From NCBI RefSeq assembly GCF_000166415.1, contig NC_014654.1, positions 558,001 to 622,000 of the forward strand: 64,000 bases of DNA. The letters are read 5' to 3'. The stretch is from Halanaerobium hydrogeniformans (GTDB lineage: Bacteria > Bacillota > Halanaerobiia > Halanaerobiales > Halanaerobiaceae). Within the stretch, counting starts at the first letter, position 1; the number at the start of each line of letters is the position of its first letter. The position numbers and the translations under genes were made by a program. Positions 1 through 64,000 of the stretch are shown one piece after another. The notes beneath the pieces were generated by a model that was given only the letters and a program-made list of their open reading frames with translations, did no database searches and was not told the origin of the DNA.

Positions 1-389
1 ATTTTGAAACCCTGACTGATGAAGAAAAACAGGAAAAAGAGGAAGAACTTGATTCGAATCTCAGAAGTTTAAATGAGATAAGTGGTTATGAAATTCAGGC
101 TGTCGATAAGAGTTTTGCTAAGGTTAAAGACCTATTTGTCGATGAAGAAGATTGGCTGATCCGTTATTTATTAATTGATACTCGTAAAATATTGCCTGCC
201 AAAAAAGTAATAATTGCCCCTGAATGGATTCGCCATATCAGCTGGGATAGAAAGCAGGTTTTTATTAAGAAAAGTAAAAAAGAAATTAAAAATGCCCCTA
301 AATACAAAGAAGATGATGCTGAAAAACTAGTTGATAGAGAGTATGAAAAAGATCTTTATGATTATTATGATGAGCCTGAGTATTGGTGA
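1..389 (+). CDS. PRC-barrel domain protein, 5' end outside window
   Basis: The reading frame is open from base 3 and ends with the TGA at 387-389, so the gene starts upstream of the window. The visible ~128 residues hold an acidic stretch, then a pattern typical of a PRC-barrel: a conserved-looking segment reading EIQAVDKSFAKVKDLFVDEE, then WLIRYLLIDT and later VIIAPEWI. The tail is charged and ends in a Tyr/Asp/Glu-rich stretch. PRC-barrel proteins of this kind are small cytosolic proteins with poorly defined roles, sometimes linked to RNA handling or stress. The TTG at 192 is only an internal codon of this frame. An intrinsic terminator follows, so the gene is not co-transcribed with uvrB. 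Family assignment is by pattern; function is unknown. Confidence 0.7.
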   Translation, partial: FETLTDEEKQEKEEELDSNLRSLNEISGYEIQAVDKSFAKVKDLFVDEEDWLIRYLLIDTRKILPAKKVIIAPEWIRHISWDRKQVFIKKSKKEIKNAPKYKEDDAEKLVDREYEKDLYDYYDEPEYW

Positions 390-422
390 TGAATTTTAAA
401 ATATATTATATTTTTAAAGATT

Positions 423-450
423 AAGAATCCTTAATTGGATTCTTTTTCTT
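423..450 (+). terminator. Intrinsic terminator after the PRC-barrel gene
   Basis: Stem AAGAATCC / GGATTCTT (423-430 with 437-444), six-base loop, followed by a T-rich tract. It closes the transcript of the first gene. Confidence 0.8.
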
Positions 451-507
451 TTGCAAAAATAGCAAATTAGCATTGAAATTGGACTTTAAATTAGTAATAA
501 TTATTGA

Positions 508-543
508 TATAATAGAAAAGTGACAAAACATACATTCACTTTT
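508..543 (+). promoter_or_regulatory. Possible uvrB promoter -10 with an adjacent inverted repeat
   Basis: A TATAAT sits at 508-513. Just downstream is an inverted repeat, AAAAGTGA at 516-523 and TCACTTTT at 536-543, separated by 12 bases. That is where a repressor would block initiation. It does not match the usual Gram-positive LexA box, so SOS control is not shown. A second TATAAT-like stretch lies near 591. Tentative. Confidence 0.35.
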
Positions 544-655
544 AATTGAATTTGTTAATAGCTTACGGAAAAAAACAATGATTTGAAGTATAATGATTGT
601 TCACGATTTAAATAATTGTTTAAAATTTAATTCAAACTATTGGGGGAGATATTTT

Positions 656-2677
656 GTGAAAGACGGAGAATTTAAACTTAAAGCCCCTTTTGAAGCAAAA
701 GGAGATCAGCCAGAGGCGATAAAAAATCTGGCTAGAGGAATAAACAAAGGCTATAAACATCAGACCCTGCTTGGGGCAACAGGTACAGGTAAAACATTTA
801 CCATGGCCCGGTTAGTTGAAGAGGTCAATAAGCCAACCTTAGTTATTGCCCATAATAAAACACTGGCAGCTCAGCTGACCAGTGAATTCAAAGAGTTTTT
901 TCCTGAGAATGCTGTTGAGTATTTTGTCAGTTATTATGACTATTATCAACCAGAAGCTTATGTGCCCCAGACTGATACCTATATAGAAAAAGATGCTTCC
1001 GTTAATGAGGAGATAGAGAAGCTTAGACTTTCAGCTACCACTTCACTTTTTGAGAGAAGAGATGTGTTAATTGTGGCAAGTGTTTCCTGTATTTACGGAC
1101 TTGGTTCACCTGATGATTATCTTGATCTCTCGCTTCATATTAAGGTGGGAAAAATAATGGAGCGGAAAGAGATTACCAGAAGTTTAACTTTTATGCAGTA
1201 CAGCCGCAATGATATGGATACCTCCCGCGGCCATTTTAGGGTTAAAGGAGATGTGATTGATATTTTTCCTGCTTACAGGGATGTGGCGATCAGGGTAGAA
1301 CTTTTCGGTGATGAGATCGAAAGGATCACTAGAATAAATACTGTAACAGGAGAGGTGCAGGCAGAAATTGATGAGATGACAATTTATCCTGCTTCTCACT
1401 TCGTAACACCAGAGGATAAAGTTAAAAGAGCTATCAAAACAATTTCTGCTGAGTTAGAAGAACGATTAGAAGAGCTCAGATCTGAAAATAGACTTGTAGA
1501 AGCCCAAAGGCTTGAGCAGAGAACCCGCTATGATTTAGAAATGCTTGAACAGATGGGTTTTTGTTCAGGAATAGAAAATTATGCCCGCCATCTGGCAGGT
1601 AGAGAAAAAGGTTCAAGACCGATGGCCCTCTTAGATTATTTTCCCGATGATTTTATGGTGATCATTGATGAATCACATATGACTGTTCCACAAATTGGCG
1701 GGATGTTTGCGGGGGACCGTTCTCGTAAAGAAAAACTTGTTGAATATGGTTTTCGGCTTCCTTCTGCTCTTGACAATAGACCATTAAATTTTGAAGAGTT
1801 TCAGGAGGTTGTACCTCAGGCGGTTTATGTATCTGCAACACCTGGCCCTTATGAGAAAAAACACAGCCAGCAGATTGTAGAACAGATAATTAGGCCGACA
1901 GGTCTGGTTGATCCTGAGGTCGATGTGAGGCCTACTAAAGGTCAGATTGATAATTTATTGGAAGAGATAAGACAGGTTGTTAAGGATGAAGAAAGGGTTC
2001 TGGTTACAACTTTAACTAAAAAGATGTCAGAAGATCTTACAGAATATCTGGCAGAGGCTGGAATCAGAGTTCGTTATCTTCACTCAGATATTGATACAAT
2101 TGAAAGATCTGAGATTATTCGTGATCTCAGGCTGGGAGAGTTCGATGTTCTGGTGGGTATTAATCTACTGCGAGAAGGATTAGATCTCCCTGAAGTATCC
2201 AGAGTTGCCATTCTCGATGCAGATAAAGAAGGCTTTCTGCGTTCAGAAAGAGCCTTAGTGCAGACAATTGGTAGGGCTGCCCGTAATGTTGGTGGTAAGG
2301 TTATTATGTATGCTGATAAAATAACTGATTCAATGCGTAAAGCCATAGATGAAACCAGGCGGAGGCGAGAAATTCAAATTGAATATAATCAAGAACATGA
2401 TATAACTCCAGAGACGATTATAAAACCTGTTCGTGATGTGCTAAGACCGGTAGAAATGGTTGTCTCTGAAGATAAAAGTCGCTATTATGACAAAAGTAAA
2501 GCTGGTGAAAGTGAAGAAGAAAGAAAAGAAAATTATGCTCAAATGAGCAGAAAAGAGATCCACCAGTTGATTTTAGATTTAGAAGAAGAAATGGAAGAAG
2601 CTGCAGGTAACCTAGAATTTGAAATCGCAGCTCAGATCAGAGATGAAATAGAAGAACTAGAAGCAGAACTAAGTTAA
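656..2677 (+). CDS. uvrB: UvrABC system protein B (excinuclease subunit)
   Basis: UvrB is the DNA-damage verification helicase of nucleotide excision repair. UvrA loads it onto damaged DNA and it then recruits UvrC. Visible features are the Walker A motif GATGTGKT at about residues 40-47, the beta-hairpin region with [20 protein letters not shown] near residue 93, the DESH box near 339, the helicase C-terminal motifs including QTIGRAARN, and a C-terminal UVR coiled motif that binds UvrC. The frame is open from 593, but the GTG at 656 follows GGGGGAGA at a proper distance and gives 673 residues, the normal family length. The extra 21 residues upstream look unlike UvrB. uvrA follows after a short gap holding a REP-like palindrome. 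Confidence 0.97.
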
Positions 2678-2686
2678 AAAATATAA

Positions 2687-2720
2687 ATAGGTACCAGGTA
2701 CTTTGGTACCAGGTACCTAT
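2687..2720. repeat. REP-like palindrome between uvrB and uvrA
   Basis: Two tandem GGTACCAGGTAC units form a near-perfect palindrome with outer arms ATAGGTACC and GGTACCTAT. It is one of about nine related loci in this window, which share the core with the repeats flanking the RAYT gene at 18.6 kb. Confidence 0.75.
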
Positions 2721-2745
2721 AACCTATAATACAAGAGGTGTAATA

Positions 2746-5556
2746 ATGGCAAAAGATCGAATAATCGTTAAGGGTGCTGAGGAGCATAACCTTAAAAAAA
2801 TAGATTTAGAAATTCCGCGTGATAAATTAATAGTTATAACAGGCTTAAGTGGTTCTGGTAAATCTTCCCTTGCCTTTGATACAATTTATGCAGAGGGACA
2901 GAGGCGCTATGTTGAATCACTATCTGCCTATGCAAGGCAGTTTTTAGGTCAGATGGAAAAACCTCGGGTGGAATATATCGAGGGTCTTTCTCCTGCAATT
3001 TCTATCGACCAGAAAACCACCAGTCGTAATCCCCGTTCAACTGTGGGAACCGTTACCGAGATTTATGATTATCTGCGTCTGCTTTATGCTAGAGTTGGGA
3101 TTCCTCACTGTCCTGAGTGTGGTCAGGAGATAAACTCTCAAACTGTTGATGAAATTGTAGATCAGGTCTTAGAACTTCCGGAAAGAACAAAGATTATGGT
3201 AATGGCTCCAATTGTAAGGGGGCGCAAGGGTGAACACGAGAGAACCTTTCTCCAGGCGGTAAGAGATGGTTTTGTCAGGGCCAGAATCGATGGCGAAATC
3301 ATGCTGCTCGAAGATGCCCAAAAACTGGACAAAAATATTAAGCATGATATAGAGGTTATAGTTGATCGTTTGATAGTTAAATCAGGGATCAGAGAAAGAC
3401 TGGCTGATTCGGTTGAGACCGCTTTAGAATATGCTGATGGCCTGGTTATGATCAATGAGGTTGATGGTGAAACAACAACCTACAGTGAAAAGTTTGCCTG
3501 TGTTGATTGTGGGATCAGTTTAGAAGAAAAATCCCCAAGAATGTTTTCTTTTAACAGTCCTTATGGGGCCTGTGAGAATTGTGGTGGTCTGGGGGTTAAA
3601 AAAGAATTTGACCCGGAATTGATCCTGGATCAGGACAAATCAATTGCTGATGGAGGGATAATCCCCTGGAAAAACTCTTCCAGCCGCTATTATCCAGCCC
3701 TTTTAGAGGCTTTAGCTGAAAAACATGATTTTAGCCGTCAGACTCCACTTAAAAAACTGGATGAAGATTTAATTAAACTGCTCCTTTATGGCAGCAAAGA
3801 AAAGATCACCTTCCCTTATACCAATCGTTATGGTAGGACCAGGGACCATACAACTAAATTTAAGGGGGTAATCGGCTATTTGCAAAAACGGATGAGTGAT
3901 TCTGATTCACCCGGAACCCATAAACGGATGGAAAGATATATGAACGAAATACCCTGTCAGGTTTGTGGGGGCCAGCGTTTAAAGCCGGAGGTACTCGCAG
4001 TAACAATCGGTGGACTTTCTATAGCAGAATTTACTTCTTTTTCTATTAAAGATGCCTATGATTTTTTAGAAGAGGTAGATTTTGATGAAAGAAGGGCTTA
4101 TATAGGCAAAGAGATCCTCAAAGAAGTCAAGGCCAGACTGCGTTTTTTACTTGATGTTGGTCTGGAATATTTAACCCTTGACCGTTCTGCCGGAACTCTT
4201 TCTGGAGGAGAGGCCCAGCGAATCAGGCTGGCAACCCAGATAGGTTCAGGTCTAGTCGGGGTATTATATATACTTGATGAGCCGAGTATCGGCCTTCATC
4301 AAAGAGATAATAATCGTTTGATCAACACCTTAGAGCATATTCGTGATCAAGGTAACACAGTAATAGTGGTTGAACATGATGAAGAAACTATTCGTTCAGC
4401 TGATCATATTATTGATATTGGACCTGGAGCAGGAAAACACGGAGGAGAAATTGTTGCTGAAGGCAATGTTGATGATATTATCAATGAAAAAAGGTCTTTA
4501 ACAGGTCAGTATTTAAATGGCAGTAAGAAGATCGAGATTCCTGAAGATAGATATCAACCGAATGGTAATTGGTTGACTATTGAAGGGGCCAGGCAGCACA
4601 ATCTTAAAAATATAGATGTTGATATTCCTCTGGGAACTTTTACCTGTGTTACAGGAGTTTCAGGTTCAGGTAAAAGCACTCTGGTCAATAATGTTTTAAA
4701 AAGAAGATTGATGCAAGAAATCTATGATTCTACCCTTCATCCCGGAGATCACGATGGGATAAAAGGTTTAGAACAGGTAGATAAGGTGATCAATATTGAT
4801 CAGTCACCAATCGGAAGAACACCGCGATCTAATCCGGTAACCTATACCAAGGTTTTTAACTATATTAGAGATGTATTTGCCAGTACTCCAGAAGCCAAAC
4901 AGCGTGGTTATGAAATTGGCCGTTTCAGCTTTAATGTTAAGGGAGGCCGCTGTGAAGCCTGCAAAGGCCAGGGAGAAGAACAGATAGAAATGCACTTTTT
5001 GCCTGATGTTTATGTTCCCTGTGAGGTCTGTGATGGCAAAAGATATAATAGGGAGACCTTAGAGATAAAATACAAGGGTAAAAGTATAGCTGATGTTTTG
5101 GATATGAATGTAGAGGAAGCTCTTGAGTTTTTTGAGAATATTGAAACCATCAGGCGAAGACTGCAGACTCTTTATGATGTTGGCCTGGGTTATATTAGAT
5201 TGGGCCAGCCGGCAACAACACTTTCCGGTGGAGAAGCTCAACGGGTTAAAATTGCTAAAGAGTTGGGTAAAAGAAGTACCGGTCAGACAATTTATTTATT
5301 AGATGAGCCGACAACCGGACTCCATTTTGATGATGTAAAAAAACTTCTAAGTGTACTTCACCGTTTAAGAGAAGATGGTAATACAGTCATCGTAATCGAG
5401 CATAATTTAGATGTGATAAAATCTGCTGATTATATTATTGATTTAGGACCAGAAGGTGGAGAAAAAGGTGGACAGTTAATTGCCAAAGGTAGCCCGGAAG
5501 ATGTTGCAAATAATGAGAGCTCATATACAGGTAGGTTTTTAAAAGATATACTTTAG
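2746..5556 (+). CDS. uvrA: UvrABC system protein A (excinuclease ATPase subunit)
   Basis: UvrA is the ATP-dependent damage sensor of nucleotide excision repair; a dimer scans DNA and hands lesions to UvrB. The 936-residue length is normal. Both ABC modules are visible. The first has Walker [10 protein letters not shown] near residue 34 and signature [12 protein letters not shown] near 486. The second has Walker [10 protein letters not shown] near 642 and signature [15 protein letters not shown] near 827. Zinc-binding CxxC pairs include CPECG near residue 123 and the CEAC and CEVC pair of the C-terminal finger. The ATG at 2746 follows AGAGGTG. It is probably co-transcribed with uvrB, and a strong terminator follows. 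Confidence 0.97.
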
Positions 5557-5576
5557 ATCAATTTAGAATTAATTGA

Positions 5577-5603
5577 CCCCAGCATTTTGTTGGGGTTTTT
5601 CCT
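5577..5603 (+). terminator. Intrinsic terminator after uvrA
   Basis: Stem CCCCAGCA (5577-5584) pairs with TGTTGGGG (5588-5595) with one G-T wobble, followed by a run of T residues. Confidence 0.9.
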
Positions 5604-5653
5604 TTTTTTGTTATTAATAATAAATATTAATCCTTGAATAAGCGTATCCATAA

Positions 5654-5682
5654 TTGACGGTGGTTGAAAATTATAATATAAT
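5654..5682 (+). promoter_or_regulatory. Sigma-A-type promoter for the peptide-type ABC operon
   Basis: TTGACG at 5654-5659 and TATAAT at 5677-5682, separated by 17 bases. It lies about 50 bases upstream of the binding-protein start. Confidence 0.7.
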
Positions 5683-5734
5683 AAAATATAGTATTAAAAA
5701 TATTTTCACAATTTAAACAAGGAGGAGATCGAAG

Positions 5735-7336
5735 ATGCGAAGCAAGTTTTTACTCTACTTATTTGTACCAATTCTTGTAATCGGATTGAGTTTGGGAGTC
5801 TCAGCAGAAAGGGTACCTGAATTAAATATCATGACAACTACGGAAGGTTATGATCCGGTTCGTTATGAAGCGGCTTTTTTAATTCAGGAAAATTTAGCTG
5901 AATTGGGAATTGAGGTCAATGTTTCTCCAACCGAATTTAGTACATTAATTCAAAATTTCTATAATGAACAGGATTTTGAAATTGCTATTGCAGGTTGGTC
6001 AGGCAGGGTTGATAGACTTGATCCTCAGCACTTTTTAGGCACTTTAGAGTCTGGACAGGCTGATCTTGGTGGTAATAATCCGGGTGGCTATGTAAATGAA
6101 AGATATGATGAGCTATTTCAGATGCAGTCAAAAGAATTTGACCAGGATTTAAGAAGAGAATATGTTCTGGAAATGCAGGAAATAGCTATGGATGAACAGC
6201 CTGTTAACATACTCTTTTTTAGAGATGAGGTTGTAGCATATAATAGAGATAATTTCACAGGTTTTGTGCCAATGGCAGGAGAAGCTATTTATAATGAATG
6301 GATTCCCTTTGATGTTGAGCCTTTAACTGATGATAGAAGTCTAACAATCGGAACAACCCAGGAGCCGGATAATATTAATCCTCTTGATTCCACAACAGTT
6401 TGGGGCTGGAAATTCATGAGGATGTATTATGATAAATTAATCCGTCTTTCCCCAGATATTGAGCCTTTACCATGGGCTGCAGAATCTGTAGAAGCAATTG
6501 ATGATAATACGATCGAGATAGTTTTAAGAGATGGAATGTACTTCCATGACGGTGAACCTGTAACTGTAGATGATGTTAAATTTAGTTATGATTATTATCA
6601 AGAACAGGATTTTGCTTACTTTAGGCCTTTTTATCAGCCTTTAGAAGAAGTTATAGTTGTTGACGATAATACATTGCATTTTGTTCTCGAAGAACCAACA
6701 TCATTCTTTATAACAGTAACTTTAAGTCAGATTCCTATTTTACCTAAACACCTCTGGGAAGACATCGAAGCTGCAGATCAGCTTTCTCCAGAAGATGTAC
6801 CAACTGTAGGAAGTGGACCACTGGTATTTGATCAATATGATCGTGGTGAGTACAAACGACTGGTTAAAAATGAAGATTACTTTAAAGCAGATGAGATAGA
6901 TATTGATGCAGTTGATTTTAATATTTATGCCGATTCTGAAGGGGTTTATACTGCTTTAGTAACAGAAGAAATTGATATGACTGCCTGGAGATTGGAACCA
7001 GCTCAAATTGATCTTGCCGAACAGGAAGATCACCTTGAAGTAGTTAGTGTTCCTGATTTTGGGTATTATCATATGACCTATAATTTAAGAGTTCCTCCAA
7101 TGGATGATATAGAATTCAGAAGAGCTTTAGCCCATGCGGTACCTTATGAAACATTTATAAATGTTCTGCTGGATGGCTTAGGTGAAAGAGGGACTTCAAT
7201 AATTGCTCCTGTTAATTCTTTCTGGCATAATCCGGATGTTCCTCTCTATGATTATGATCTCGATTTAGCCAGAGAAAGATTAGAAGAAGCAGGTTATTGG
7301 TGGGATGATGAAGGTAGACTGAATTTCCCTCAATAA
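5735..7336 (+). CDS. Circularly permuted family 5 ABC solute-binding protein
   Basis: Extracytoplasmic binding protein of the oligopeptide/dipeptide (SBP_bac_5) family, 533 residues, with a signal peptide (residues 1-24, cleavage near VSA-E). The order of its parts is swapped. Residues ~29-190 read like the usual C-terminal half: PELNIMTTTEGYDPVRYEAA, then LAELGIEVNV, then AGWSGRVDRLDPQHF. Residues ~201-533 read like the usual N-terminal half: LTIGTTQEPDNINPL, FHDGEPVTVDDVKFSYDYY, FRRALAHAVPYETFI. The protein stops at EEAGYWWDDEGRLNFPQ, exactly where a normal member would continue into the segment that here opens the mature protein. A short linker (IPFDVEPLTDD) joins the old C-terminus to the old N-terminus. 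Start ATG follows AAGGAGGAG. A terminator separates it from the permease genes. The ligand cannot be read from sequence; peptides, nickel or sugars are all possible for the family. Confidence 0.88.
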   Translation: MRSKFLLYLFVPILVIGLSLGVSAERVPELNIMTTTEGYDPVRYEAAFLIQENLAELGIEVNVSPTEFSTLIQNFYNEQDFEIAIAGWSGRVDRLDPQHFLGTLESGQADLGGNNPGGYVNERYDELFQMQSKEFDQDLRREYVLEMQEIAMDEQPVNILFFRDEVVAYNRDNFTGFVPMAGEAIYNEWIPFDVEPLTDDRSLTIGTTQEPDNINPLDSTTVWGWKFMRMYYDKLIRLSPDIEPLPWAAESVEAIDDNTIEIVLRDGMYFHDGEPVTVDDVKFSYDYYQEQDFAYFRPFYQPLEEVIVVDDNTLHFVLEEPTSFFITVTLSQIPILPKHLWEDIEAADQLSPEDVPTVGSGPLVFDQYDRGEYKRLVKNEDYFKADEIDIDAVDFNIYADSEGVYTALVTEEIDMTAWRLEPAQIDLAEQEDHLEVVSVPDFGYYHMTYNLRVPPMDDIEFRRALAHAVPYETFINVLLDGLGERGTSIIAPVNSFWHNPDVPLYDYDLDLARERLEEAGYWWDDEGRLNFPQ

Positions 7337-7360
7337 AACAATAATATAATTCAATATTAA

Positions 7361-7391
7361 AATAGGGAGGGGGTTCCTCCCTATTTTTTTT
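7361..7391 (+). terminator. Intrinsic terminator between binding protein and permeases
   Basis: AATAGGGAGG (7361-7370) pairs with CCTCCCTATT (7376-7385), followed by T8. Partial read-through would give more binding protein than permease, as is common in ABC operons. Confidence 0.85.
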
Positions 7392-7433
7392 CAAATCAGA
7401 AATTGCATACAGAAATTTCAATGAGGTGAATTT

Positions 7434-8423
7434 ATGGGTAAAGGACAATTTTTCGCAAAAAGAATAATTCAATTAATAATAACTTTTTTTATAATTTTAA
7501 CTATACTATTTTTTCTGTTTCGTTTGGCTTTACCTGATCCAACTGCAGCTCTGGTTATGGATGGACTTTCTGCAGAAGAGCAGGCACTGGTCAGGGCTCG
7601 TTTTGGTCTTGATAGGCCATTAGTAGAACAGTATTTTATTTATTTAAGGAATTTTATGACAGGTGAATTTGGGATGTCATTTCATTATAAGTCGGCTGTT
7701 TTTCCGATTTTGATGGAAAAACTTTTTAATACCCTGGCTTTGATGTTGCCAGCAATTTTTATTTCTTATTTGATAGGGCCACTTTTGGGAGTGTTATTAT
7801 CCTGGAAAAGGGGAAGTAACACCGAATTTGCAGGTATAGTAGGGGGGCTCTTTTTGCGTTCTGCCCCTGTATTTTGGACCGGTATGATTTTTATTATGAT
7901 TTTTGGGATCTGGCTGGGTATATTACCAACCAGTGGGATGAGAACCCTACCTTACACAGCAAGTGGTAACTTTGATAAAATAATGACTTTAGATTATTTG
8001 CGGCATCTTATCTTGCCGATGACGACTATAGCCCTCTATTATCTTGGTCTACCGATGCTGATAATGAGGAATACTATGTTGGAAATTATGGGTGAAGATT
8101 TTATAGAATTATGTCAGGCAAAGGGTTTAAGTGAACGCAAGATAATGTATAAACATGTTGCCCGTAATGCTCTTTTACCTGTTGTGACCCAGGCTGCGAT
8201 TACAATTGGCCTTGCGGTTGGCGGACAGGTAGTAGTAGAGGTGGTCTTTTCCTGGCCGGGATTGGGTAGAGAAATGATCCAGGCTGTTCGGACAAGTGAT
8301 TTTCCGATGGCCCAGAGTGCTTTTATGATGATGGCCGGTCTGGTCTTAATTATGAACACAGCAGCTGATTTGCTTTATAGTTATTTAGATCCCCGGGTTG
8401 TACTTAAGGGGGGAAATAAATAA
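7434..8423 (+). CDS. Peptide-type ABC transporter permease (DppB/OppB family)
   Basis: Inner-membrane subunit of the peptide/nickel-type importer, 329 residues, about six membrane spans. The first span is at residues ~10-30, followed by the family's outside segment (LPDPTAALVMDGLSAEEQA, then LGLDRPLVEQYFIYLRNF-like sequence). The cytoplasmic coupling loop is visible as ELCQAKGLSERKIMYKHVARN. The C-terminus ends in the usual YSYLDPRVVL. ATG 7434 follows GAGGTGAAT. The stop overlaps the ATG of the next gene by one base (8423), so the two permeases are translationally coupled. It pairs with the permease next door to form the channel for the permuted binding protein. Confidence 0.92.
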   Translation: MGKGQFFAKRIIQLIITFFIILTILFFLFRLALPDPTAALVMDGLSAEEQALVRARFGLDRPLVEQYFIYLRNFMTGEFGMSFHYKSAVFPILMEKLFNTLALMLPAIFISYLIGPLLGVLLSWKRGSNTEFAGIVGGLFLRSAPVFWTGMIFIMIFGIWLGILPTSGMRTLPYTASGNFDKIMTLDYLRHLILPMTTIALYYLGLPMLIMRNTMLEIMGEDFIELCQAKGLSERKIMYKHVARNALLPVVTQAAITIGLAVGGQVVVEVVFSWPGLGREMIQAVRTSDFPMAQSAFMMMAGLVLIMNTAADLLYSYLDPRVVLKGGNK

Positions 8424-10219
8424 TGGCTGATAAAAAAGCTTTTAAAGAACGGCTGAAATATTTCAAGCCGATGCTGCTTAATCTTTTTGAACCATTTAAA
8501 ATAATATTTAAAGATCCTCTGGGTAGAATTGGAGCGGTAATTTTATCGATAATAATTTTAACCGCAATTTTTGCACCTTTACTTGCAACCCATGATCCCA
8601 ATCAGATGAATGAAAGAATTGAGGGAAGCTTAATACCCTTTGATGAAGATGGTGAGTGGAAAGATTATCAGGTTGTTGGAGAATATCCCTTTAATGAAGT
8701 TGCAATCGGTGAGGATTATGAAATAGCAGCTGCAGATGGTGGATATATATATTTGAAAGAGATTGGTGAAAGCTGGCAGGAATTTAAAATGGAATTAGAT
8801 ATTGATTTTCTGGCTGCCGCTGTTTATCAAGAAATGAAATTTGTGGCAGGAGAAGATGGTATAATTTTAAGGGAAGTAGATGGCAGCTGGCAGAGGATGC
8901 CTACAGATACAGATCAAGATATTAATGATTTAGTTATAATCGGTTCTGATCAGGCTTATGCTGTAGGTGATAATGGTCTCTTTTTGCGCTGGGATGGTGT
9001 AGAATGGAGTCAAATCGATAGTGGTACGACCAGGAATTTGAGGGAAATATCATTCAGTGCTCCTGAAGATGCTATAATAGTTGGTGATAGAGGTAGTATA
9101 ATTCATTACAGGGATGGTGAATTATCTGAACCTTCTTATCGTGGATTTATGGATTCAACTTTTAGAAACTTGCTGGCTGTTTCCTATTTCAGTCCCAATC
9201 AGGCTATAGCTGTTGGAGAAAGAGCAACAGTTATGATCTATGATGGTGAAAATTGGTATGCAGATGATAGTGGAGCTTCCCGCTCTCTTAATGGTGTTAT
9301 CCATATTTCTGAATCGGAAGCATATGCTATTGGTCTTAGAGGTACTATTTTAAAATATGATGGCGAAACATGGGAAACCCTTGATCGGATTACAAGAAGA
9401 GATTATCGTGGAATCAGTTATGGCTCAGAAAAGGGCTATATTTATGGAGTAGAACCATATGTTAATGAATTGGCCACTCCTTCTCGTGATCACTTTTTTG
9501 GGACAACCCACCTGGGGCGTGATATTTGGAGTCAGGTTATGTATGGAACAAGGACAGCTCTGATGGTTGGTATTATAGCAGCCCTGGTGGTTAATTTTAT
9601 TGGTGCAACAGTAGGTTTGATTGCAGGATATTACAGGGGTGGTGTAGATAATTTTTTGATGCGAATTGTTGATATAATGTACGGTTTGCCATTAGAACCA
9701 TTTGCAATAATCCTGGTTTTAATCTTTGAACCCAGCCTCTGGATTATAATTATGGCGATTGGGCTCTTGACCTGGAGAACCAATGCACGGATAATACGTT
9801 CTCAGGTTTTATCTCTGGTAGAAAGACCCTTTATTAAAGCAGCCAGGGTTGCTGGAGCCAGTGATGCAAGGATAATGCTTATTCATATAACCCCCAATAT
9901 TTTACCACTGGCATTTTTACAGTTGGCAGTTGCAATGGGATATGCTATTACAGCAGAAGCAACACTAAGTTTTCTAGGTCTTGGGCCACCACAGATTTAC
10001 AGTTGGGGAACAATACTTCATTCAGCTCGACTGTCTGGAGCCTGGCGTACAGCCTGGTGGTGGGTAATTCCACCTGGATTATTTATCTGTGTGACAGTGG
10101 TCTCAGTCTTTTTAATTTCTAGATCACTGGAAGTTTTAACAAATCCAAGATTGAGAGGAGGTAGAGATAATGCTCCTGAACCTGAAGAATCTGAAGACAT
10201 ATTACCGAATGGACAATAA
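8423..10219 (+). CDS. Peptide-type ABC permease (DppC/OppC family) with an inserted extracytoplasmic beta-propeller
   Basis: Second membrane subunit of the transporter. DppC-type permeases are about 280-320 residues; this one has 598. TM1 is at residues ~36-55 and ends in FAPLLATHDPNQMNE, the normal family sequence. The normal next segment, FFGTTHLGRDIWSQVMYGTR, appears only at ~358. Between them, residues ~65-350 form about six or seven ~45-residue units with the pattern AxAVGxxGxIxxxDGxxW, for example AYAVGDNGLFLRWDGVEW and AYAIGLRGTILKYDGETW. That pattern is typical of Ycf48/BNR-like beta-propellers. The remaining five spans and the coupling loop AARVAGASDARIMLIHITPN are intact. The propeller would sit outside the membrane, next to the binding protein. 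The reading frame is continuous with uniform composition, so this is a real fusion. The end overlaps the ATPase start by 50 bases. Confidence 0.92.
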   Translation: MADKKAFKERLKYFKPMLLNLFEPFKIIFKDPLGRIGAVILSIIILTAIFAPLLATHDPNQMNERIEGSLIPFDEDGEWKDYQVVGEYPFNEVAIGEDYEIAAADGGYIYLKEIGESWQEFKMELDIDFLAAAVYQEMKFVAGEDGIILREVDGSWQRMPTDTDQDINDLVIIGSDQAYAVGDNGLFLRWDGVEWSQIDSGTTRNLREISFSAPEDAIIVGDRGSIIHYRDGELSEPSYRGFMDSTFRNLLAVSYFSPNQAIAVGERATVMIYDGENWYADDSGASRSLNGVIHISESEAYAIGLRGTILKYDGETWETLDRITRRDYRGISYGSEKGYIYGVEPYVNELATPSRDHFFGTTHLGRDIWSQVMYGTRTALMVGIIAALVVNFIGATVGLIAGYYRGGVDNFLMRIVDIMYGLPLEPFAIILVLIFEPSLWIIIMAIGLLTWRTNARIIRSQVLSLVERPFIKAARVAGASDARIMLIHITPNILPLAFLQLAVAMGYAITAEATLSFLGLGPPQIYSWGTILHSARLSGAWRTAWWWVIPPGLFICVTVVSVFLISRSLEVLTNPRLRGGRDNAPEPEESEDILPNGQ

Positions 10220-12449
10220 AATAATCAAAGCAGTAGATGGAGTTTCTTTTCAACTAAAATCAGGAGAAAATCTCGGCCTGGTTGGAGAAAGCGGCTGTGG
10301 TAAAACTACAACCGCTAAATCTATAAATCGTATTTTACCAACAAATGGTGGAATAGTAGCCGGTGAGATCAATTTTCAGGGTAGAGATCTGGCCCGCTTA
10401 ACAGAACAAGAATTAAACAAGGTGCGCTGGCGTGATATTGCCATGGTTACTCAAAGTGCTATGAATGCTTTAAACCCGGTATACAAGATAGGTGAACAGA
10501 TGGTTGAGGCTTTTCAGACCCACATTAATATTTCTAAACAGGAGGCCCTTGATCGCTCAGCGCATTTATTTTCACTGGTAGGACTGGAAAAGAGCCGTTT
10601 AAATGATTATCCCCATCAGCTATCTGGAGGTATGAAACAAAGGGTTGTTATTGCGATGGCGATGGCCTTAGATCCACCTTTAATTATAGCAGATGAACCT
10701 ACCACTGCTCTGGATGTTGTAGTTCAGGATGGGATTTTAAAGCAGTTTGTCTACCTGCAAAACAAAATTAATTCTTCCATAATTTTGGTTACTCATGATA
10801 TTTCAGTAGTTGCAGAACTATGTCAGCGAACAGCAGTTATGTATGCCGGCCGGATCATGGAGCAGGGAAGTACTAGAGAGATTTTTAAAGAGGCCTATCA
10901 TCCCTACACATTGGGACTTATTAATGCCTTTCCAACCCTAGAAGCGGCGAAAGAAGAGCTGATTTCTATACCTGGTTCTCCACCAAATTTGGCCAGAGAA
11001 TTAAATGGCTGCAGGTTTAAAGAAAGGTGTCCTTTTGCTACAGAACTCTGTGAAAAAGATCCAGAGATTCAAGAGGTTGCAGATCAACATCTAGTAGCCT
11101 GTCATTATCCTGGCCGGGTACAAGAATTTAGAGAAAAAGCTGTGTTGCCTGCTACCTGGGATCAAGAGATGAATACTATTAAAGTGAAAAGCAAGAAAAA
11201 AAGGAAATCAGTTCTGGAAGTAGATGGTTTGAGAAAAGTGTTTGAGTTAAAAAGCAAAGATTTTTTTGGTCGAAAAAAAAGATTGCTTAAAGCAGTAGAT
11301 GGGGTTAATTTCAAGGTCAAAGAAAAAGAGATACTCGGTTTTGCTGGAGAAAGTGGTTCTGGTAAATCAACCTTAGGAGAATTGGTTGCTCGACTGCAGC
11401 AGGCTACTGAAGGGAAGATTCTTTATCTGGGTAGGGATATATCAGATCTAAAAAGGAAAAGATTAAAATCTTTCAGAAAAGATCTGCAGGTTGTTTTTCA
11501 GGATCCCTATGAAACCCTTAATCCCCGCTTTACAGTGATGCAGACGATTATGGAGCCTTTAAAAATTCATAAGATAGGTGATAACTTTTTTGAGAGGTTA
11601 GAAAAGGTAAAAGAAGCTCTTCATAAAGCTGAATTAAGACCTGTAGAAGATTATTTAGAGCGCTTTCCTCATCAGTTATCCGGTGGACAGCGTCAGAGGG
11701 TGGCCCTGGCGAGAGCAATAGTTTTAGAACCAAAGTTTATCATAGCTGATGAACCTGTATCTATGCTAGATGTTTCAGTTAGAGCTGGGATCCTTAATTT
11801 GTTGAAAAAATTAAGAGATGAACTGGGAGCATCTATAATTTATATTTCTCATGATCTGGCAACAATCCGCTATATTTGTGATCGGACAGCTATATTGTAC
11901 TTAGGTAGGATCATGGAAATTGGCGAGACCGAAACTGTGATTTCAAAAGCATGTCATCCTTACACTAAAATGCTGCTTGCAGCAGTTCCAATTCCAGATC
12001 CTGATCGAAATAGAGAAAGGGTGGATCCAAGAGGAGAAATACCAGATCCAATAGAATTACCTAATGGCTGTCGGTTCCATGCTCGCTGTGCTCAGGCAAC
12101 ACCGAACTGTGGTTTTGAAGCAAAAGATGTTGAAAAGGTTATTATTAAAGCTAAAAATCATCCGGATTATCCTGAAGTTTATAGTCAATTTGAACAGATC
12201 AAAAAAATAGAGATCAAGGCTTATAATCTGGAGTTGACCGTTGAGCTTAAGACTGATGATAAAGAAAGTTTTGAAGAATATCTCTGGAAAATAGCTGCCG
12301 AATGGAATAAATCACTTCCCAAAGCAGTAGTTGATTCCAGCTGGCAGGGAAATAAACTGATGATAGAATTTGCCGGTAAAGATGAGCCTGAGTTAAGAAA
12401 AAGCAAAACAGGTCAGGATGTAGCCTGTGTACTTTATCCAAAAAAATAA
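10170..12449 (+). CDS. Fused double ATPase of the peptide-type ABC transporter (DppD-DppF fusion) with a C-terminal extension
   Basis: Cytoplasmic energy subunit, 759 residues, joining two ABC proteins that are usually separate. The first half has Walker A GESGCGKTT near residue 40, signature LSGGMKQRVVIA near 151, and the oligopeptide-transporter C-terminal motif with spaced Cys (CRFKERCPFATELC). The second half has Walker A GESGSGKST near 394, signature LSGGQRQRVALARA near 500, and its own Cys motif (GCRFHARCAQATPNC). After residue ~650 comes ~110 residues (from DVEKVIIKAKNHPDYPEVYS) that are not part of the usual ABC fold and that I do not recognise. The start ATG follows GAGAGGAGG and lies inside the end of the permease gene, implying coupled translation. 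One chain would supply both nucleotide sites. Confidence 0.93.
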   Translation: MLLNLKNLKTYYRMDNKIIKAVDGVSFQLKSGENLGLVGESGCGKTTTAKSINRILPTNGGIVAGEINFQGRDLARLTEQELNKVRWRDIAMVTQSAMNALNPVYKIGEQMVEAFQTHINISKQEALDRSAHLFSLVGLEKSRLNDYPHQLSGGMKQRVVIAMAMALDPPLIIADEPTTALDVVVQDGILKQFVYLQNKINSSIILVTHDISVVAELCQRTAVMYAGRIMEQGSTREIFKEAYHPYTLGLINAFPTLEAAKEELISIPGSPPNLARELNGCRFKERCPFATELCEKDPEIQEVADQHLVACHYPGRVQEFREKAVLPATWDQEMNTIKVKSKKKRKSVLEVDGLRKVFELKSKDFFGRKKRLLKAVDGVNFKVKEKEILGFAGESGSGKSTLGELVARLQQATEGKILYLGRDISDLKRKRLKSFRKDLQVVFQDPYETLNPRFTVMQTIMEPLKIHKIGDNFFERLEKVKEALHKAELRPVEDYLERFPHQLSGGQRQRVALARAIVLEPKFIIADEPVSMLDVSVRAGILNLLKKLRDELGASIIYISHDLATIRYICDRTAILYLGRIMEIGETETVISKACHPYTKMLLAAVPIPDPDRNRERVDPRGEIPDPIELPNGCRFHARCAQATPNCGFEAKDVEKVIIKAKNHPDYPEVYSQFEQIKKIEIKAYNLELTVELKTDDKESFEEYLWKIAAEWNKSLPKAVVDSSWQGNKLMIEFAGKDEPELRKSKTGQDVACVLYPKK

Positions 12450-12456
12450 TTATTAC

Positions 12457-12504
12457 GTACCAGGCACCAAAATTGGAACCTGGTACAATTTTGGTGCCTG
12501 GTAC
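12457..12504. repeat. REP-like long hairpin after the ABC operon
   Basis: 18-base perfect arms, GTACCAGGCACCAAAATT (12457-12474) and its complement (12487-12504), around a loop containing another CCTGGTAC core. It is a variant of the GTACCAGGTACC family and may also act as a transcript 3' end. Confidence 0.75.
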
Positions 12505-12524
12505 ATAGAACTAACTTTTTTAAC

Positions 12525-12553
12525 TTGTAATTAATAAGATAATATGTTATAAT
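12525..12553 (+). promoter_or_regulatory. Probable promoter of the GlpP-like gene
   Basis: TTGTAA at 12525-12530, 17-base spacer, TATAAT at 12548-12553, about 45 bases before the start codon. Confidence 0.55.
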
Positions 12554-12596
12554 ATATGAGCATGTAAATTTTAATCGATGCTAGAAAGGATTTTGT

Positions 12597-13214
12597 ATGC
12601 TCTATATTGAAGGACTGTTAAAAAAATCACCCGTTATACCAGCTGTCAAAAGTTTAAGTGATATTCAAAAAGTCCCAGATCATATTAATGCTATTTTAAT
12701 ATTGGATGCGGATATTCTTTATGTAGAAAAAATGATAGATCTTGCTGTACAGAAGGATCTAATAATATTTTTACATATAGATTTATTTAAAGGTATCAGC
12801 AGAGATGAATATGGAATTAGATATTTAGCTAGAAAAACAGGGATTGATGGTATTGTCTCAACTAAGGGATATTTGATTAAAATGGCCAGGGAAGAAAATT
12901 TAATTGCCATTCAAAGATTATTTATTATCGATTCTTCCGCCTTCGATAAAACTTTGCGGATAATTGAAGATGCTAAACCAGATATGATAGAAATATTACC
13001 GGGTTTGGTTTATCCGAGGTTAGCAAAAATATTGAGGCGAAAGATTAAACAACCCCTTATTGCCGGTGGGATGATAACAAATAAAAAAGATGTTGAAGAT
13101 ATTCTTCAAAAGGGTGCAACTGCTATATCCTCTAGTGACAAAAATATCTGGAAATATAAAGATTTTCAAAAAAATGAAAAAATCTCTTCACAATCCTTTA
13201 AATACTCTTTATAA
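12597..13214 (+). CDS. glpP: Glycerol-3-phosphate-responsive antiterminator, GlpP family
   Basis: GlpP proteins bind leader mRNA when glycerol-3-phosphate is present and stop premature termination. This 205-residue protein has the family's TIM-barrel pattern: VIPAVKSLSDIQ at the N-terminus, ILILDADIL, FLHIDLFKGISRDEYGIRYL, GIDGIVSTKG, the Arg-Leu-Phe-Ile-Asp-Ser segment (QRLFIIDSSAF), DMIEILPGLVYP and PLIAGGMITNKKDVEDIL. The last ~20 residues are a lysine-rich tail. ATG 12597 follows AGAAAGGA. Directly downstream is a leader with a strong terminator ahead of a glycerophosphodiesterase gene, whose reaction product is glycerol-3-phosphate. That makes the leader its natural target. E. coli has a paralogue, YgcP, so the exact effector is inferred. 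Confidence 0.85.
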   Translation: MLYIEGLLKKSPVIPAVKSLSDIQKVPDHINAILILDADILYVEKMIDLAVQKDLIIFLHIDLFKGISRDEYGIRYLARKTGIDGIVSTKGYLIKMAREENLIAIQRLFIIDSSAFDKTLRIIEDAKPDMIEILPGLVYPRLAKILRRKIKQPLIAGGMITNKKDVEDILQKGATAISSSDKNIWKYKDFQKNEKISSQSFKYSL

Positions 13215-13236
13215 TTGTATTTGTCGTATTAAATTT

Positions 13237-13267
13237 TTGCGTTTATTTTAAATATTCAAAATATAAT
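13237..13267 (+). promoter_or_regulatory. Possible promoter of the GDPD-TRAP operon
   Basis: TTGCGT at 13237-13242 and TATAAT at 13262-13267 with a 19-base spacer. The -10 is good, the spacing long. It would start a transcript through the terminator-bearing leader. Confidence 0.45.
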
Positions 13268-13292
13268 AAATACAATAGGTGAATCAGAGAAG

Positions 13293-13379
13293 CCCTATTT
13301 GTTTAATTAGAATGACTGTTTAGAAAGTTTAAGCAGCCAGCACCCCAACTATGCCTAATTAAACAGATAGGGATTTTTT
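13293..13379 (+). terminator. Leader terminator, candidate GlpP antitermination target
   Basis: An 18-base arm (13293-13310, CCCTATTTGTTTAATTAG) pairs with 13355-13372 with a single G-T wobble. It is followed by T6 at 13374-13379 and lies in the untranslated leader only ~34 bases before the GDPD start. The 44-base loop contains GCAGCCAGCACCCC, unstructured by eye. A terminator placed before the first gene, with an antiterminator gene just upstream, fits regulated read-through. Confidence 0.8.
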
Positions 13380-13412
13380 ATGCCTAATTTATAGAGGGAG
13401 GTGAAAAGAAGC

Positions 13413-14147
13413 TTGTCTGAAATTTTAAATATAGCCCACAAGGGAGCCTGTGGTTATTATCCAGAAAATTCTCTGCTGGCTTTTGAAAGAGCTGTAGAAA
13501 TGGGCTGTGATGCTTTTGAAATAGATGTACAGCTGAGCAGTGATGGGAAAATAGTGGTCTTCCATGATGAAGAGTTGGATAATGTTAGTGATGGATCAGG
13601 TTTTTTGAAAGACCATACCTGGGCAGAATTAAAAAACTTAGAAATAACAGATAATAATGAGGATGAAAAATATGGAGTGCAGAGAATTTTAAGTTTAAAA
13701 GAGTTGTTAAAAATGATGCAGAAAAATGACATTATTTTAAACTTAGAACTCAAAAATGATCTTATTGATTATCCTGGAATGGAAGAGAAGGTTTGTGAGA
13801 TGCTTAAAGAGTATAAAATGCTCGATAGGGTTATTGTTTCGTCATTTAATCACTATTCATTAAGAAAATTTTCAAAAATCTGTCCAGAAATTGATCTGGG
13901 AATACTCTATATGACGACCCTTATCAAACCTGAGAATTATGTTGATTCTTTAGATTTTAAAGTGAGATCACTTCATCCAGCAGCTAAAACTTTGGATCAA
14001 GAAGTTGTTAAGGGAATTAAAGCTTCTGGTTATGAGATATATCCTTATACGGTCAATGAAAAAGAAGAACTAAAAAAAATGATCGAATTAGGAGTAGATG
14101 GAATTATTACTGATTATCCAGATAGATTAAAAGAGATATTAAAATAA
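13413..14147 (+). CDS. Glycerophosphodiester phosphodiesterase (first copy)
   Basis: Cleaves glycerophosphodiesters to glycerol-3-phosphate and an alcohol. About 244 residues, TIM-barrel GDPD family, no signal peptide, so cytosolic. Visible are the N-terminal catalytic region (NIAHKGACGYYPENS), metal ligands in FEIDVQLSSDGKIVVFHDE, LNLELKN, and the C-terminal VDGIITDYPDRL. The usual HRG motif reads HKG here, a conservative Arg-to-Lys change; the second copy at 17.7 kb keeps HRG. The frame is open from a GTG at 13401. However, the TTG at 13413 lies 11-12 bases after GGGAGGTG and gives MSEILNIAH, matching the start of the second copy, so TTG is preferred. It leads the TRAP operon. Confidence 0.88.
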   Translation: MSEILNIAHKGACGYYPENSLLAFERAVEMGCDAFEIDVQLSSDGKIVVFHDEELDNVSDGSGFLKDHTWAELKNLEITDNNEDEKYGVQRILSLKELLKMMQKNDIILNLELKNDLIDYPGMEEKVCEMLKEYKMLDRVIVSSFNHYSLRKFSKICPEIDLGILYMTTLIKPENYVDSLDFKVRSLHPAAKTLDQEVVKGIKASGYEIYPYTVNEKEELKKMIELGVDGIITDYPDRLKEILK

Positions 14148-14204
14148 AAATATATTTTGAGTAATTTCACAAAAATAAATAAGAGATTAACAAGGAGGAG
14201 AAAA

Positions 14205-15233
14205 ATGAAAAAGTTAAGTTTAGTTATGGCAGTAGTTTTATTTACAGGTGTTATTTTAATAGGTGTAGGTGGCAGTATGGTTTCAGCCGATGATGATTTT
14301 CAACTTACATTAAGATTGAGCCATGTTTTCAGCCCAGAAGAACAGCTAACTAAGTCAATGGATTTAGTTGCCGACAGCATTAGAGAAAAAACTGATGGGG
14401 CTATTAATATTCAGACATTCCCTCAGGGCCAGATCGCCGCTTATAAAGATGGTGTAGAACAGGTTGCAAGAGGTGCTAACTTTATTTCTGTAGAAGACCC
14501 AACTTACATAGGTGATTACGTACCTGATTTTACAGCTATGGTTGGACCGATGCTTTACAGTAGTTTTGATGAGTATGTAGCTATGACTGATACAGAGCTG
14601 GTAGAAGAATTGAAAGAGGAATTAGCAGAAGAACATAATATTAAAGTTTTATCGCTTGATTATGTTTTTGGATTTAGAAATGTGATTACAGATGAAGTTA
14701 TAGAAACGCCTGAAGATTTATCAGGGTTAAGAATTAGAGTTCCAGGAAGTCAGCTTTTCATCGAAACTTTAAATGCAATGGGTGCTAATGCAACTCCACT
14801 ACCCTGGGGAGAAACGATCTCAGCTATGCAGCAGGGTGTTGTAGACGGTATTGAAGGATCAGAGTTTACAAATATAGGTAACAGTATTTATGAAGTAAGA
14901 CAAAATGTTGCTTTAACCCGTCACTTCTTAGGAGCTTGTGGTGTTTATATCAATACAGATGTATGGGACAGCATTCCTGAGAGATATCAGACTATTATTC
15001 AAGAAGAATTTGATGAAGGTGCAGTACATATGGTTGAATTGCTTGATTCTCAACATGCTGATGTAGTAGAAGAATTAGAATCCCATGGTGTAGAGTTTAA
15101 TGAGGTAGATTATGATGCTTTTGTTGAAGCTACTGAAAGTATTTATGATACTTTCCCAGGCTTTAGTGATGATATTTATGAAAGACTACAAAATGAACTA
15201 GAAATTATCCGTCATGATTTAGAAAATCAATAA
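14205..15233 (+). CDS. TRAP transporter solute-binding protein, DctP family
   Basis: Extracytoplasmic binding protein of a sodium-driven TRAP importer, about 342 residues. A signal peptide spans ~1-26 (ends in MVSADDD). Family signatures are LRLSHVFSPEEQLTKSMD at the mature N-terminus, FPQGQIAAYKDGVEQV, and the carboxylate-binding region with LSGLRIRVPGSQLFIETLNA and AMQQGVVDGIEG. The key Arg is in RIRVPGS, which suggests an organic-anion ligand. The frame is open from 14157, but ATG 14205 directly follows AAGGAGGAG and begins a proper signal peptide. A stable hairpin separates it from dctQ. Confidence 0.92.
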   Translation: MKKLSLVMAVVLFTGVILIGVGGSMVSADDDFQLTLRLSHVFSPEEQLTKSMDLVADSIREKTDGAINIQTFPQGQIAAYKDGVEQVARGANFISVEDPTYIGDYVPDFTAMVGPMLYSSFDEYVAMTDTELVEELKEELAEEHNIKVLSLDYVFGFRNVITDEVIETPEDLSGLRIRVPGSQLFIETLNAMGANATPLPWGETISAMQQGVVDGIEGSEFTNIGNSIYEVRQNVALTRHFLGACGVYINTDVWDSIPERYQTIIQEEFDEGAVHMVELLDSQHADVVEELESHGVEFNEVDYDAFVEATESIYDTFPGFSDDIYERLQNELEIIRHDLENQ

Positions 15234-15257
15234 GCAGAAAAACCTTAGTTGGTTCTA

Positions 15258-15297
15258 GTCCTAACAGATGAAAATTAATTTTGGATTCTGTTAGGAC
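15258..15297 (+). other. Intercistronic hairpin between dctP and dctQ
   Basis: Perfect 11-base arms GTCCTAACAGA (15258-15268) and TCTGTTAGGAC (15287-15297) without a T run. More likely an mRNA stabiliser that raises binding-protein output than a terminator. Confidence 0.7.
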
Positions 15298-15337
15298 AAA
15301 ATTAATTATTCAATTAATTGAGGAGAAATTAAAAATT

Positions 15338-15874
15338 ATGAAAAAATTTATTAAAAATTTTGAGGAATATTTAAGTTGTTTTTTTATATCAATCACGGTT
15401 ATTCTCGTAATTATTAATGTTATTATGCGTTATATTTTTAATTCTGGTATTTTTTGGACTGAAGAGCTTGCAACATACTCTTTTGTCTGGAGTGTTTTTA
15501 TAGGGGCAAGTGCTGCCTATAAAAAAAGAATGCATATTGGAATTGATTTATTAACTAGAATAGTTCCAAAAAAATTAAAAGAATTAAGTAAAATGTTGAT
15601 AAACTTTTTTATGGTATTGATAAATGGCTATATCGCATATTTAAGTGTGATTTTTGTTTTAGAATCTGTTGGAAGGCCAACACCAGTTTTGGGTATCTCT
15701 TCAGCTTTCGTAAATGCATCTCTTTTAGTGTCATTTTCTTTAATGACTTTTCATGCTGCTCACTTTTTTATTAAGAACTTATTAATCTTTCTGAGTGATG
15801 AGAAAGAGAAAAAGCTGAGAAGAGCAGAAAAAAGTGTGGGAGTAAAGACTGAGATTAAAGAAGAAATTATATAA
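15338..15874 (+). CDS. TRAP transporter small membrane subunit, DctQ family
   Basis: Four-span membrane subunit, about 178 residues, that partners DctM. Spans lie at ~15-37, ~50-70, ~90-110 and ~128-150. The family stretch NVIMRYIFNSGIFWTEELAT is clear. The frame extends back to a TTG at 15281, but that lies inside the intercistronic hairpin. ATG 15338, preceded by TTGAGGAGA about 12 bases away, gives a normal-length protein. The C-terminal ~25 residues are a charged cytoplasmic tail. Confidence 0.88.
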   Translation: MKKFIKNFEEYLSCFFISITVILVIINVIMRYIFNSGIFWTEELATYSFVWSVFIGASAAYKKRMHIGIDLLTRIVPKKLKELSKMLINFFMVLINGYIAYLSVIFVLESVGRPTPVLGISSAFVNASLLVSFSLMTFHAAHFFIKNLLIFLSDEKEKKLRRAEKSVGVKTEIKEEII

Positions 15875-15907
15875 TATTATTTATTTAAAAAGAGAGGATG
15901 GTTTTTA

Positions 15908-17188
15908 ATGCAATATGCTCCAGTTGCTGTTGTATTTTTGTTATATTTTACAGGAATTCCAATCGCATTTGCTTTATTCGCAGCAGCTATTTATTATTTT
16001 GCCTTTATAAATGTTGGGATGCCTGTAGATCTTGTCTTGCAGAGATTTATTAGTGCAACCGCTTCATTTCCTTTGCTTGCAATTCCATTTTTTATAATGG
16101 CAGGAACAATTATGAATTATTCTGGAATTAGTTCTAAGTTAATGCAAATGGCCGATGTTTTAACTGGACACATGACAGGTGGTCTGGCCCAGGTAAATAT
16201 AGTTTTAAGTACTCTTATGGGAGGTATTTCTGGTTCTGCTAATGCTGATGCAGCAATGCAGTGTAAGATTCTTGTACCAGAAATGGAAAAGAGGGGTTAT
16301 GATAAAGCTTTTTCCACTGCAATCACTGCAGCTTCATCTGCAATTGCACCAGTTATCCCACCTGGTATTAATTTAATTATTTATGCTTTAATTGCCAATG
16401 TTTCTGTTGGTAAAATGTTTATAGCTGGTTATACACCTGCTTTAATTATGGCTTTTACATTGATGCTTACCGTGGCAGTTATTTCTAATAAAAGAGGTTA
16501 TAAGCCTTCCAGGGAAAAAAAAGCCACTTTTAAAGAAATTTTGATTCAGGTTAAAGAATCAGTTTGGGCATTATTTCTACCTTTTGGTATAATATTAGGA
16601 TTAAGATTTGGAATGTTTACCCCGACAGAAGCAGGAGCTATAGCTGTTTTATTTACTACTTTGGTTGGTTTATTTGTTTATAAAGAATTGGAATTAAAGC
16701 ATTTCCCAATTATTTTAAAAGATACTGTTTATGGAACCAGTACAGTTATGTTCATAATTGTTGCAGCATCTGTGTTTGGTTATTATATGAGCTGGGAAAT
16801 GATTCCTCAAGCCATTTCAGCCGTAATGCTGGGAGCAACTGAAAGTAGAGTTATGATGCTTTTATTAATTAATGTTCTATTTCTAGTTGTAGGAATGTTT
16901 TTAGAAGGGGGAGCTGCTTTAATTATATTAGCCCCTTTATTGGTACCAGTAGTGACAGGTTTAGGAGTTGATCCAATTCACTTTGGAGTTGTTGCTATCG
17001 TTAATATAATGATTGGAGGTATTACCCCTCCCTTTGGTTCGATGATGTTTACATCCTGTAGTATAACAGGTGTAGCAATAAATGATTTTGTCAGAGAGGT
17101 TATACCATTTATTTTAGCCTTGATAGTTGCATTATTGGTTGTAACTTATCTACCTGGTATAGTAATGTTTTTACCCAATCTTTTTTAG
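15908..17188 (+). CDS. TRAP transporter large membrane subunit, DctM family
   Basis: Transport subunit of the TRAP system, 426 residues and about 12 hydrophobic segments; an elevator-type carrier driven by sodium or protons. Family motifs are LLAIPFFIMAGTIMN near residue 60, LMGGISGSANADAAMQ near 115, ITAASSAIAPVIPPG near 145, FTPTEAGAIAVLF near 238, and a C-terminal MIGGITPPFGSMMF. ATG follows AGAGAGG. With the upstream DctP and DctQ the transporter is complete. The flanking glycerophosphodiesterase genes suggest a phosphodiester- or glycerol-derived anion as substrate, which is inference only. Confidence 0.94.
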   Translation: MQYAPVAVVFLLYFTGIPIAFALFAAAIYYFAFINVGMPVDLVLQRFISATASFPLLAIPFFIMAGTIMNYSGISSKLMQMADVLTGHMTGGLAQVNIVLSTLMGGISGSANADAAMQCKILVPEMEKRGYDKAFSTAITAASSAIAPVIPPGINLIIYALIANVSVGKMFIAGYTPALIMAFTLMLTVAVISNKRGYKPSREKKATFKEILIQVKESVWALFLPFGIILGLRFGMFTPTEAGAIAVLFTTLVGLFVYKELELKHFPIILKDTVYGTSTVMFIIVAASVFGYYMSWEMIPQAISAVMLGATESRVMMLLLINVLFLVVGMFLEGGAALIILAPLLVPVVTGLGVDPIHFGVVAIVNIMIGGITPPFGSMMFTSCSITGVAINDFVREVIPFILALIVALLVVTYLPGIVMFLPNLF

Positions 17189-17241
17189 GGGGTTAAGTTA
17201 TTAACATGATCAATTTTTCGAGTTAGGAGGAAGTTGAAATC

Positions 17242-17649
17242 TTGCTAGAATATACAATTAGAATTATATTATCGGGAGTGCTAGGTGGAGTAGTAGGCTA
17301 TGAAAGACAAACTAGAGATAAGGCAGCTGGTATAAGAACTAATATACTCGTGGCTGTAACATCCTGTTTGATTATGATAACTTCATTTAGGTTAGCAATG
17401 GATCTCGGGCCAACTGATGCTTATGCAGATGCAGCAAGAATCGTTGCTCAGGTAGTTAGTGGAGTTGGTTTTATTGGAGCAGGCACTATTATAAAACATA
17501 AAGATAAGGTAAAAGGGCTTACAACTGCTGCAGGATTATGGGCAGTTGCAGGTTTGGGTATAGCAGTAGGGCAAGGTTATTATTTTATTGCAATTGTTGC
17601 AACTTTAGTAATCCTCTCTACCCTGGCTTTAAGTTCTTTGTTCCATTAA
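17242..17649 (+). CDS. MgtC/SapB-type membrane protein
   Basis: 135-residue protein made only of the MgtC N-terminal membrane domain: GGVVGYERQTRDKAAGIRTN near residue 15, then VAQVVSGVGFIGAGTIIKH near 70 and GLTTAAGLWAVAGLGIAVG near 90. The usual soluble C-terminal ACT-like domain is missing. MgtC proteins affect magnesium-limited growth and membrane ATP synthase; small stand-alone forms have unknown roles. The start is TTG 17242, eleven bases after TAGGAGG. It lies in the same direction as, and close to, the TRAP genes and the second glycerophosphodiesterase, so it is probably part of that transcript. Confidence 0.85.
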   Translation: MLEYTIRIILSGVLGGVVGYERQTRDKAAGIRTNILVAVTSCLIMITSFRLAMDLGPTDAYADAARIVAQVVSGVGFIGAGTIIKHKDKVKGLTTAAGLWAVAGLGIAVGQGYYFIAIVATLVILSTLALSSLFH

Positions 17650-17682
17650 ATTTTAAATTCTTGATATAGTCATATTATGATA

Positions 17683-17715
17683 AATAACAGCTGTCGTTTT
17701 TTGGCAGCTGCTATT
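17683..17715 (+). terminator. Weak hairpin after the MgtC-like gene
   Basis: 13-base arms (17683-17695 and 17703-17715) around AGCTG/CAGCT, with one mismatch and one wobble. The T tract is in the loop rather than after it, so terminator activity is uncertain. Confidence 0.4.
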
Positions 17716-17740
17716 TATTGAATAAGGAGATGATAAGCAA

Positions 17741-18460
17741 GTGGCTAAAATATTAAATATTGCTCACAGGGGAGCCAGTGGAGCCTATCCAGAAAATTCG
17801 ATGTTGTCTTTTAAAAAAGCTATAGAAATGGGCTGTGATGGACTGGAAGTTGATGTCCAGCTCAGCAGTGATGGGGAAGTTGTGATTTTTCATGATAAAA
17901 AACTTGATAGGGTGACTAATGGTAGTGGATTACTCTGTCAGCACAGTTTTGCCGAGTTAAAAAAACTAGAAATTACTAATAATAATCAAGATAATAAATT
18001 TGCTCTGCAGCGTATAGTTAGTTTAAAAGAACTGCTAAAAATGCTGCAGGAAAATGAGATATTTTTAAACATAGAACTTAAGAATATATACATAGATTAC
18101 CCGGGCTTAGAAGAAAAAGTTTATCAACTTTTAAAAGAATTTGAAATGATAGATAGGGTAGTTATTTCATCTTTCAATCATTATTCTCTGCAGAGATTTG
18201 CCCAGATAAGCAAAGAGGTTGGTTTAGGAATTATATATTTGGCTAATCTTATAGATCCAATTGCTTATGCAGAATCTTTAGGCTTTAAACTTAGATCATT
18301 TCATCCTCTCTACAGCAGCTTAGATAAAGAGAGGGTAAAGAAAATTAAAAATGCAGGTTATGATATTTTTACTTATACCGTTAATGATAAAAATGATATT
18401 ACATATGTCTCTGATTTAGAAGTAGATGGAATAATCACTGATTATCCAGACAGAATATAA
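17741..18460 (+). CDS. Glycerophosphodiester phosphodiesterase (second copy)
   Basis: 239-residue cytosolic GDPD, clearly paralogous to the gene at 13.4 kb along its whole length (shared MGCDxxEVDVQLSSDG-type block, LKELLKM, VISSFNHYSL, VDGIITDYPDR). It keeps the canonical HRG of the catalytic site (NIAHRGASGAYPENS), the metal-binding EVDVQLSSDGEVVIFHD, and NIELKN. GTG 17741 follows AAGGAGATGATAAGCAA. The two copies bracket TRAP and MgtC genes, suggesting duplication within one operon. It ends two bases before the REP repeat of the RAYT unit. Confidence 0.9.
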   Translation: MAKILNIAHRGASGAYPENSMLSFKKAIEMGCDGLEVDVQLSSDGEVVIFHDKKLDRVTNGSGLLCQHSFAELKKLEITNNNQDNKFALQRIVSLKELLKMLQENEIFLNIELKNIYIDYPGLEEKVYQLLKEFEMIDRVVISSFNHYSLQRFAQISKEVGLGIIYLANLIDPIAYAESLGFKLRSFHPLYSSLDKERVKKIKNAGYDIFTYTVNDKNDITYVSDLEVDGIITDYPDRI

Positions 18461-18462
18461 TA

Positions 18463-18540
18463 AGTACCAGGTACCGCCAGTAAAAACACTGCTATCTGGC
18501 GGTACCTGCTTCATTTTAAACCTATACGTACCTGGTACCA
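18463..18540 (+). repeat. Left flanking REP-like repeat of the RAYT unit
   Basis: Inner hairpin GGTACCGCCAG / CTGGCGGTACC (11 perfect pairs) and an outer pairing of GTACCAGGTAC with GTACCTGGTAC. It is the left partner of 19184-19260. Confidence 0.85.
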
Positions 18541-18556
18541 AAAACCAGGGTTTTTT
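18531..18556 (+). terminator. Terminator built from the end of the repeat
   Basis: CCTGGT (18531-18536) pairs with ACCAGG (18544-18549), followed by T6. The last part of the REP copy thus serves as half of an intrinsic terminator that would insulate the RAYT gene from the GDPD operon. Confidence 0.65.
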
Positions 18557-18629
18557 ATTAAGTTTAATGGAAATTATTGTAATTATATGGTATAATTATA
18601 TAAATAACTTAATGAAAGGTTGATGAAGT

Positions 18630-19172
18630 ATGCCAAGAAAAAAACGAATTTGGTATCCGGGAGCTGTATATCACATTGTGAATAGGGGAAATAGAAAATC
18701 AGAATTGTTTAGGGATCAGGCTGATAACAAATATTTTCTTAACATAATGTTAAAAGCCAAAAACAAATTTAACTTTCAATTATTTTCATATTGTTTAATG
18801 ATTAATCATTATCATTTAGAAATTCAAACAAATGAAACTGAAATATGGAAAATTATGCGCAGTGTTAACCTTCATTATGCAAAATATTTTAATAATAAGT
18901 ATGATCTTTCGGGACACCTGTTTCAGGATAGATATAATTCAACTATGATAGAAAATAATTACCAAAAACTTCTTGTTAGCCGATATATACATTTAAATCC
19001 AGTTAGAGCAAATTTAGTTAGTGAGGCAGCAAAATATAAATGGAGTAGTTTTGGGGTGTATCTGGGCAAAAGAAAAAGTGAGTTAGTAACGACCGAAGCT
19101 TTACTAAGTTTTTTTGCTAATAATAGCAGAAAAAAATATAAAGACTATGTAGAATCTTTGATTAAAATTTAA
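18630..19172 (+). CDS. REP-associated tyrosine transposase (RAYT, Y1 HUH family)
   Basis: 180-residue Y1 transposase-like protein. RAYTs cut and join single-stranded DNA at REP palindromes. Visible: the N-terminal YHIVNRGNRKSELFRD, the HUH metal site HYH within MINHYHLEIQ near residue 64, LFQDRYNSTMIEN, and the catalytic-tyrosine helix YIHLNPVRANLV near residue 124, followed by YKWSSFGVYLG. The order and length match the RAYT group, and the frame is undamaged. ATG 18630 follows GAAAGGTTGATGAAGT. The flanking REP-like copies support the call. Whether it still moves repeats or has been domesticated cannot be read from sequence. Confidence 0.9.
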   Translation: MPRKKRIWYPGAVYHIVNRGNRKSELFRDQADNKYFLNIMLKAKNKFNFQLFSYCLMINHYHLEIQTNETEIWKIMRSVNLHYAKYFNNKYDLSGHLFQDRYNSTMIENNYQKLLVSRYIHLNPVRANLVSEAAKYKWSSFGVYLGKRKSELVTTEALLSFFANNSRKKYKDYVESLIKI

Positions 19173-19183
19173 AAGTACCGAGA

Positions 19184-19260
19184 AGTACCAGGTACCACCA
19201 GAAAGAACACTGCTATCTGGCGGTACCTGCTTTATTTTAAAACTATACGTACCTGGTACT
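19184..19260 (+). repeat. Right flanking REP-like repeat of the RAYT unit
   Basis: Same layout as 18463-18540 with a few substitutions (ACCACCAG for ACCGCCAG, so the inner stem has one wobble). It starts 12 bases after the RAYT stop and ends at the first base of the stop codon of the minus-strand gene. A partial extra AAGTACCG lies just before it. Confidence 0.85.
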
Positions 19261-20816
19261 TATTCCACGTGTTTTATTTTGTTGGCCATTACTGTAAAAG
19301 TGAAAGAAGATATTAAAGCTACAGCCATAGAAATTGCGAATCCGATTCCATTATTAGATAAAAAAGGAGCAGAAAAAGAAGGCACATAGGCTGTTCCTCT
19401 AACTCCTAAAAAGCCTACAAAAGCTCCAGATATTGCTCCTGAAACCATGGCTCCAGCAAAGACCAATTTATCTGAAAACATGAAAGGATAGGAAGCTTCA
19501 ACAAAGGTTCCAAATCCCATGTTAATTAAAAATCCTGGTAAAGCAATTGCTGTCTCTTTTTTCTTTTTTGGAAATAGTATATTGGCCAGGGTAATACCTG
19601 CAGAAACCATGACCAGGCCGGTCATATCTATTGCGCCAAGAAAACTTGAACCGGTCTGTTCCATTTCTAAAAGCACAATTGGAAGTATTGCAGCATGATA
19701 AACCCCGCCAATAATTGCCGGCCAGATTAAAAATCCTGCCAGAGCACCAGCCAATACAGCATTATAATTAAGAGCCATTTCAATTAGATCTCTAATCCCA
19801 TTCCCTAGATAAAGGGTAATTGGTGCCAGGATAAAAAAGACTAAAAAACCAGCTGCCAGTCCTGCTATTCCACCCGCAACTATATTTGCAGTTGTACCGG
19901 GGAAATTTAAATTTAAAGTAAATCTGATCAAATAAAGAGCTAAAATACCAGCTAAAATACCACCTGCTAAACCACCAATGATCCCACCATCAGTAGACAA
20001 TACACCGGCAACTATCCCAGCAACTACACCAACCTCATCCAATCCCGAAACCTGTTTGGCTGCTATTGCTGCTATGATAACAGGTAAAGCATTGATTAAA
20101 AGATCAAAAGCATCACCTAAAGGAGCAAAGGCAGGTACTTTACTTAAAGCAAGGGTAATAGCCATCGCTATAAAACCTGGTAGAGCTGCCATCATAATAC
20201 CTCTAAAACTTATTCGCTTTAAGATGTTTTCATCCACTGCTGAATTAGAACTTTCTGCAGAACCAATCACCGGTTTGTACTTAATATTCCAGTATTTCGC
20301 TAGGGCCTGAATGGCCGCAACAGCTCTGGTCCTATTAGTGGTACCTGTTGTGCCAGAGGTTGAAATTACATTTGCCCCCATATATTGAACAGCAGCCATA
20401 GAACTACCACCTGTTCCTACTACAGGGATATTTTTTTCAACAGCAGCTTCAACTGCTTTTTTATTAACACCTTCCGGATCACAGCTGACAAGTATTAAAG
20501 CATCTATTTCTTCTTTTTCTATCATTTGAGCAAGCTTTTGATCTTCTTTTTCAGCCATTTTATTTATTTTTTTTATCTCTTTTTCCTCAGAAATTTCTAT
20601 ACTGTCTTGATTACCATCCCAGCTGTAAAGCCTGGCCTTAGTTTTGGCATTCACATTATCCATTGATTTATTGGCTCCCACAAACTGTACTGCAGCAATT
20701 TGCAGTTTAGCTGCCTTAATCTGATTTTCTATTTCTTCGATCAATTTGATCGGATTTTTGCCACCTGAATTATATAGATTACCACCACTACTGCCCAAAA
20801 TCGCAATATTTTTCAC
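19260..20816 (-). CDS. PTS EIIC-like membrane transporter with an unusual cytosolic N-terminal domain
   Basis: 518 residues in two parts. Residues 1 to ~185 are soluble and Rossmann-like: AILGSSGGNLYNSGGKNPI at the start, ALILVSCDPEG in the middle, then VGTGGSSMAAVQYMGANVIS and STSGTTGTTNRTRA. Residues ~205-518 are very hydrophobic with about nine or ten spans, starting RISFRGIMMAALPGFIAMAI, with the Gly-rich series GVVAGIVAGVLSTDGGIIGGLAGGILAG as in fructose-type EIIC proteins. No EIIB phosphorylation Cys or EIIA His motif is seen, and no other PTS gene is nearby. It may be a sugar transporter or a relative working without phosphorylation. The start is GTG (20814-20816) behind AAGGAGGAG. Substrate unknown. 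Confidence 0.6.
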   Translation of the reverse strand: MKNIAILGSSGGNLYNSGGKNPIKLIEEIENQIKAAKLQIAAVQFVGANKSMDNVNAKTKARLYSWDGNQDSIEISEEKEIKKINKMAEKEDQKLAQMIEKEEIDALILVSCDPEGVNKKAVEAAVEKNIPVVGTGGSSMAAVQYMGANVISTSGTTGTTNRTRAVAAIQALAKYWNIKYKPVIGSAESSNSAVDENILKRISFRGIMMAALPGFIAMAITLALSKVPAFAPLGDAFDLLINALPVIIAAIAAKQVSGLDEVGVVAGIVAGVLSTDGGIIGGLAGGILAGILALYLIRFTLNLNFPGTTANIVAGGIAGLAAGFLVFFILAPITLYLGNGIRDLIEMALNYNAVLAGALAGFLIWPAIIGGVYHAAILPIVLLEMEQTGSSFLGAIDMTGLVMVSAGITLANILFPKKKKETAIALPGFLINMGFGTFVEASYPFMFSDKLVFAGAMVSGAISGAFVGFLGVRGTAYVPSFSAPFLSNNGIGFAISMAVALISSFTFTVMANKIKHVE

Positions 20817-21060
20817 TAAATCTCCTCCTTGATTTATTATACTTTAATACTTTAATAGTTTAATAAAGTAAAATATTTAATTTCAATCATTATTATAACT
20901 TTTATTTGCAAATAATTCAATTAAAAAATATATTATGCAGGAATTTTTAAGCAAATAAAGAATAATAGTATATAGCAATAAAAGTAAATTATAATAATTT
21001 TATCAATTAAAGCAAAATAAATGTAGAAAAATATCTTTTTTTGGGGAAGGGTGTAGTATT

Positions 21061-21639
21061 ATGGATTTATATGATATTTTTATTTCAAATTCAAAAGTTG
21101 ATTTTATAAAAAAAGTTGGTCTGGAAGATTGGTGGGAGTCAGCTTTTACTCCAAAAGAAAGAAAATATATTAGGAGCAGAAATAAAGATTTGTTCACTTT
21201 AGAAAACTATGATGATGTTTTGAATTTTCTATATTTACTTGCCAGTAATTTGTTTACCAAAAACACCGAAAAACATAGAAGATTAGCTTTTATAATCCTA
21301 AAAAAAGCCGTAAATTCCACAGAAGATCAGTTAAAATTGTTTGATTTATATAATTTAATCATTTACATGTTAGATAAATATCAGGATCCGTCTTTTTATA
21401 GCTCAGAGAGATTATCTGATTATTGTCAAAAACAGATTGAGATTTCTGAAAAAGTTTTAAAAATAATTAAAGAGGAAGATGAAGAAAGCGTTAAACTTTT
21501 TAATCATCATGGTTATAAAATACTGGCAAAAATGAAATTAAAGCAGGGAAAAACAGCTGAGGCATTAAGTATTGCTAAAACAGCAAAATCACAAAACTGG
21601 TCAGGTGAATGGGATAAAATCATTTGCTGTATAGAATAA
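21061..21639 (+). CDS. Hypothetical helical protein, TPR-like
   Basis: 192 residues, no signal peptide or membrane span. I do not recognise a named family. The N-terminus carries a WW-containing motif (LEDWWESAFTPKERKYIRSR) followed by alternating amphipathic helices. The C-terminal KLFNHHGYKILAKMKLKQGK with EALSIAKTAKSQNWSGEWDK resembles one or two tetratricopeptide-like repeats. It starts with ATG 21061 behind GGGGAAGGGTG and diverges from the EIIC-like gene across a 244-base AT-rich spacer in which I see no clear site. About 180 bases downstream begins a regulator with a helical BTAD-like domain. A scaffold or sensor role is a guess. Confidence 0.6.
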   Translation: MDLYDIFISNSKVDFIKKVGLEDWWESAFTPKERKYIRSRNKDLFTLENYDDVLNFLYLLASNLFTKNTEKHRRLAFIILKKAVNSTEDQLKLFDLYNLIIYMLDKYQDPSFYSSERLSDYCQKQIEISEKVLKIIKEEDEESVKLFNHHGYKILAKMKLKQGKTAEALSIAKTAKSQNWSGEWDKIICCIE

Positions 21640-21823
21640 AATATTCAGAAAATTAATTTATCTCGTTATTATTTACTTGTTTAGTAGAGCAATAAAGTAT
21701 ATAATAAATAAAGAGATTAATAATGAGATTAATAATTATTGTTGATAACAAAATGAAAACATTAAGAATTTTAATAAAAGTTAAAAGCAAGACTAAAATT
21801 TTGTTCAAAGAGAGGAGAGTTTT

Positions 21824-22885
21824 ATGAATTCTGTTGTATATATGGGTGATCGTGAAAATGATGATATTTTAAATGTATTAAGTTCTGACACAAAAAACCT
21901 TGAGATCTCAGATGTTTTTTATTCTGCAGAAATCCTCCTTGATTTTTTAAGAGAAGATGAAGAAAAAATAGATATTATCTTTCTGGATATAGATAAGAAT
22001 GAAGATGATATTTTTACTTTGGTTGAAAAATTATTAAAATTATCTCCTGAATTTAATTTTGTCTTTATGATTTCTAAAAATCATGATTTTTTAGAAATAT
22101 TACAAAACAAAGAGTTGTTCTATCTTTTAAAGCCTATTTCTGCTGCTGATCTTAAGGTAGTGATCGAAAAGGTTAGAAAAGAAAAGCAAAGTGTTGGTTC
22201 TTTAACTGAATTATATATAGAAACTCAGGGAGATATAAGAATCTATGATGTCGATAGAAATAAGCTTAATATAAATTGGCCTGATTCAAAAACAAAAGAA
22301 TTATTCGCTTTTTTACTTCATCATAAAGGTGAATTTGTAAGTAGAGATAAAATTATTGAAAAACTCTGGGGAGCAAACGATAACAAAAACTTTAGAATAT
22401 TATTTTTCAGCACCCTGTTAAAGCTCCGAAAAATTTTCTCTCAATATGGATTTGATAATCTTATAGAAGCAAATTTGACAGCTTATAGAATTTCATTAAA
22501 AAGAATTGAAGTAGATTTTATCAAAATTGAGATTCTTTTAAAAAAATCTATCACAAACAAATATAGAGTTTATAAGTTGTTGAATTTATTAAAAGGTAGT
22601 TATTTAGCTGCTGATAATTTTGACTGGTGTAAAGAATACAGAAAAGAATTTGAAAAAAGAATAAAAAAAGAATTAAATCATGCCGCAGAATATTTTATGT
22701 CAGTAGGTCAGAATACAATTACAAAAAATATCTTAACTACACTTATAAATATAGGAGTAGTGGATGAATCTGTTTATGATAAACTTATAAACATCTATAA
22801 ACGAGAATGTAATAATGAGAAAGCTGAACAACTTTTAAAAGAATTAGATAATATTTCAAAAGAAGAACTAGCTTCAATAATTTAA
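21824..22885 (+). CDS. SARP-like orphan response regulator (REC, winged helix, BTAD-like)
   Basis: 353 residues. Residues 1 to ~120 look like a receiver domain, with the phospho-acceptor Asp in IIFLDIDKNEDDIF near residue 55 and a Lys-Pro pair in YLLKPISAADLKVVIEKV. Residues ~130-220 form an OmpR-type winged helix (WPDSKTKELFAFLLHHKGEF, then SRDKIIEKLWG). The remainder matches the helical bacterial transcriptional activation domain (VDFIKIEILLKKS, LLKGSYLAADNFDWCKEYRK). This layout is known from Firmicute SARP-like regulators. No histidine kinase is next to it, so its input is unknown. ATG follows GAGAGGAGAG, and a strong terminator follows. Confidence 0.8.
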   Translation: MNSVVYMGDRENDDILNVLSSDTKNLEISDVFYSAEILLDFLREDEEKIDIIFLDIDKNEDDIFTLVEKLLKLSPEFNFVFMISKNHDFLEILQNKELFYLLKPISAADLKVVIEKVRKEKQSVGSLTELYIETQGDIRIYDVDRNKLNINWPDSKTKELFAFLLHHKGEFVSRDKIIEKLWGANDNKNFRILFFSTLLKLRKIFSQYGFDNLIEANLTAYRISLKRIEVDFIKIEILLKKSITNKYRVYKLLNLLKGSYLAADNFDWCKEYRKEFEKRIKKELNHAAEYFMSVGQNTITKNILTTLINIGVVDESVYDKLINIYKRECNNEKAEQLLKELDNISKEELASII

Positions 22886-22937
22886 AATAGCTAAAATTTT
22901 TAGTTCTAAGTTTTTTCAGTATTAATTTTAATTAACA

Positions 22938-22969
22938 GACCAGCAATTATTAGTGCTGGTCATTTTTTT
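22938..22969 (+). terminator. Intrinsic terminator after the SARP-like gene
   Basis: GACCAGCA (22938-22945) with TGCTGGTC (22954-22961), then A and T7. Confidence 0.92.
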
Positions 22970-23077
22970 GTCTGGATAATTTTTAAAAGAATTCTGCTGA
23001 TTGATAAATAGCTTTAAATCAATTATAATTAAGTTAAATTAATATTAAAATAATTAAGTTAATATCAGGTGATAGAA

Positions 23078-24928
23078 ATGACAGATAACAAAATAACTAA
23101 TGCTCAAATTGAAGCTCAAATAAAAGAACTTCCCGCTCAACCGGGAGTATATATGATGAAAGATGAAACCGGAATGATCATCTATGTTGGCAAGGCAAAA
23201 TCACTTCGGAGTAGGGTCAGATCATATTTTCGCAAAAATAACCAGAGTTATAAAACCCAGCTTTTGGTCCGTTATATTTACGATTTTGACTATATAATAA
23301 CTGATACTGAAGTGGAAGCATATATTTTAGAGGCCAATTTAATAAAAAAACACCAGCCTAAATTTAATATCAGGCTTAAAGATGATAAAACTTATCCCTT
23401 TATAAAAGTAACTAAAAATCTTGATTTTCCCCGGGTTTTTAAAACCAGGCTTGTTAAAAATGATGGGGCAGAATATTTTGGGCCTTTCGCTGATGTTGAT
23501 GCGATATATAAGACATTAGATGTGATTAAAGATATTTTTCAATTGAGAAGCTGCAAAAAAGAAATTATAGCAGGTGAGCCTGAGGCTAAACCCTGTTTAA
23601 ATTATCATATCAACAAATGTCTGGGTCCCTGTATCGGGGCTGTTAGTAAAGAAGATTATCATGAATTGATAGATCAGGTTATGCTCTTTTTATCAGGTCG
23701 ACAGGAAGAACTCAAAGCAGAAGTTGAAAAAATGATGGAAAATGCTGCCCAGGAGAGAAATTATGAAAAGGCAGCTCGTTTTCGAGATGCTTTAAAAGCT
23801 TTTGCCAAATTAAGTGAAAGTCAGAAGGTAATGTCTGATAAAAACATCGATCAGGATGTTGTTGCCTTAGTAGAAGGTGAAAATGATTTAGCCTGCTCAC
23901 AACTGCTCTTAGTTAGAAATGGTCGTTTAATAGGTCAGGAATACTTTATCTTAGAGGGAACCGAAGAAGAGAACAAGGCAGAAATGATGGGGTCATTTTT
24001 ACAGCAATATTATGAACAGGCGGCAGGGATACCTGATGAATTACTGCTTAACACAGATCTGGCTTACCGAAAGCTTATAGAAGAAAGACTTGCTGTTTTA
24101 AAAGGCAAAAAAGTAAAAATACTTCAGCCACAAAAAGGAGATAAAAAGAAGATGCTGGAGATGGCAGAAAGAAATGCCGCTCAGAATCTTAAAAAAGAAG
24201 ATATCAGGAGCAAATATGAAAAACAGCGGACTTCAGGAGCTGTAAAAAAGCTGGCTGAAATATTAGAGATTGAGAAAGAACCACATCATATAGAAGGTTT
24301 TGATATTTCCAATATACAGGGGACAGATACAGTTGCCTCAATGGTTGTTTTTAAAAATGGTAGGCCTTCTAAAAAAGATTACCGACGTTTTAAAATTAAT
24401 ACTGTAGAAGGGCCTGATGACTTTTCCAGCATGAAAGAAGTTGTGGAAAGAAGATATGCAAGGTTATTGCGTGAAGATAAAAAACTTCCTGATTTAATTT
24501 TGATCGATGGTGGTAAAGGTCAGTTAAGTGCAGCTTATGAGGTGCTTGAACTTCTGGGAATTGATGATTTAGCAATCATTGGTTTAGCTAAAAAAGAAGA
24601 AGAAATCTTTAAACCAGGTCAGAGTGAAGCAATAATTATTCCTCATCATTCACCAGCTTTACAGCTTTTGCAGAGGGTAAGAGATGAGGCCCATCGTTTT
24701 GCTGTTAGTTATCATCGCAAACTTCGTTCAAGAAGATTAACCCATAGCATGTTGGATGAGATTCCGGGAGTGGGAGAAACCCGCAGAAACGCTCTCCTCC
24801 AGCATTTTGGTTCTTTAGCCAAGATAAGGGAAGCAAAAATCTGGCAGTTAAAAGAGGTAGAAGGGATAAGCTCTAAAACTGCCCGTAAGATTTTCGATTA
24901 TTTAAGAGAAAATATGAGAGCATTTTAA
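23078..24928 (+). CDS. uvrC: UvrABC system protein C (excinuclease nuclease subunit)
   Basis: UvrC makes both incisions in nucleotide excision repair. Visible features are the N-terminal GIY-YIG domain (LPAQPGVYMMKDETGMIIYV, then GKAKSLRSRVRSYF), the Cys-rich CKKEII...CLNYHINKCLGPCIG region, a UVR motif near residue 205, the RNase H-like C-terminal nuclease (IEGFDISNIQGTDTVASMVV, LILIDGGKGQL) and a terminal helix-hairpin-helix pair (IPGVGETRRNALL, EVEGISSKTARKIF). About 616 residues, normal length. The frame opens at a GTG (23069), but that base run is the ribosome site AGGTGAT; ATG 23078 is the better start. It is apart from uvrBA by 18 kb and followed after 18 bases by a thioredoxin-system fusion. 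Confidence 0.96.
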   Translation: MTDNKITNAQIEAQIKELPAQPGVYMMKDETGMIIYVGKAKSLRSRVRSYFRKNNQSYKTQLLVRYIYDFDYIITDTEVEAYILEANLIKKHQPKFNIRLKDDKTYPFIKVTKNLDFPRVFKTRLVKNDGAEYFGPFADVDAIYKTLDVIKDIFQLRSCKKEIIAGEPEAKPCLNYHINKCLGPCIGAVSKEDYHELIDQVMLFLSGRQEELKAEVEKMMENAAQERNYEKAARFRDALKAFAKLSESQKVMSDKNIDQDVVALVEGENDLACSQLLLVRNGRLIGQEYFILEGTEEENKAEMMGSFLQQYYEQAAGIPDELLLNTDLAYRKLIEERLAVLKGKKVKILQPQKGDKKKMLEMAERNAAQNLKKEDIRSKYEKQRTSGAVKKLAEILEIEKEPHHIEGFDISNIQGTDTVASMVVFKNGRPSKKDYRRFKINTVEGPDDFSSMKEVVERRYARLLREDKKLPDLILIDGGKGQLSAAYEVLELLGIDDLAIIGLAKKEEEIFKPGQSEAIIIPHHSPALQLLQRVRDEAHRFAVSYHRKLRSRRLTHSMLDEIPGVGETRRNALLQHFGSLAKIREAKIWQLKEVEGISSKTARKIFDYLRENMRAF

Positions 24929-24946
24929 AAGAAAGGGTTTGATTTG

Positions 24947-26134
24947 ATGAATAAGTCAGATATTGAAATCTATACAAAACAGTGGTGCCCTTACTGTAGA
25001 AGAGCAAAAGCAATGTTGAGAAGTCTGGAGTTAGAATATATCGATTATGATATCACAGATGATAAAGAATTATATGAAGAAATGGTAGAAAGAAGTGGCC
25101 ATAAAACTATTCCCCAAATTTTTATAGATGGTGAAAACATCGGTGGTTATGATGCTTTGATTGAAAAAATAAGTTCTGGTGAACTGGATTATTTAATCGA
25201 TTTTGAAATACCGGAATGTGAAGGCAATGTCTGGGATCTAACAGTGATTGGTGCTGGCCCGGCTGGAATGACAGCAGCAATTTATGCGGTAAGAAAGGGA
25301 TTGAAGGTGCTTTTAGTTGCCAGGGATATAGGAGGACAGGTTCTAGAAACAGATATAATAGATAATTATCCACCTGAATATAATGTTAGCGGACCTGATC
25401 TGATGCAGGATTTTTTAGATCACCTGAGAAACTATAAGATCGATACCCTGTTTGGAGAAGAAGTTATTGAGATCAAAGTTAAAGAAGCTGGCCATCAGAT
25501 AATCGTCAAAAGTGGTAAAAAAATCAATACAGATGCAGTCATAATTTCTGCCGGTACCAAAAAACGTCACCTTGGTATCCCTGGTGAAAGCCAATTAAAG
25601 GACAAAGGTGTAAGTTACTGTGCTACCTGTGATGGATTTTTATATGAAGGCCAGCCAGTTGCAGTAGTTGGTGGAGGTAATTCCGGTCTTGAAGCAGCCC
25701 TTGATATGGCCAGAATAGCAGAGAAGGTTTATCTTCTGGTCAGAAGTGAGCGGCTTTCTGGTGATCAAACTCTACAGGATAAGGTAATGAATTCGGATAA
25801 AATTGAGATCTGCTGGTCCTATCAGGCGATTAAGATTAATGGTGATACTAAGGTAGAGTCACTTTTAATTAAAAACCTAAATACCGGCAAACAGAGAAAG
25901 CTTAATGTTGATGCAGTATTTATAGAAATCGGATTGCTTCCAAACAGCGGTTTTATCTGTGAAGATCTTAAAATAAATGATTATAATGAAGTAATGATAG
26001 ATCAAAACAATCAAACAAGTGTCGAAGGGATTTATGCAGCTGGAGATATAACTGATATAAAGGACAAACAGATTATAGTAGCAGCAGCAGAAGGTGCCAA
26101 AGCAGCTTTAAGAGTAAATGAGTATTTGAGCTAA
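24947..26134 (+). CDS. Glutaredoxin-thioredoxin reductase fusion
   Basis: A 395-residue flavoprotein joining two redox modules. Residues 1 to ~80 are a glutaredoxin with the active site CPYC (KQWCPYCRRAK, Cys near 14 and 17) and the family's TIPQIFIDG and GGYDAL motifs. After a short linker, residues ~95-395 are an NADPH-thioredoxin reductase: FAD-binding GAGPAGMTAAIYA, redox-active CATC (SYCATCDGFLYEG), NADPH-binding VGGGNSGLEAAL, and C-terminal IYAAGDITD. Electrons could pass from NADPH via FAD and CATC to the attached CPYC. ATG 24947 follows GAAAGGG; the TTG just before is less likely. Co-directional with uvrC and probably in its transcript. Confidence 0.93.
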   Translation: MNKSDIEIYTKQWCPYCRRAKAMLRSLELEYIDYDITDDKELYEEMVERSGHKTIPQIFIDGENIGGYDALIEKISSGELDYLIDFEIPECEGNVWDLTVIGAGPAGMTAAIYAVRKGLKVLLVARDIGGQVLETDIIDNYPPEYNVSGPDLMQDFLDHLRNYKIDTLFGEEVIEIKVKEAGHQIIVKSGKKINTDAVIISAGTKKRHLGIPGESQLKDKGVSYCATCDGFLYEGQPVAVVGGGNSGLEAALDMARIAEKVYLLVRSERLSGDQTLQDKVMNSDKIEICWSYQAIKINGDTKVESLLIKNLNTGKQRKLNVDAVFIEIGLLPNSGFICEDLKINDYNEVMIDQNNQTSVEGIYAAGDITDIKDKQIIVAAAEGAKAALRVNEYLS

Positions 26135-26330
26135 ATTTTGCTTTTTCCGTCAATTCACGTTTCTATTATTAAATATTTTCACAAATCTGGGCGGTTTAAA
26201 AGCTGTCTGGATTTTTTGTCTTTTAGAGGAGATATGTCTTTATTCTTGAATATAATAGATAAGAAAAGAAATATATTTTTATTATTTTAATTATAATTAA
26301 AATTAACTATATTAATCAAGGAGAGATATT

Positions 26331-27323
26331 ATGACTAAAGTAAAATGGGGAATTTTAGGTTGTGCAAATATTGCAAGAAAAGCTACTATACCAGCAATTT
26401 TAGCAGCAGATAATAGTGAGCTTTATGCAGTAGCTAGCCGCAGTAAAAAGAAAGCAGAAAGTTTTGCAAAAGAATTTGGAGCAGAAAAATATTATGATGA
26501 TTATCAAAAGCTGCTTGAAGATCAAAATATTGAAGCAGTTTATATACCATTACCAAATAAACTTCATAAAGAGTGGACAATCAAGGCAGCTGAAGCAGGT
26601 AAAAATATATTATGTGAAAAACCTCTTTCAGGTAGTTCGAAAAAAGAAGCTGAAGCGATGTTAAAAGCAGCTCAAGAAAATGATGTACTGCTGATGGAAG
26701 GTTTTATGTATAGATTTCAGCCCTTTGTGATTAAACTCAAAGAAATGGTTGATAAAGGTGTTATCGGAGAAATCAAGGAGATTAAAGCTAATTTTGCCTT
26801 TGATGTAAGTGATAGAGGCCAGGATCTCAGGCTTAATGCCGAATTAGATGGTGGAGCTTTAAATGATATCGGCTGCTATACCGTTAATATTGCCCGTTAT
26901 TTAATGGGGGAGAATCCAACTAAAGTAGCTAATTTCTTTGAAAAAGAAAGTGCAGATGGAGTTGACTTAAGTGGTAGTGCAACCCTTTATTTTGCAGGTG
27001 GTTCATTTGCCAGCCTCTATTATTCTATAATGTCTTATGAAGAAAAAGATATTGAGATTATTGGAACCAGAGGTATTATTAAGGTGCCTGGATTTTTTGC
27101 CTGGAAAGATGATAATTATTTTTTAGTTGAGCAGGAAGGTCATAAACAAAAAATGCCTGTAGAAACAGGTGAACAGTACAGATTAGAGGTTGAAGCTTTT
27201 GCTGATGCTATTCTCAATCAAAAAGAAGTACCCTTAAGTGTTGAGGAAGAAAGTTTTGCTAATCTTGAGGTGGTTGAAGCAATGCGAAAATCAGCTGCAG
27301 AAGATGTGATAGTTAGACTTTAA
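26331..27323 (+). CDS. Gfo/Idh/MocA family NAD(P)-dependent oxidoreductase
   Basis: 330 residues. N-terminal Rossmann domain begins WGILGCANIARKATIPAI; the substrate-binding Lys is in the family EKP motif (NILCEKPLSG near residue 95). The C-terminal alpha/beta domain has MEGFMYRFQPFV and the catalytic-region pattern GGALNDIGCYTVNIARYLMG. These enzymes oxidise or reduce sugars, inositols or related polyols. ATG follows AAGGAGAG. It lies before galT and a GntR regulator in the same direction, which supports a sugar role. The 196-base spacer upstream shows nothing clear. Exact substrate unknown. Confidence 0.88.
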   Translation: MTKVKWGILGCANIARKATIPAILAADNSELYAVASRSKKKAESFAKEFGAEKYYDDYQKLLEDQNIEAVYIPLPNKLHKEWTIKAAEAGKNILCEKPLSGSSKKEAEAMLKAAQENDVLLMEGFMYRFQPFVIKLKEMVDKGVIGEIKEIKANFAFDVSDRGQDLRLNAELDGGALNDIGCYTVNIARYLMGENPTKVANFFEKESADGVDLSGSATLYFAGGSFASLYYSIMSYEEKDIEIIGTRGIIKVPGFFAWKDDNYFLVEQEGHKQKMPVETGEQYRLEVEAFADAILNQKEVPLSVEEESFANLEVVEAMRKSAAEDVIVRL

Positions 27324-27426
27324 GCTTTTTTATAATTTGATAAATTAAAAAAAATGTTTAAAAGTGGATTTTTTTGGTGAAATAAATTACAATATATATA
27401 GAGCTTGATTTAAAGGAGGTAATTGT

Positions 27427-29028
27427 GTGCAGGTAGCTAAAGCAAATCAACTGATAGAAAAACTTTTAGCCTATGGTGAAAAAAACAATTTATTGGTTGA
27501 GTGGGATAAAATAGCTGCTAGAAATGAAATTAGAGATATTTTAGAGATCAAAGAAGCACCAGCAGAAGCATTGGATTCGGAATCAGAGCTTGAATTAGCC
27601 GATAATCCCCAGCCAATCCTTGATGGTCTGCTTGATTTTGCAGTGGCTAAGTCTTTAATCAATGATAATCTGACTGAAAGAGACCTTTTAGATACCAGGA
27701 TCATGGGTGCCCTAACCCCCAGACAGTCAGAAATAGCCAAGCGTTTTTATGAGACCGCTGAAGAGGTCGATGTCAAAGCTGCAGCCGAGCAATATTATAA
27801 TTTTGCTCAAAAAAGCAATTACATCAGGCTTAAGAGAACTTCTAAAAACTTAAACTGGAAGGCAGAAAGTGATTACGGTCAAATTGAGATCACAATCAAC
27901 CTCTCTAAACCAGAAAAAGATCCAGCAGAAATTGCCAGGGCCAAAGCAGAACCACAGAGCAATTATCCTAAATGTTATCTCTGTTTAGAAAATGTTGGTT
28001 ATGCAGGTAGTTTAAATCATCCTGCCAGGCAGAACCATCGGGTAATCCCCCTGAAGTTACAGAATGAAGACTGGTTTTTACAGTATTCTCCCTATGTTTA
28101 CTATAATGAACACTGTATAGTTTTTCATCGGGAACATAAGCCGATGAATATCAACAAGAACACCTTTGCAGTTTTGATGGACTTTTTAGATCAGATACCC
28201 CATTATTTTATCGGTTCTAATGCAGATTTACCTTTAGTGGGTGGATCAATCTTAAACCATGACCATTTTCAGGGAGGTAGACATATATTCCCGATGGAAG
28301 AAGCAGAAAGTGTTGCTTATTATGAACACCCCACTTTTATGGATATTGAGATATCGAGGCTTAAATGGCCTTTGTCGGTGATCAGGCTAAGGTCAGCAGA
28401 GCGGGGAGAGCTTATCAATCTGGCTGATAAGATACTGCAAAACTGGCGTGAATATACAGACCATGGTTTAAAGATCAAGGCCTACAGCAAAGAGGAGGGC
28501 AAGAAAACAGCCCATAATACGGTTACTCCAATTGCCCGGAAAAGAAAGTATGGTAGTGAAGAACAGGCTGAACAGTATGAGCTTGATCTGGTACTGCGCA
28601 ATAACCGCTGTAGTGAGGAATACCCTTATGGTATTTTCCATCCTCATCAAAAGCTGCATCATATTAAAAAAGAGAATATAGGTTTAATAGAAGTAATGGG
28701 GAGGGCTATTTTACCGGGGCGTTTAAAAAAAGAGCTTAATCTTATAGCTGAATATCTAAGTGCAAAGCTTAGCCTTGAGGAACTTAAGGCTGCAGAAGGA
28801 ATGGCAAAACATTTAGAATGGGTAGAAGAACTGGAAAGCACTTATGGAAATGAGCTTCAGTTTGAGCAGGCAGAAAAGATCTTAGAAAAAGAAACAGCTA
28901 AAAAATTCAGCCAGGTTTTAGAAAGGGCTGGAGTTTTTAAGAATGATATTGTTGGTGTAAAAGGCTTCGAAAGATTTTTAAAAAGCATTGGTATTAAGAG
29001 GCTCGAAGATGGAAATTCAGAGCTTTAA
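27427..29028 (+). CDS. galT: UDP-glucose--hexose-1-phosphate uridylyltransferase, class II
   Basis: Leloir-pathway enzyme exchanging UMP between UDP-glucose and galactose-1-phosphate. The 533-residue length fits the Firmicute class II (GalT2) form rather than the ~350-residue class I. The active-site stretch is GGSILNHDHFQGGRHIFPM near residue 277, with the His-X-His-X-Gln pattern of the UMP-bound histidine. PKCYLCLENVGYAGSL and the C-terminal GIFHPHQKLHHIKKENIGL are also class II. GTG 27427 follows AAAGGAGGTAATT. galK and galE are not in the window. It is followed 23 bases later by a GntR-family regulator, likely in the same transcript. Confidence 0.93.
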   Translation: MQVAKANQLIEKLLAYGEKNNLLVEWDKIAARNEIRDILEIKEAPAEALDSESELELADNPQPILDGLLDFAVAKSLINDNLTERDLLDTRIMGALTPRQSEIAKRFYETAEEVDVKAAAEQYYNFAQKSNYIRLKRTSKNLNWKAESDYGQIEITINLSKPEKDPAEIARAKAEPQSNYPKCYLCLENVGYAGSLNHPARQNHRVIPLKLQNEDWFLQYSPYVYYNEHCIVFHREHKPMNINKNTFAVLMDFLDQIPHYFIGSNADLPLVGGSILNHDHFQGGRHIFPMEEAESVAYYEHPTFMDIEISRLKWPLSVIRLRSAERGELINLADKILQNWREYTDHGLKIKAYSKEEGKKTAHNTVTPIARKRKYGSEEQAEQYELDLVLRNNRCSEEYPYGIFHPHQKLHHIKKENIGLIEVMGRAILPGRLKKELNLIAEYLSAKLSLEELKAAEGMAKHLEWVEELESTYGNELQFEQAEKILEKETAKKFSQVLERAGVFKNDIVGVKGFERFLKSIGIKRLEDGNSEL

Positions 29029-29051
29029 TAAAGAGAAGGAAGTGTTATAGT

Positions 29052-29738
29052 ATGAGTAAATTTAATTTATCAGCCATTGATTCTTATAGTTATGAACCCC
29101 TGCGTAAACAGGTTTACAATGTTTTGAGGGAGGCAATTTTAAAGGGCGAATTAATGATCGGCGAAAAAATTACTGAAATGGAAATTGCTGATGAACTTAG
29201 TGTCAGCAGAACTCCTGTTAGAGAGGCATTCAGGATGTTAGAACAGGAGGAATTGATCAACATCATTCCTCAGCAGGGAGTTTTTGTAGCCGGGATTGAA
29301 ACTAAAAAAGAAATTGATGATATTTTTCAATTGAGGGCAGAACTTGAAGGGCTGGCCGCTTATCTGGCAGCTCAGAATATTACTGAAAAGCAGAAAGAAA
29401 AATTAAAAGAATATACTGAAGAGCTGAAAGACCATATTGCCCATAATGATTACCGGGGCTGTATTAAAGTTGATATTGCCTTTCACAGGATTATAAAGGA
29501 AGCTTCTGATAATAAGTGGCTGGAAAAATTTCTTGATACGCTTTTTGAACAGGCAACCCGTTTTCGCCGCAGCAGTTTTAGTAGACAGGGTAGGTTACAG
29601 GAATTTTTACAGGAACATCAGGAATTAGGAGAGGCCATTATAAATGGTGACCCTGATAAAGCAAGAGAATCTGCAGAAGGGCATATCAGAGCCGCCTGGG
29701 ATAGTATTATTACAGTATTTGAAAAAGAACAGCGATAG
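29052..29738 (+). CDS. GntR-family transcriptional regulator, FadR subfamily
   Basis: 228 residues. The N-terminal winged helix is clear (QVYNVLREAILKGELMIGEK, ADELSVSRTPVREAFRML, GVFVAG). The C-terminal all-helical FCD domain has the metal-binding pattern of the family (FQLRAELEGLAAYLAA, DIAFHRIIKEASDNKWL, HQELGEAIINGDPDKARESAEGH with the His ligands). FCD regulators usually sense carboxylates or sugar acids. It may control the galT-oxidoreductase genes just upstream or act elsewhere; no operator was identified. ATG 29052 follows GAAGGAAG. Confidence 0.92.
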   Translation: MSKFNLSAIDSYSYEPLRKQVYNVLREAILKGELMIGEKITEMEIADELSVSRTPVREAFRMLEQEELINIIPQQGVFVAGIETKKEIDDIFQLRAELEGLAAYLAAQNITEKQKEKLKEYTEELKDHIAHNDYRGCIKVDIAFHRIIKEASDNKWLEKFLDTLFEQATRFRRSSFSRQGRLQEFLQEHQELGEAIINGDPDKARESAEGHIRAAWDSIITVFEKEQR

Positions 29739-29742
29739 GTGA

Positions 29743-29758
29743 TAGGTACCTGGTACCA
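29743..29758. repeat. Short REP-like core after the GntR gene
   Basis: TAGGTACCTGGTACCA, one unit of the GTACCAGGTACC family in inverted orientation. Confidence 0.6.
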
Positions 29759-29793
29759 ATAGCACTTATAGCTGACTGGGGGTGTTGATTATA

Positions 29794-31629
29794 TTGTTTA
29801 AAAAAGAAAAGAAAATTATATTTGTATATCTTATTATAGGAATAAGCTGGGTTTATTTTTCTCAGCGATATCTTCCTTTATTCTCAGATAACTTTGAACA
29901 GTATAATCAACTACAGAGCTATAATTTTTTAATATTTGTTCTTTTGAGTTCTTTGTTCTCTTTTCTATTTTTAAAAAAATATCTAGCAATGATAAGGGAT
30001 AATAATCGCCTGCTTAAATTAAAAGAAAAAGATCTTCGAGATCTCAAAGAGCAAAAACAGCAGCTTAATAACAATTTAGAGCAGGCAGATCAAAAGATTA
30101 AAAGCAAAAATCAGAGGTTCGTTAAGATGATAGCTGCGGTTTCTGCCTTAAATGACAATCCAGAGGAAGTTGAAGAAGATTTTTTAACTAAAATTCTCAG
30201 CAGTGCGGTTCATATTATTCCTGAGGCTGATTATGGAAAAATATATATTTTTGAAGGTGAGAAATGTAAGTTTGTAAGTGCTGTAGGCCATGATTTTGAA
30301 ATTTTAAGGAAAACTGATATCAACAAAATTTTCGTTTGTGATTTAAGTGATTATAATTCTAAATGTATTCGAGATTATACGATAAAACTTGAAAAGCTGC
30401 CAAAAAAACAGCGTGAAGAGATCATTAGGGCTCTAAGACCGATTAAGGAATCTATTTACAATGAAATTAAAGTTAAAGGTAAGGTAATAGGTCGAATAAG
30501 CTTAGATATTGCAGAAGAAAGTGATCAGAATTTTAGTAATCTTAGCTCTATTATTTTAGAATCCTTTGCTGCTTTGGCTTCCTCTCATTTCGCTTACAAA
30601 AAATATGATAAATTACAGGCTAAGTTTACTAAAGAGTTAATAAATTCTATTATTAAAATCTTAGAAATGTATGACATGTATACAAAGGGTCACTCCGAAC
30701 ATGTAGCTAATTTATCGCTTTTATTAGCAGAGGAAATGGAGTTGTCAGATAAAAATGTGATGGATGCATATTGGGCAGGAATGGTACATGATATCGGTAA
30801 GCTTTTGATTCCAATTAATATACTTAATAAGAAAAACAGGTTAACAGATGTTGAATATGATCTGATCAAAAGGCACCCTTTGTGGGGCAGCAAATCGCTT
30901 TCTGATTCTGATGCTTTAAAAAATATTGCCAGGTATATTCATTATCATCATGAAAGGTGGGATGGTAAGGGATATCCAAATGGTTTAGAGCGCAATGAGA
31001 TTCCAGTAATTTCACAGATTCTTTCGGTGTCAGATACCTGGGATGCCATGACTTCTGATAGATCATACAGAAAATCATTAACAAAAAAGGAAGCACTCGA
31101 AGAAATCAAAGAAAATAGAGGCAGCCAGTTTTCACCCGTGGTTGTAGATGCATTTGTTCATATTATGGAAAAAAGAAAGCTTAATATTGAGCAAAAAGTT
31201 AAAGAAAAATTTAATCAATTAGAGAGCAAAGCAGTTATTGGTAGTGAAAATAAGCTTTTTGAAAATTTATTTGAGCGGTCAAGACAGGGTATAATTATCC
31301 TGGATGAGGAATTTAATGTGGAGAAAGTAAACCCCTATTTTTTAAATGTTTTTGGTTTTCAAAGAAATGATGTGCTGGGAATTAATATTAAAGACTTTTT
31401 GCTGCCCCGAGAAAAAAGAGCTGAGTCAGAAAAAAATATTGAGGCTCTAAAAGCTGGAAGAGAAATAAATGTGAAAACATACCGGCAGAAAAAAAGCGGT
31501 GAAAAAATTGAAGTTGAGATCCAGGCTTTTCCGGTGGGCGAATCAGAAAATGAAATAAATTATTGTTTTATCTATCGAGATATATGTGAAGCTGGTTTGA
31601 AAAGAAATCTTTATAATTATCAGATGTAA
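29794..31629 (+). CDS. Membrane HD-GYP phosphodiesterase with GAF-like and PAS domains
   Basis: About 611 residues. Two N-terminal membrane spans (~5-25 and ~45-62) are followed by a coiled coil (~65-110), a GAF-like region (~115-270) and an HD-GYP domain (~280-450). The latter has the metal-binding HD in VHDIGKLLIP, RHPLWG, HHERWDGKGYPNGL and the GYP triad, so it should hydrolyse cyclic-di-GMP. A C-terminal PAS domain (~500-590) starts FERSRQGIIILDEEFNVEKV. PAS after HD-GYP is an uncommon order. The frame opens at GTG 29782, but TTG 29794 sits better behind GGGGGTG; the choice is not certain. A bidirectional terminator separates it from the convergent gene. Confidence 0.85.
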   Translation: MFKKEKKIIFVYLIIGISWVYFSQRYLPLFSDNFEQYNQLQSYNFLIFVLLSSLFSFLFLKKYLAMIRDNNRLLKLKEKDLRDLKEQKQQLNNNLEQADQKIKSKNQRFVKMIAAVSALNDNPEEVEEDFLTKILSSAVHIIPEADYGKIYIFEGEKCKFVSAVGHDFEILRKTDINKIFVCDLSDYNSKCIRDYTIKLEKLPKKQREEIIRALRPIKESIYNEIKVKGKVIGRISLDIAEESDQNFSNLSSIILESFAALASSHFAYKKYDKLQAKFTKELINSIIKILEMYDMYTKGHSEHVANLSLLLAEEMELSDKNVMDAYWAGMVHDIGKLLIPINILNKKNRLTDVEYDLIKRHPLWGSKSLSDSDALKNIARYIHYHHERWDGKGYPNGLERNEIPVISQILSVSDTWDAMTSDRSYRKSLTKKEALEEIKENRGSQFSPVVVDAFVHIMEKRKLNIEQKVKEKFNQLESKAVIGSENKLFENLFERSRQGIIILDEEFNVEKVNPYFLNVFGFQRNDVLGINIKDFLLPREKRAESEKNIEALKAGREINVKTYRQKKSGEKIEVEIQAFPVGESENEINYCFIYRDICEAGLKRNLYNYQM

Positions 31630-31630
31630 A

Positions 31631-31656
31631 AAAGCTCTCCCTTTTGGGAGAGCTTT
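31631..31656. terminator. Bidirectional terminator between convergent signalling genes
   Basis: AAAGCTCTCCC (31631-31641) and GGGAGAGCTTT (31646-31656), 11 perfect pairs with a TTTT loop. The T run is short on the plus strand and moderate on the minus strand. Confidence 0.75.
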
Positions 31657-31707
31657 AACACTTTAACAGGGGGTAAATCTGCTAAAGCAAAATTAATTTC
31701 TTTTAAA

Positions 31708-34034
31708 TTAAAGATCAGATTCAATTATTTTAAAAAACTTATCCACTAATTCTGGGTCAAATTGACTACCTGCACATCTTTGTAATTCCAGATCGGCTTC
31801 TTTTTTAGTCATTGCCTTTTTGTAAGGCCTCTCATTTATCATGACATCATAAGCATCAACTATAGTTAATATCCTTGCTAAAAGGGGAATCTCTTTGCCT
31901 TTTAACCCCCTCGGATAACCACTGACATCAAAGTGTTCATGGTGGCTTAATATTTCTTCAGCTACAGGAGCAAATTCATCAGTTTCGGAGGCTATTTCTG
32001 CTCCTTTAATCGGATGTTTTTTAAGTATTTCCCATTCTTCTTTATCTGGTTTTCCAGGCTTGTTTAAGATTGATTCAGGTATAGTAATTTTACCTATATC
32101 ATGGATATTGGCCAATAGAGCAAGTTTATTTAAATCATTATTTCCTACCCCAACAGCTCTGCCTAACTCTTGAGCTAGTTCTGCCATTCTGACTGAATGA
32201 TGCTCGGTTTCATTACTTTTATTTCTTAAAGTACTTAATAAGCTTTGGACAATTTTATTTTTGCTGCTCTTTTCTTTTGTTAGCTGATCTGTAAATAAGG
32301 CCTGCTCTGCCTGCTGGATGAGATTTAAGATCTTTTCCTCTGCAGTGATTTTCAAAGCTGAACCAGCACTCAAAGAGATATCAATTTTACTTTGAGGCTC
32401 AATATTAATTAGATTTTTTATTTCACGGGTATAAAGCTCAACTTCCTGTTTGTGAGTATTAATCATTATAATTATGAACTCATCTCCACCCCAGCGTCCG
32501 ATAATATCATTGCTTTTGAGGGTGGTTTTTAAAAGTTCCGCACTTTTTATAATTATTTGATCGCCAATCTGTTGTCCGTAACTATTATTTATTAATTTAA
32601 GGCCATTGATATCTGTCATGATTATTCCAATCGGGAGATTTTCTTTTTTGTCCAATTTTTTCATTTCGGAAATAAAGCACTTTCTATTATATAATCCCGT
32701 TAGGTTATCATGTGTATTAAGATGAGTGATTTTTTTGAAATTAATATATTTGTTATAAGCAGCAGAAACAAGATCTCCTAAAACTTCTAAAGGATATATT
32801 ACTTCTTTGCTAAAAGCTCTTTTTTTCTTTACCGATTCAAAGCTAGAAAGCCTTTTAATTCATCTTTATTGAAAATAGCAACTGCAACTAAAGACTTAAT
32901 CTTTTGATCTTTTAAGGATTTTTTTTTATTAGCTGCATCTTCACTCAATTGATCTGTATCAGCAATGTAAACATAATGATTGTTAACTAAATTATCTCTA
33001 AACCAGGGGAAAGAATCATTATCTAAATCCTGAAGTTCATCAATCTTAGGCTCGATACCATCTCTACACCATTCATGAGTATTACTGCTGTTACTCCCAT
33101 CTTCAGAGGTTAAAAACAAGTAACTACGATCTATTTCAAAAAAACTTCCTACTTTTTTTAAAGCATAATCTACTGCTTCATCAAATTGATCAGAATCTAA
33201 TTTAACAAAATTAGACGAAATATCTGCTATGAGTTTTTGGAAATCAAACTGAAATTCTAATTTTTCATCTGATTTTTTTCTTTCTGTAATATCCTGTACA
33301 ATTCCTTCAATTCTAATTGGATTGTTGTTTTCATTGTATATAAATCTATTTTGATCTTCTACCCAGATAATCTCACCACTTTTTTTGATGATACGCATTT
33401 CTTTTTGGGAAAATCCTGTTTTATGTAAATCATTATAAGTCTCTTTAATTTTATTTCTATCATCAGGATGTACACATTCATACCAGAGTTTAAAATTATT
33501 TTTGAAGTCTTCGGCTTCATAACCATAAATATCTTTGATGGAAGGACTAATATAATATGTTTTATAATCAGGCCAGGAAGCAGACCAGATTGCATTTTTG
33601 ACATTGTTTAAGATGCTCTTTAGTTTTTCGGTGCATTGATCTGGATCTAAAATATTTAAAGCAAAGCTCAAATTTTCTTTGCTCTTTTGTTTAAGTTTAA
33701 AAGGATATATTTCGAGCTCAGCTTTAATTTTTTGCCTATTTTTATTTATGATCTCAATGTCTTCATACTTTAGTTCATTTTTTAATGCTTTATTCACTAT
33801 GTCTGAAATTATATTAGTCTGATTTTTATTTAGAATTACTGCAAAATTTTTATCTATTAATTCAGTGCTTTGATAACCTAAAAGTTTTTCCGCTCCACGG
33901 CTTAAAAATTTGATATAAGCTTGTTTGGTTTTCTTGTTAAACTGGATGATTATTAAAGCAAGCTTTTTGTTTTTGGTGAATAATTTTTTGCAATTTTCTT
34001 CATCGAATAAATTAGTATTTAAGTTAGATTTCAT
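31708..34034 (-). pseudogene. PAS-PAS-GAF-GGDEF-HD-GYP cyclic-di-GMP protein split by a frameshift
   Basis: Two adjoining minus-strand frames belong to one gene. The upstream part (34034 down to 32829, 401 residues, start ATG behind AAAGGAGC) holds two PAS domains and most of a GAF domain, ending DELKGFLALNR at a stop. The downstream frame resumes at once with ESVKKKRAFSKEVIYPLEVL, the normal end of that GAF domain, then LTGLYNRKCF, the intact GGDEF site (RWGGDEFIII) and an intact HD-GYP domain (NIHDIGKITIP, HHEHFDVSGYPRGL). Adding one G in the CTAGCTTTGAA stretch near 32840-32850 would restore GFLGFESVKKKR. So this is a one-base loss or a sequencing error. The 31708-32664 ORF alone would lack the start of its GGDEF domain. 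As read, no full protein is made. Confidence 0.88.
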
Positions 34035-34160
34035 ATTAGCTCCTTTTTAAACCTAGATTTAAATCTTTTTACAGTAATTGTAATTAAATTCTATATTAAT
34101 GATATTAATATTATATATAATATTGAAAGAATTTTCAAGTAATAATAACTATTATTATAT

Positions 34161-34174
34161 AGGTACCAGGTACC
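34161..34174. repeat. Short REP-like core
   Basis: AGGTACCAGGTACC, a single core of the window-wide family, in the spacer upstream of the split signalling gene. Confidence 0.6.
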
Positions 34175-34210
34175 AATAAATATCGACATAATTAGATGAA
34201 ATATTTGGAA

Positions 34211-34234
34211 GATATTACACTAAAGTGTAATATC
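34211..34234. promoter_or_regulatory. Palindromic operator-like site, copy 1
   Basis: GATATTACACT AA AGTGTAATATC, perfect 11-base arms with a 2-base centre, preceded by TTTGGAA. It lies ~57 bases before the small membrane-protein gene. The same sequence recurs at 34481-34503. Length and symmetry suit a dimeric repressor, but the regulator is unknown. Confidence 0.65.
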
Positions 34235-34290
34235 TTTTGCTGCTTTAGTATAGTAAAATAAATATATATATCTTTTGAGGGGAGAATAAT

Positions 34291-34464
34291 ATGGAATTTG
34301 ATAAGAGATTTTTTACTATAATTTTTATTATGATTTTGATTTTATTTTTCAGTCATTTAGTTAACTCTCAGACTTTTTGTATAAATTGCATATATAAAGA
34401 TAACTGTTTATTCAAAGCTAATTTTATAAAGATCTTTTTGTTCTTGGCGTTTGTGATAGCATAG
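34291..34464 (+). CDS. Small membrane protein, 57 residues
   Basis: Short frame with a strong ribosome site (GAGGGGAGAATAAT then ATG 34291). The peptide has a hydrophobic segment at ~7-25 (FFTIIFIMILILFFSHLV), a Cys cluster (FCINCIYKDNCLF, a CxxC plus a third Cys) and a second hydrophobic end (FIKIFLFLAFVIA). No family is recognised. It stands alone between two copies of one palindrome, each placed where it could control a promoter, with the inverse-autotransporter-like gene downstream. It could be a small sensor or an accessory membrane peptide; this is not shown by the sequence. The good ribosome site and position support it being real. Confidence 0.55.
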   Translation: MEFDKRFFTIIFIMILILFFSHLVNSQTFCINCIYKDNCLFKANFIKIFLFLAFVIA

Positions 34465-34480
34465 AAAATCATTTTTGGAA

Positions 34481-34503
34481 AATATTACACTAAAGTGTAA
34501 TAT
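34481..34503. promoter_or_regulatory. Palindromic operator-like site, copy 2
   Basis: AATATTACACTAAAGTGTAATAT, identical to copy 1 over 22 bases and also preceded by TTTGGAA. It lies ~80 bases before the start of the 978-residue surface protein, so both genes may answer to one regulator. Confidence 0.65.
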
Positions 34504-34581
34504 AATTATTCTCTCAGAATTGTTAAAATTAAATTGAAGAAAGAAAAGCTCTGCGGATTTTAAAAGGGAGGTATTAAATTT

Positions 34582-37518
34582 ATGAGCTATAAAGCCAAAT
34601 TTTTTCTTTTTGGTGCTCTAATTTTCATATTTCTAATTTTTTTGCTGACAATGGTTTGTTATGGAGAAGTGGATAGAAGGGCCAGGTTTGATATTGATGG
34701 CAGCATCGGAGATGATTTTATAGGTCAGGCAAGCATATTATATCCTTTAAGAAATAGTGAAGATTCTATTGTCTATTCTGACTTAAGGTATAGGGTTGGT
34801 AGTGATGATCCTGAAGAATGGAATATTGGTTTAGGCTATAGAAGAAAATTTAGTGATAGAGACAATGCTCTAGCCGGTGTATATCTTTTTAGAGATCGCC
34901 GGGATGAATATGATAACTACTGGGATATGTGGACCATCGGTGGGGAAATATTAACTGATCAGTGGGATTTTAGGGTCAATGCTTATTTAAGTGATGATGA
35001 TAAGGTACTGGCAGCTGGTTCTGAGAATGCAAATAATGAGCTTTTGGTGAATAATGAACAGCAGTTAATATTTGCTAGTAGTGGAGCAGTATATTATAAA
35101 AGTATGGATGGTGTTGATTTAGAAGTAGGGAGAAGGCTTAGAGAAAGAGATGACTTTTTAAATAATGTTGGAGCCTATCTCAGAGTCTTTAGATTTTCGG
35201 CTGATGAAATGGAAACAATGACAGGACAACAATTAAGAATAGATAAGTTAATAGGTGAAAGAGATGATATCAACTATAAATTTGGTGTAGACTGGCAGAA
35301 TGATAATCTAAGGGACAGTGAAACTAAGGCTACTTTTTCAGTTTCTATTCCTTTTGGCGGCAGTTCAGATAGCAAAGAAAGTGAAGAAAGAGAAAGCGAA
35401 ATGACTGCAGATGAGGTATTAGAAGCAAGAATGACAGAAAAACCAGTCAGAGATTTAGATATTATTATAAGTGAAACAGAAGAAGATGGAGAAATTAGAG
35501 AAGAAAGAATAGCTGTTGATCCTTTAACCGGTGAAGAAATAGGCACTGTATATTTTGTTACTGATGATGGAGATGGCGATGGAAGTGAAGATAACCCTAC
35601 TAAGTTAAGTGATTTAAACAGTGAAGAACATGATTTAATCATACTTTCAGGAGAAATTAATTATGATCAATTAATCCTATCTGAAGGCCAAAAATTAATA
35701 TCTGCTGAAACCGGAGAACTTGAAGTAAGTGATGGCAATGGAAGTACCGCTGTTTTTGCTCCTGATGGTAATTCGGCAACATTGAAAGGTGAACCATCTG
35801 AAAATGATGCATTGTTGAAATTAAATAATATGAATACTGTTTCAGGGCTAAGGATGGAAATAGAATCAAACGGTGATTATAAAAGACAGATAGCAATAAT
35901 TATTGAAGATTCATCTGATACTGACAAATTTCATATCATAAAAGATAATACTATTGATTCAGCCAATATTGGAATCGCTTATGAAAATGATGAGATAGAT
36001 TTAGAAGAAAAGTATGAAGCTGAGAATACATTCAATTCGGTAGATCTAAAATCTCTGGATGGTCAATGTGCTTCTGATGATTCTTTAATAGTAAATTGGC
36101 ATGAGTTAGATAATGTTAGAGAAGATTTAACAAAAGATTATGAGCTAGTCAATAACTTAAATGAAGACGTAAGTGGTTATGATGAACATGCAAGTGAAAA
36201 TGCTAATGATGATAAAGGCTGGAATCCTATAGGTGCTGATTCAGTTGAATTTGTGGGTGTTTTTGATGGTAATGATTATGTAATAAGTGATTTATATATA
36301 GATCGTGAAGGAGAAAATTATATTGGTTTATTTAGTGAAATAGACTCAGCAGGGGAGATTAAAAATCTTGGCTTGGCAGATGTATATATAACAGGTGATG
36401 ATTATGTTGGTGGCCTTGTTGGTCGGAATGATGGGACAATCGAGAATATCTCTATAAAAGATGTAGATATAACAGGTGATAAATTTGTTGGTGGTCTGGT
36501 TGGATATAATCATAATGGGACAATCGAGAATATCTCTATAAAAGATGTAGATATAAGTGGTAAAGCTCAATTTGGTGGGCTCGTTGGTATAAATTATCAA
36601 GGGACAATCTATGATTCTTATGTAACAGGTGAGGAAAAAATAACAGGTGATGACCATGTTGGTGGTCTGGTTGGTATAAATTATCAAGGGACAATCTATG
36701 ATTCTTATGTAAGAGGTGATGTAGATATAACAGGTGAACAAAGAGTTGGTGGACTGGTTGGATATAATAATTTTGGTGAAATAATTAATTCGCATGCAAC
36801 AGGCTCTGTGACAGCTACTGAGCGTCGAGTAGGCGGATTAGTTGGCCAAAATAGTGGTGGCACAATAGAAAAATCTTATGCAGATGTAGATGTAGAAGCA
36901 GAAAATTCTGATGAAATAAGAGTAGATATAGGTGGTTTGGTTGGACATAACAGTGGTACAATTGAACAAAGTTATGCTGAAGGGTTGGTAAAAGGAAGCA
37001 ATGATAGTGATGATTCTGATGCAAGGATAGAAATAGGTGGTTTAGTAGGACGTAATCAAGACGCTACAATTAAAAATAGTTATGCAACTGGAGATGTTGA
37101 ATTAGTATCTGCTGGAGATAATGTTGAAGTTAATTTAGGGGGATTGGTCGGCAAAAATCGTAACAATCATAATCCTCCTAAAATTGAGAATAGCTACGCA
37201 ATTGGAGAAATTAATGGTGGAAATTCTGAAGAACATAATTTAGGAGGCTTGGTTGGTTATAATAATAAAGATGGTAGCGATAAACCAGAGATTATTGATT
37301 CATTTGCCTTAGATAATAGTCTTGAAATAATAGGGGAAGATGAAGGTGAATTAACTGGTAGAGTTGCACTAGCTTCTGAAGATGATTTGAAGGGAAGTAA
37401 TCTTTATAGAAAAGTAGAAGATTTCAATAGCTATGATAATCTAAATGAAGCCTGGGATGAAAACATCTGGGATTTTGGCAGTGATGAAGATTATCCAATT
37501 TTAGAATGGCAGGATTAA
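34582..37518 (+). CDS. Inverse-autotransporter-like surface protein with GLUG repeats
   Basis: 978 residues. The signal peptide covers residues 1-28 (ends MVCYGEV). Residues ~30-268 read as an outer-membrane barrel of intimin/invasin type: alternating polar/non-polar strands such as DEWNIGLGYRRKFS-like sequence, NALAGVYLFRDRRDEYDNYW, WTIGGEILTDQWDFRVNAYL, and a final strand ATFSVSIPFGG. An acidic linker follows, then a beta-helix-like part (~330-480). From ~590 to ~900 come about nine GLUG repeats (pattern VGGLVGxNxGxIxxSYxxG). In a diderm Firmicute this fits a barrel that anchors an outward-facing passenger at its C-terminal side. The GLUG part is strongly supported, the barrel by pattern only. 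ATG follows AGGGAGG. Composition is very acidic, as expected for a halophile's surface protein. Confidence 0.75.
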   Translation: MSYKAKFFLFGALIFIFLIFLLTMVCYGEVDRRARFDIDGSIGDDFIGQASILYPLRNSEDSIVYSDLRYRVGSDDPEEWNIGLGYRRKFSDRDNALAGVYLFRDRRDEYDNYWDMWTIGGEILTDQWDFRVNAYLSDDDKVLAAGSENANNELLVNNEQQLIFASSGAVYYKSMDGVDLEVGRRLRERDDFLNNVGAYLRVFRFSADEMETMTGQQLRIDKLIGERDDINYKFGVDWQNDNLRDSETKATFSVSIPFGGSSDSKESEERESEMTADEVLEARMTEKPVRDLDIIISETEEDGEIREERIAVDPLTGEEIGTVYFVTDDGDGDGSEDNPTKLSDLNSEEHDLIILSGEINYDQLILSEGQKLISAETGELEVSDGNGSTAVFAPDGNSATLKGEPSENDALLKLNNMNTVSGLRMEIESNGDYKRQIAIIIEDSSDTDKFHIIKDNTIDSANIGIAYENDEIDLEEKYEAENTFNSVDLKSLDGQCASDDSLIVNWHELDNVREDLTKDYELVNNLNEDVSGYDEHASENANDDKGWNPIGADSVEFVGVFDGNDYVISDLYIDREGENYIGLFSEIDSAGEIKNLGLADVYITGDDYVGGLVGRNDGTIENISIKDVDITGDKFVGGLVGYNHNGTIENISIKDVDISGKAQFGGLVGINYQGTIYDSYVTGEEKITGDDHVGGLVGINYQGTIYDSYVRGDVDITGEQRVGGLVGYNNFGEIINSHATGSVTATERRVGGLVGQNSGGTIEKSYADVDVEAENSDEIRVDIGGLVGHNSGTIEQSYAEGLVKGSNDSDDSDARIEIGGLVGRNQDATIKNSYATGDVELVSAGDNVEVNLGGLVGKNRNNHNPPKIENSYAIGEINGGNSEEHNLGGLVGYNNKDGSDKPEIIDSFALDNSLEIIGEDEGELTGRVALASEDDLKGSNLYRKVEDFNSYDNLNEAWDENIWDFGSDEDYPILEWQD

Positions 37519-37555
37519 TTATCAGAAGAATTTAAGTTATAAATAATAAGAAGGT

Positions 37556-37597
37556 AGCAGTTGCTTTACTTTTTAAAGTAGCTGCTGCTTTTTTTTA
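37556..37597 (+). terminator. Intrinsic terminator after the surface-protein gene
   Basis: AGCAGTTGCTTTACT (37556-37570) pairs with AAAGTAGCTGCTGCT (37575-37589) with minor mismatch, then a run of T residues. Confidence 0.8.
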
Positions 37598-37611
37598 GCT
37601 TAAAAATATGT

Positions 37612-37625
37612 AGGTACCAGGTACC
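37612..37625. repeat. Short REP-like core
   Basis: AGGTACCAGGTACC, right after the terminator and before the remnant of the MNT gene. Confidence 0.6.
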
Positions 37626-37628
37626 TTT

Positions 37629-37830
37629 TCAGCTCTCAAATCTTTTTTCTTTAATTCTTTTATCTAAATATTTAGCCTGAACTTTATACATCGGCAAAAA
37701 ATCTAGATATTCTCGCATTGTCTTTTCATGAAAGCGGCTTCATTTTTGATCGGACTTATTAATTAGCAAAACTCCACTCTCAGGTTTTTTATCTAAAACT
37801 GCCAAGAAAACTCCATCCAAGCTATGCATT
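37629..37830 (-). pseudogene. 3' remnant of an MNT-type nucleotidyltransferase gene
   Basis: On the minus strand a frame reads VFLAVLDKKPESGVLLINKS, then an internal stop (37740-37742), then RFHEKTMREYLDFLPMYKVQ and a Lys-rich end with the stop at 37629-37631. It resembles the C-terminal part of minimal nucleotidyltransferases (MntA type). The N-terminal part lies on the other side of the IS element at 39.6-39.7 kb, same strand. The gene was split by the insertion and has further decayed. The central ~35 residues were not found. The family link of this half is by resemblance only. Confidence 0.5.
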
Positions 37831-37847
37831 GGGTGGAGATGAATTGG

Positions 37848-37970
37848 CTATTTATTCTGATTTTCAATATACTTTTTAATTGTCTCAATAGTAGCACCAC
37901 CAGAAGATACAACTAAATGATATTGTAGACTATAAACAGAATGATAATTGTTATTTAAGTCTCTATTCAT
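37848..37970 (-). pseudogene. tnpA (Y1 transposase) with a large internal deletion
   Basis: A 40-codon frame starting ATG (37968-37970) behind GGAGGTTTG. The first ~20 residues (MNRDLNNNYHSVYSLQYHLV) are the typical beginning of an IS200 TnpA, and the last ~20 (SSGGATIETIKKYIENQ) its typical end. About 95 central residues, including the HUH site and catalytic tyrosine, are missing and the join is in frame. No active transposase can be made. Confidence 0.8.
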
Positions 37971-38484
37971 AAAAATCAAACCTCCATTTTTTCTTTTACA
38001 AGCAAACATATGTATGATATAATTATAGTAGGATGGAGGTGAAAAATCAATGCGATTATCATTTAAATTCAAGCCTAAATTAAGCCATAAGCAATTAGTA
38101 ATAATTAATGAATTAGCCTGGCATTGCTCTAAATTATATAATACAGTCAATTATCAGATTAAAAATAATAAAGATGTAAAAGCTGTCTATACTGAATTAG
38201 AAACTAGATATAAAAATAACTGGCATAATGACTACCTTCACTCCCATAACAGACAGCAGGCATTAAAGCAGTTAGCTAAGGACTGGAAAAGTTTTTTTAA
38301 TTCTCTCAAAGATTATAAAAAGAATCCTCAAAAATATAAGGGGCAGCCAGGGTCACCTAATTTTAAACATATGAACAGTAATCCCTGTGAAATAATTTTT
38401 ACCAATTTAGCTGTTAGAATTAAAGATAACAAATTACTCTTATCCTTATCTAAAAAGATACAATCTAAATATAATGTGAAGGTC

Positions 38485-38546
38485 ACTAAAGCTTTTAATT
38501 TATAATACGCAAGGAAAGCTTTAGTATGACCGTATTCGATTTGGCC
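38485..38546 (+). repeat. 62-bp palindromic insertion in tnpB, copy 1
   Basis: Starts ACTAAAGCTTT and ends CGATTTGGCC. Inverted arms ACTAAAGCTTT (38485-38495) and AAAGCTTTAGT (38514-38524). A second pair, AATACG (38504-38509) and CGTATT (38531-38536), interleaves with the first, so the RNA could form a pseudoknot. It is flanked by TC on both sides (38483-38484 and 38547-38548), a possible 2-bp target duplication. Confidence 0.85.
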
Positions 38547-39142
38547 TCCTTAATTTTGAGCTGCCTGAAGCAGTTCAAAGCATTATAGATTTAGATGCTG
38601 TCCAGCAGATAAAGATTAAGCAGGACCGTATTTCTAAAAGATGGTATCTCTTAATTATCTATAAGACCGAGGAAATAAAAGAAAATAATAACCCTAACAT
38701 AATGGCAATAGATCTAGGTCTTGATAATTTGGCTACTTTAACATTTAAAAACAATTTTGATTGTTATATTATCAATGGTAAAACTATTAAATCCAAAAAT
38801 TCTTATTTTAATAAAGAAATTGCCAGACTACAAAGCATTAGAATGAGGCAGTTAGCTACCAGTAAAATTAGAGATACTAAACGAATAAAATATCTGAGAT
38901 TAAAGAGAAGAAATTATATTAGCGATTATCTCCATAAAGCTAGTTGCAAAATAGTTGATTTAGCAATTGAAAATCAAGTAGAAACTATTGTAATCAGAGA
39001 TATAAAAAATATTAAACAATGCAGCAAGCTTAAATCTTTTGTCCAAATACCAATCCAGAGATTAAAAAAATTAATTGAATACAAAGCTAAACTAAAAGGT
39101 ATCAAAGTTGTTGAAATTGATGAAAGCTATACTTCTGGGTGT

Positions 39143-39204
39143 ACTAAAGCTTTTAATTTTAATTACGCAAGGTAAGCTTTAGTATGACCGTATTCGATTT
39201 GGCC
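39143..39204 (+). repeat. 62-bp palindromic insertion in tnpB, copy 2
   Basis: Same 62-bp element and orientation as copy 1, differing at a few positions around the centre (TTAATTACGCAAGGT versus TATAATACGCAAGGA). The ACTAAAGCTT arms are kept. Flanked by GT and GC. Located 658 bases after copy 1 in the same gene. Confidence 0.85.
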
Positions 39205-39591
39205 GCTATTCAGTAGATCTGGAAAAAATAAATAAAAGTAACTATGATAAATCCAGAAGAATTACCAGAGGTCTCTTTAAAACTAACGAGGGCCTATTAA
39301 TTAATGCTGATCAGAATGGTAGCTTTAATATACTTCGTAAATATCATAAGGATAAATGTATTCTCAGACCTATCAAAGAGGCGAGAGATAATGGATTTGT
39401 GGACAATCCTTCAAGATTAAGGGTATCCTAAACTATTAGGAGCAAAACTTAAAAGCCAAACATCTTGTAAACTGACCTAGTAATATAGGTTGAACTTTAA
39501 TCTATATGAAGCAGTTAGAAGCTCCATCCGACGCGAAGCTAGTATCTCTTTTGATGCAAATCTTGGTTTTGATTTAGATGGAGAGGTTCAC

Positions 39592-39724
39592 TTTGATCTA
39601 TATAGACAGCTAAATCTATATCGCTAAGGGAATTTTCTTTATTTTCAGCAAAAGATCCGAAAAGATAAGCAAATATTATTTCTTTTCTCTTTAATAGGAT
39701 TTCTTTTAATTTTTCTATATTCAT
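39592..39724 (-). pseudogene. 5' fragment of an MNT-type nucleotidyltransferase gene
   Basis: Start ATG at 39722-39724 behind GGGGCGATAAG. The fragment reads MNIEKLKEILLKRKEIIFAY then LFGSFAENKENSLSDIDLAV, the GSF(x)nDxD nucleotidyltransferase active site of MntA-type antitoxins, and continues to YIDQ. Beyond this the frame runs into IS sequence and stops at 39539. Related proteins often pair with HEPN toxins; no HEPN gene is seen here. Interrupted by the IS605 element, so presumably inactive. Confidence 0.75.
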
Positions 39725-39853
39725 CTTATCGCCCCTTTTCCAGATAAATATTTTCTAACTAATGGCATTTAACTTAATATAATTATATGCTGAAAAATTA
39801 GCATTAGCAAATTTGTGCTGCTAAAGTTTCTGGTTTATAATTGAAATATATAT

Positions 39854-39866
39854 TGGTACCAGGTAC
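39854..39866. repeat. Short REP-like core before the glycerate kinase gene
   Basis: TGGTACCAGGTAC, just upstream of the ribosome site of the next gene. Confidence 0.6.
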
Positions 39867-39889
39867 CTATATAACTAAGGAGTGATATT

Positions 39890-41038
39890 ATGAAAATACT
39901 TGTTGCCCCGGATTCTTTTAAAGGCTCATTAACAGCTTTAGAAGCAGCAGAAAATATCAAAAAAGGCATCAAAAACTTTGATGCTCAGATAGAGGTTGAT
40001 CTTTTACCCCTGGCAGATGGAGGAGAAGGAACTGTTCAATCCCTGGTAGATGCTGCTGATGGTGAAATAATCAAAAAGAAAGTTACAGGCCCTCTTGGTG
40101 AAAAAGTAGAGGCTTTTTATGGTTTGCTTGCTGAGCAAAATACTGCTGTTATAGAGATGGCAGCTGCTTCTGGACTTCCGCTGCTTGCTGAAGCTGAGAG
40201 AAATCCTCTTAAAACTACCACATATGGAACTGGAGAGTTGATTGCAGCAGCTTTAGATAAAGGAATTGAAAAAATAATTATCGGAATTGGAGGTAGTGCT
40301 ACCAATGATGCTGGAGTGGGGATGGCCCAGGCTTTAGGTGCTAAAATTACTGATAAAAATGGCAGGCAATTGGCTTTTGGAGGAGAAAGTCTGGCTGAAA
40401 TCGATAATATAGATTTAAGCAGCTTAGATCCCAGATTAAAAGAGGTAGAAATTTTAGCAGCCTGTGATGTAGATAACCCTCTTTATGGCGAAAATGGTGC
40501 TGCCTATGTATATGCACCGCAAAAAGGTGCTGATCAAAAGATGGTAGAAATTCTTGATAATAATTTACGAAAATTTAATCAGGTTGTTATGGAAGAACTC
40601 AATATAAACAGCAATCATATTGCTGGAGCTGGTTCAGCCGGAGGACTTGGAGCTGGCTTGGCAGTTTTTTTAGGTGCTGAATTAAAGGCTGGAATTGAGA
40701 TTATATTAAATAGTCTTGATTTTGAGTCCAGACTGGAAGGTGTAGATTTTTTGATAACCGGTGAAGGAAGGTTGGATGGGCAGAGCATTAATGGTAAGGT
40801 GCCAACTGGAGCTGGCAGGCGAGCTCAAAAATTACAGATACCTGTTATCGCTGTAGCAGGCAGCCTGGGTGAAGGAGTAGAAAAAGTTTTGAAACATGGT
40901 ATTGACGCTTATTTTTGTATTATAGATAGACCGGCTGATTTAGAGGCGATAATAAAAGATAGCCCAAAATTGCTGGCAAGTTTAAGTGAACAGCTAATGA
41001 GAACTTTAGCCCTATCTGTACCAGGTACTAAACGCTAA
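39890..41038 (+). CDS. Glycerate 2-kinase, GarK/GlxK family
   Basis: Phosphorylates D-glycerate to 2-phosphoglycerate. 382 residues, full family length. The N-terminus is diagnostic (ILVAPDSFKGSLTALEAAE), followed by DLLPLADGGEGTVQSLVDA, IIGIGGSATNDAGVGMAQAL near residue 125, and FLITGEGRLDGQSINGKVP near 285. ATG follows AAGGAGTGA. The last residues (LSVPGTKR) are encoded by a REP-like core, so the repeat has supplied the C-terminus. Stand-alone; glycerate could come from serine, hexarate or glyoxylate metabolism. Confidence 0.92.
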   Translation: MKILVAPDSFKGSLTALEAAENIKKGIKNFDAQIEVDLLPLADGGEGTVQSLVDAADGEIIKKKVTGPLGEKVEAFYGLLAEQNTAVIEMAAASGLPLLAEAERNPLKTTTYGTGELIAAALDKGIEKIIIGIGGSATNDAGVGMAQALGAKITDKNGRQLAFGGESLAEIDNIDLSSLDPRLKEVEILAACDVDNPLYGENGAAYVYAPQKGADQKMVEILDNNLRKFNQVVMEELNINSNHIAGAGSAGGLGAGLAVFLGAELKAGIEIILNSLDFESRLEGVDFLITGEGRLDGQSINGKVPTGAGRRAQKLQIPVIAVAGSLGEGVEKVLKHGIDAYFCIIDRPADLEAIIKDSPKLLASLSEQLMRTLALSVPGTKR

Positions 41039-41094
41039 AGCGCTGTTATACCAGTATTGCTATGCAATGCAATGCAATACTGGTACCAGGTACA
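41018..41094. repeat. Compound REP-like structure overlapping the end of the glycerate kinase gene
   Basis: GTACCAGGTAC at 41018-41028 is inside the coding sequence. After the stop, CCAGTATTGC (41051-41060) pairs with GCAATACTGG (41074-41083) around a loop with GCAAT repeats, directly followed by another GGTACCAGGTAC. Confidence 0.7.
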
Positions 41095-41105
41095 TATATA
41101 TAATC

Positions 41106-41117
41106 CCTGTATACAGG
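41106..41117. promoter_or_regulatory. Palindrome upstream of gltB
   Basis: CCTGTATACAGG, a perfect 12-base palindrome ~120 bases before the gltB start. It could be an operator; no regulator is assigned. Confidence 0.35.
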
Positions 41118-41236
41118 TATAGAAATCATGACTACTATTTACACTTTAAGCTTTTCAATTTATACTATGAAGTACACCTTTCAAGATTTAATTAGCAGGA
41201 GAGAAGCGAAAAACTTTAAGAGAAGGAATGATTATT

Positions 41237-44200
41237 ATGCGATTTAGTAGAATGCCTGAAAAGCAGGGATTGTACAGTCCAGAATTTGAACATGATGCTT
41301 GTGGAATGGGATTTGTAAGCCATATTAAAGGAAGAAAGTCCCATCAGATAGTGGAACAGGCACTGGAAGTGCTTGTCAATTTAAGTCACCGAGGAGCTAC
41401 AGGAAGTGAAGAAAACACTGGAGATGGAGCAGGTATTTTGCTGCAGATTCCAGATCAGTTTTTACGAGCTAAAGCTCTAGAAAATGATTTCAAACTGCCT
41501 GAAGTCGGTGATTATGGAGTAGGACTGGTCTTCCTACCCAGAGAAGAAGAAAAAAGAAATGTGATAGTTAAAATAATAGAAGATATTACTGCAGATGAGG
41601 GGCAAAAAGTTCTCGGTTGGAGAGATGTACCAGTTGATTCTTCTGAAATTGGTAATTCAGCCAGAGAGGTTATGCCCTATTTTAAGCAGCTTTTTATTAA
41701 ACGCTCTGCTGAAATAAAAGCAGGGATTGATTTTGAACGCAAACTATATTTGATCCGTAAAAGATTGGAAAAAAAGATTCGAAATTCAGAATATAAGGGT
41801 GAGCTCTACATTGCCTCACTTTCAAGCCGGACTTTAGTCTATAAAGGTATGTTGACACCAGGTCAGCTAAAAGGTTTTTATCCAGATCTCAGTGATCCTG
41901 AACTTAAATCAGCAATTGCCCTGATTCATTCACGTTTTAGCACAAATACCTTTCCCAGCTGGGAGAGAGCCCATCCCAATCGCTATTTAATCCATAATGG
42001 TGAGATAAATACTATGCTTGGTAACCAGAATTGGATGCGGGGAAGAGAGAGTCTATTTGCCAGCAAAGCTTTTGGGAATGATTTAGCTGAGCTTCTGCCT
42101 GTAATCAATGAAGATGGCAGTGATTCAGCTCGATTTGATAATGCCCTGGAATTTCTTTATTTATCTGGACGTTCTCTGGCCCATTCGATGATGATGATGA
42201 TTCCAGAACCATGGGAGCACAATGATTTAATGGAAGAGAAAAAAAGAGATTTTTATCATTTTCATAGTACTTTAATGGAAGCCTGGGATGGTCCAGCAGC
42301 CATGGCTTTTACAGATGGAACCCAGGTTGGAGCTGTGCTTGATAGAAATGGACTCCGTCCCTCCCGTTACTATATTACCGATGATGATCTTTTAATAGTT
42401 GCTTCTGAAGTGGGAGTATTAGATCTACCGGAAGAAAAGATAGTCAGCAAACAGAGGTTAGAGCCCGGCAGGATGCTTTTATTAGATACTGAAAAGGGTA
42501 GAATTATCAATGATAAAGAACTTAAAGCAGAAATTTCAGCAGCTGAACCGTATGGAGAATGGCTGGATGATAATCTGCTTAAAATGGAAGAGATAAATAA
42601 TATGGAAGATAGTGAGCAGGACTTAGAGATTGATTCCAAACGGCTGCTCAGAATGCAGAAAAGTTTTGGCTACAGTTATGAAGATCTGCAAAAAATATTG
42701 ATTCCAATGGCTAGAGATGGAGTTGATCCGATCGGTTCTATGGGTAATGACGCCTCTTTGGCTGTTTTATCTGATCAACCCCAGCTTTTATATAACTATT
42801 TTAAACAATTATTTGCCCAGGTAACAAACCCTCCCATTGATTCGATTAGGGAGAAGTTAATTACCGCCAGCAAATCATATTTAGGTTCAGAAGGCAATCT
42901 GCTTTCTCCTGAAGCTAAAAGTTGTAGACAGTTGGAATTAGAAGATCCATTTTTGAGCAATGCTCAACTTAAAAAGATTAAAGAACTTGATCAAGCTGGT
43001 TTTAAAACAGCTGAAATAGATATTATATTTGATAAAGAAGAAAATGATTTAGAAAAAGCAATCAACGAAATTTTTGCTAAAGCAGATAGTTTAATTGAAA
43101 ATGGAACAAATATTATTATTTTAACAGATAAAAAAATCAATGCTGATAAACTGCCGATTCCAGCCCTTCTTGCCGTATCTGCTTTACACCATCATCTGAT
43201 TAAAAATGGAAGCAGGACAAAGGTCTCCATAGTCTTAGAATCAGGAGAGCCAAGAGAGGTTCATCATTTTGCACTTTTGATCGGTTATGGTCTGGATGCT
43301 GTTAACCCATATTTAGCCTATGCTTCCCTGGTTGACTTAGTTAAGGAAGGTCATTTGGAGATGGACAGCAAAAAGGCTGTGCAAAAATATATTAAGGCAG
43401 CTGTTAAAGGGGTTATCAAGGTAATGGCCAAGATGGGTATTTCAACTGTACAAAGCTACAGAGGAGCCCAGATTTTTGAAGCGATCGGGATTGGAGAAGA
43501 AGTGATCGATAAATACTTCTGTCGTACACCTTCTCGAATTGGTGGAATAGGCTTAGAAGAAATAGCAAAAGAAAGCCAGCTCAGACATGATAGTGCCTTT
43601 AAGGGAATTAAAATAGAAAGAGATACCCTTGATCCTGGAAGTAATTTTGCCTGGCGAAAAGATGGAGAAGAACATCTATACAATCCGGAAACCATCTACC
43701 TGCTGCAGAGAGCAGTTAGGGAAGATAATTATCAATTATATAAAGAATATGCAGCTAAAATAAATGACCAAAGTGATAAAATGCTAACCTTAAGAGGACT
43801 GCTTGAGCCTGATTATGCTGCAGAAGCTATTCCTTTAGAAGAGGTTGAGCCAGCTGAAAATATAATGAAGCGCTTTAAAACAGGTGCTATGTCATATGGT
43901 TCAATCAGCCAGGAAGCCCATGAAGCTTTGGCCATTGCGATGAATAGAATCGGCGGTAAGTCGAACACCGGTGAAGGTGGAGAAGACCCTGATCGTTATA
44001 CTCGCGATGCCAATGGTGATCTCCGCAATAGTGCAATTAAACAGGTTGCTTCAGGTCGCTTTGGAGTTGATTCAAGTTATCTCGTTTCTGCTGAGGAGAT
44101 CCAGATCAAGATGGCCCAGGGTGCTAAACCCGGTGAAGGTGGTCAGCTGCCCGGCAAGAAGGTTTATCCCTGGGTAGCTGAAGTTAGGGGAACAACACCT

Positions 44201-45829
44201 GGTGTTGGCTTGATCTCCCCCCCTCCTCATCATGACATTTATTCTATAGAAGATCTGGCCCAGCTGATTCATGATCTAAAAAATGCCAATCGGAATGCCG
44301 ACATAAATGTTAAATTGGTATCTGAGGTTGGGGTAGGGACCGTAGCAGCTGGAGTGGCCAAGGGTAAAGCAGATGTAATTTTAATCTCTGGTTATGATGG
44401 TGGTACAGGTGCTTCTCCCAGAACAAGTATTAGACATGCAGGTTTACCATGGGAGCTCGGTCTGGCTGAAACTCATCAGACTCTGGTTTTGAATGATTTA
44501 AGAGATAGGGTTAAATTAGAAACTGATGGTAAGATTATGACAGGTAAAGACCTTGCAGTTGCTGCAATGCTGGGAGCTGAAGAATATGGTTTTGCTACAA
44601 CACCTTTAGTTGCCTTAGGTTGTGTTATGATGCGGGTCTGTAATAAAAATACCTGTCCGGTTGGAGTTGCAACCCAGGACCCGGAATTAAGAAAGAAATT
44701 TACAGGTAAACCGGAACATGTTGTTAATTTTATGCGCTTTATGGCTGAAAATCTCAGAGAAGAGATGGCAGCCTTAGGTTTTAGAACAATTGATGAGATG
44801 ATAGGCCGGGTTGATAGATTGGGTAGAGATAAGGCTTTTGATCACTGGAAGGCGAAGGGACTTGATTATTCAGCGATTTTACATCAACCTGAAGTAGCCA
44901 GAAAGAAAGCTGTTTTCTGTCAACAAAAACAGGAACACGGTCTGGAAAATAGTTATGATTTGAGAGAACTGCTTGAGTTATCAAAAGATGCCATTGAAAA
45001 TGGAGAAGCAATAGAAAAAGATCTACCGATTAAAAATACTGACAGGGTGGTTGGAACCATTCTTGGTAGTGAAATAACAAAGAGATATGGTGGAACTGGC
45101 CTAAAAGAAGATACGATCAAATTGAACTTCAAAGGTTCAGCTGGACAGAGTTTTGCCGCCTATTTACCTAAAGGATTAACATTTAGCCTTAGTGGAGATA
45201 GCAACGACTATCTTGGTAAAGGACTTTCTGGTGGTAAGGTAATTGTTAAAAAACCTGCTGAAGCTTCATTTAAGGCTGATGAAAATATCATTATTGGTAA
45301 TGTAGCCTTTTTTGGTGCAACTTCTGGTAAAGCCTATATAGAAGGAGTTGGCGGGGAAAGGTTTGCAGTCCGCAATAGTGGAGTTGAGGCGGTAGTTGAA
45401 GGCCTTGGAGACCATGGTTGTGAATACATGACAGGTGGTAGGGTTGTTGTACTCGGCTCGGTTGGCCGCAATTTTGCTGCCGGGATGACCGGTGGAACTG
45501 CTTATGTGCTTGATCTTAATGGAGATTTTGCTTTAAAGGCCAATCAAGAGATGGTTGATTTAGAAGCTCTGCCTGAGGTAGAAGATGGCCCGATCGTTAA
45601 AGAAATGATAAAAGAACATTTAGCTTACACAGGTAGTCTTAAAGCAGAAGAAATCCTGAACAACTGGGAAGAGTATAAGCATAAATTTGTGAGGGTTATG
45701 CCGAGAGATTATCAGCGGATGATTACAGCAATCGAGGACTTTAAACAGCAGGGATTATGTAGAGAAGATGCCTTAATGAGAGCTTTTGAAGAAAATGCCC
45801 AGGATAAAGCCCGTGTCAGCGGTAACTAA
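41237..45829 (+). CDS. gltB: Glutamate synthase large subunit
   Basis: Makes glutamate from glutamine and 2-oxoglutarate. About 1530 residues, full length. The N-terminal glutaminase domain has the catalytic Cys in [16 protein letters not shown] near residue 21 and [17 protein letters not shown]; the short stretch before the Cys would be removed. The synthase domain carries the FMN region ([20 protein letters not shown]) and the 3Fe-4S Cys cluster ([15 protein letters not shown] near residue 1138). The C-terminal GXGXG beta-helix is rich in Gly ([18 protein letters not shown]). The frame opens at ATG 41228, but that touches the ribosome site AGAAGGA; ATG 41237 is better spaced. gltD follows after 21 bases. 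Confidence 0.96.
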
Positions 45830-45850
45830 AGCAGGAGAGGAGAATATATT

Positions 45851-47317
45851 ATGGGTAAAGCAACAGGTTTTATAGAATATCAGCGGGAAGTGCCAGAGGA
45901 GCGCCCGGTTAAAGATAGAATTAAAGACTGGCAGGAGTTTAAAACTAAGTTCAGCGAAGATGCTGCAAAGATTCAGGGAGCCCGCTGTATGGAATGTGGA
46001 ATTCCTTTCTGTCACAGTGGTTTAGAAATCGGAGGAATGGTCTCAGGTTGCCCGGTTAATAATTTGATTCCAGAATGGAATGATTTAATCTATAAGGGGA
46101 AGTGGGAGGAAGCAGTAAAAAGACTGCTTAAAACCAATAATTTTCCCGAGTTTACTGGTCGAGTTTGTCCGGCACCATGTGAGGGTTCCTGTACTTTAGG
46201 ACTTAATGAGCCTGCAGTGACTATTAAACAAAATGAATATCAGATTATAGAAAAAGCCTTTGCTGAAGGCTGGATGGAACCTCAGCCACCTGAAACAAGA
46301 AGTGGAAAATCTGTGGCTGTTGTTGGTTCTGGTCCGGCTGGTCTGGCAGCAGCTGATCAGCTGAACAAGCTGGGACATTGGGTTAAAGTCTATGAACGTC
46401 AGGATAGAATAGGTGGTCTTTTAACCTACGGTATCCCTAATATGAAGCTGGATAAAGAAGAAGTTGTTAAAAGAAGGCTCGATATTATGGAAGCAGAAGG
46501 TGTGGAGTTTGTAGTTAGTACAGAAGTCGGTATTGATATCAGTCTAACAGAACTCCAGAAAGAAAATGATGCTGTTGTGCTGGCAGGAGGAGCTACTAAA
46601 GCAAGAGATTTAAAGGTACCCGGTAGAGATGCTGAAGGAGTTCATTTTGCCGTTAAATTTCTTAAAGAAAACACCAAAAAAGTCTTGGATAAAGATAATC
46701 CTGATTATATTTCAGCAGAAGATAAAGATGTTATAGTAATCGGGGGAGGAGATACAGGTACCGATTGTGTTGCAACTTCTATTCGTCAGGGCTGTAATAG
46801 TGTAACCCAGTTTGAAATTATGCCTCAACCCCCAGAAGCCAGGCAGGATAGTAATCCCTGGCCTGAATGGCCCAAAACAGAAAAAATAGATTATGGGCAA
46901 GAAGAGGCAACAGAACTTTATGGAGCTGATCCGAGAGAGTATCTGATCATGACAAAAGAGATTATTAAAGATGACTCAGGTCATGTTAAAGCAATTAGAA
47001 CTGTAAAAATTAACTGGGATAAAGATGAGCAGGGTAATTTTTATCCTGTAGAAAAAGAGGATACAGAAAAGATCTGGCCTGCTGATCTGGTTTTAATTGC
47101 AATGGGCTTTTTGGGTCCAGAAGAGACTTTGATTAATGCTGCAGGCTTAGAACAGGATGCTCGTTCTAATGTTAAGGCCAATTATGGTGATTTTAGAACC
47201 AATCTCGATGGTGTTTTTGCAGCAGGTGATATGAGAAAAGGTCAGAGTCTGGTTGTTAATGCAATTGATGAAGGTAGAAAAGCGGCTAAATCGGTTGACC
47301 AGTATTTAGCAGAATAA
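45851..47317 (+). CDS. gltD: Glutamate synthase small subunit
   Basis: NADPH-linked flavoprotein partner of GltB, 488 residues. N-terminal 4Fe-4S Cys clusters (GARCMECGIPFCHSG; CPVNNLIPEWND; GRVCPAPCEGSCTLG), FAD-binding VVGSGPAGLAAADQLNKLGH near residue 157, and NADPH-binding VIGGGDTGTDCVATSIRQG near 298. The terminal GVFAAGDMRKGQSLVV is typical. ATG follows AGGAGAGGAG, and the gene is co-transcribed with gltB. Together they assimilate ammonia with glutamine synthetase, which is not in the window. In halophiles glutamate is also a compatible solute. Confidence 0.96.
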   Translation: MGKATGFIEYQREVPEERPVKDRIKDWQEFKTKFSEDAAKIQGARCMECGIPFCHSGLEIGGMVSGCPVNNLIPEWNDLIYKGKWEEAVKRLLKTNNFPEFTGRVCPAPCEGSCTLGLNEPAVTIKQNEYQIIEKAFAEGWMEPQPPETRSGKSVAVVGSGPAGLAAADQLNKLGHWVKVYERQDRIGGLLTYGIPNMKLDKEEVVKRRLDIMEAEGVEFVVSTEVGIDISLTELQKENDAVVLAGGATKARDLKVPGRDAEGVHFAVKFLKENTKKVLDKDNPDYISAEDKDVIVIGGGDTGTDCVATSIRQGCNSVTQFEIMPQPPEARQDSNPWPEWPKTEKIDYGQEEATELYGADPREYLIMTKEIIKDDSGHVKAIRTVKINWDKDEQGNFYPVEKEDTEKIWPADLVLIAMGFLGPEETLINAAGLEQDARSNVKANYGDFRTNLDGVFAAGDMRKGQSLVVNAIDEGRKAAKSVDQYLAE

Positions 47318-47327
47318 ATAGATACAG

Positions 47328-47361
47328 GCAAAAGAGACGAATAAGAGCTCTTTTGCTTGAT
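47328..47361 (+). terminator. Intrinsic terminator after gltD
   Basis: GCAAAAGAG (47328-47336) and CTCTTTTGC (47348-47356), then TTGATTTTT. Confidence 0.75.
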
Positions 47362-47497
47362 TTTTATGCTTTAATGTAGTAAAATTAACTTTAAATAATC
47401 TTTATTATATAAGATTAAAGAATATTTTTTTTGCTTTAGTAATTATTATTTAGGAGCGAGTATTAAAAAAAACGATTTTGAAGGAGGAAATTTAATA

Positions 47498-48232
47498 ATG
47501 AAAAAGATTTTAGTTTTAATGCTTTTAGTTTTTGCTGTTTTTGCATTTAGTTTTTCAGCTTATGCAGAAACATATGTTGTAGGTACAAGTGCTGGTTTTC
47601 CACCTTTTGAGTATGTAGAAGATGGAGAGATCGTTGGTTTCGATATGGATTTAATTACCGAGATCGGTAATCGTCAGGGTTTTGAGGTTGAATTCAGAGA
47701 TATCAGTTTTGATTCTCTAATTCCAGCTTTAACCACAGGTAGTATTGATATCATTGCAGCTGCAATGACAATTACAGAAGAAAGAGCAGAGGTACTTGAC
47801 TTTTCTGATCCCTATTATTCAGCCAATCAAGCTGTTTTAGTTCATGAAGATTCAGAAGAGGGCTTAACAATACTCTTTGGCGATAATGATATTGGTGTAC
47901 AGACAGGTACTACTGGAGATATCTGGGTACAGGATCATTTAGTTGAACCTGGTATTTTAACAGGTAATGTAAGAAACTATGATAGTTTTGTGCTGGTTAT
48001 TAGAGATCTGGCTAACCAGAACATCGATGGTGTTGTTTTAGATAAGCCTGTTGGTGAAACTTACAGTCAGGGTAATCCTGTTAAAGTTGTAGCAGAGATC
48101 ATTACCGGTGAAGAATACGGAATGGCTGTTGCTCAGGGTAATGATGAATTATTAGAAAAAATCAATGCTGGTTTAGAAGAAGTTAGAGAAGATGGAACCA
48201 TGGATGAGTTAATCGAAAAGTATTTTGAGTAA
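47498..48232 (+). CDS. Polar amino-acid ABC transporter, solute-binding protein
   Basis: 244 residues, family 3 binding protein. Signal peptide 1-23 (ends SAYA-E). The mature start VVGTSAGFPPFEYVEDGEIV with GFDMDLITEI is typical, as are SLIPALTTGSIDIIAAAMTI and ERAEVLDFSDPYY; the Arg-Asp ligand contacts for an alpha-amino acid appear present. No lipobox Cys. ATG follows AAGGAGGAAATTTAATA. A hairpin with weak terminator character separates it from the permease genes. Position after gltBD suggests glutamine or glutamate, but specificity cannot be fixed. Confidence 0.92.
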   Translation: MKKILVLMLLVFAVFAFSFSAYAETYVVGTSAGFPPFEYVEDGEIVGFDMDLITEIGNRQGFEVEFRDISFDSLIPALTTGSIDIIAAAMTITEERAEVLDFSDPYYSANQAVLVHEDSEEGLTILFGDNDIGVQTGTTGDIWVQDHLVEPGILTGNVRNYDSFVLVIRDLANQNIDGVVLDKPVGETYSQGNPVKVVAEIITGEEYGMAVAQGNDELLEKINAGLEEVREDGTMDELIEKYFE

Positions 48233-48298
48233 AATAATAATTGAAATTTTAGTTCTAAGCTAGTATAATATTAAATTGTATAAGCTATTGAAATATCT

Positions 48299-48347
48299 AA
48301 AAGCTTAAAGCAGTTGAGTTTATTATTAACTCTGGCTTTAAGCTTTT
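48299..48347 (+). terminator. Attenuator-like hairpin between binding protein and permease
   Basis: AAAAGCTTAAAGC (48299-48311) pairs with GCTTTAAGCTTTT (48335-48347), 13 perfect pairs, with an inner GAGTT/AACTC pairing. A short T-rich end follows. Likely lowers permease-ATPase expression relative to the binding protein. Confidence 0.65.
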
Positions 48348-48395
48348 ATTTTACTAAAACTTTACTATTTTTTTGTTTGAAGAAAGGGTTATTCT

Positions 48396-49085
48396 ATGCT
48401 AGAGAATATTGTTTTAATTCAGAGAGCATTACCATTTTTACTGAGAGGTACGGTTGTAACTATCCAGCTGACATTCTGGAGCCTTCTTTTGGGTGTGGTT
48501 ATCGGGCTGCCGTTAGCTTTTGCTCAGGTTTATGGGAATAAAATTGTTACTTTCTTTACAGCTATTTATGAGAGGATTGCCAGGAGTATTCCCCTGCTGG
48601 TTATACTTTTATTGATTAATTATGCTCTACCGATGTTAGGTTTTAGAATACCTGTTTTTAGAGCAGCTGTATTGGGGATAGGTCTGCGTAGTTCTGCCTA
48701 TCAGTCACAGATCTATCGGGGAGCTATTCAATCTGTCAGTGGTTCTCAGCTTAAGGCAGCTATGTCACTGGGGATGAACAAACTGACTGCTTTTAGCCAT
48801 ATTATTGCACCTCAGGCGATCAGGATTGCTATTCCACCGGTTACCAATGAATCGGCAATTGTGTTAAAAGATACTTCACTTGCTTTTACTATCGGGGTTG
48901 TCGAGCTTGTTAGGCAGGGAGATTACTTTATTGCTACTTCTAATGAACCGATGGTAATTTATCTAACAGTTGCAGCAATATATTTTATTTTAACTACGAC
49001 TATTAACCTGGCCCTGTCCTTATTTGAGAAAAAGTATAAGATACCGGGGATAGGGATTGAAGGAGGACATTCAGATGCCTACTAA
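48396..49085 (+). CDS. Polar amino-acid ABC transporter permease 1
   Basis: 229 residues, HisM/GlnP family with about five spans. N-terminal FLLRGTVVTIQLTFWSLLLG matches the family pattern; the coupling loop reads GSQLKAAMSLGMNKLTAFSHIIAPQA, and SIPLLVILLLINYALP is also characteristic. ATG 48396 follows GAAAGGG. Its end overlaps the ATPase start by 11 bases. A second, different permease follows the ATPase, so the channel is probably a heterodimer. Confidence 0.92.
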   Translation: MLENIVLIQRALPFLLRGTVVTIQLTFWSLLLGVVIGLPLAFAQVYGNKIVTFFTAIYERIARSIPLLVILLLINYALPMLGFRIPVFRAAVLGIGLRSSAYQSQIYRGAIQSVSGSQLKAAMSLGMNKLTAFSHIIAPQAIRIAIPPVTNESAIVLKDTSLAFTIGVVELVRQGDYFIATSNEPMVIYLTVAAIYFILTTTINLALSLFEKKYKIPGIGIEGGHSDAY

Positions 49086-49833
49086 GCATTTATTAAAAAT
49101 AGAGGATTTACACCACAGCTTTGGTGATGAGGAAGTTTTAAAAGGTATATCTCTTGCTCTAGATAAAGGAGAAACCAAAGTTATTGTAGGACCAAGTGGT
49201 ACCGGAAAAAGCACAATTTTAAATAATATCATTCGTTTAGTACCTCCTGTTAGTGGTAAAATTTATTTAGAAGATGTAGAGATTACTTCTACTAAAAAGA
49301 TCAACCAGATTAGACAGCAGATTGGTTTTGTTTTTCAGGATTTTGGGCTGTTTAATCATTTAACTGCTAAAGGAAATGTGATGATTGGTTTAACAAAGGT
49401 TAAAAAAATGGATAAAAAAGAGGCCGAAAAAATTGCTATAGAAGAGTTAGATAGAGTTGGAATCGGTAATTATGCAAACTCTTATCCATCTCAGTTATCA
49501 GGTGGTCAAAAACAGCGGGTTGGTATAGCTAGAGCTCTCGCTATGAAGCCCAAATTGATCTTATTTGATGAACCGACTTCTTCTTTAGATCCTGAACTAA
49601 CCGGAGAAGTTTTAACAGTTATGAAAAACTTAGCTCAGGAAGGTATGACGATGTTAATTGTTACTCATGAGATGGGTTTTGCCAGAACTGTTGCTGATGA
49701 GCTTATATTTATGGAGGGTGGTCATATTGTTGAACAGGGGCCTCCAGAAAAATTATTTAAAAATCCTGAACACAAAAGAACCAGGGAATTTCTCTTTAAG
49801 CTCACAGACTTATATGGTGAGGGTGAAGAATAA
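49075..49833 (+). CDS. Polar amino-acid ABC transporter ATPase
   Basis: About 252 residues. Walker A GPSGTGKSTILN near residue 37, Q-loop FVFQDFGLFNHLTAKGNV, signature LSGGQKQRVGIARAL near 141, Walker B LILFDEPTSSLDPEL and switch VTHEMGFARTVAD. The frame opens at TTG 49057, but ATG 49075 lies eight bases after AGGAGG, so it is the start. The stop TAA shares one base with the ATG of the next permease (TAATG), giving tight coupling. Confidence 0.95.
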   Translation: MPTKHLLKIEDLHHSFGDEEVLKGISLALDKGETKVIVGPSGTGKSTILNNIIRLVPPVSGKIYLEDVEITSTKKINQIRQQIGFVFQDFGLFNHLTAKGNVMIGLTKVKKMDKKEAEKIAIEELDRVGIGNYANSYPSQLSGGQKQRVGIARALAMKPKLILFDEPTSSLDPELTGEVLTVMKNLAQEGMTMLIVTHEMGFARTVADELIFMEGGHIVEQGPPEKLFKNPEHKRTREFLFKLTDLYGEGEE

Positions 49834-50495
49834 TGCTAGATATCTTTCTTGATTTTTATCCGGTCTTATTTAGAGGTCTGGGAGTTACCATAATGATCAC
49901 TCTTATTTCTTGTACTTCAGGCACTATTTTAGGGATTTTTCTTTCCCTGGGTAAGATTTATGGAAATAAGCTGATTTCAAGAACGGTAACAGCCTTTATT
50001 GCTGTTATCAGGGGAACCCCTTTACTGGTTCAGCTTTTCATAATATATTATGGCTTACCTGCTTATGGAATTCGTTTTGCTCCAATTACTGCAGCTGTAA
50101 TCAGCTTTATCATTAATTCTGGAGCTTATCAGGCAGAGTATTTAAGAGGTTCTATTCAATCTGTAAGTTCAGGTCAGCTTAAAGCTGCTCTTTCTTTAGG
50201 AATGACCAAATGGATGGGGATTATCTATGTTGTTTTACCACAGGCATTAAGGAGGGTTATTCCCGCCTGGACAAATGAATTTATTTATATGATCAAGTAT
50301 TCTTCTTTAGCCTATGTTATCGGTGCTAAAGAATTGATGACAGAAGGTAAGTTAATTGCCAGTCGTAATTATCAGTTTTTTAATGTTTATATGGTTGTAG
50401 CTTTAATTTATCTTGTTGTGATAATTATCTTTGTTTATCTATTTAATAAGTTTGAAAAGAAAGTTGCTATACCAGGTTTTGATTTTGAAAGGTAG
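49833..50495 (+). CDS. Polar amino-acid ABC transporter permease 2
   Basis: 220 residues, same family as the first permease, about five spans. Starts FYPVLFRGLGVTIMITLISC, with RGTPLLVQLFIIYYGLP and the coupling loop SSGQLKAALSLGMTKWMGIIYVVLPQA. It is more like the classical family (RGTPLLVQ) than permease 1, whose matching segment is SIPLLV. Last gene of the transport operon, followed by a strong terminator. Confidence 0.93.
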   Translation: MLDIFLDFYPVLFRGLGVTIMITLISCTSGTILGIFLSLGKIYGNKLISRTVTAFIAVIRGTPLLVQLFIIYYGLPAYGIRFAPITAAVISFIINSGAYQAEYLRGSIQSVSSGQLKAALSLGMTKWMGIIYVVLPQALRRVIPAWTNEFIYMIKYSSLAYVIGAKELMTEGKLIASRNYQFFNVYMVVALIYLVVIIIFVYLFNKFEKKVAIPGFDFER

Positions 50496-50522
50496 ATAGG
50501 AAAAAATATCTTTATATTATAT

Positions 50523-50569
50523 CTCAACCATTAAAGAAATTGAATTTTCTTTGCTGGTTGAGTTTTTTT
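50523..50569 (+). terminator. Intrinsic terminator after the amino-acid transporter operon
   Basis: CTCAACCA (50523-50530) with TGGTTGAG (50555-50562), inner AAAGAAATT/AATTTTCTTT pairing, then T7. Confidence 0.9.
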
Positions 50570-50635
50570 ATGCCTTTAGATAAAAAAATAATAGAATTAA
50601 AACCTTTTAATGGAATTATATAGAAATAAAAAATA

Positions 50636-50685
50636 GAAAGTTTTCCATTTTAGCTATAAAAAAAGCAAATAAAACGAAAATTTTC
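50636..50685. promoter_or_regulatory. Operator-like pair upstream of the ygc-like cluster
   Basis: GAAAGTTTTC (50636-50645) and the perfect palindrome GAAAATTTTC (50676-50685), centres 40 bases apart, just before the promoter. GAAA-NN-TTTC half-sites are plausible targets for an RpiR regulator such as the one at 61.7 kb. AT-rich context makes chance likely. Confidence 0.3.
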
Positions 50686-50696
50686 TACATTTTCTC

Positions 50697-50725
50697 TTGA
50701 CATCGACAAATTCGCGTATTATAAT
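50697..50725 (+). promoter_or_regulatory. Consensus sigma-A promoter of the ygc-like cluster
   Basis: TTGACA at 50697-50702 and TATAAT at 50720-50725 with a 17-base spacer: a perfect match to consensus at the right place for the 50.8 kb operon. Confidence 0.88.
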
Positions 50726-50790
50726 GAGTTTAAATTGAAATAGTCAAATAAATTCAAAGATTAAAAATTATTAAAATGAGGTGGGAGAAA

Positions 50791-52293
50791 GTGAGTATAG
50801 CTCAGAAAGGTAAAAAGAAAGTAGTTGTTCAAAATTTAATTGATTTATTATCAGAAAAACAGGTAAATACCAATGAAGAAGATTTATATGAAGCATCAGT
50901 GGATAGGTATAAAAAATTTGCTTTTGCACGCAATGCTATTGATGTTCCAAAACCGGTAGCGATAGTCTATCCGAATTCCTCAGAAGAAGTAAGCAGCATT
51001 TTAGAATTTTGTAATCAGCAAAAGATTAATGTAATTCCTAGGAGTGGTGATACTTCAACAGAAGGGGGGTTAGAAAACTGGAAAGAAAATACCATAATTA
51101 TTGATGCAGAAAATTTAGACAAGATTGTAGATATTAATACTTATAATATGGAAGCAAAAGTTCAGGCAGGAGTACCATTAGAAGAACTTGAAAATGCCCT
51201 TAGAGAAAAAGGATTTACAACTGGACATTCTCCACAATCTAAACCTGTAGCAAAAATGGGTGGACTTGTGGCAACAAGAAGTATAGGGCAGCTTTCAACT
51301 TTATATGGTGGAATCGAAGATATGGTTATTGGATTAGAGTGTGTATTTCCTGATGGGCATATTGCTAATATCAAAAATGTTCCCAGAAGAGCTGGTGGCC
51401 CAGATATAAGGCATATTGCAATTGGAAATGAGGGTACACTCTGTTACATAACAGAAGTTACAGTAAAAATATTTAAATATTATCCTGATAATAATAAGTT
51501 TTTCGGATATCTCACAGAAGATATAGAAACAGGGATAAAAGTGCTAAGAGAAGTAATGGTTAATGGTTATCGTCCTTCAGTAGCAAGAGCATATTCTGAA
51601 GAGGATGCTAATCAACATTTCTATCACTTCAGTAAAGACAAATGTGTTTTGATTTTAATGGCAGAAGGACCAGAAAATATTGTTGAGGCTACTGGTGAAG
51701 CAATTGAAGAAGCAGTTAAAAAGTTTAGTGATGGTATTATCGAAGAGGTGGATAGTGAACTAATTGAAAACTGGTTTAATAACTTAAACTGGTCACAGCA
51801 AGATATTGATGATGAATATGAAGGTATGATTGAAAATGATTCGCATACTGGATTTACTACAGAAATATCTGCTAATTGGGAAACTATACCGGTAATTTAT
51901 AATAATGTCATGAAAAGAATTAAAGAAGAATTTCCTCGTGCTCATGAATTAACTTTGCTTGGTGGTCATTCATCTCACAGTTACATTAATGGGACAAATT
52001 TATATTTTGTCTACAATTATGAAATTAATTGTGCACCTGAAGATGAATTAAGGGTTTATCACCATCCAATTCACAAGATTATTGTAGACGAGACCTTAAA
52101 ACAGGGTGGTTCAATGTGTCATCACCATGGAATAGGAAAATACAGAAGTGAATGGACTAAAGAAGAACATGGATCTGCTTATTATATGTTAGAAAAACTA
52201 AAAGAGGCGTTCGACCCTAATGATATTATGAATTATGGATCAATTTTCCCAAAAGAAGATGGAATTAAAAAATATATAAATAAAGAAAAATAA
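50791..52293 (+). CDS. FAD-linked oxidoreductase (VAO/GlcD type), YgcU-like
   Basis: About 500 residues. N-terminal FAD-binding PCMH-like domain (PVAIVYPNSSEEVSSILEFC, then NVIPRSGDTSTEGGLENW, MGGLVATRSIGQLSTLYGG) and the C-terminal cap with a His-rich active-site segment GGSMCHHHGIGKYRSEW and FDPNDIMNYGSIFP. These enzymes oxidise 2-hydroxyacids, alkyl ethers or sugar-like alcohols. Two ETF genes nearby suggest that its electrons go to EtfAB. GTG 50791 follows GAGGTGGGAG; the ATG at 50776 precedes the ribosome site and is less likely. First gene of a cluster with the gene set of E. coli ygcU-S-R-Q-W-E. Confidence 0.88.
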   Translation: MSIAQKGKKKVVVQNLIDLLSEKQVNTNEEDLYEASVDRYKKFAFARNAIDVPKPVAIVYPNSSEEVSSILEFCNQQKINVIPRSGDTSTEGGLENWKENTIIIDAENLDKIVDINTYNMEAKVQAGVPLEELENALREKGFTTGHSPQSKPVAKMGGLVATRSIGQLSTLYGGIEDMVIGLECVFPDGHIANIKNVPRRAGGPDIRHIAIGNEGTLCYITEVTVKIFKYYPDNNKFFGYLTEDIETGIKVLREVMVNGYRPSVARAYSEEDANQHFYHFSKDKCVLILMAEGPENIVEATGEAIEEAVKKFSDGIIEEVDSELIENWFNNLNWSQQDIDDEYEGMIENDSHTGFTTEISANWETIPVIYNNVMKRIKEEFPRAHELTLLGGHSSHSYINGTNLYFVYNYEINCAPEDELRVYHHPIHKIIVDETLKQGGSMCHHHGIGKYRSEWTKEEHGSAYYMLEKLKEAFDPNDIMNYGSIFPKEDGIKKYINKEK

Positions 52294-52301
52294 ATAAAAA
52301 A

Positions 52302-52369
52302 GAGGTATCCTTCTTTGAATTTCTAATAAAACAACAGCCATTGTTCTAATATTCAAAGAAGGAATCCTC
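52302..52369 (+). other. Long intercistronic hairpin after the FAD oxidase gene
   Basis: 19-base arms 52302-52320 and 52351-52369 (core ATCCTTCTTTGAAT / ATTCAAAGAAGGAAT), no T run. Likely a processing or stabilising structure within the operon transcript; the 235-base spacer shows no other feature. Confidence 0.6.
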
Positions 52370-52528
52370 AATTAATATTTTATCAGAAAAGAACTTAAAT
52401 TAAAATAGATTATTAGTTTGATTTTTGATAAAATAAATTATTTTTATTTTTAAAATTTAGAATCTTTTAAATTTATCAAAACTAGTAATTAGCTTTCAGT
52501 AGCTTTGTAATTAAAAAAGGAGGGAATT

Positions 52529-53827
52529 ATGCTTAATAAAATAAAAAAGAAAGATTTAAAAAGATATATTCAATTTTCATTAGTAGTTTTAGCTGCAGGT
52601 GCTATTTATCCAGTCGTATATATGAGAACTCAATTTCAAGAAACCATACTCGAAGTATTTAATATGACGAGTGGCCAATTCAATAATATTTACTCTATTT
52701 TGGGTATAGTATTTATTGTTGGCTATCTACCTAGTGGGTTATTGAGTGACAAATTTTCAGCTAAAAATTTATTGACAGTATCACTTTTAGGGACTGCTGC
52801 TGGTGGTTTTTGGTTTGCTCAGGTACCAGACTACCCTCAAGTACAAATAATTTTCGCTATATGGGGCTTCTTTACAGTATTTACCTTTTGGAGTGCCCAT
52901 ATGAAATTAGTTAAAATGATGTCTACAGATGATGATGAAGGAAGATTTTTTGGTATACTTGATGGTGGTCGAGGAATTATAGAGGCTGGATTGGGAAGTG
53001 TAGCAGCTTTCATTTTTGCTCAAGTTCTTGGATCGAGTACTGAACTAGCAATAAAAACAGATGCTTTAACGTCTGTCATATATATGTATTCTTTTGTTTT
53101 ATTGATTACAGCTGTTTTAATATTTATTTTTGTAGAAAAGCAACAGAAAGATTTGGAATCTAAAGCTGATAAGTCTAAAGCTTCATCTTTTAAGCTTTCC
53201 GATCTTAAAAAAGTGTTTAAAAATAAATATATTTATTTACAGGGCGGAATTGTATTTATGGGTTACTCAGTTTTTTGGACTTCATATTATGTTGGAGGTT
53301 TTTTAGAAACAAATGTAGGTGTGACTTCAGTTGCAGTTGGAACAATTATGGGTATAGTACTTTGGATGCGACCACTTGGAGGTTTTTTAGGAGGATATTT
53401 AGCAGACAAAGTAGGTAAGGAAAAAACTGTAGGTGGAGCAATATTGGGAGCATCTATTACTTTGGTATTAATAGCCACCTTACCAACTGCAATAAATAAT
53501 TATATATTTTATACATTAGCTATAATCTTGGCTATATTTTATTATGCAATTCGAGGGACCTATTGGGCTTTATTGGGAAAAGCTAATATTAGTCCATTAA
53601 TTCTGGGAACTGGAATTGGAATTATTTCATTAATTGGTTATTTTCCAGATATTTTGATACCACAGTTGAATTCATTTTTATTTAATACATTTGGTGATAC
53701 CGGTGGTTATAATGCATACTTTTTGGTTAGTGCATTTATAGGTTTATGTGGTGTACTAATAGCTGGTATTTATTATAAGATTAATCAAAAAGAAATAAAA
53801 GAAAATGCAGAGAAAGAGGTTGCATAA
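52529..53827 (+). CDS. MFS transporter, YgcS-like
   Basis: 432 residues, about 12 spans. Starts with a short charged N-terminus, then FSLVVLAAGAIYPVVYMRTQ. The MFS loop 2-3 motif appears as GYLPSGLLSDKFSAKNLLT, and a second copy after span 8 is GGFLGGYLADKVGKEKTV. A charged central loop (EKQQKDLESKADKSKASSF) splits the halves. ATG follows AAAGGAGGGAATT. Position between the FAD oxidase and the ETF genes suggests that it imports the pathway substrate. Confidence 0.88.
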   Translation: MLNKIKKKDLKRYIQFSLVVLAAGAIYPVVYMRTQFQETILEVFNMTSGQFNNIYSILGIVFIVGYLPSGLLSDKFSAKNLLTVSLLGTAAGGFWFAQVPDYPQVQIIFAIWGFFTVFTFWSAHMKLVKMMSTDDDEGRFFGILDGGRGIIEAGLGSVAAFIFAQVLGSSTELAIKTDALTSVIYMYSFVLLITAVLIFIFVEKQQKDLESKADKSKASSFKLSDLKKVFKNKYIYLQGGIVFMGYSVFWTSYYVGGFLETNVGVTSVAVGTIMGIVLWMRPLGGFLGGYLADKVGKEKTVGGAILGASITLVLIATLPTAINNYIFYTLAIILAIFYYAIRGTYWALLGKANISPLILGTGIGIISLIGYFPDILIPQLNSFLFNTFGDTGGYNAYFLVSAFIGLCGVLIAGIYYKINQKEIKENAEKEVA

Positions 53828-53833
53828 ATAATT

Positions 53834-54628
53834 ATGAAAATTATCTGTCTTGTTAAATATGTTCCTAATGTAGAAGATATAAAATATGATTATGAAAAAA
53901 ATATTTTAATTAGAGATAATGTTAAATTGATTCTTAATCCTGATGATGCCTGTGCAGTAGCTTTTGCACTTGAATTGAAAGAGCATCAGCCTGAGACCGA
54001 GATAAAGGTTGTAACAATGGGACCGAAAGCGGTTAAACCTTTTGTTGAAGATCTGTTGAGAAGAAATATTGATAAAGCCAGCATTATTTCGGACAAGTTA
54101 TATGCAGGTAGTGATACTTATGCAACAAGTAAAATATTGTCTCATTATTTAAAGAATGAAGAATTTGATTGTATTTTAACAGGAACAAATAGCCTAGATG
54201 GGGACACATCTCATATCCCTTCTCAAATTGGAGAGTTATTGGGTCTAAACCAAATGTCAAATATAACTAAAATTAACCTGGCAAAATTTAAAAAAGCAAA
54301 GGCAGTGATTGAAGTAGAAAATGGAGAGAAAATATTAACTTATGAAATGCAGTTGCCAGCTATATTAAGCCTTAGAAAAGAAAGTGATTATAAACTACCT
54401 TATATTAAATATGAGAATATTTCTTTAGATGTTAGTGATAGATTAGATATCGTTTCCAATCAAGAGTTAGGTCTTGCTAAAGAAGAAATAGGTCTTAAAG
54501 GATCTTTAACCAAGGTAGTTAATACCTATAATAAGAACTTTGAAGAAAAAGACAAAGTAGTAGTTGAAAATAATGAAGAAGGTATTGATTTTGTCTACTC
54601 ATTTTTAAAAAAGAAAGGCTTTGTTTAA
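53834..54628 (+). CDS. etfB: Electron transfer flavoprotein beta subunit (YgcR-like)
   Basis: 264 residues. N-terminal ETF-beta pattern IICLVKYVPNVEDIKYDYEK, NPDDACAVAFALELKE, EIKVVTMGPKAVKPFVEDLL and the AMP-binding region AGSDTYATSKILSHYLK with ILTGTNSLDGDTSHIPSQIG. It pairs with the alpha subunit that follows at once. Seven bases after the MFS stop; weak ribosome site. In this setting it most likely accepts electrons from the FAD oxidase. Confidence 0.93.
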   Translation: MKIICLVKYVPNVEDIKYDYEKNILIRDNVKLILNPDDACAVAFALELKEHQPETEIKVVTMGPKAVKPFVEDLLRRNIDKASIISDKLYAGSDTYATSKILSHYLKNEEFDCILTGTNSLDGDTSHIPSQIGELLGLNQMSNITKINLAKFKKAKAVIEVENGEKILTYEMQLPAILSLRKESDYKLPYIKYENISLDVSDRLDIVSNQELGLAKEEIGLKGSLTKVVNTYNKNFEEKDKVVVENNEEGIDFVYSFLKKKGFV

Positions 54629-54629
54629 A

Positions 54630-55571
54630 ATGAAAAAAACTTTAATCTATATTGACCAAGAAAATATAATTAACTCAATAGAATTATTGGAGGCTGCCAG
54701 ACAAATCCATGCTGATCAAGAATATCAAAGCTTTGGTCTAATAACCAATCAGCAAATTGAGAATAAATATCTAGGTGAATTTGATTCAATTATCAATATC
54801 AAAGATCAAAACATAAAAAGTTATGATCAGCTTGCTTTAACAGATGTGATAGAAGAGCTTCAAAATAAATATCAATTTGAGAGCATAATAATACCAGCAA
54901 CTCACATTGGAAGGATGCTGGCACCTCGTTTAGCAATGAGACTTCATGTTGGTTTAGTTGCAGATGTGACAGAGATTAAAAAAGATGAAAAAAGCTTAGA
55001 ATTGATCAGGCCGGCTTTTAGTGGAAGGATTATGGCTGGGATTGAAACAAATGCAAAAAAACCAATCATGTTGACTGTTAGACAAAATGTTTTCACTCAT
55101 CATATCGATCAGAATAAAGAAGTAGAGATGGTTAATTATCAGCCTAATAATTATAATAAAGCTGAGATTGATTTATTAGAAAAAAAGCAATGTGAATTAT
55201 CTTATGATATTCGTGAAAGTGAAATTTTAGTTTCAGGAGGAGGTGGAGCTCTTAAAGACTTTGAGCAAATCAAAAACTTAGCAGATAAATTAAATGCTGA
55301 GGTTTCAGCAAGTAGGAAAATAATAGATAATGGTAAAGCATCTAGAAATATTCAGGTTGGACAGTCAGGTAAAACAGTTAGTCCAGAACTTTATATTGCT
55401 TTGGGAATTAGTGGAGCAATTGAACATGTGGCAGGACTAAAAAATATAGAAAATATTATTTCGGTAAATATTAATAAAAATGCTCCTATCTGCAGTCTTT
55501 CTGATATAGTTGTAGTGGGAGATGCAATTGAATTTGTTAAAAAATTAACAAATAAATTAGAAAAAAATTAG
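54630..55571 (+). CDS. etfA: Electron transfer flavoprotein alpha subunit (YgcQ-like)
   Basis: About 313 residues. N-terminal domain with IIIPATHIGRMLAPRLAMRL; the C-terminal FAD-binding domain is clear: RPAFSGRIMAGIETNAKKPI, ILVSGGGGALKDFEQI, VGQSGKTVSPELYIALGISG, AIEHVAGLKNIENIISVNIN and SDIVVVGDAIEFV. The frame opens at TTG 54621, inside etfB; ATG 54630 with GAAAGG upstream gives a clean start just after the etfB stop. No ferredoxin or FixC-like gene is nearby, so the final acceptor is unknown. Confidence 0.93.
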   Translation: MKKTLIYIDQENIINSIELLEAARQIHADQEYQSFGLITNQQIENKYLGEFDSIINIKDQNIKSYDQLALTDVIEELQNKYQFESIIIPATHIGRMLAPRLAMRLHVGLVADVTEIKKDEKSLELIRPAFSGRIMAGIETNAKKPIMLTVRQNVFTHHIDQNKEVEMVNYQPNNYNKAEIDLLEKKQCELSYDIRESEILVSGGGGALKDFEQIKNLADKLNAEVSASRKIIDNGKASRNIQVGQSGKTVSPELYIALGISGAIEHVAGLKNIENIISVNINKNAPICSLSDIVVVGDAIEFVKKLTNKLEKN

Positions 55572-55581
55572 GGGGATAAAA

Positions 55582-56361
55582 ATGAAAATTATGGATTTTG
55601 ATTTGGATATGTTTAGTTTAGAAGGTAAAAACGCTCTGGTTACAGGTGGCAATACTGGGCTTGGACAAGCTTTTTCTACAGCTTTAGCTAAAGGTGGAGC
55701 TAATGTCATGGCAGTAGGTTTAGATGATGATGGTGGAGAAACTAAAGAAATGATAGAAGCCTGTGGTAGTGAATATAAATTTATGCAGGCTGATATTACT
55801 AAAGATGGTAAATGTAAAGCAGCGGTTGATGCAGTTGTTGATGAATGGGGAAGTATTGATATTTTAGTAAATTGTGCTGGTATTTCTATAAATGTTAAAG
55901 ATGTAACAAAATATACGAGAAAAGAATGGGATAAAATGATTTCTGTTAACTTAACTGCTGCATTTGAGTTGATACATGAGTCAGCTAAGTATATGATAGA
56001 ACAAGAAAGCGGTAAAGTTATAAATATTGGTTCTCTTTTCTCTTTCTTAGGTGGACAATGGTCACCTGCTTATGCCTCTACTAAACATGGTATTGTTGGT
56101 TTAACCAAAGCTATGTGTGACGAATTAGCCCAATTTAATGTACAGGTTAATACAATTGCTCCAGGTTATTTTAAAACAAAAATCACTGAAGAAACCAGAA
56201 AAAATGAAGAGAGAAACAAAACTATTTTATCACATATTCCTGCCAATAGATGGGGAGATAAAGCTGATTTAATGGGAGCATGTGTATATCTTGCCAGTCC
56301 TGCTTCTGATTATGTAAATGGAACTGTACTGACTGTTGATGGCGGTTACTTAGTAAGATAA
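55582..56361 (+). CDS. Short-chain dehydrogenase/reductase (YgcW-like)
   Basis: 259 residues, classical SDR. Cofactor motif NALVTGGNTGLGQAFSTAL near residue 17 (TGxxxGxG), NCAGIS near 95, catalytic Ser in NIGSLFSFLGGQWSPAYAST, and the YxxxK pair in AYASTKHGIVGLTKAM near residue 169. C-terminal YVNGTVLTVDGGYLVR is typical. Acts on a sugar acid, polyol or keto sugar. ATG follows TAGGGGG; ten bases after etfA. Confidence 0.92.
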   Translation: MKIMDFDLDMFSLEGKNALVTGGNTGLGQAFSTALAKGGANVMAVGLDDDGGETKEMIEACGSEYKFMQADITKDGKCKAAVDAVVDEWGSIDILVNCAGISINVKDVTKYTRKEWDKMISVNLTAAFELIHESAKYMIEQESGKVINIGSLFSFLGGQWSPAYASTKHGIVGLTKAMCDELAQFNVQVNTIAPGYFKTKITEETRKNEERNKTILSHIPANRWGDKADLMGACVYLASPASDYVNGTVLTVDGGYLVR

Positions 56362-56390
56362 ATTTATATTTTAAAAAGGAGAATCTAAAA

Positions 56391-57821
56391 ATGGCTAAAT
56401 ATATACTTGGTATAGATCAAGGAACTCAGAGCACAAAAGTTACGATTTTTGATACCTTCGGCAAAAAAATTGCTTCTCATACAGAACAATTAAGAGAAAT
56501 TCAATTAGGTGATAATGGTAAAGCTATTCATCCTGATGATGATTTATGGACCAGTCTTAAACTGACCTGTAATAAATTATTTGAAAAGTTCGAAGGGAAT
56601 AAAGATGATATAATTGGAGCAGGCTTATTATCTATTAGATGCTGTAGAGCAGTTATGAAAGAAAATGGTGAATTATTTTCACCAGTTCAGAGCTGGATGG
56701 ATATCAGGCTTTCTCGTCCCTATAAAGTAGAAGATGATGAAATAGCTTATGTTACCACAACAACAGGCTATTTAACCCACAGGTTAACAGGAGAAACAAA
56801 AGATACACGCTCTAATTATGTTGGTCCCTGGCCTATTAACCCAGAAACTTTAGAGTGGTATGCAGATGAAGAAAAATATACCACTCCCAAAGAAATGTTG
56901 TTTGAACTTGTAGATCCTTCTACAGTTTTAGGAGAAGTAACAGAAAAAGCAGCCGAATTAACCGGTATACCGGCTGGGATTCCAGTAGTATCTACCTCAA
57001 ATGATAAAGCTGCAGAAGGTTTAGGAGCAGGTTTAGTTAATGATGGAACTGTCCTAGTTTCTTTAGGAACATACATAACTTCGATGATGCTAGGTGAAGA
57101 CTATGATCCAAACCCAAGCAATTATTTTACTAACCCAGGTGCAACACCAGGTGAATTTCTCTATGAGAGTAGTGGAATTAGAAGGGGTATGTCAACAGTA
57201 ACCTGGATCAAAGAATTACTTGGTAGTGATATTATAGATGAGGCAGAAAAGAGGGGGATTTCACCGGAAAATTATTTGAATATTTTGGCTGATGATGTTC
57301 CAGCTGGTAGTGATGGCTTATATACAGTTCTTCATTGGTTACCTCGTCCAAGTAATATTCATGAACGGGGAATAATGCTTGGTTTTAATGGTAAACATAA
57401 GGGGCCTCATATGTTCCGCTCTATTTTAGAAGGTATTGCTATGACCATGTATAATAATTCTCAGGCAATGTGTGATGAATTAGATATTGATCTCAATCAT
57501 ATAGTTGTAAGTGGGGGAGGTTCTAAAGGGGACTTATTCATGCAAATTTTTGCAGATATCTATGGAGTACCTGCTCGTAGAAATGAAATAAATGGAGCAG
57601 CTGGACTTGGTTCTGCAATTTGTGCAGCTTTAGCACTTGATGTATACGATAGCAGAGAAGAAGCAATAAAGAACATGGTTAATTTTGAAGATGAGTTTTT
57701 ACCTAATCAAGAAAATCATGAATTATATCAAGAAATAAACGAAAAAGTATATAAACATATTCCAGAAACAAATGATGAGCTTCTAAAAAGATCATATCAA
57801 ATTATTAATGGAAATAATTAA
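56391..57821 (+). CDS. FGGY-family carbohydrate kinase (YgcE-like)
   Basis: 476 residues. N-terminal phosphate motif YILGIDQGTQSTKVTIFD, the FGGY sugar-binding stretch near TTGYLTHRLTGETKDTRSNY, second-domain motifs STSNDKAAEGLGAGLVNDGT and VSLGTYITSMM, and the adenosine motif HIVVSGGGSKGDLFMQIFAD near residue 366. It phosphorylates a sugar or polyol. It resembles E. coli YgcE in context and xylulokinase-type enzymes in fold. ATG follows AAAGGAG. Last gene of the core six-gene set. Confidence 0.9.
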   Translation: MAKYILGIDQGTQSTKVTIFDTFGKKIASHTEQLREIQLGDNGKAIHPDDDLWTSLKLTCNKLFEKFEGNKDDIIGAGLLSIRCCRAVMKENGELFSPVQSWMDIRLSRPYKVEDDEIAYVTTTTGYLTHRLTGETKDTRSNYVGPWPINPETLEWYADEEKYTTPKEMLFELVDPSTVLGEVTEKAAELTGIPAGIPVVSTSNDKAAEGLGAGLVNDGTVLVSLGTYITSMMLGEDYDPNPSNYFTNPGATPGEFLYESSGIRRGMSTVTWIKELLGSDIIDEAEKRGISPENYLNILADDVPAGSDGLYTVLHWLPRPSNIHERGIMLGFNGKHKGPHMFRSILEGIAMTMYNNSQAMCDELDIDLNHIVVSGGGSKGDLFMQIFADIYGVPARRNEINGAAGLGSAICAALALDVYDSREEAIKNMVNFEDEFLPNQENHELYQEINEKVYKHIPETNDELLKRSYQIINGNN

Positions 57822-57846
57822 TATGATTTAATGATTAAAAAATAAT

Positions 57847-57874
57847 GGCTGGCAGGTAATACTATCTGTCAGCT
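57847..57874 (+). terminator. Hairpin after the FGGY kinase gene
   Basis: GGCTGGCAG (57847-57855) with CTGTCAGCT (57866-57874) and an inner ATA pairing, followed by ATTTATTAG. The weak T tract suggests partial termination before the BCCT gene. Confidence 0.55.
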
Positions 57875-57948
57875 ATTTATTAGACTAAATATTTTGAAAA
57901 TACCAATAGCAATTCAAATTAAAGTAAAATGGAAGGAGATTTATTTTA

Positions 57949-59562
57949 ATGAAAGAAAAGCAAAAAACAAAAGTTGATCAAGCTAAAAACAAAAAAATAA
58001 AGCCTTTAGTATTTTGGCCACCTTTTTTAATATTAGTTAGTGCGGTTGTTTTTAGTTTAGTTAATTATGATGCTTTTTCAGTAGCAATGAACAATGCTAA
58101 TGATTGGTTGTTAGGCAATTTTAGTGGTTTGTTCAGTATTGGGGCTTTGTTAATGTTGATTTTGAGTATTTTTATTATTTTTTCTCCTTTTGGCAGGGTT
58201 AAAATTGGTGGCTCTCAGGCTAAACCAATGTTAACTAAATTTGAATGGTTTTCAATTACTATCTGTACAACTATTGCAATTGGTATTTTGTTTTGGGCAG
58301 CAGCTGAGCCAATGTATCATATGATGGAACCACCTGCCTCTTTAGGTATAGATCCTAATAGTGCTCAATCAGCAAATTTTGCCATGTCTACTATGTTTTT
58401 GCACTGGACTTTTACCCCTTATGCTATTTATTCCATACCCGCATTGATGTTTGCTTTTGCATATTATAATATGAAAGAAGATTTTAGTTTATCGTCACTT
58501 CTTACACCGTTATTTGGTAATAGATTAAAAGGAAAAGCTTCTAGTATTATAGATGCCATAGCTTTATATGCTTTGGTCGGTGGGATGGCAGCTTCTTTAG
58601 GAACAGGTATTTTAACAGTCTCTGGTGGTATTAATAATGTTTTTGCTATTCCAAGCAATCATTTGTTATGGGCAGTAGTTGCTTTAGCAATTATAGGGAC
58701 TTTTATAATTTCTGCTTCTACAGGTTTGATGAAAGGGATTAGAATCTTATCAAGTCTTAATGTCAAAGTCTTTTTAATATTGATAGTTTTTACTTTTATT
58801 GTGGGACCGACAGGCTTTTTTATAAACTTTAGCATTGAATCTTTTGGACATTACTTAAGAAATTTTTTCCAGAGCAGTCTATTTACGGGTGCTGCAGCTG
58901 GTGATGATTGGTCAAAATGGTGGACAACATTTTATTGGGCAAATTGGTTGGCCTGGGCACCTGTAACTGCTCTATTTCTGGGAAGAATTGCTTATGGTTA
59001 TACTGTCAGGATGTTTATGTTTGTTAATTTTGTTCTACCCTCATTATTCGGAAGTTTATGGATGTCAATATTTAGTGGAACAGCTATTCACCAGCAATTA
59101 AATGGTCTCAATCTAGCAGAAGCATTAGGTGGAACAGGTCCTGAAGCAGTTTCATTTGCAATGTTTTCTAATCTTCCTCTTTCAGGTATAGTTATTCCCT
59201 TTTATATATTTATTGCTTTTATTTCTTTTGTTACAGCAGCAGACTCTAATACAAGTGCTATGGCTGGAATAAGCTCTACGGGTATTTCGCCTGATAGTCC
59301 TGCTCCACCGCTGCACATAAAATTAATCTGGGGATTAACAATTGGAGTTGTAGCTTGGGGAATGATTACTTTTGCTGGTATAGACGGAATAAAAATGCTT
59401 TCAAATTTAGGTGGATTTCCTGCTTTGTTTTTAATTTCTTTGGTTGGAATATCTTTAGCCTTAGTTGCATTTAATCCTAAAAAATATGATTCCTTTAAGT
59501 CTGACTATGATAAAGCAGGTAGACCTTTAAATAAAAGTGAAATTATAGAAAAAAGCAATTAA
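57949..59562 (+). CDS. BCCT-family transporter
   Basis: 537 residues, 12 spans. BCCT carriers import betaine, choline, carnitine or related quaternary amines with sodium or protons. Visible are FWAAAEPMYHMMEPPASLGI near residue 122, LHWTFTPYAIYSIPALMFAF near 151, GGMAASLGTGILTVSGGI and the span-8 segment WTTFYWANWLAWAPVTALFL with GRIAYG. ATG follows GGAAGGAG. In a halophile it could serve osmoprotection, yet its place between the FGGY kinase and SurE in a catabolic cluster is unusual for that role. The aromatic substrate box could not be judged. Confidence 0.93.
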   Translation: MKEKQKTKVDQAKNKKIKPLVFWPPFLILVSAVVFSLVNYDAFSVAMNNANDWLLGNFSGLFSIGALLMLILSIFIIFSPFGRVKIGGSQAKPMLTKFEWFSITICTTIAIGILFWAAAEPMYHMMEPPASLGIDPNSAQSANFAMSTMFLHWTFTPYAIYSIPALMFAFAYYNMKEDFSLSSLLTPLFGNRLKGKASSIIDAIALYALVGGMAASLGTGILTVSGGINNVFAIPSNHLLWAVVALAIIGTFIISASTGLMKGIRILSSLNVKVFLILIVFTFIVGPTGFFINFSIESFGHYLRNFFQSSLFTGAAAGDDWSKWWTTFYWANWLAWAPVTALFLGRIAYGYTVRMFMFVNFVLPSLFGSLWMSIFSGTAIHQQLNGLNLAEALGGTGPEAVSFAMFSNLPLSGIVIPFYIFIAFISFVTAADSNTSAMAGISSTGISPDSPAPPLHIKLIWGLTIGVVAWGMITFAGIDGIKMLSNLGGFPALFLISLVGISLALVAFNPKKYDSFKSDYDKAGRPLNKSEIIEKSN

Positions 59563-59592
59563 TTAGATATAGATTTTGGAGGAGGATTTGAT

Positions 59593-60405
59593 TTGAATAA
59601 AAAAAAGAAAGAAAAACCTTTAGTTTTAATTACAAATGATGATGGGATTAATTCACCTGGTCTAAAATCACTAGCAGAAGCTATATTACCATTGGCCAAT
59701 TTATTAATTGCTGCTCCCAAAAATCAACAGACAGGTATGGGAAGGGGATATTTAAAAGGGGAAGATGTAGGAAGTATTGAAACAAAAAAAATAAAAATAA
59801 ATAATCAGTTAATTAAAGCTTATGCTGTTAATGGTTCACCAGCACAATCTGTAGCTCATGCTGTTTTAGAATTAACAGATAGAAAACCGGATTATTGTAT
59901 TAGCGGAATAAATTATGGTGAAAACATTGGCCTTTCTTATACCTGTAGTGGAACTCTTGGAGCAGCATTTGAAGCTGATAGTTTAGGAATAAAATCTTTG
60001 GCTTTTTCCAAAGCTTTTCCATTTAATAAACAACAGTCTCAAAATTATATCAATATAGATTGGAGTTCTGAAAAGTTTTATATTAAAAAAATATTTTCTA
60101 AAATAATTACTAATGGCTTTCCTGAAAATACAAGAATATTAAATATAAATTTTCCTTATAATCTTAGCAAAAATACTGAGATTCGTATAACTGAACAGGC
60201 ATATACAAATTTTGGGGTTTATATAAAACCTAAAAATAGGACTTTGAATAAAGCTCATTCTTTAGACTGGAAAATAAACCCTGAAATTAATAATTTAGAA
60301 AAATATACAGATATTTATGCAGTTCATAAAGATCAAGTTGTTTCTATTACACCAATGAATGCAAAAATGTCAGTTGAAATAGATAAAGAATTTAGTGTTT
60401 TTTAA
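59593..60405 (+). CDS. surE: SurE-type 5'/3'-nucleotidase
   Basis: 270 residues, SurE family of metal-dependent phosphatases acting on nucleoside monophosphates and other phosphomonoesters. The metal site ITNDDGINSPGLKSLAEAI is at the N-terminus, followed by IAAPKNQQTGMGRGY and the conserved YAVNGSPAQSVAHAVLEL and SGINYGENIGLSYTCSGTLG with AAFEAD. The start is TTG 59593 behind GGAGGAGG. It is the only phosphatase gene in the cluster and sits far from the usual surE-pcm-rpoS setting, so it may dephosphorylate a pathway intermediate. That is inference. Confidence 0.9.
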   Translation: MNKKKKEKPLVLITNDDGINSPGLKSLAEAILPLANLLIAAPKNQQTGMGRGYLKGEDVGSIETKKIKINNQLIKAYAVNGSPAQSVAHAVLELTDRKPDYCISGINYGENIGLSYTCSGTLGAAFEADSLGIKSLAFSKAFPFNKQQSQNYINIDWSSEKFYIKKIFSKIITNGFPENTRILNINFPYNLSKNTEIRITEQAYTNFGVYIKPKNRTLNKAHSLDWKINPEINNLEKYTDIYAVHKDQVVSITPMNAKMSVEIDKEFSVF

Positions 60406-60479
60406 TATTTTAACTTTAAAAGATAAAGAGCCTTGATTGGAGCTGGATAAAGAAAATGAATCATGTGGGTAAATTATAA

Positions 60480-61599
60480 TTAGATTATATATTAGGAAAT
60501 TATATCTCCAATTATATTGGCTATTCCAATAACAATACTTTAAGATTTAATGCTGCTTCTGGTGGAATAGCAACACATTTGTTATTATCTTTATTAAAAA
60601 ATAATTATATTGATGGTGCAATTGTAACTAAAATTGATGAAAAATATCCACTCAAGGCTAAAAGCGTTATTGCTCATAGCAGTGAAGAGATCATCAAATC
60701 AAAAACTTCAAAATATTGTCCTACAAATCCGATTACTGCAGTAAAAAAAATCAAAACTCAAAAGAAGAATGATAGAAAGTATGCCTTTGTTGGTTTACCA
60801 TGTCAAATTCAGGGTTTGCGTAAGTTGCAGGAGAATGATCAATGGGTAAAAAATAATATAATTTTTACTATTGGCTTGTTATGTTCACATAGTGTAAAAT
60901 ATTCAGGGACTAAATTAATTTTAGATAGATTAGATTATAAACAAAATAAAGTAAGAAAAATTCAATATAGGGGTCATGGTTGGCCCGGCGAATTAAATAT
61001 AGAGCATGAGAAATTAAATATTTCTATCCCCTTAATGATTACTGGGAAGCTTATTTTGGTTCATATTTTTTCACACCATACAGATGTCTTACTTGCCATG
61101 ACTTAATGGCATAATTAGCAGATGTTTCACTGGGTGATGCTTGGTTAAATGAAATAGTAGAAAAAGATAATATAGGTAGTTCAATTATCATTTCGAGAAC
61201 TGAATTTGCTGAAAAAATAATAAATGAAATGAAAAATAATAATTCTATCACAGCCTATAAAATTAAAAAAGAAAAATAAAAGAATCCCAGAAAGAGATTA
61301 TTATGAGAAGAAAGGGTGCTTTCAAATACCGGATGCTATTATTAGATTTTTTTAATAAACCGATACCTAAATATGACGATTATTCTTTAGACGATATTAA
61401 TCAAGACCCAATAAAAATAAAAGTTAAATTTTATTTTGGAGCTTTTTTGATTTACTTAAATGCTTATTTAGGTTCAACTTCATTGGGGAAGTTTTTAATA
61501 AAATATTCTCCAACAAAATTACTAAAAAAATGGTGTTTTTTTATATATAAATTTGGAGGTAGGCAATGTAATCAGAATTATAAAAATTCCATTCTTTGA
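60480..61599 (+). pseudogene. Decayed FrhB/FpoF-like (coenzyme F420 hydrogenase beta family) gene
   Basis: Three frames in sequence give one protein. 60480-61106 contains LRFNAASGGIATHLLLSLLK, FVGLPCQIQGLRKLQEND and IGLLCSHSVKYSGT. A frameshift near 61080 leads into a frame reading CLTCHDLMA, a stop codon, then LADVSLGDAWLNEIVEKDN. The rest to 61599 (KGAFKYRMLLLDFFNKPIP, GGRQCNQNYKN) is the usual tail. The N-terminal ferredoxin-like Cys cluster is not found, and stops lie just before 60480. The family includes flavin/iron-sulfur subunits that reduce F420 or act in polysaccharide loci. Non-functional as read. Confidence 0.8.
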
Positions 61600-61683
61600 C
61601 TAAGCAAAATTTATATTATATAATAAAGACTGGAAATTTATTATAGACAATTAAAATTACAAAAATGGGGAAAGTGAAAAATA

Positions 61684-62412
61684 TTGATACAAATCAATCT
61701 TAGCAATTTAAATGATTTTGAAAAGGAAATATATAATAAACTTTTAAAGTATTCGAAGGAAAATCCTCCTTTTAGAATTAAAGATGCTGCAGAAGTTTGT
61801 GATTGTTCAGTTTCAAAAATTTCTAAATATGTTAAGAAGCTTGGCTTTAGAAATTACAAACAATACATATCCTTTTTATATGGAGAAGAACTAGAAAATG
61901 AAAATCAATCTGATGAATTGGATAGGCTTAAAAAATTTATTAATGACTTCGATACCTCAATGGTTGATGAGTTTATAGAGTTACTGGATAACCATCAAAA
62001 GATAGTTTTGTTTGGTTATGGTCCTTCTGGAGCAATCACCGAATATTTTGAATACAAACTTAGAACTTGCTCAGATAATTTTGTTATTTCCTTATTAGAT
62101 GAAACTTCACTATTATCTGTAATTGATGATAATACTTTACTGGTTATCTTTACAGCTACAGGAACATTTCGCTCATTTGAACCGATTTATAAAAAAGCTA
62201 AAAAACAAGGTGCTAATGTGGCAATAGTTGTTGAAGAGTATAATACCAGGCTATTTAACCAGTGTGATCGAATTTTCTGGTTATCAAAGTTCAATCAGCC
62301 TGATTATTTAGAGCCATATCAAAAGACCAGAACGATATTTTTTATATTTATGGAAGAGGTTATAAATAAGATAATATTGAGTGAAAAGAATATAAAACAG
62401 GAAGATAAATAG
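61684..62412 (+). CDS. RpiR-family transcriptional regulator with SIS domain
   Basis: 242 residues. The N-terminal helix-turn-helix reads PPFRIKDAAEVCDCSVSKIS then KYVKKLGFRNYKQYISFLYG; the C-terminal SIS domain (~100-225) has KIVLFGYGPSGAITEYFEYK, TLLVIFTATGTFRSFEPIYK and NVAIVVEEYNTRLFNQCDRI. SIS regulators sense phosphosugars, which fits control of the kinase-bearing cluster upstream. TTG start with GGGGAAAGTG upstream. A clean terminator follows. Confidence 0.88.
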   Translation: MIQINLSNLNDFEKEIYNKLLKYSKENPPFRIKDAAEVCDCSVSKISKYVKKLGFRNYKQYISFLYGEELENENQSDELDRLKKFINDFDTSMVDEFIELLDNHQKIVLFGYGPSGAITEYFEYKLRTCSDNFVISLLDETSLLSVIDDNTLLVIFTATGTFRSFEPIYKKAKKQGANVAIVVEEYNTRLFNQCDRIFWLSKFNQPDYLEPYQKTRTIFFIFMEEVINKIILSEKNIKQEDK

Positions 62413-62415
62413 AAA

Positions 62416-62437
62416 AAAGCCCGAAAGGGCTTTTTTT
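62416..62437. terminator. Terminator shared by convergent genes
   Basis: AAAGCCC GAAA GGGCTTT (62416-62422, 62427-62433) with T7 after it on the plus strand and A run before it, so it can work both ways. It touches the end of the minus-strand GGDEF gene. Confidence 0.88.
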
Positions 62438-63341
62438 AATATGAAATCATATTTTTATTGGCATTTTTGGCTTTATAAAGCATTTTATCTGCTTTGGCAA
62501 CAAAATTATCTGCATCTTCTCCATCAAATTGATAGAGACCAGCACTCATTGTAATCTTAGCATCATTAATATCTATTTTTCTAACCTCATCTAATATTCT
62601 TTCGGCAACTATTTTTGCTTCTTCTAAGCTTGTATCAGGAAAAACAATTAAAAATTCATCTCCACCATGGCGGCCTGCAATATCCATTTCTCTGATATTT
62701 TCATCGATTTTTTTTGCAAATGCAGCTAAAACTTTATCTCCAATTACATGGCCGTGGTTATTATTAACATTTGTAAAATCATCAATATCAAGCATCATTA
62801 TTGTTAGCTTATCATTACCATGACTTGCTCTATTGATTTCAGCTTTAAGTCTCTGCATTATCTCACCATAGTTATACAACCCTGTCAAATCATCGATCAA
62901 TGCCTTTATTTTTAATATTTCATTCATTTGAATTAATTCTTCTTCCTGTTTTTTCATTTTTGTAATATCAATTACATAGGTAACTTTTTTATATTTACCA
63001 TCTGGACCAAGAACTCTGGCTGCACTGGCAGAAATGGTCTTTTCTTCTCCATTTTTTGTTTTTACCTTCCATTCTTTACTGAGTTCACAACCTTATTCTA
63101 TGAATTCATCATGCAGTTTAGTTAAAGTTTCTCTATTTTCTTCAGTTGTAACTATTGAGAAGTGTTTGCCAATAAGTTCATCACGGCTGTAACCATATAT
63201 TTTTGAATAATGAGAATTAACAGTTTCGAAAATTCCCTTTTCATTAGTAATACAAAAGCCAATTGGAACTGCATTTACTATTGTTTCATTGATATTAAGT
63301 AATGCTATTAATTCCTCTTTACTCAAATTATCGTAATTCAC
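62436..63341 (-). pseudogene. PAS-GGDEF diguanylate cyclase gene with an in-frame stop
   Basis: One continuous minus-strand frame from ATG (63339-63341) to 62436, interrupted only by TAA at 63093-63095. Upstream of the stop is most of a PAS domain (AVPIGFCITNEKGIFETVNS, YGYSRDELIGKHFSIVTTEE, ending LHDEFIE). Downstream the frame resumes GCELSKEWKVKTKNGEEKTI and VLGPDGKYKKVTYVIDITKM, the rest of the PAS. It then has DLTGLYNYGEIMQRL and an intact GGDEF site (GRHGGDEFLIVFP), ending in KANKNMISY. A single-base change (CAA, GAA or AAA to TAA) explains it. Restart at a Met near 62957 could still give a free GGDEF domain. Confidence 0.88.
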
Positions 63342-63587
63342 TTATATCTACCCCTATTTTTGTAATTTTATATGATGATTTTAGAAAATAATAATTTTGA
63401 TATTTATCATTACACATCATTTAAGAGTAAAAATTCAAATATCATTATAGCATAAGAGATATTTCTAAGCAAGAAATGAGAATATTGAGGAGTTTGTTTT
63501 TGTAGCTGTTTTTCTCTTATGTTATAATTATAGTTGCTTGATTTGTAAATTAACGCTAAATAATAGATATAGGCGGGGTGAATAATA

Positions 63588-64000
63588 TTGAAGATTAAAG
63601 ATTGTGCTTTTGTACTTGAAGGTGGAGGTATGAGAGGTGCTTTTACGGCCGGAATTATAGATTATCTATTGCAAAATAATATATATTTTGAGCAGCTATA
63701 TGGTGTTTCAGCTGGAGCTAATAATGCTGCTAATTACTGCAGCAGGCAGAGGGTGAGAAATAAGAAGCTCTTTACTGAACTTGTGGAAGATAAAAGATAT
63801 ATGGGAATTAAAAATTTAATTAAAAATGGCAGCTATTTTGGGATGGATTTTCTCTTTCATAAACTTCCCCGGGAGGTACTTCCTTTTGATTATCAGGCTT
63901 TTAAAAATTCTTCCAGCAATCTAAAAGTAGCTGTTACTGCCTGTGAAAGTGGGGAAGTAGAATATTTTTCTCCTCAAAAATTTGAGAGTAATGAAAAAAT
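63588..64000 (+). CDS. Patatin-like phospholipase, 3' end outside window
   Basis: The start TTG 63588 follows GGCGGGGTG, and the frame stays open to the window edge (137 codons). It has the patatin oxyanion motif LEGGGMRGAFTAGIIDYLL near residue 10 and the nucleophile elbow GVSAGANNAANY (GxSxG, Ser near residue 43), followed by SRQRVRNKKLFTELVEDKRY. The catalytic Asp would lie beyond the window. Bacterial homologues act as lipid acyl hydrolases; substrate unknown. The 246-base region upstream (63342-63587) shows a TATAAT-like stretch near 63520 and nothing else. Confidence 0.85.
   Translation, partial: MKIKDCAFVLEGGGMRGAFTAGIIDYLLQNNIYFEQLYGVSAGANNAANYCSRQRVRNKKLFTELVEDKRYMGIKNLIKNGSYFGMDFLFHKLPREVLPFDYQAFKNSSSNLKVAVTACESGEVEYFSPQKFESNEK

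Follow-up and report, generated by a model that had tools for sequence, protein, structure and literature searches.

Among importer binding proteins, circular permutation is met mostly as a device of biosensor engineering, and a large folded periplasmic permease insert that adjoins the solute-binding protein (SBP) is known among type I importers from MalF P2 of the maltose importer. A natural permutation occurs in TpMglB-2 of Treponema pallidum, a ligand-binding protein of Type Ic/Cluster Bc, and its description raises a link between the permutation and tethering (PMC4990184). E. coli DppABCDF (PMC12136057) and the Opp/Dpp/Nik family share an SBP_bac_5 binding protein, OppB- and OppC-type permeases and two nucleotide-binding domains (NBDs) with C-terminal oligo_HPY/Fe-S motifs. 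In a window of 64,000 nucleotides from Halanaerobium hydrogeniformans (the whole stretch analysed, to which all coordinates refer, plus strand), an operon at 5735-12449 has these components and differs from the described systems by a permuted SBP, a 287-residue propeller in OppC, fused NBDs and a second Fe-S motif that is split. The three odd architectures, i.e. the permuted SBP, the propeller-bearing OppC and the one-chain double ATPase, had been read from the sequence in a first-pass annotation and were borne out by Pfam, by alignment to AppA and by the AlphaFold model. Among the matches listed in our search of the open-licence literature, none described a permuted cluster C SBP or an importer permease that bears a propeller, and those listed for Halanaerobium contained nothing on this operon.

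The four ORFs of the operon (533, 329, 598 and 759 aa) encode the SBP (5735-7336), an OppB/DppB-type permease of ordinary architecture (7434-8423), an OppC/DppC-type permease with the propeller insert (8423-10219) and an ATPase with two ABC domains in a single chain (10170-12449). By its SBP, permeases and ATPase alike, the system belongs to the Opp/Dpp/Nik type I ABC importers; matches of OppB and OppC to BPD_transp_1, BPD_transp_1_N and OppC_N all exceeded their cut-offs, and none of the NCBIfam equivalogs scored above cut-off for the SBP, OppB or OppC. The suggestion that overlapping genes stand under one promoter was supported in part. The OppB and OppC genes share 1 base, the ATPase gene starts 50 bases inside the OppC gene, and a sigma-70-type promoter-like site (5654-5682, 11/12 consensus bases by pattern match only) lies 5' of the SBP gene. 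However, the SBP and OppB genes are separated by a 97-base spacer with a terminator-like element, recognized by consensus match only, which consists of a hairpin (7368-7382) and a T run (together 7368-7392).

The SBP scored 247.2 bits for SBP_bac_5 (cluster C; cut-off 32.4), with the profile matched in permuted order: residues 244-527 correspond to Pfam positions 2-284, and in a genome-wide profile search positions 288-363 matched N-terminal to positions 2-288. Alignment to AppA (1xoc) placed query residues 181-506 on chain residues 23-349 and query residues 14-157 on chain residues 366-503. Following a signal-peptide-like leader (5735-5812, read by eye, boundary approximate), the chain starts with the segment that is C-terminal in ordinary members (S3, 5813-6334, from the AppA alignment and segment HMMs), proceeds to their N-terminal segment (S1, 6335-6898, from the same evidence and structural alignment) and ends with S2 (6899-7333, from segment HMMs and comparison with relatives), stopping where ordinary members continue into S3. 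The protein is a true circular permutation, with every segment of the ordinary fold present in one chain in rotated order, and the breakpoint is identical in relatives. It is predicted to fold confidently (pLDDT 93.0, pTM 0.90); residues 171-511 of the model superpose on AppA 18-357 (Z 25.6), and Foldseek found it to resemble cluster C structures, although among the 50 matches listed none of the solved cluster C SBPs aligned over the full length. An assembly or annotation artefact is practically out of the question, since relatives in many genomes of bacteria and archaea have the identical order S3-S1-S2 (hereafter type A; 49 loci with an OppC in reach), and the gene is a single unbroken ORF with a leader peptide and a confident predicted fold. 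TpMglB-2 resembles this SBP in being a natural permutation of an importer binding protein, but it binds sugar, belongs to cluster B and has its own fold and breakpoint (PMC4990184), while the permuted SBPs described here belong to cluster C and have two other breakpoints; by sequence the window protein is SBP_bac_5 and by model cluster C, not Cluster Bc (MglB-like). Loss of the peptide-amine-binding Asp was also considered and dropped, because the alignment puts an acidic residue at the site after a two-residue insertion.

In OppC, Pfam matches to OppC_N (residues 28-64) and BPD_transp_1 (394-578) flank matches to propeller families (91-312), and together with the AlphaFold model and structural alignment they place a seven-bladed beta-propeller in the TM1-TM2 loop (about residues 62-348; 8606-9466). 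The model (pLDDT 88.7) aligned with E. coli DppC on both sides of the insert, with 275/282 residues matched at Z 30.6 and rmsd 1.8, which showed for the predicted structure that the propeller occupies this loop with the DppC fold undisturbed. The model also matched a seven-bladed designer protein (Z 30.1, 272 residues), and this match and the strand pattern identify a seven-bladed closed fold in the predicted model only. MalF P2, by comparison, sits in another loop and has another fold, without a propeller. Ycf48/HCF136, a seven-bladed propeller (PMC10403576), has the same fold and a weak sequence similarity to the insert (PSII_BNR 38.2 bits, Foldseek matches), but the propeller found here is built into a permease and scored 40.3 against a cut-off of 326 for the Ycf48 family (NCBIfam PRK13684). 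Four Arg residues of the propeller are invariant (R248, R267, R287, R329), but they could not be equated with the Arg patch of Ycf48. Mean identity among nine representatives was 34% for the propeller versus 77% for the transmembrane domain (TMD). The propeller and the SBP are both net acidic, so a simple charge attraction between them is not favoured.

The ATPase chain contains two ABC_tran and two oligo_HPY domains (Pfam). Two NBDs per chain are also found in GsiA and YejF; the window protein differs from them by an extra NBD2 tail and scored below the respective NCBIfam equivalog cut-offs (498.8 vs 1077 and 444.0 vs 834). In the second oligo_HPY/Fe-S motif, the stretch that separates the third Cys from the fourth (12111-12425) is about 88 residues longer than usual, and this extra length is the tail insert. 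Between locus L045 and the window, the NBD2 tail and the propeller were the quickest-diverging large parts (36% identity each), whereas the SBP, OppB, TMD and NBDs shared 72-83%.

The first-pass annotation had asked whether a propeller permease is always accompanied by the permuted SBP, and the survey confirmed that it is. We found the propeller OppC in 28 loci, 27 bacterial and one archaeal (L141, where the propeller is only probable), and all 28 encode a type A SBP, none of them having the propeller without a permuted SBP. The ATPases are fused in 27/27 bacterial propeller loci; wherever a propeller locus had an NBD ORF within reach (26/26), the NBDs are fused and their tails measure 160-188 aa, and L041, which stands in for a split contig of genome G025, adds to these. 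Conversely, in 21 loci a type A SBP goes with an OppC of ordinary form and unfused ATPases, encoded as single-NBD ORFs with tails of 80-117 aa. The propeller, NBD fusion and NBD2 tail thus co-occur and were seen only in the company of a permuted SBP, which itself also exists without them. The odd architectures therefore turned out to be separable in one direction: the permuted SBP was found with ordinary partners, the propeller was not. In the OppC tree the propeller rows form a single clade (99) nested in the type A clade (100), and the four genes move as a cassette among unrelated, often housekeeping, neighbours. Of the earlier idea that three rearrangements evolved together, the constant association of propeller and fusion with the permuted SBP stands, but the three did not appear at the same time; we infer from the sequences that the permutation is older, because type A SBPs occur in those 21 loci, and that the propeller, ATPase fusion and NBD2 tail would have been added later.

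Outside the window operon, a second OppC insert of about 200 residues, unrelated in sequence to the propeller, was found in the same loop. It pairs with the SBP order S2-S3-S1 in 24 loci and occurs in 6 further loci whose S1 had diverged too far for its position to be assigned; two more archaeal OppC inserts both accompany S2-S3-S1 SBPs. The AU test, computed on a quick tree rather than a careful one, spoke against a common origin of all OppC inserts and rejected it at p=0.0065. In a subset chosen blind to the SBP and with an SBP in reach, insert OppCs were paired with permuted SBPs in 16/16 cases and ordinary-loop OppCs with ordinary SBPs in 41/41. One apparent counter-example, a 558-aa OppC frame with an ordinary SBP (L098), reads through from the upstream gene, and when counted from the start codon that is probably the true one its loop is ordinary. 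Among the last sampled loci, the remaining long OppC frames (L252 and L253 apart) were, as far as seen, upstream read-throughs or OppC-ATPase fusions; frames without a TM1 match, L239, L247 and L254 among them, were judged by hand from their overlap with the upstream gene. Applied to the window operon by itself, the first-pass proposal of a distinct transporter class goes too far, because every part of the operon belongs to the Opp/Dpp family, but it gains some weight from the unrelated second insert, likewise seen only with permuted SBPs.

We lean towards reading the operon as a complete, self-contained Opp/Dpp (peptide/opine/nickel) type I ABC importer with a permuted cluster C SBP and a propeller that serves as a platform for docking or gating outside the cytoplasm. 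On the outer side of the membrane, the SBP would capture a small organic solute, such as an amino-acid derivative or a peptide, and pass it to OppB/OppC for the usual ATP-driven cycle, and the propeller might hold or gate the SBP beside its docking site, in the way that large periplasmic loops do in other type I importers. The permutation would have come first and shifted the SBP termini, with any membrane anchor, to the other lobe; a bulky OppC insert beside the docked SBP may be tolerable or useful because of this relocation. The quick divergence of the propeller is expected equally of a docking surface and of a module that faces the environment or is under loose constraint. We regard it as unlikely, though, that the propeller is a passenger, or an environment-facing module binding the cell wall, a polysaccharide, a second ligand or a partner in the outer membrane, that has no part in SBP docking and belongs to a cassette which arose once and was inherited and transferred whole. 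The single propeller clade, the unrelated neighbours of the cassette and the low identity of propeller and NBD2 tail would all agree with such a history, but against it speaks an unrelated insert of separate origin that occupies the same loop and also occurs only with permuted SBPs.

Beyond the docking platform favoured for the window operon, we put forward tentatively, as a possibility we would not yet bet on, that a broad and so far unnamed Opp/Dpp-type branch of bacteria and archaea uses permuted cluster C SBPs with two breakpoints, and that its OppC gained a large extracytoplasmic domain at least twice because the re-sited SBP termini allowed or required an added docking and gating domain, permutation and insert being mechanically coupled. 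It is doubtful that the two are functionally unrelated, with permuted SBPs being neutral products of tandem duplication fixed in a few large clades, two of which happened to gain an OppC insert: of the 58 insert OppCs for which an SBP lay within reach, none was paired with an ordinary SBP, versus 84 ordinary-loop OppCs (46 + 29 + 9, the nine having a TM1 match) that were. Nevertheless, type A SBPs manage with an ordinary OppC in 21 loci, and TpMglB-2, permuted in another cluster, binds its ligand with no permease insert mentioned in the accessible part of the paper (PMC4990184). The independent-pairs test of the association found 1-2 pairs and had no power. Since there were only about two independent insert gains, the coupling is suggestive and not proven.

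The permutation is here a natural and stable state that extends over several phyla in a large branch of importers, one SBP family having two breakpoints, and its pairing with a permease insert offers a testable handle on SBP-translocator recognition and on the placement of SBP termini. Gene neighbourhoods of the propeller loci held no conserved neighbour, and we therefore claim no substrate for the window importer. Near some type A loci without the propeller, we found M20 and M19 peptidases, an amidohydrolase, an Asp/Glu/hydantoin racemase, GntR-FCD regulators and creatininases. The finding also bears on annotation, where SBPs and permeases of this kind pass as ordinary ones, e.g. in a Nitratireductor record.

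All four open reading frames named in the first-pass annotation are present at 5735-12449, encoding a substrate-binding protein (SBP, 5735-7336, 533 aa), OppB (7434-8423), OppC (8423-10219, 598 aa) and a fused ATPase (10170-12449, 759 aa), and the importer with rearranged parts is real and self-consistent. The circular permutation proposed for the SBP, segment order S3-S1-S2 (type A) for the ordinary S1-S2-S3, was borne out by Pfam, phmmer against solved structures and an alignment of relatives, which agree. SBP_bac_5 profile positions 2-284 matched SBP residues 244-527 in the Pfam search, and the piece of positions 288-363 lay upstream of this main match in the genome-wide profile search. With AppA, phmmer aligned query residues 181-506 to chain residues 23-349 and query 14-157 to chain 366-503. 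The N-terminal 180 residues, searched alone, matched C-terminal parts of cluster C proteins, and the alignment of 13 relatives shows the two new chain termini to be conserved. The seven further SBP_bac_5 genes of the H. hydrogeniformans genome all have the order S1-S2-S3 (7/7). Using a sequential aligner, the predicted SBP model (pLDDT 93.0, pTM 0.90) aligned with AppA over residues 171-511 (Z 25.6), and the best 50 rows against cluster C structures gave 332-393 alignment columns for chains of 474-542 residues; that sequential aligners match only SBP 171-511, to the first two thirds of these structures, is expected of a permutation.

In the predicted OppC model (pLDDT 88.7, pTM 0.67), E. coli DppC aligned over 275/282 residues to residues 19-577, thus across the insert, so the permease part is intact around it. 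Structure comparison matched the insert to a seven-bladed designer propeller (Z 30.1) and also to Ycf48. Among nine representatives the propeller has a mean identity of 34% versus 77% for the permease domain (TMD), and the invariant polar positions include N63, R248, E266, R267, T269, R287 and R329, which are candidates for mutation. Pfam found two ABC and two oligo_HPY domains in the fused ATPase. Of its two Fe-S-type Cys sets, the first is compact; the second has about 105 residues between its third and fourth Cys instead of the usual 17 or so, which places a tail insert of about 88 extra residues in this oligo_HPY/Fe-S motif behind the second ATPase domain (NBD2, window 12111-12425); for comparison, PMC12136057 gives C306 and C323 for E. 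coli DppF. Bacterial propeller cassettes retain the tail insert, and the NBDs of ordinary type A systems lack it.

The propeller OppC was found in 8 of 38 genomes of the order, once split over two contigs. In a sample of 398 genomes of the phylum, with the best three or fewer candidates scored per genome, a full-length match occurred, among the matches listed, in the genome of the window only. A type A SBP alignment scan of named genomes yielded 80 loci, 17 with the full S3-S1-S2 order and one with a partial order; three named-genome loci, of a Micromonosporaceae MAG, Halomonas socia and a Pararhodobacter MAG, carry the propeller cassette. Within the family to which the Halomonas genome belongs, the propeller OppC occurs in 16/250 genomes, and all 15 of these beyond the one already counted carry the whole set. 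Four OppC matches were obtained among 72,556 plasmid records; the one spanning most of its length is on a Nitratireductor plasmid, which carries the whole set. In the Desulfurococcaceae archaeon locus L141, the OppC insert has the size and position of the propeller with a weak propeller profile match (9.6 bits), and its TMD falls inside the propeller clade.

The prediction that the permuted SBP, propeller permease and double ATPase evolved together, and hence co-occur, held in one direction only. Among the loci analysed, an S3-S1-S2 SBP accompanies 28/28 propeller OppCs, the archaeal L141 being only a probable propeller, and at the 26 propeller loci with an NBD gene in reach this always encodes a two-NBD chain in which the second NBD match is followed by 160-188 residues. 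At the 27th locus (genome G025), the fused ATPase gene is on a separate contig (L041), and no NBD gene was found within the 21.6 kb of L141. Conversely, at 21 S3-S1-S2 loci the OppC is ordinary, its TM1-TMD gap being 27-32, and the ATPases are encoded by single-NBD genes whose tails measure 80-117 residues, so the propeller is not required by the permutation. Propeller, ATPase fusion and NBD2 tail thus occur jointly and solely on the permuted background. The genome of L141 also encodes a separate NBD pair (L220:7817-9912; 52% and 50% identity), its best match to the fused ATPase, with no SBP or permease found within 17 kb around it; this pair may act in trans with the permeases of L141. At L051:10431-12932, from a genome we take to be Halothermothrix orenii, a permuted-type SBP beside an insert OppC is divided between two ORFs of 198 and 612 aa, perhaps by a frameshift. 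A single ORF at L066:4898-6358 runs from part of a permuted SBP (S3-S1) straight into an NBD2-like domain, through deletion, decay or assembly error.

Segment HMMs revealed a second SBP permutation, S2-S3-S1, in loci of the phylum, where the TM1-TM2 loop of OppC again holds an insert, here of another kind and about 200 residues long; such genes were found at L067, L069, L070, L073-L079, L081-L092, L252 and L253, in phylum relatives and archaea. In the first set, insert OppCs were defined by a gap of at least 120, after exclusion of OppCs lacking a TM1 match and having a short N-terminus. Their SBPs were S2-S3-S1 (22), S3-S1-S2 (8), S2-S3 only (5), S3 only (1), out of reach (3) or ordinary (1), the last, L098, being a start-codon artefact. 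Ordinary-loop OppCs accompanied ordinary (46), S3-S1-S2 (10), S2-S3-S1 (0) or truncated SBPs (S1 or S1-S2; 2), or none (6). Two further OppCs, one with a gap of 59 and an ordinary SBP, the other with a gap of 91 and S2-S3-S1 as its nearest SBP, were counted in neither group. Loci L058-L077 of this set had been selected by SBP match and are biased, whereas L078-L137 were taken from the OppC match list blind to the SBP. In this blind subset, insert OppCs had a permuted SBP in 16/16 cases with one in reach (14 complete S2-S3-S1, 2 without S1; two more had none) and ordinary-loop OppCs, including L098 after start correction, an ordinary SBP in 41/41 (six more had none). The six incomplete SBPs carry weak S1-like fragments after S3, which fit the S2-S3-S1 order but are not proof of it. 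Ordinary-loop OppCs of the named set accompanied ordinary (29), S3-S1-S2 (10) or S2-S3-only (1) SBPs, and an OppC whose gap was 77 stood with an ordinary SBP. A last batch of 20 long-OppC-frame loci (15 Pseudomonadota and 5 other genomes), again chosen blind to the SBP, gave two clear loop inserts, L252 and L253, both archaeal and both with S2-S3-S1; no SBP lay within reach at L246, and the SBPs of the other 17 loci follow the ordinary order. In L248:5668-7605 (645 aa) and L250:5932-7974 (680 aa), the permease TMD lies near the N-terminus, and these ORFs are probably OppC-ATPase fusions.

In a quick-method tree of 88 OppC TMDs, built without the inserts (30 of 76 ordinary rows sampled), the propeller rows form one clade (support 99) nested in the type A clade (100). 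The S2-S3-S1 rows (97) and the incomplete-type rows (100) each form one clade, the two uniting at 88, and one branch, with a support of only 71, separates all permuted rows. The inserts of the S2-S3-S1 and incomplete groups are mutually homologous (97.4% probability, E 9e-12), and alignment comparison found no similarity of these to the propeller alignment. A single group of all insert rows was rejected (AU p 0.0065). Rejection and unrelated insert sequences together indicate that inserts were gained at least twice, each time in permuted-SBP lineages. Of the 58 insert OppCs that have an SBP within reach (28 propeller, 22 + 2 second type, 6 incomplete), none has an ordinary partner, yet with about two insert events this carries no statistical power and 58/58 are not 58 independent cases. 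Confinement of OppC loop inserts to permuted SBPs as a general rule is therefore unproven; the pattern is easily testable and a more interesting outcome than the co-occurrence of the cassette.

The OppC TM1-TM2 loop would lie on the SBP-docking face, and a domain folded at this site would then come close to the docked SBP. This position makes a docking or gating platform the favoured role of the propeller, although the fast change of the propeller relative to the TMD counts against it. The domain layout of SBPs puts the new N-terminus in the normally C-terminal lobe. Some relatives, e.g. L058 and L138, appear lipoprotein-like by eye, and the permutation may thus move the membrane tether; the authors of the TpMglB-2 study raised the possibility of a link to tethering for their own permuted protein (PMC4990184). 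By eye, the Halomonadaceae cassette lies next to housekeeping genes, and the window cassette between a uvrA-like gene and, from a profile match, a glycerol-3-phosphate antiterminator gene. Downstream of the operon, at 12597-17188, the antiterminator-like gene is followed by a GDPD gene and then by a stretch that by eye resembles a TRAP transporter.

Follow-up and report, generated by a model that had tools for sequence, protein, structure and literature searches.

The closest described counterparts of the locus analysed here are the type I peptide importers DppABCDF and OppABCDF of Escherichia coli and DppABCD and OppABCD of Mycobacterium tuberculosis (PDB IDs: 8z1v-8z1z, 8z21, 8wd9 and 8j5q). 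Large folded insertions in importer permeases are rare; where they have been studied, as in MalF P2, they inform on the docking of the binding protein and on signalling. MalF P2 reportedly contacts the binding protein throughout the cycle. In the E. coli Dpp importer, the TM1-TM2 regions are periplasmic and the scoop motif of DppB fills the cleft of DppA (PMC12136057). Docking by means of a beta-propeller is described for Ycf48, the Arg patch of which docks D1 (PMC10403576).

In the 64,000-nucleotide window of the Halanaerobium hydrogeniformans genome that was analysed (NC_014654.1, positions 558,001 to 622,000), a DppC-type permease carries an insert of ~280 residues between TM1 and TM2 (Table 1). 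The ORF contains zero internal stops. Before the insert, Pfam places OppC_N at residues 28-64. After it, BPD_transp_1 covers residues 394-578, a sequence search matches the core to E. coli DppC from residue 354 onward (E = 6e-40), the solved E. coli and M. tuberculosis DppC/OppC chains match from about residue 350 on, and Foldseek superimposes the core on DppC (8z1y_B, 8.4e-14). The host permease is thus intact on either side of the insert, as the preliminary description had stated. The interval first proposed for the insert, 8606-9480, is right within some ten codons at either end; the limits adopted here come from an alignment that includes ten insert-free relatives. With OppC_N and BPD_transp_1, an EAA/coupling helix and a DppB-type partner, the system is by domain content a Dpp/Opp-type (peptide/nickel) importer, yet it falls under every curated equivalog cutoff: among the NCBIfam models for DppC, OppC, NikC, GsiD, Opp4C and others, the best score is 231 bits for Opp4C, against a cutoff of 350. 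Insertions at this site are also observed elsewhere. Unrelated EF-hand insertions of ~150 residues occupy the same TM1-TM2 loop in DppC-type permeases of Myxococcota and relatives (L078:6713-8080 and L086:6371-7762), and a further DppC-type permease (L077:6335-7681) has an insertion similar in sequence to these. The TM1-TM2 loop of DppC-type permeases accepts unrelated domains.

Table 1 Features of the propeller importer locus, with positions in the window.
Feature	Position	Strand	Basis
Circularly permuted family-5 (cluster C) binding protein (SBP), 533 aa, N-terminal signal peptide	5735..7336	+	Pfam SBP_bac_5; AppA alignment
SBP residues about 27-194, N-terminal here but C-terminal in canonical SBPs	5813..6316	+	Alignments
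DppB-type permease, 329 aa	7434..8423	+	Pfam BPD_transp_1 and BPD_transp_1_N
DppB TM1-TM2 region aligned to the E. coli scoop motif	7530..7628	+	Alignment
DppC-type permease with inserted propeller, 598 aa	8423..10219	+	Pfam, E. coli DppC match, AlphaFold2, Foldseek
TM1, residues 32-54	8516..8584	+	Hydropathy peak 36-54; helix in predicted model
Seven-bladed Ycf48-type beta-propeller, residues about 65-343, TM1-TM2 extracytoplasmic loop (predicted)	8615..9451	+	Pfam PSII_BNR, AlphaFold2, Foldseek, profile against PDB
Conserved arginine face: R204, R223, R248, R267, R287, R326, R329; blades 4-7, BC and DA loops and adjoining strand	9032..9409	+	Conservation in 61 sequences
Permease core TM2-TM6 with EAA/coupling helix, residues 353-578; coupling helix about 469-476	9479..10156	+	Pfam, DppC match, model, Foldseek
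Fused DppD-DppF ATPase, 759 aa, two ABC_tran and two oligo_HPY domains	10170..12449	+	Pfam
About 90 extra residues between Cys 3 and Cys 4 of the DppF-half Fe-S (oligo_HPY) motif	12111..12419	+	Sequence

The propeller that the preliminary description had placed in the first outside loop is borne out by Pfam, by a profile search of the PDB, by AlphaFold2 and by Foldseek. PSII_BNR (PF14870) is matched with 42.9 bits against a gathering cutoff of 27, with its best stretch at residues 194-312, and a domain search of the insert alone recovers the same family (4.7e-11). A 36-sequence profile of the insert retrieves Ycf48 from the PDB (2xbg_A, 2.2e-16). In the AlphaFold2 model, for which 61 family members were included in the input, the mean pLDDT is 88 overall and about 94 in the insert, and 28 predicted strands form seven four-stranded blades, which fixes at seven the "six or seven" repeat units counted at first. 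Blade 7 combines N-terminal strands (residues 68-74 and 83-86) with C-terminal strands (328-333 and 337-343). Because this last blade is built from both ends, the ring is closed and the two ends of the insert meet. In the predicted model, the linkers from propeller to membrane are short, about 10 residues, and the elements follow the order TM1, insert, TM2-TM4, coupling helix, TM5 and TM6. TM2-TM4 separate the insert from the EAA/coupling helix, so that the two are on opposite sides of the membrane, and the insert is predicted to be extracytoplasmic. The model gives neither a missing propeller fold nor a disordered or cytoplasmic insert. The Pfam match, fold and profile rule out ordinary low-complexity repeats.

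Foldseek aligns the insert with Ycf48 (8am5_S, 2.8e-11; 5oj5_A, 3.1e-11; 2xbg, 1.2e-10). Like Ycf48/HCF136 (PDB IDs: 2xbg, 5oj5, 5ojr and 8am5), it is seven-bladed, belongs to the same Pfam family and has arginines at Arg-patch positions. In contrast, Ycf48/HCF136 occurs on its own, as a lipoprotein or a soluble factor, at photosynthetic membranes, whereas the insert resides within a permease and shares about 16-19% identity with it; the equivalog model for Ycf48 proper (NCBIfam PRK13684) is not reached (45.1 bits, cutoff 326). Propeller homologues were also sought in phages, and none were found.

The insert is present as a single copy in its own genome. The preliminary description had proposed a search for other such permeases; one scan of genome contigs returned 60 further full-length relatives with the insert. 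These are labelled Bacillota, Spirochaetota, Actinomycetota, Atribacterota, Thermotogota, Chloroflexota, Deinococcota, Pseudomonadota and a candidate division, and the family spans about nine bacterial phyla and one archaeal metagenome-assembled genome (MAG). Many of the relatives are from MAGs; the isolates include Halanaerobium polyolivorans, Mesorhizobium microcysteis and Aquamicrobium aerolatum, and in Nitratireductor sp. OM-1 the cassette is located on a plasmid recorded as complete. The isolates and the complete plasmid remove the doubt of a chimaera, and together with the single-contig source genome they rule out an assembly or frame artefact. Chance and assembly error are also excluded as the origin of the insert by its occurrence in dozens of genomes. 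Within Halanaerobiales, 8 of 38 genomes, the source genome included, have a strong match, and a ninth match is weak (1.5e-6). Across 399 sampled Bacillota genomes, a full match is found only in the source genome; the remaining hits are weak and cover only part of the insert, and they are taken to be other propeller proteins. The distribution of the family over several phyla suggests gene transfer.

Where contigs allow the neighbourhood to be read, the cassette order is nearly constant: permuted family-5 SBP, DppB, propeller-bearing DppC and fused DppD/DppF. That the permease adjoins a permuted binding protein, as initially described, is confirmed by the swapped alignment with AppA, in which SBP residues 206-530 match AppA 24-351 and residues 36-181 match AppA 363-503. 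The same permutation is observed in 51 of 51 cassette SBPs checked, and canonical SBPs of other loci align with the cassette SBP as two swapped pieces. Foldseek aligns only ~350 of the 533 SBP residues to ordinary SBPs, which is expected when a sequential aligner meets a permuted fold. The permuted SBPs of MAGs from Actinomycetota and Chloroflexota (L021 and L050) carry a lipobox together with an acidic linker, whereas those of diderm members mostly resemble soluble secreted proteins. The best NCBIfam model for DppB is Opp2B, under its equivalog cutoff. Residue 43 of DppB is acidic in all 57 propeller-clade sequences and in 0 of 10 relatives without the propeller. Fused DppD-DppF ATPases were counted 57 times among the cassettes; the one in the window scores 499 bits against GsiA, for which the cutoff is 1077. 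Its first half has a four-Cys motif, and in the DppF half the cysteines are C634, C640, C647 and, far downstream, C753. A Pfam search of the extra segment (ATPase residues 648-750) gave no match. This segment constitutes a second insertion within the cassette, and the fourth Cys returns near the C-terminus (VACVLY) in the sequences inspected. Downstream of the cassette (12597-14147), a GlpP-like antiterminator ORF and a glycerophosphodiesterase-like ORF, both assigned by sequence recognition only, precede a TRAP-type transporter.

Ten systems with a permuted SBP and no propeller were identified, from Halanaerobiales (L096-L099) and other Bacillota (L131, L132 and L134-L137). They have a DppC of 284-316 aa, the core of which is 51-59% identical to that of the propeller-bearing DppC of H. 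hydrogeniformans, and DppD and DppF are separate genes. By alignment, the propeller site is located between the conserved DPN..EG and LAxPS..GT stretches. In a tree built on the DppC core with insert columns removed, the propeller forms are one clade (98/98) within the permuted-SBP clade (100/100), consistent with one change. This topology indicates that the propeller was gained once, after the SBP permutation; from the nesting of the clades, the permutation came first, and the propeller and the ATPase fusion later. The ten propeller-free systems also rule out that the propeller is required because the SBP is permuted. More widely, ABC importers with permuted family-5 binding proteins and no propeller form a broad family, some members of which adjoin peptidase or amidohydrolase genes.

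Conservation on the two faces of the propeller was scored in 61 sequences, with strands assigned to blades from the AlphaFold2 model. The loop positions that are at least 75% conserved in the BC and DA loops are G, E and six of the face arginines (R204, R223, R248, R267, R287 and R326), and R329 is located in the adjoining strand. The AB loops have zero such positions and the CD loops only Trp. Each face arginine is kept in 52-60 of the 61 sequences, and an average of 9.1 Lys or Arg residues on the BC/DA side compares with 2.3 on the other side. From the predicted strand order, both membrane linkers are deduced to exit on the BC side of blade 7, which is the arginine face. R223 aligns with Ycf48 R196 (a position deduced from the alignment), R248 aligns with the SRRL arginines of Ycf48 in the profile alignment, and by spacing R204 and R267 may correspond to Arg180 and Arg237. 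At least two face arginines thus occupy positions of the D1-docking Arg patch. The face arginines were sought in the free-standing propeller relatives L090, L091 and L093 and are absent. Because free-standing propellers do without these arginines, the Arg patch looks like a docking face selected to point toward the membrane, not a general trait of the fold. These results suggest that a non-photosynthetic membrane complex, too, makes use of Arg-patch propellers of the Ycf48 type.

Sequence change in the insert is about 3.5 times as fast as in the core, and, together with the unrelated EF-hand insertions in the same loop of other DppC permeases, this rate would suit a passenger of little function acquired by an insertion-tolerant loop. 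Such a history is very improbable for a propeller that the whole clade retains, in about nine bacterial phyla, and whose nearly invariant arginines are missing from free propellers. A basic face on the membrane side, held by linkers of ~10 residues, could also anchor the importer in the envelope by binding anionic lipid headgroups, peptidoglycan, an S-layer or an outer-membrane protein. Binding of the outer envelope, one role proposed in the preliminary description, is disfavoured as a family function because some members belong to lineages that usually have no outer membrane (Nitriliruptorales and Anaerolineales with lipobox SBPs, and an archaeal MAG); walls differ among these lineages, which argues against a family-wide outer-membrane partner, and the conserved face is the one tethered to the membrane. 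Envelope anchoring in general is accordingly a poor candidate, slightly better than a passenger.

The role judged most likely, by analogy, is docking or positioning of the SBP at the importer rim. The propeller is proposed to be an add-on module comparable to MalF P2, with its Arg face on the outer rim, the docked SBP or both, and with the scoop releasing substrate; a probability of roughly 45% is assigned to this reading. The propeller would be located beside the docked binding protein, Arg face toward the membrane, where it would hold or position the loaded permuted SBP, brace DppB and DppC, or both. The Arg face may contact acidic residues of the SBP or permease in the way that the Ycf48 patch contacts D1, while the conserved DppB scoop would handle substrate release. 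Since the scoop region is kept in DppB, ordinary release seems intact and the propeller an addition; its retention rules out the propeller as a stand-in for a lost scoop.

Covariation does not single out the SBP: with the other subunits controlled for, the partial distance correlation between insert and SBP is 0.02 (permutation p = 0.36). The highest value, 0.37, is observed between insert and ATPase and may reflect common fast rates. This lack of SBP specificity is consistent with the main rival, a role in assembly or stability in which the propeller would not act in the transport cycle directly but would shield the membrane subunits in cis and keep them stable under saline or alkaline conditions. 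Ycf48 is itself an assembly factor with its Arg patch on the lumenal face of a membrane protein (PMC10403576), and the Arg positions are common to both. However, Ycf48 acts in trans and then leaves; it would be unusual for a stable importer to keep such a factor permanently fused, and related DppC proteins of other Halanaerobiales do without the propeller. An assembly or stability role is consequently regarded as unlikely, although less so than the other alternatives.

Propellers often bind ligands, and the centre or Arg face of this one might capture substrate and hand it to the SBP or channel. The conserved basic face could bind anionic ligands, and the SBP pocket differs from that of DppA: Glu37 is present where DppA has the carboxylate-binding Arg383 (the alignment around D436 is ambiguous by two residues). 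With this replacement, DppA-like dipeptide binding is not to be assumed. Capture by the propeller is nevertheless improbable, as every contig that extends far enough encodes a full SBP of the ligand-binding type beside the permease, and the conserved face looks toward the membrane. Hints of the substrate come from neighbouring genes. A gamma-glutamyltransferase (GGT) gene adjoins the cassette in 11 Rhodobacterales loci; these enzymes apparently lack a signal peptide and are read as cytosolic. Among Halanaerobiales, GGT is present in 10 of 12 permuted-SBP genomes versus 7 of 26 others (Fisher p = 0.0017, kinship not corrected); of the other cassette genomes inspected, most of them MAGs, only 16 of 23 have it. 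In Halanaerobium, no link was found between GGT and the importer operon. Permuted-SBP relatives without the propeller adjoin M19, M20 and amidohydrolase genes. In Aliiroseovarius sediminis, genes for an M24 (Xaa-Pro type) peptidase and for another family-5 SBP are located upstream of the cassette (L065:2929-4092 and L065:1324-2910). Plausible, if weakly indicated, substrates are small gamma-glutamyl or similar dipeptide-like compounds, which would be cleaved once inside the cytosol.

On the preferred reading of SBP docking, a broader and more tentative proposal can be built, namely that an Arg-lined propeller platform, added after the permutation, holds the permuted SBP on the channel and defines a new subtype of type I importer. 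As parts of this proposal, the permutation would have shifted the SBP termini to another lobe, and gene transfer would have spread the system across phyla. If correct, this would be a second propeller-based way of docking a soluble partner on a membrane complex. Because close natural relatives lack the propeller and some isolates carry the cassette, natural variants can be compared or exchanged to test what the extracytoplasmic module does.

The four-gene propeller importer appears to be undescribed so far. A literature search on ABC importers with propeller permeases or permuted SBPs, with most subscription journals and preprints outside its reach, returned nothing relevant, and public annotation reads only "ABC transporter permease subunit", in keeping with the initial remark that no importer of this layout was known. 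The broad family of circularly permuted binding proteins brought to light here is likewise apparently undescribed in the literature searched. Relative to the E. coli and M. tuberculosis importers, the cassette shares the DppB/DppC core (36-39% identity to the E. coli chains), the DppB scoop region, two ABC domains with oligo_HPY and a family-5 SBP. In contrast, those importers have a short DppC TM1-TM2 loop and an unpermuted SBP where the cassette has a 280-residue propeller and a permuted one, and DppD and DppF, fused in the cassette, are separate in E. coli. The glutathione importer GsiABCD of E. coli likewise combines a family-5 SBP with a fused ATPase and an adjoining peptidase gene, but it has no propeller and its SBP is unpermuted. 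MalF P2 of the maltose importer MalFGK2 resembles the propeller in being a large folded domain on the extracytoplasmic side, inserted into a single permease subunit of a type I importer; its fold, loop and permease family are different, and the analogy proposed here concerns function only.
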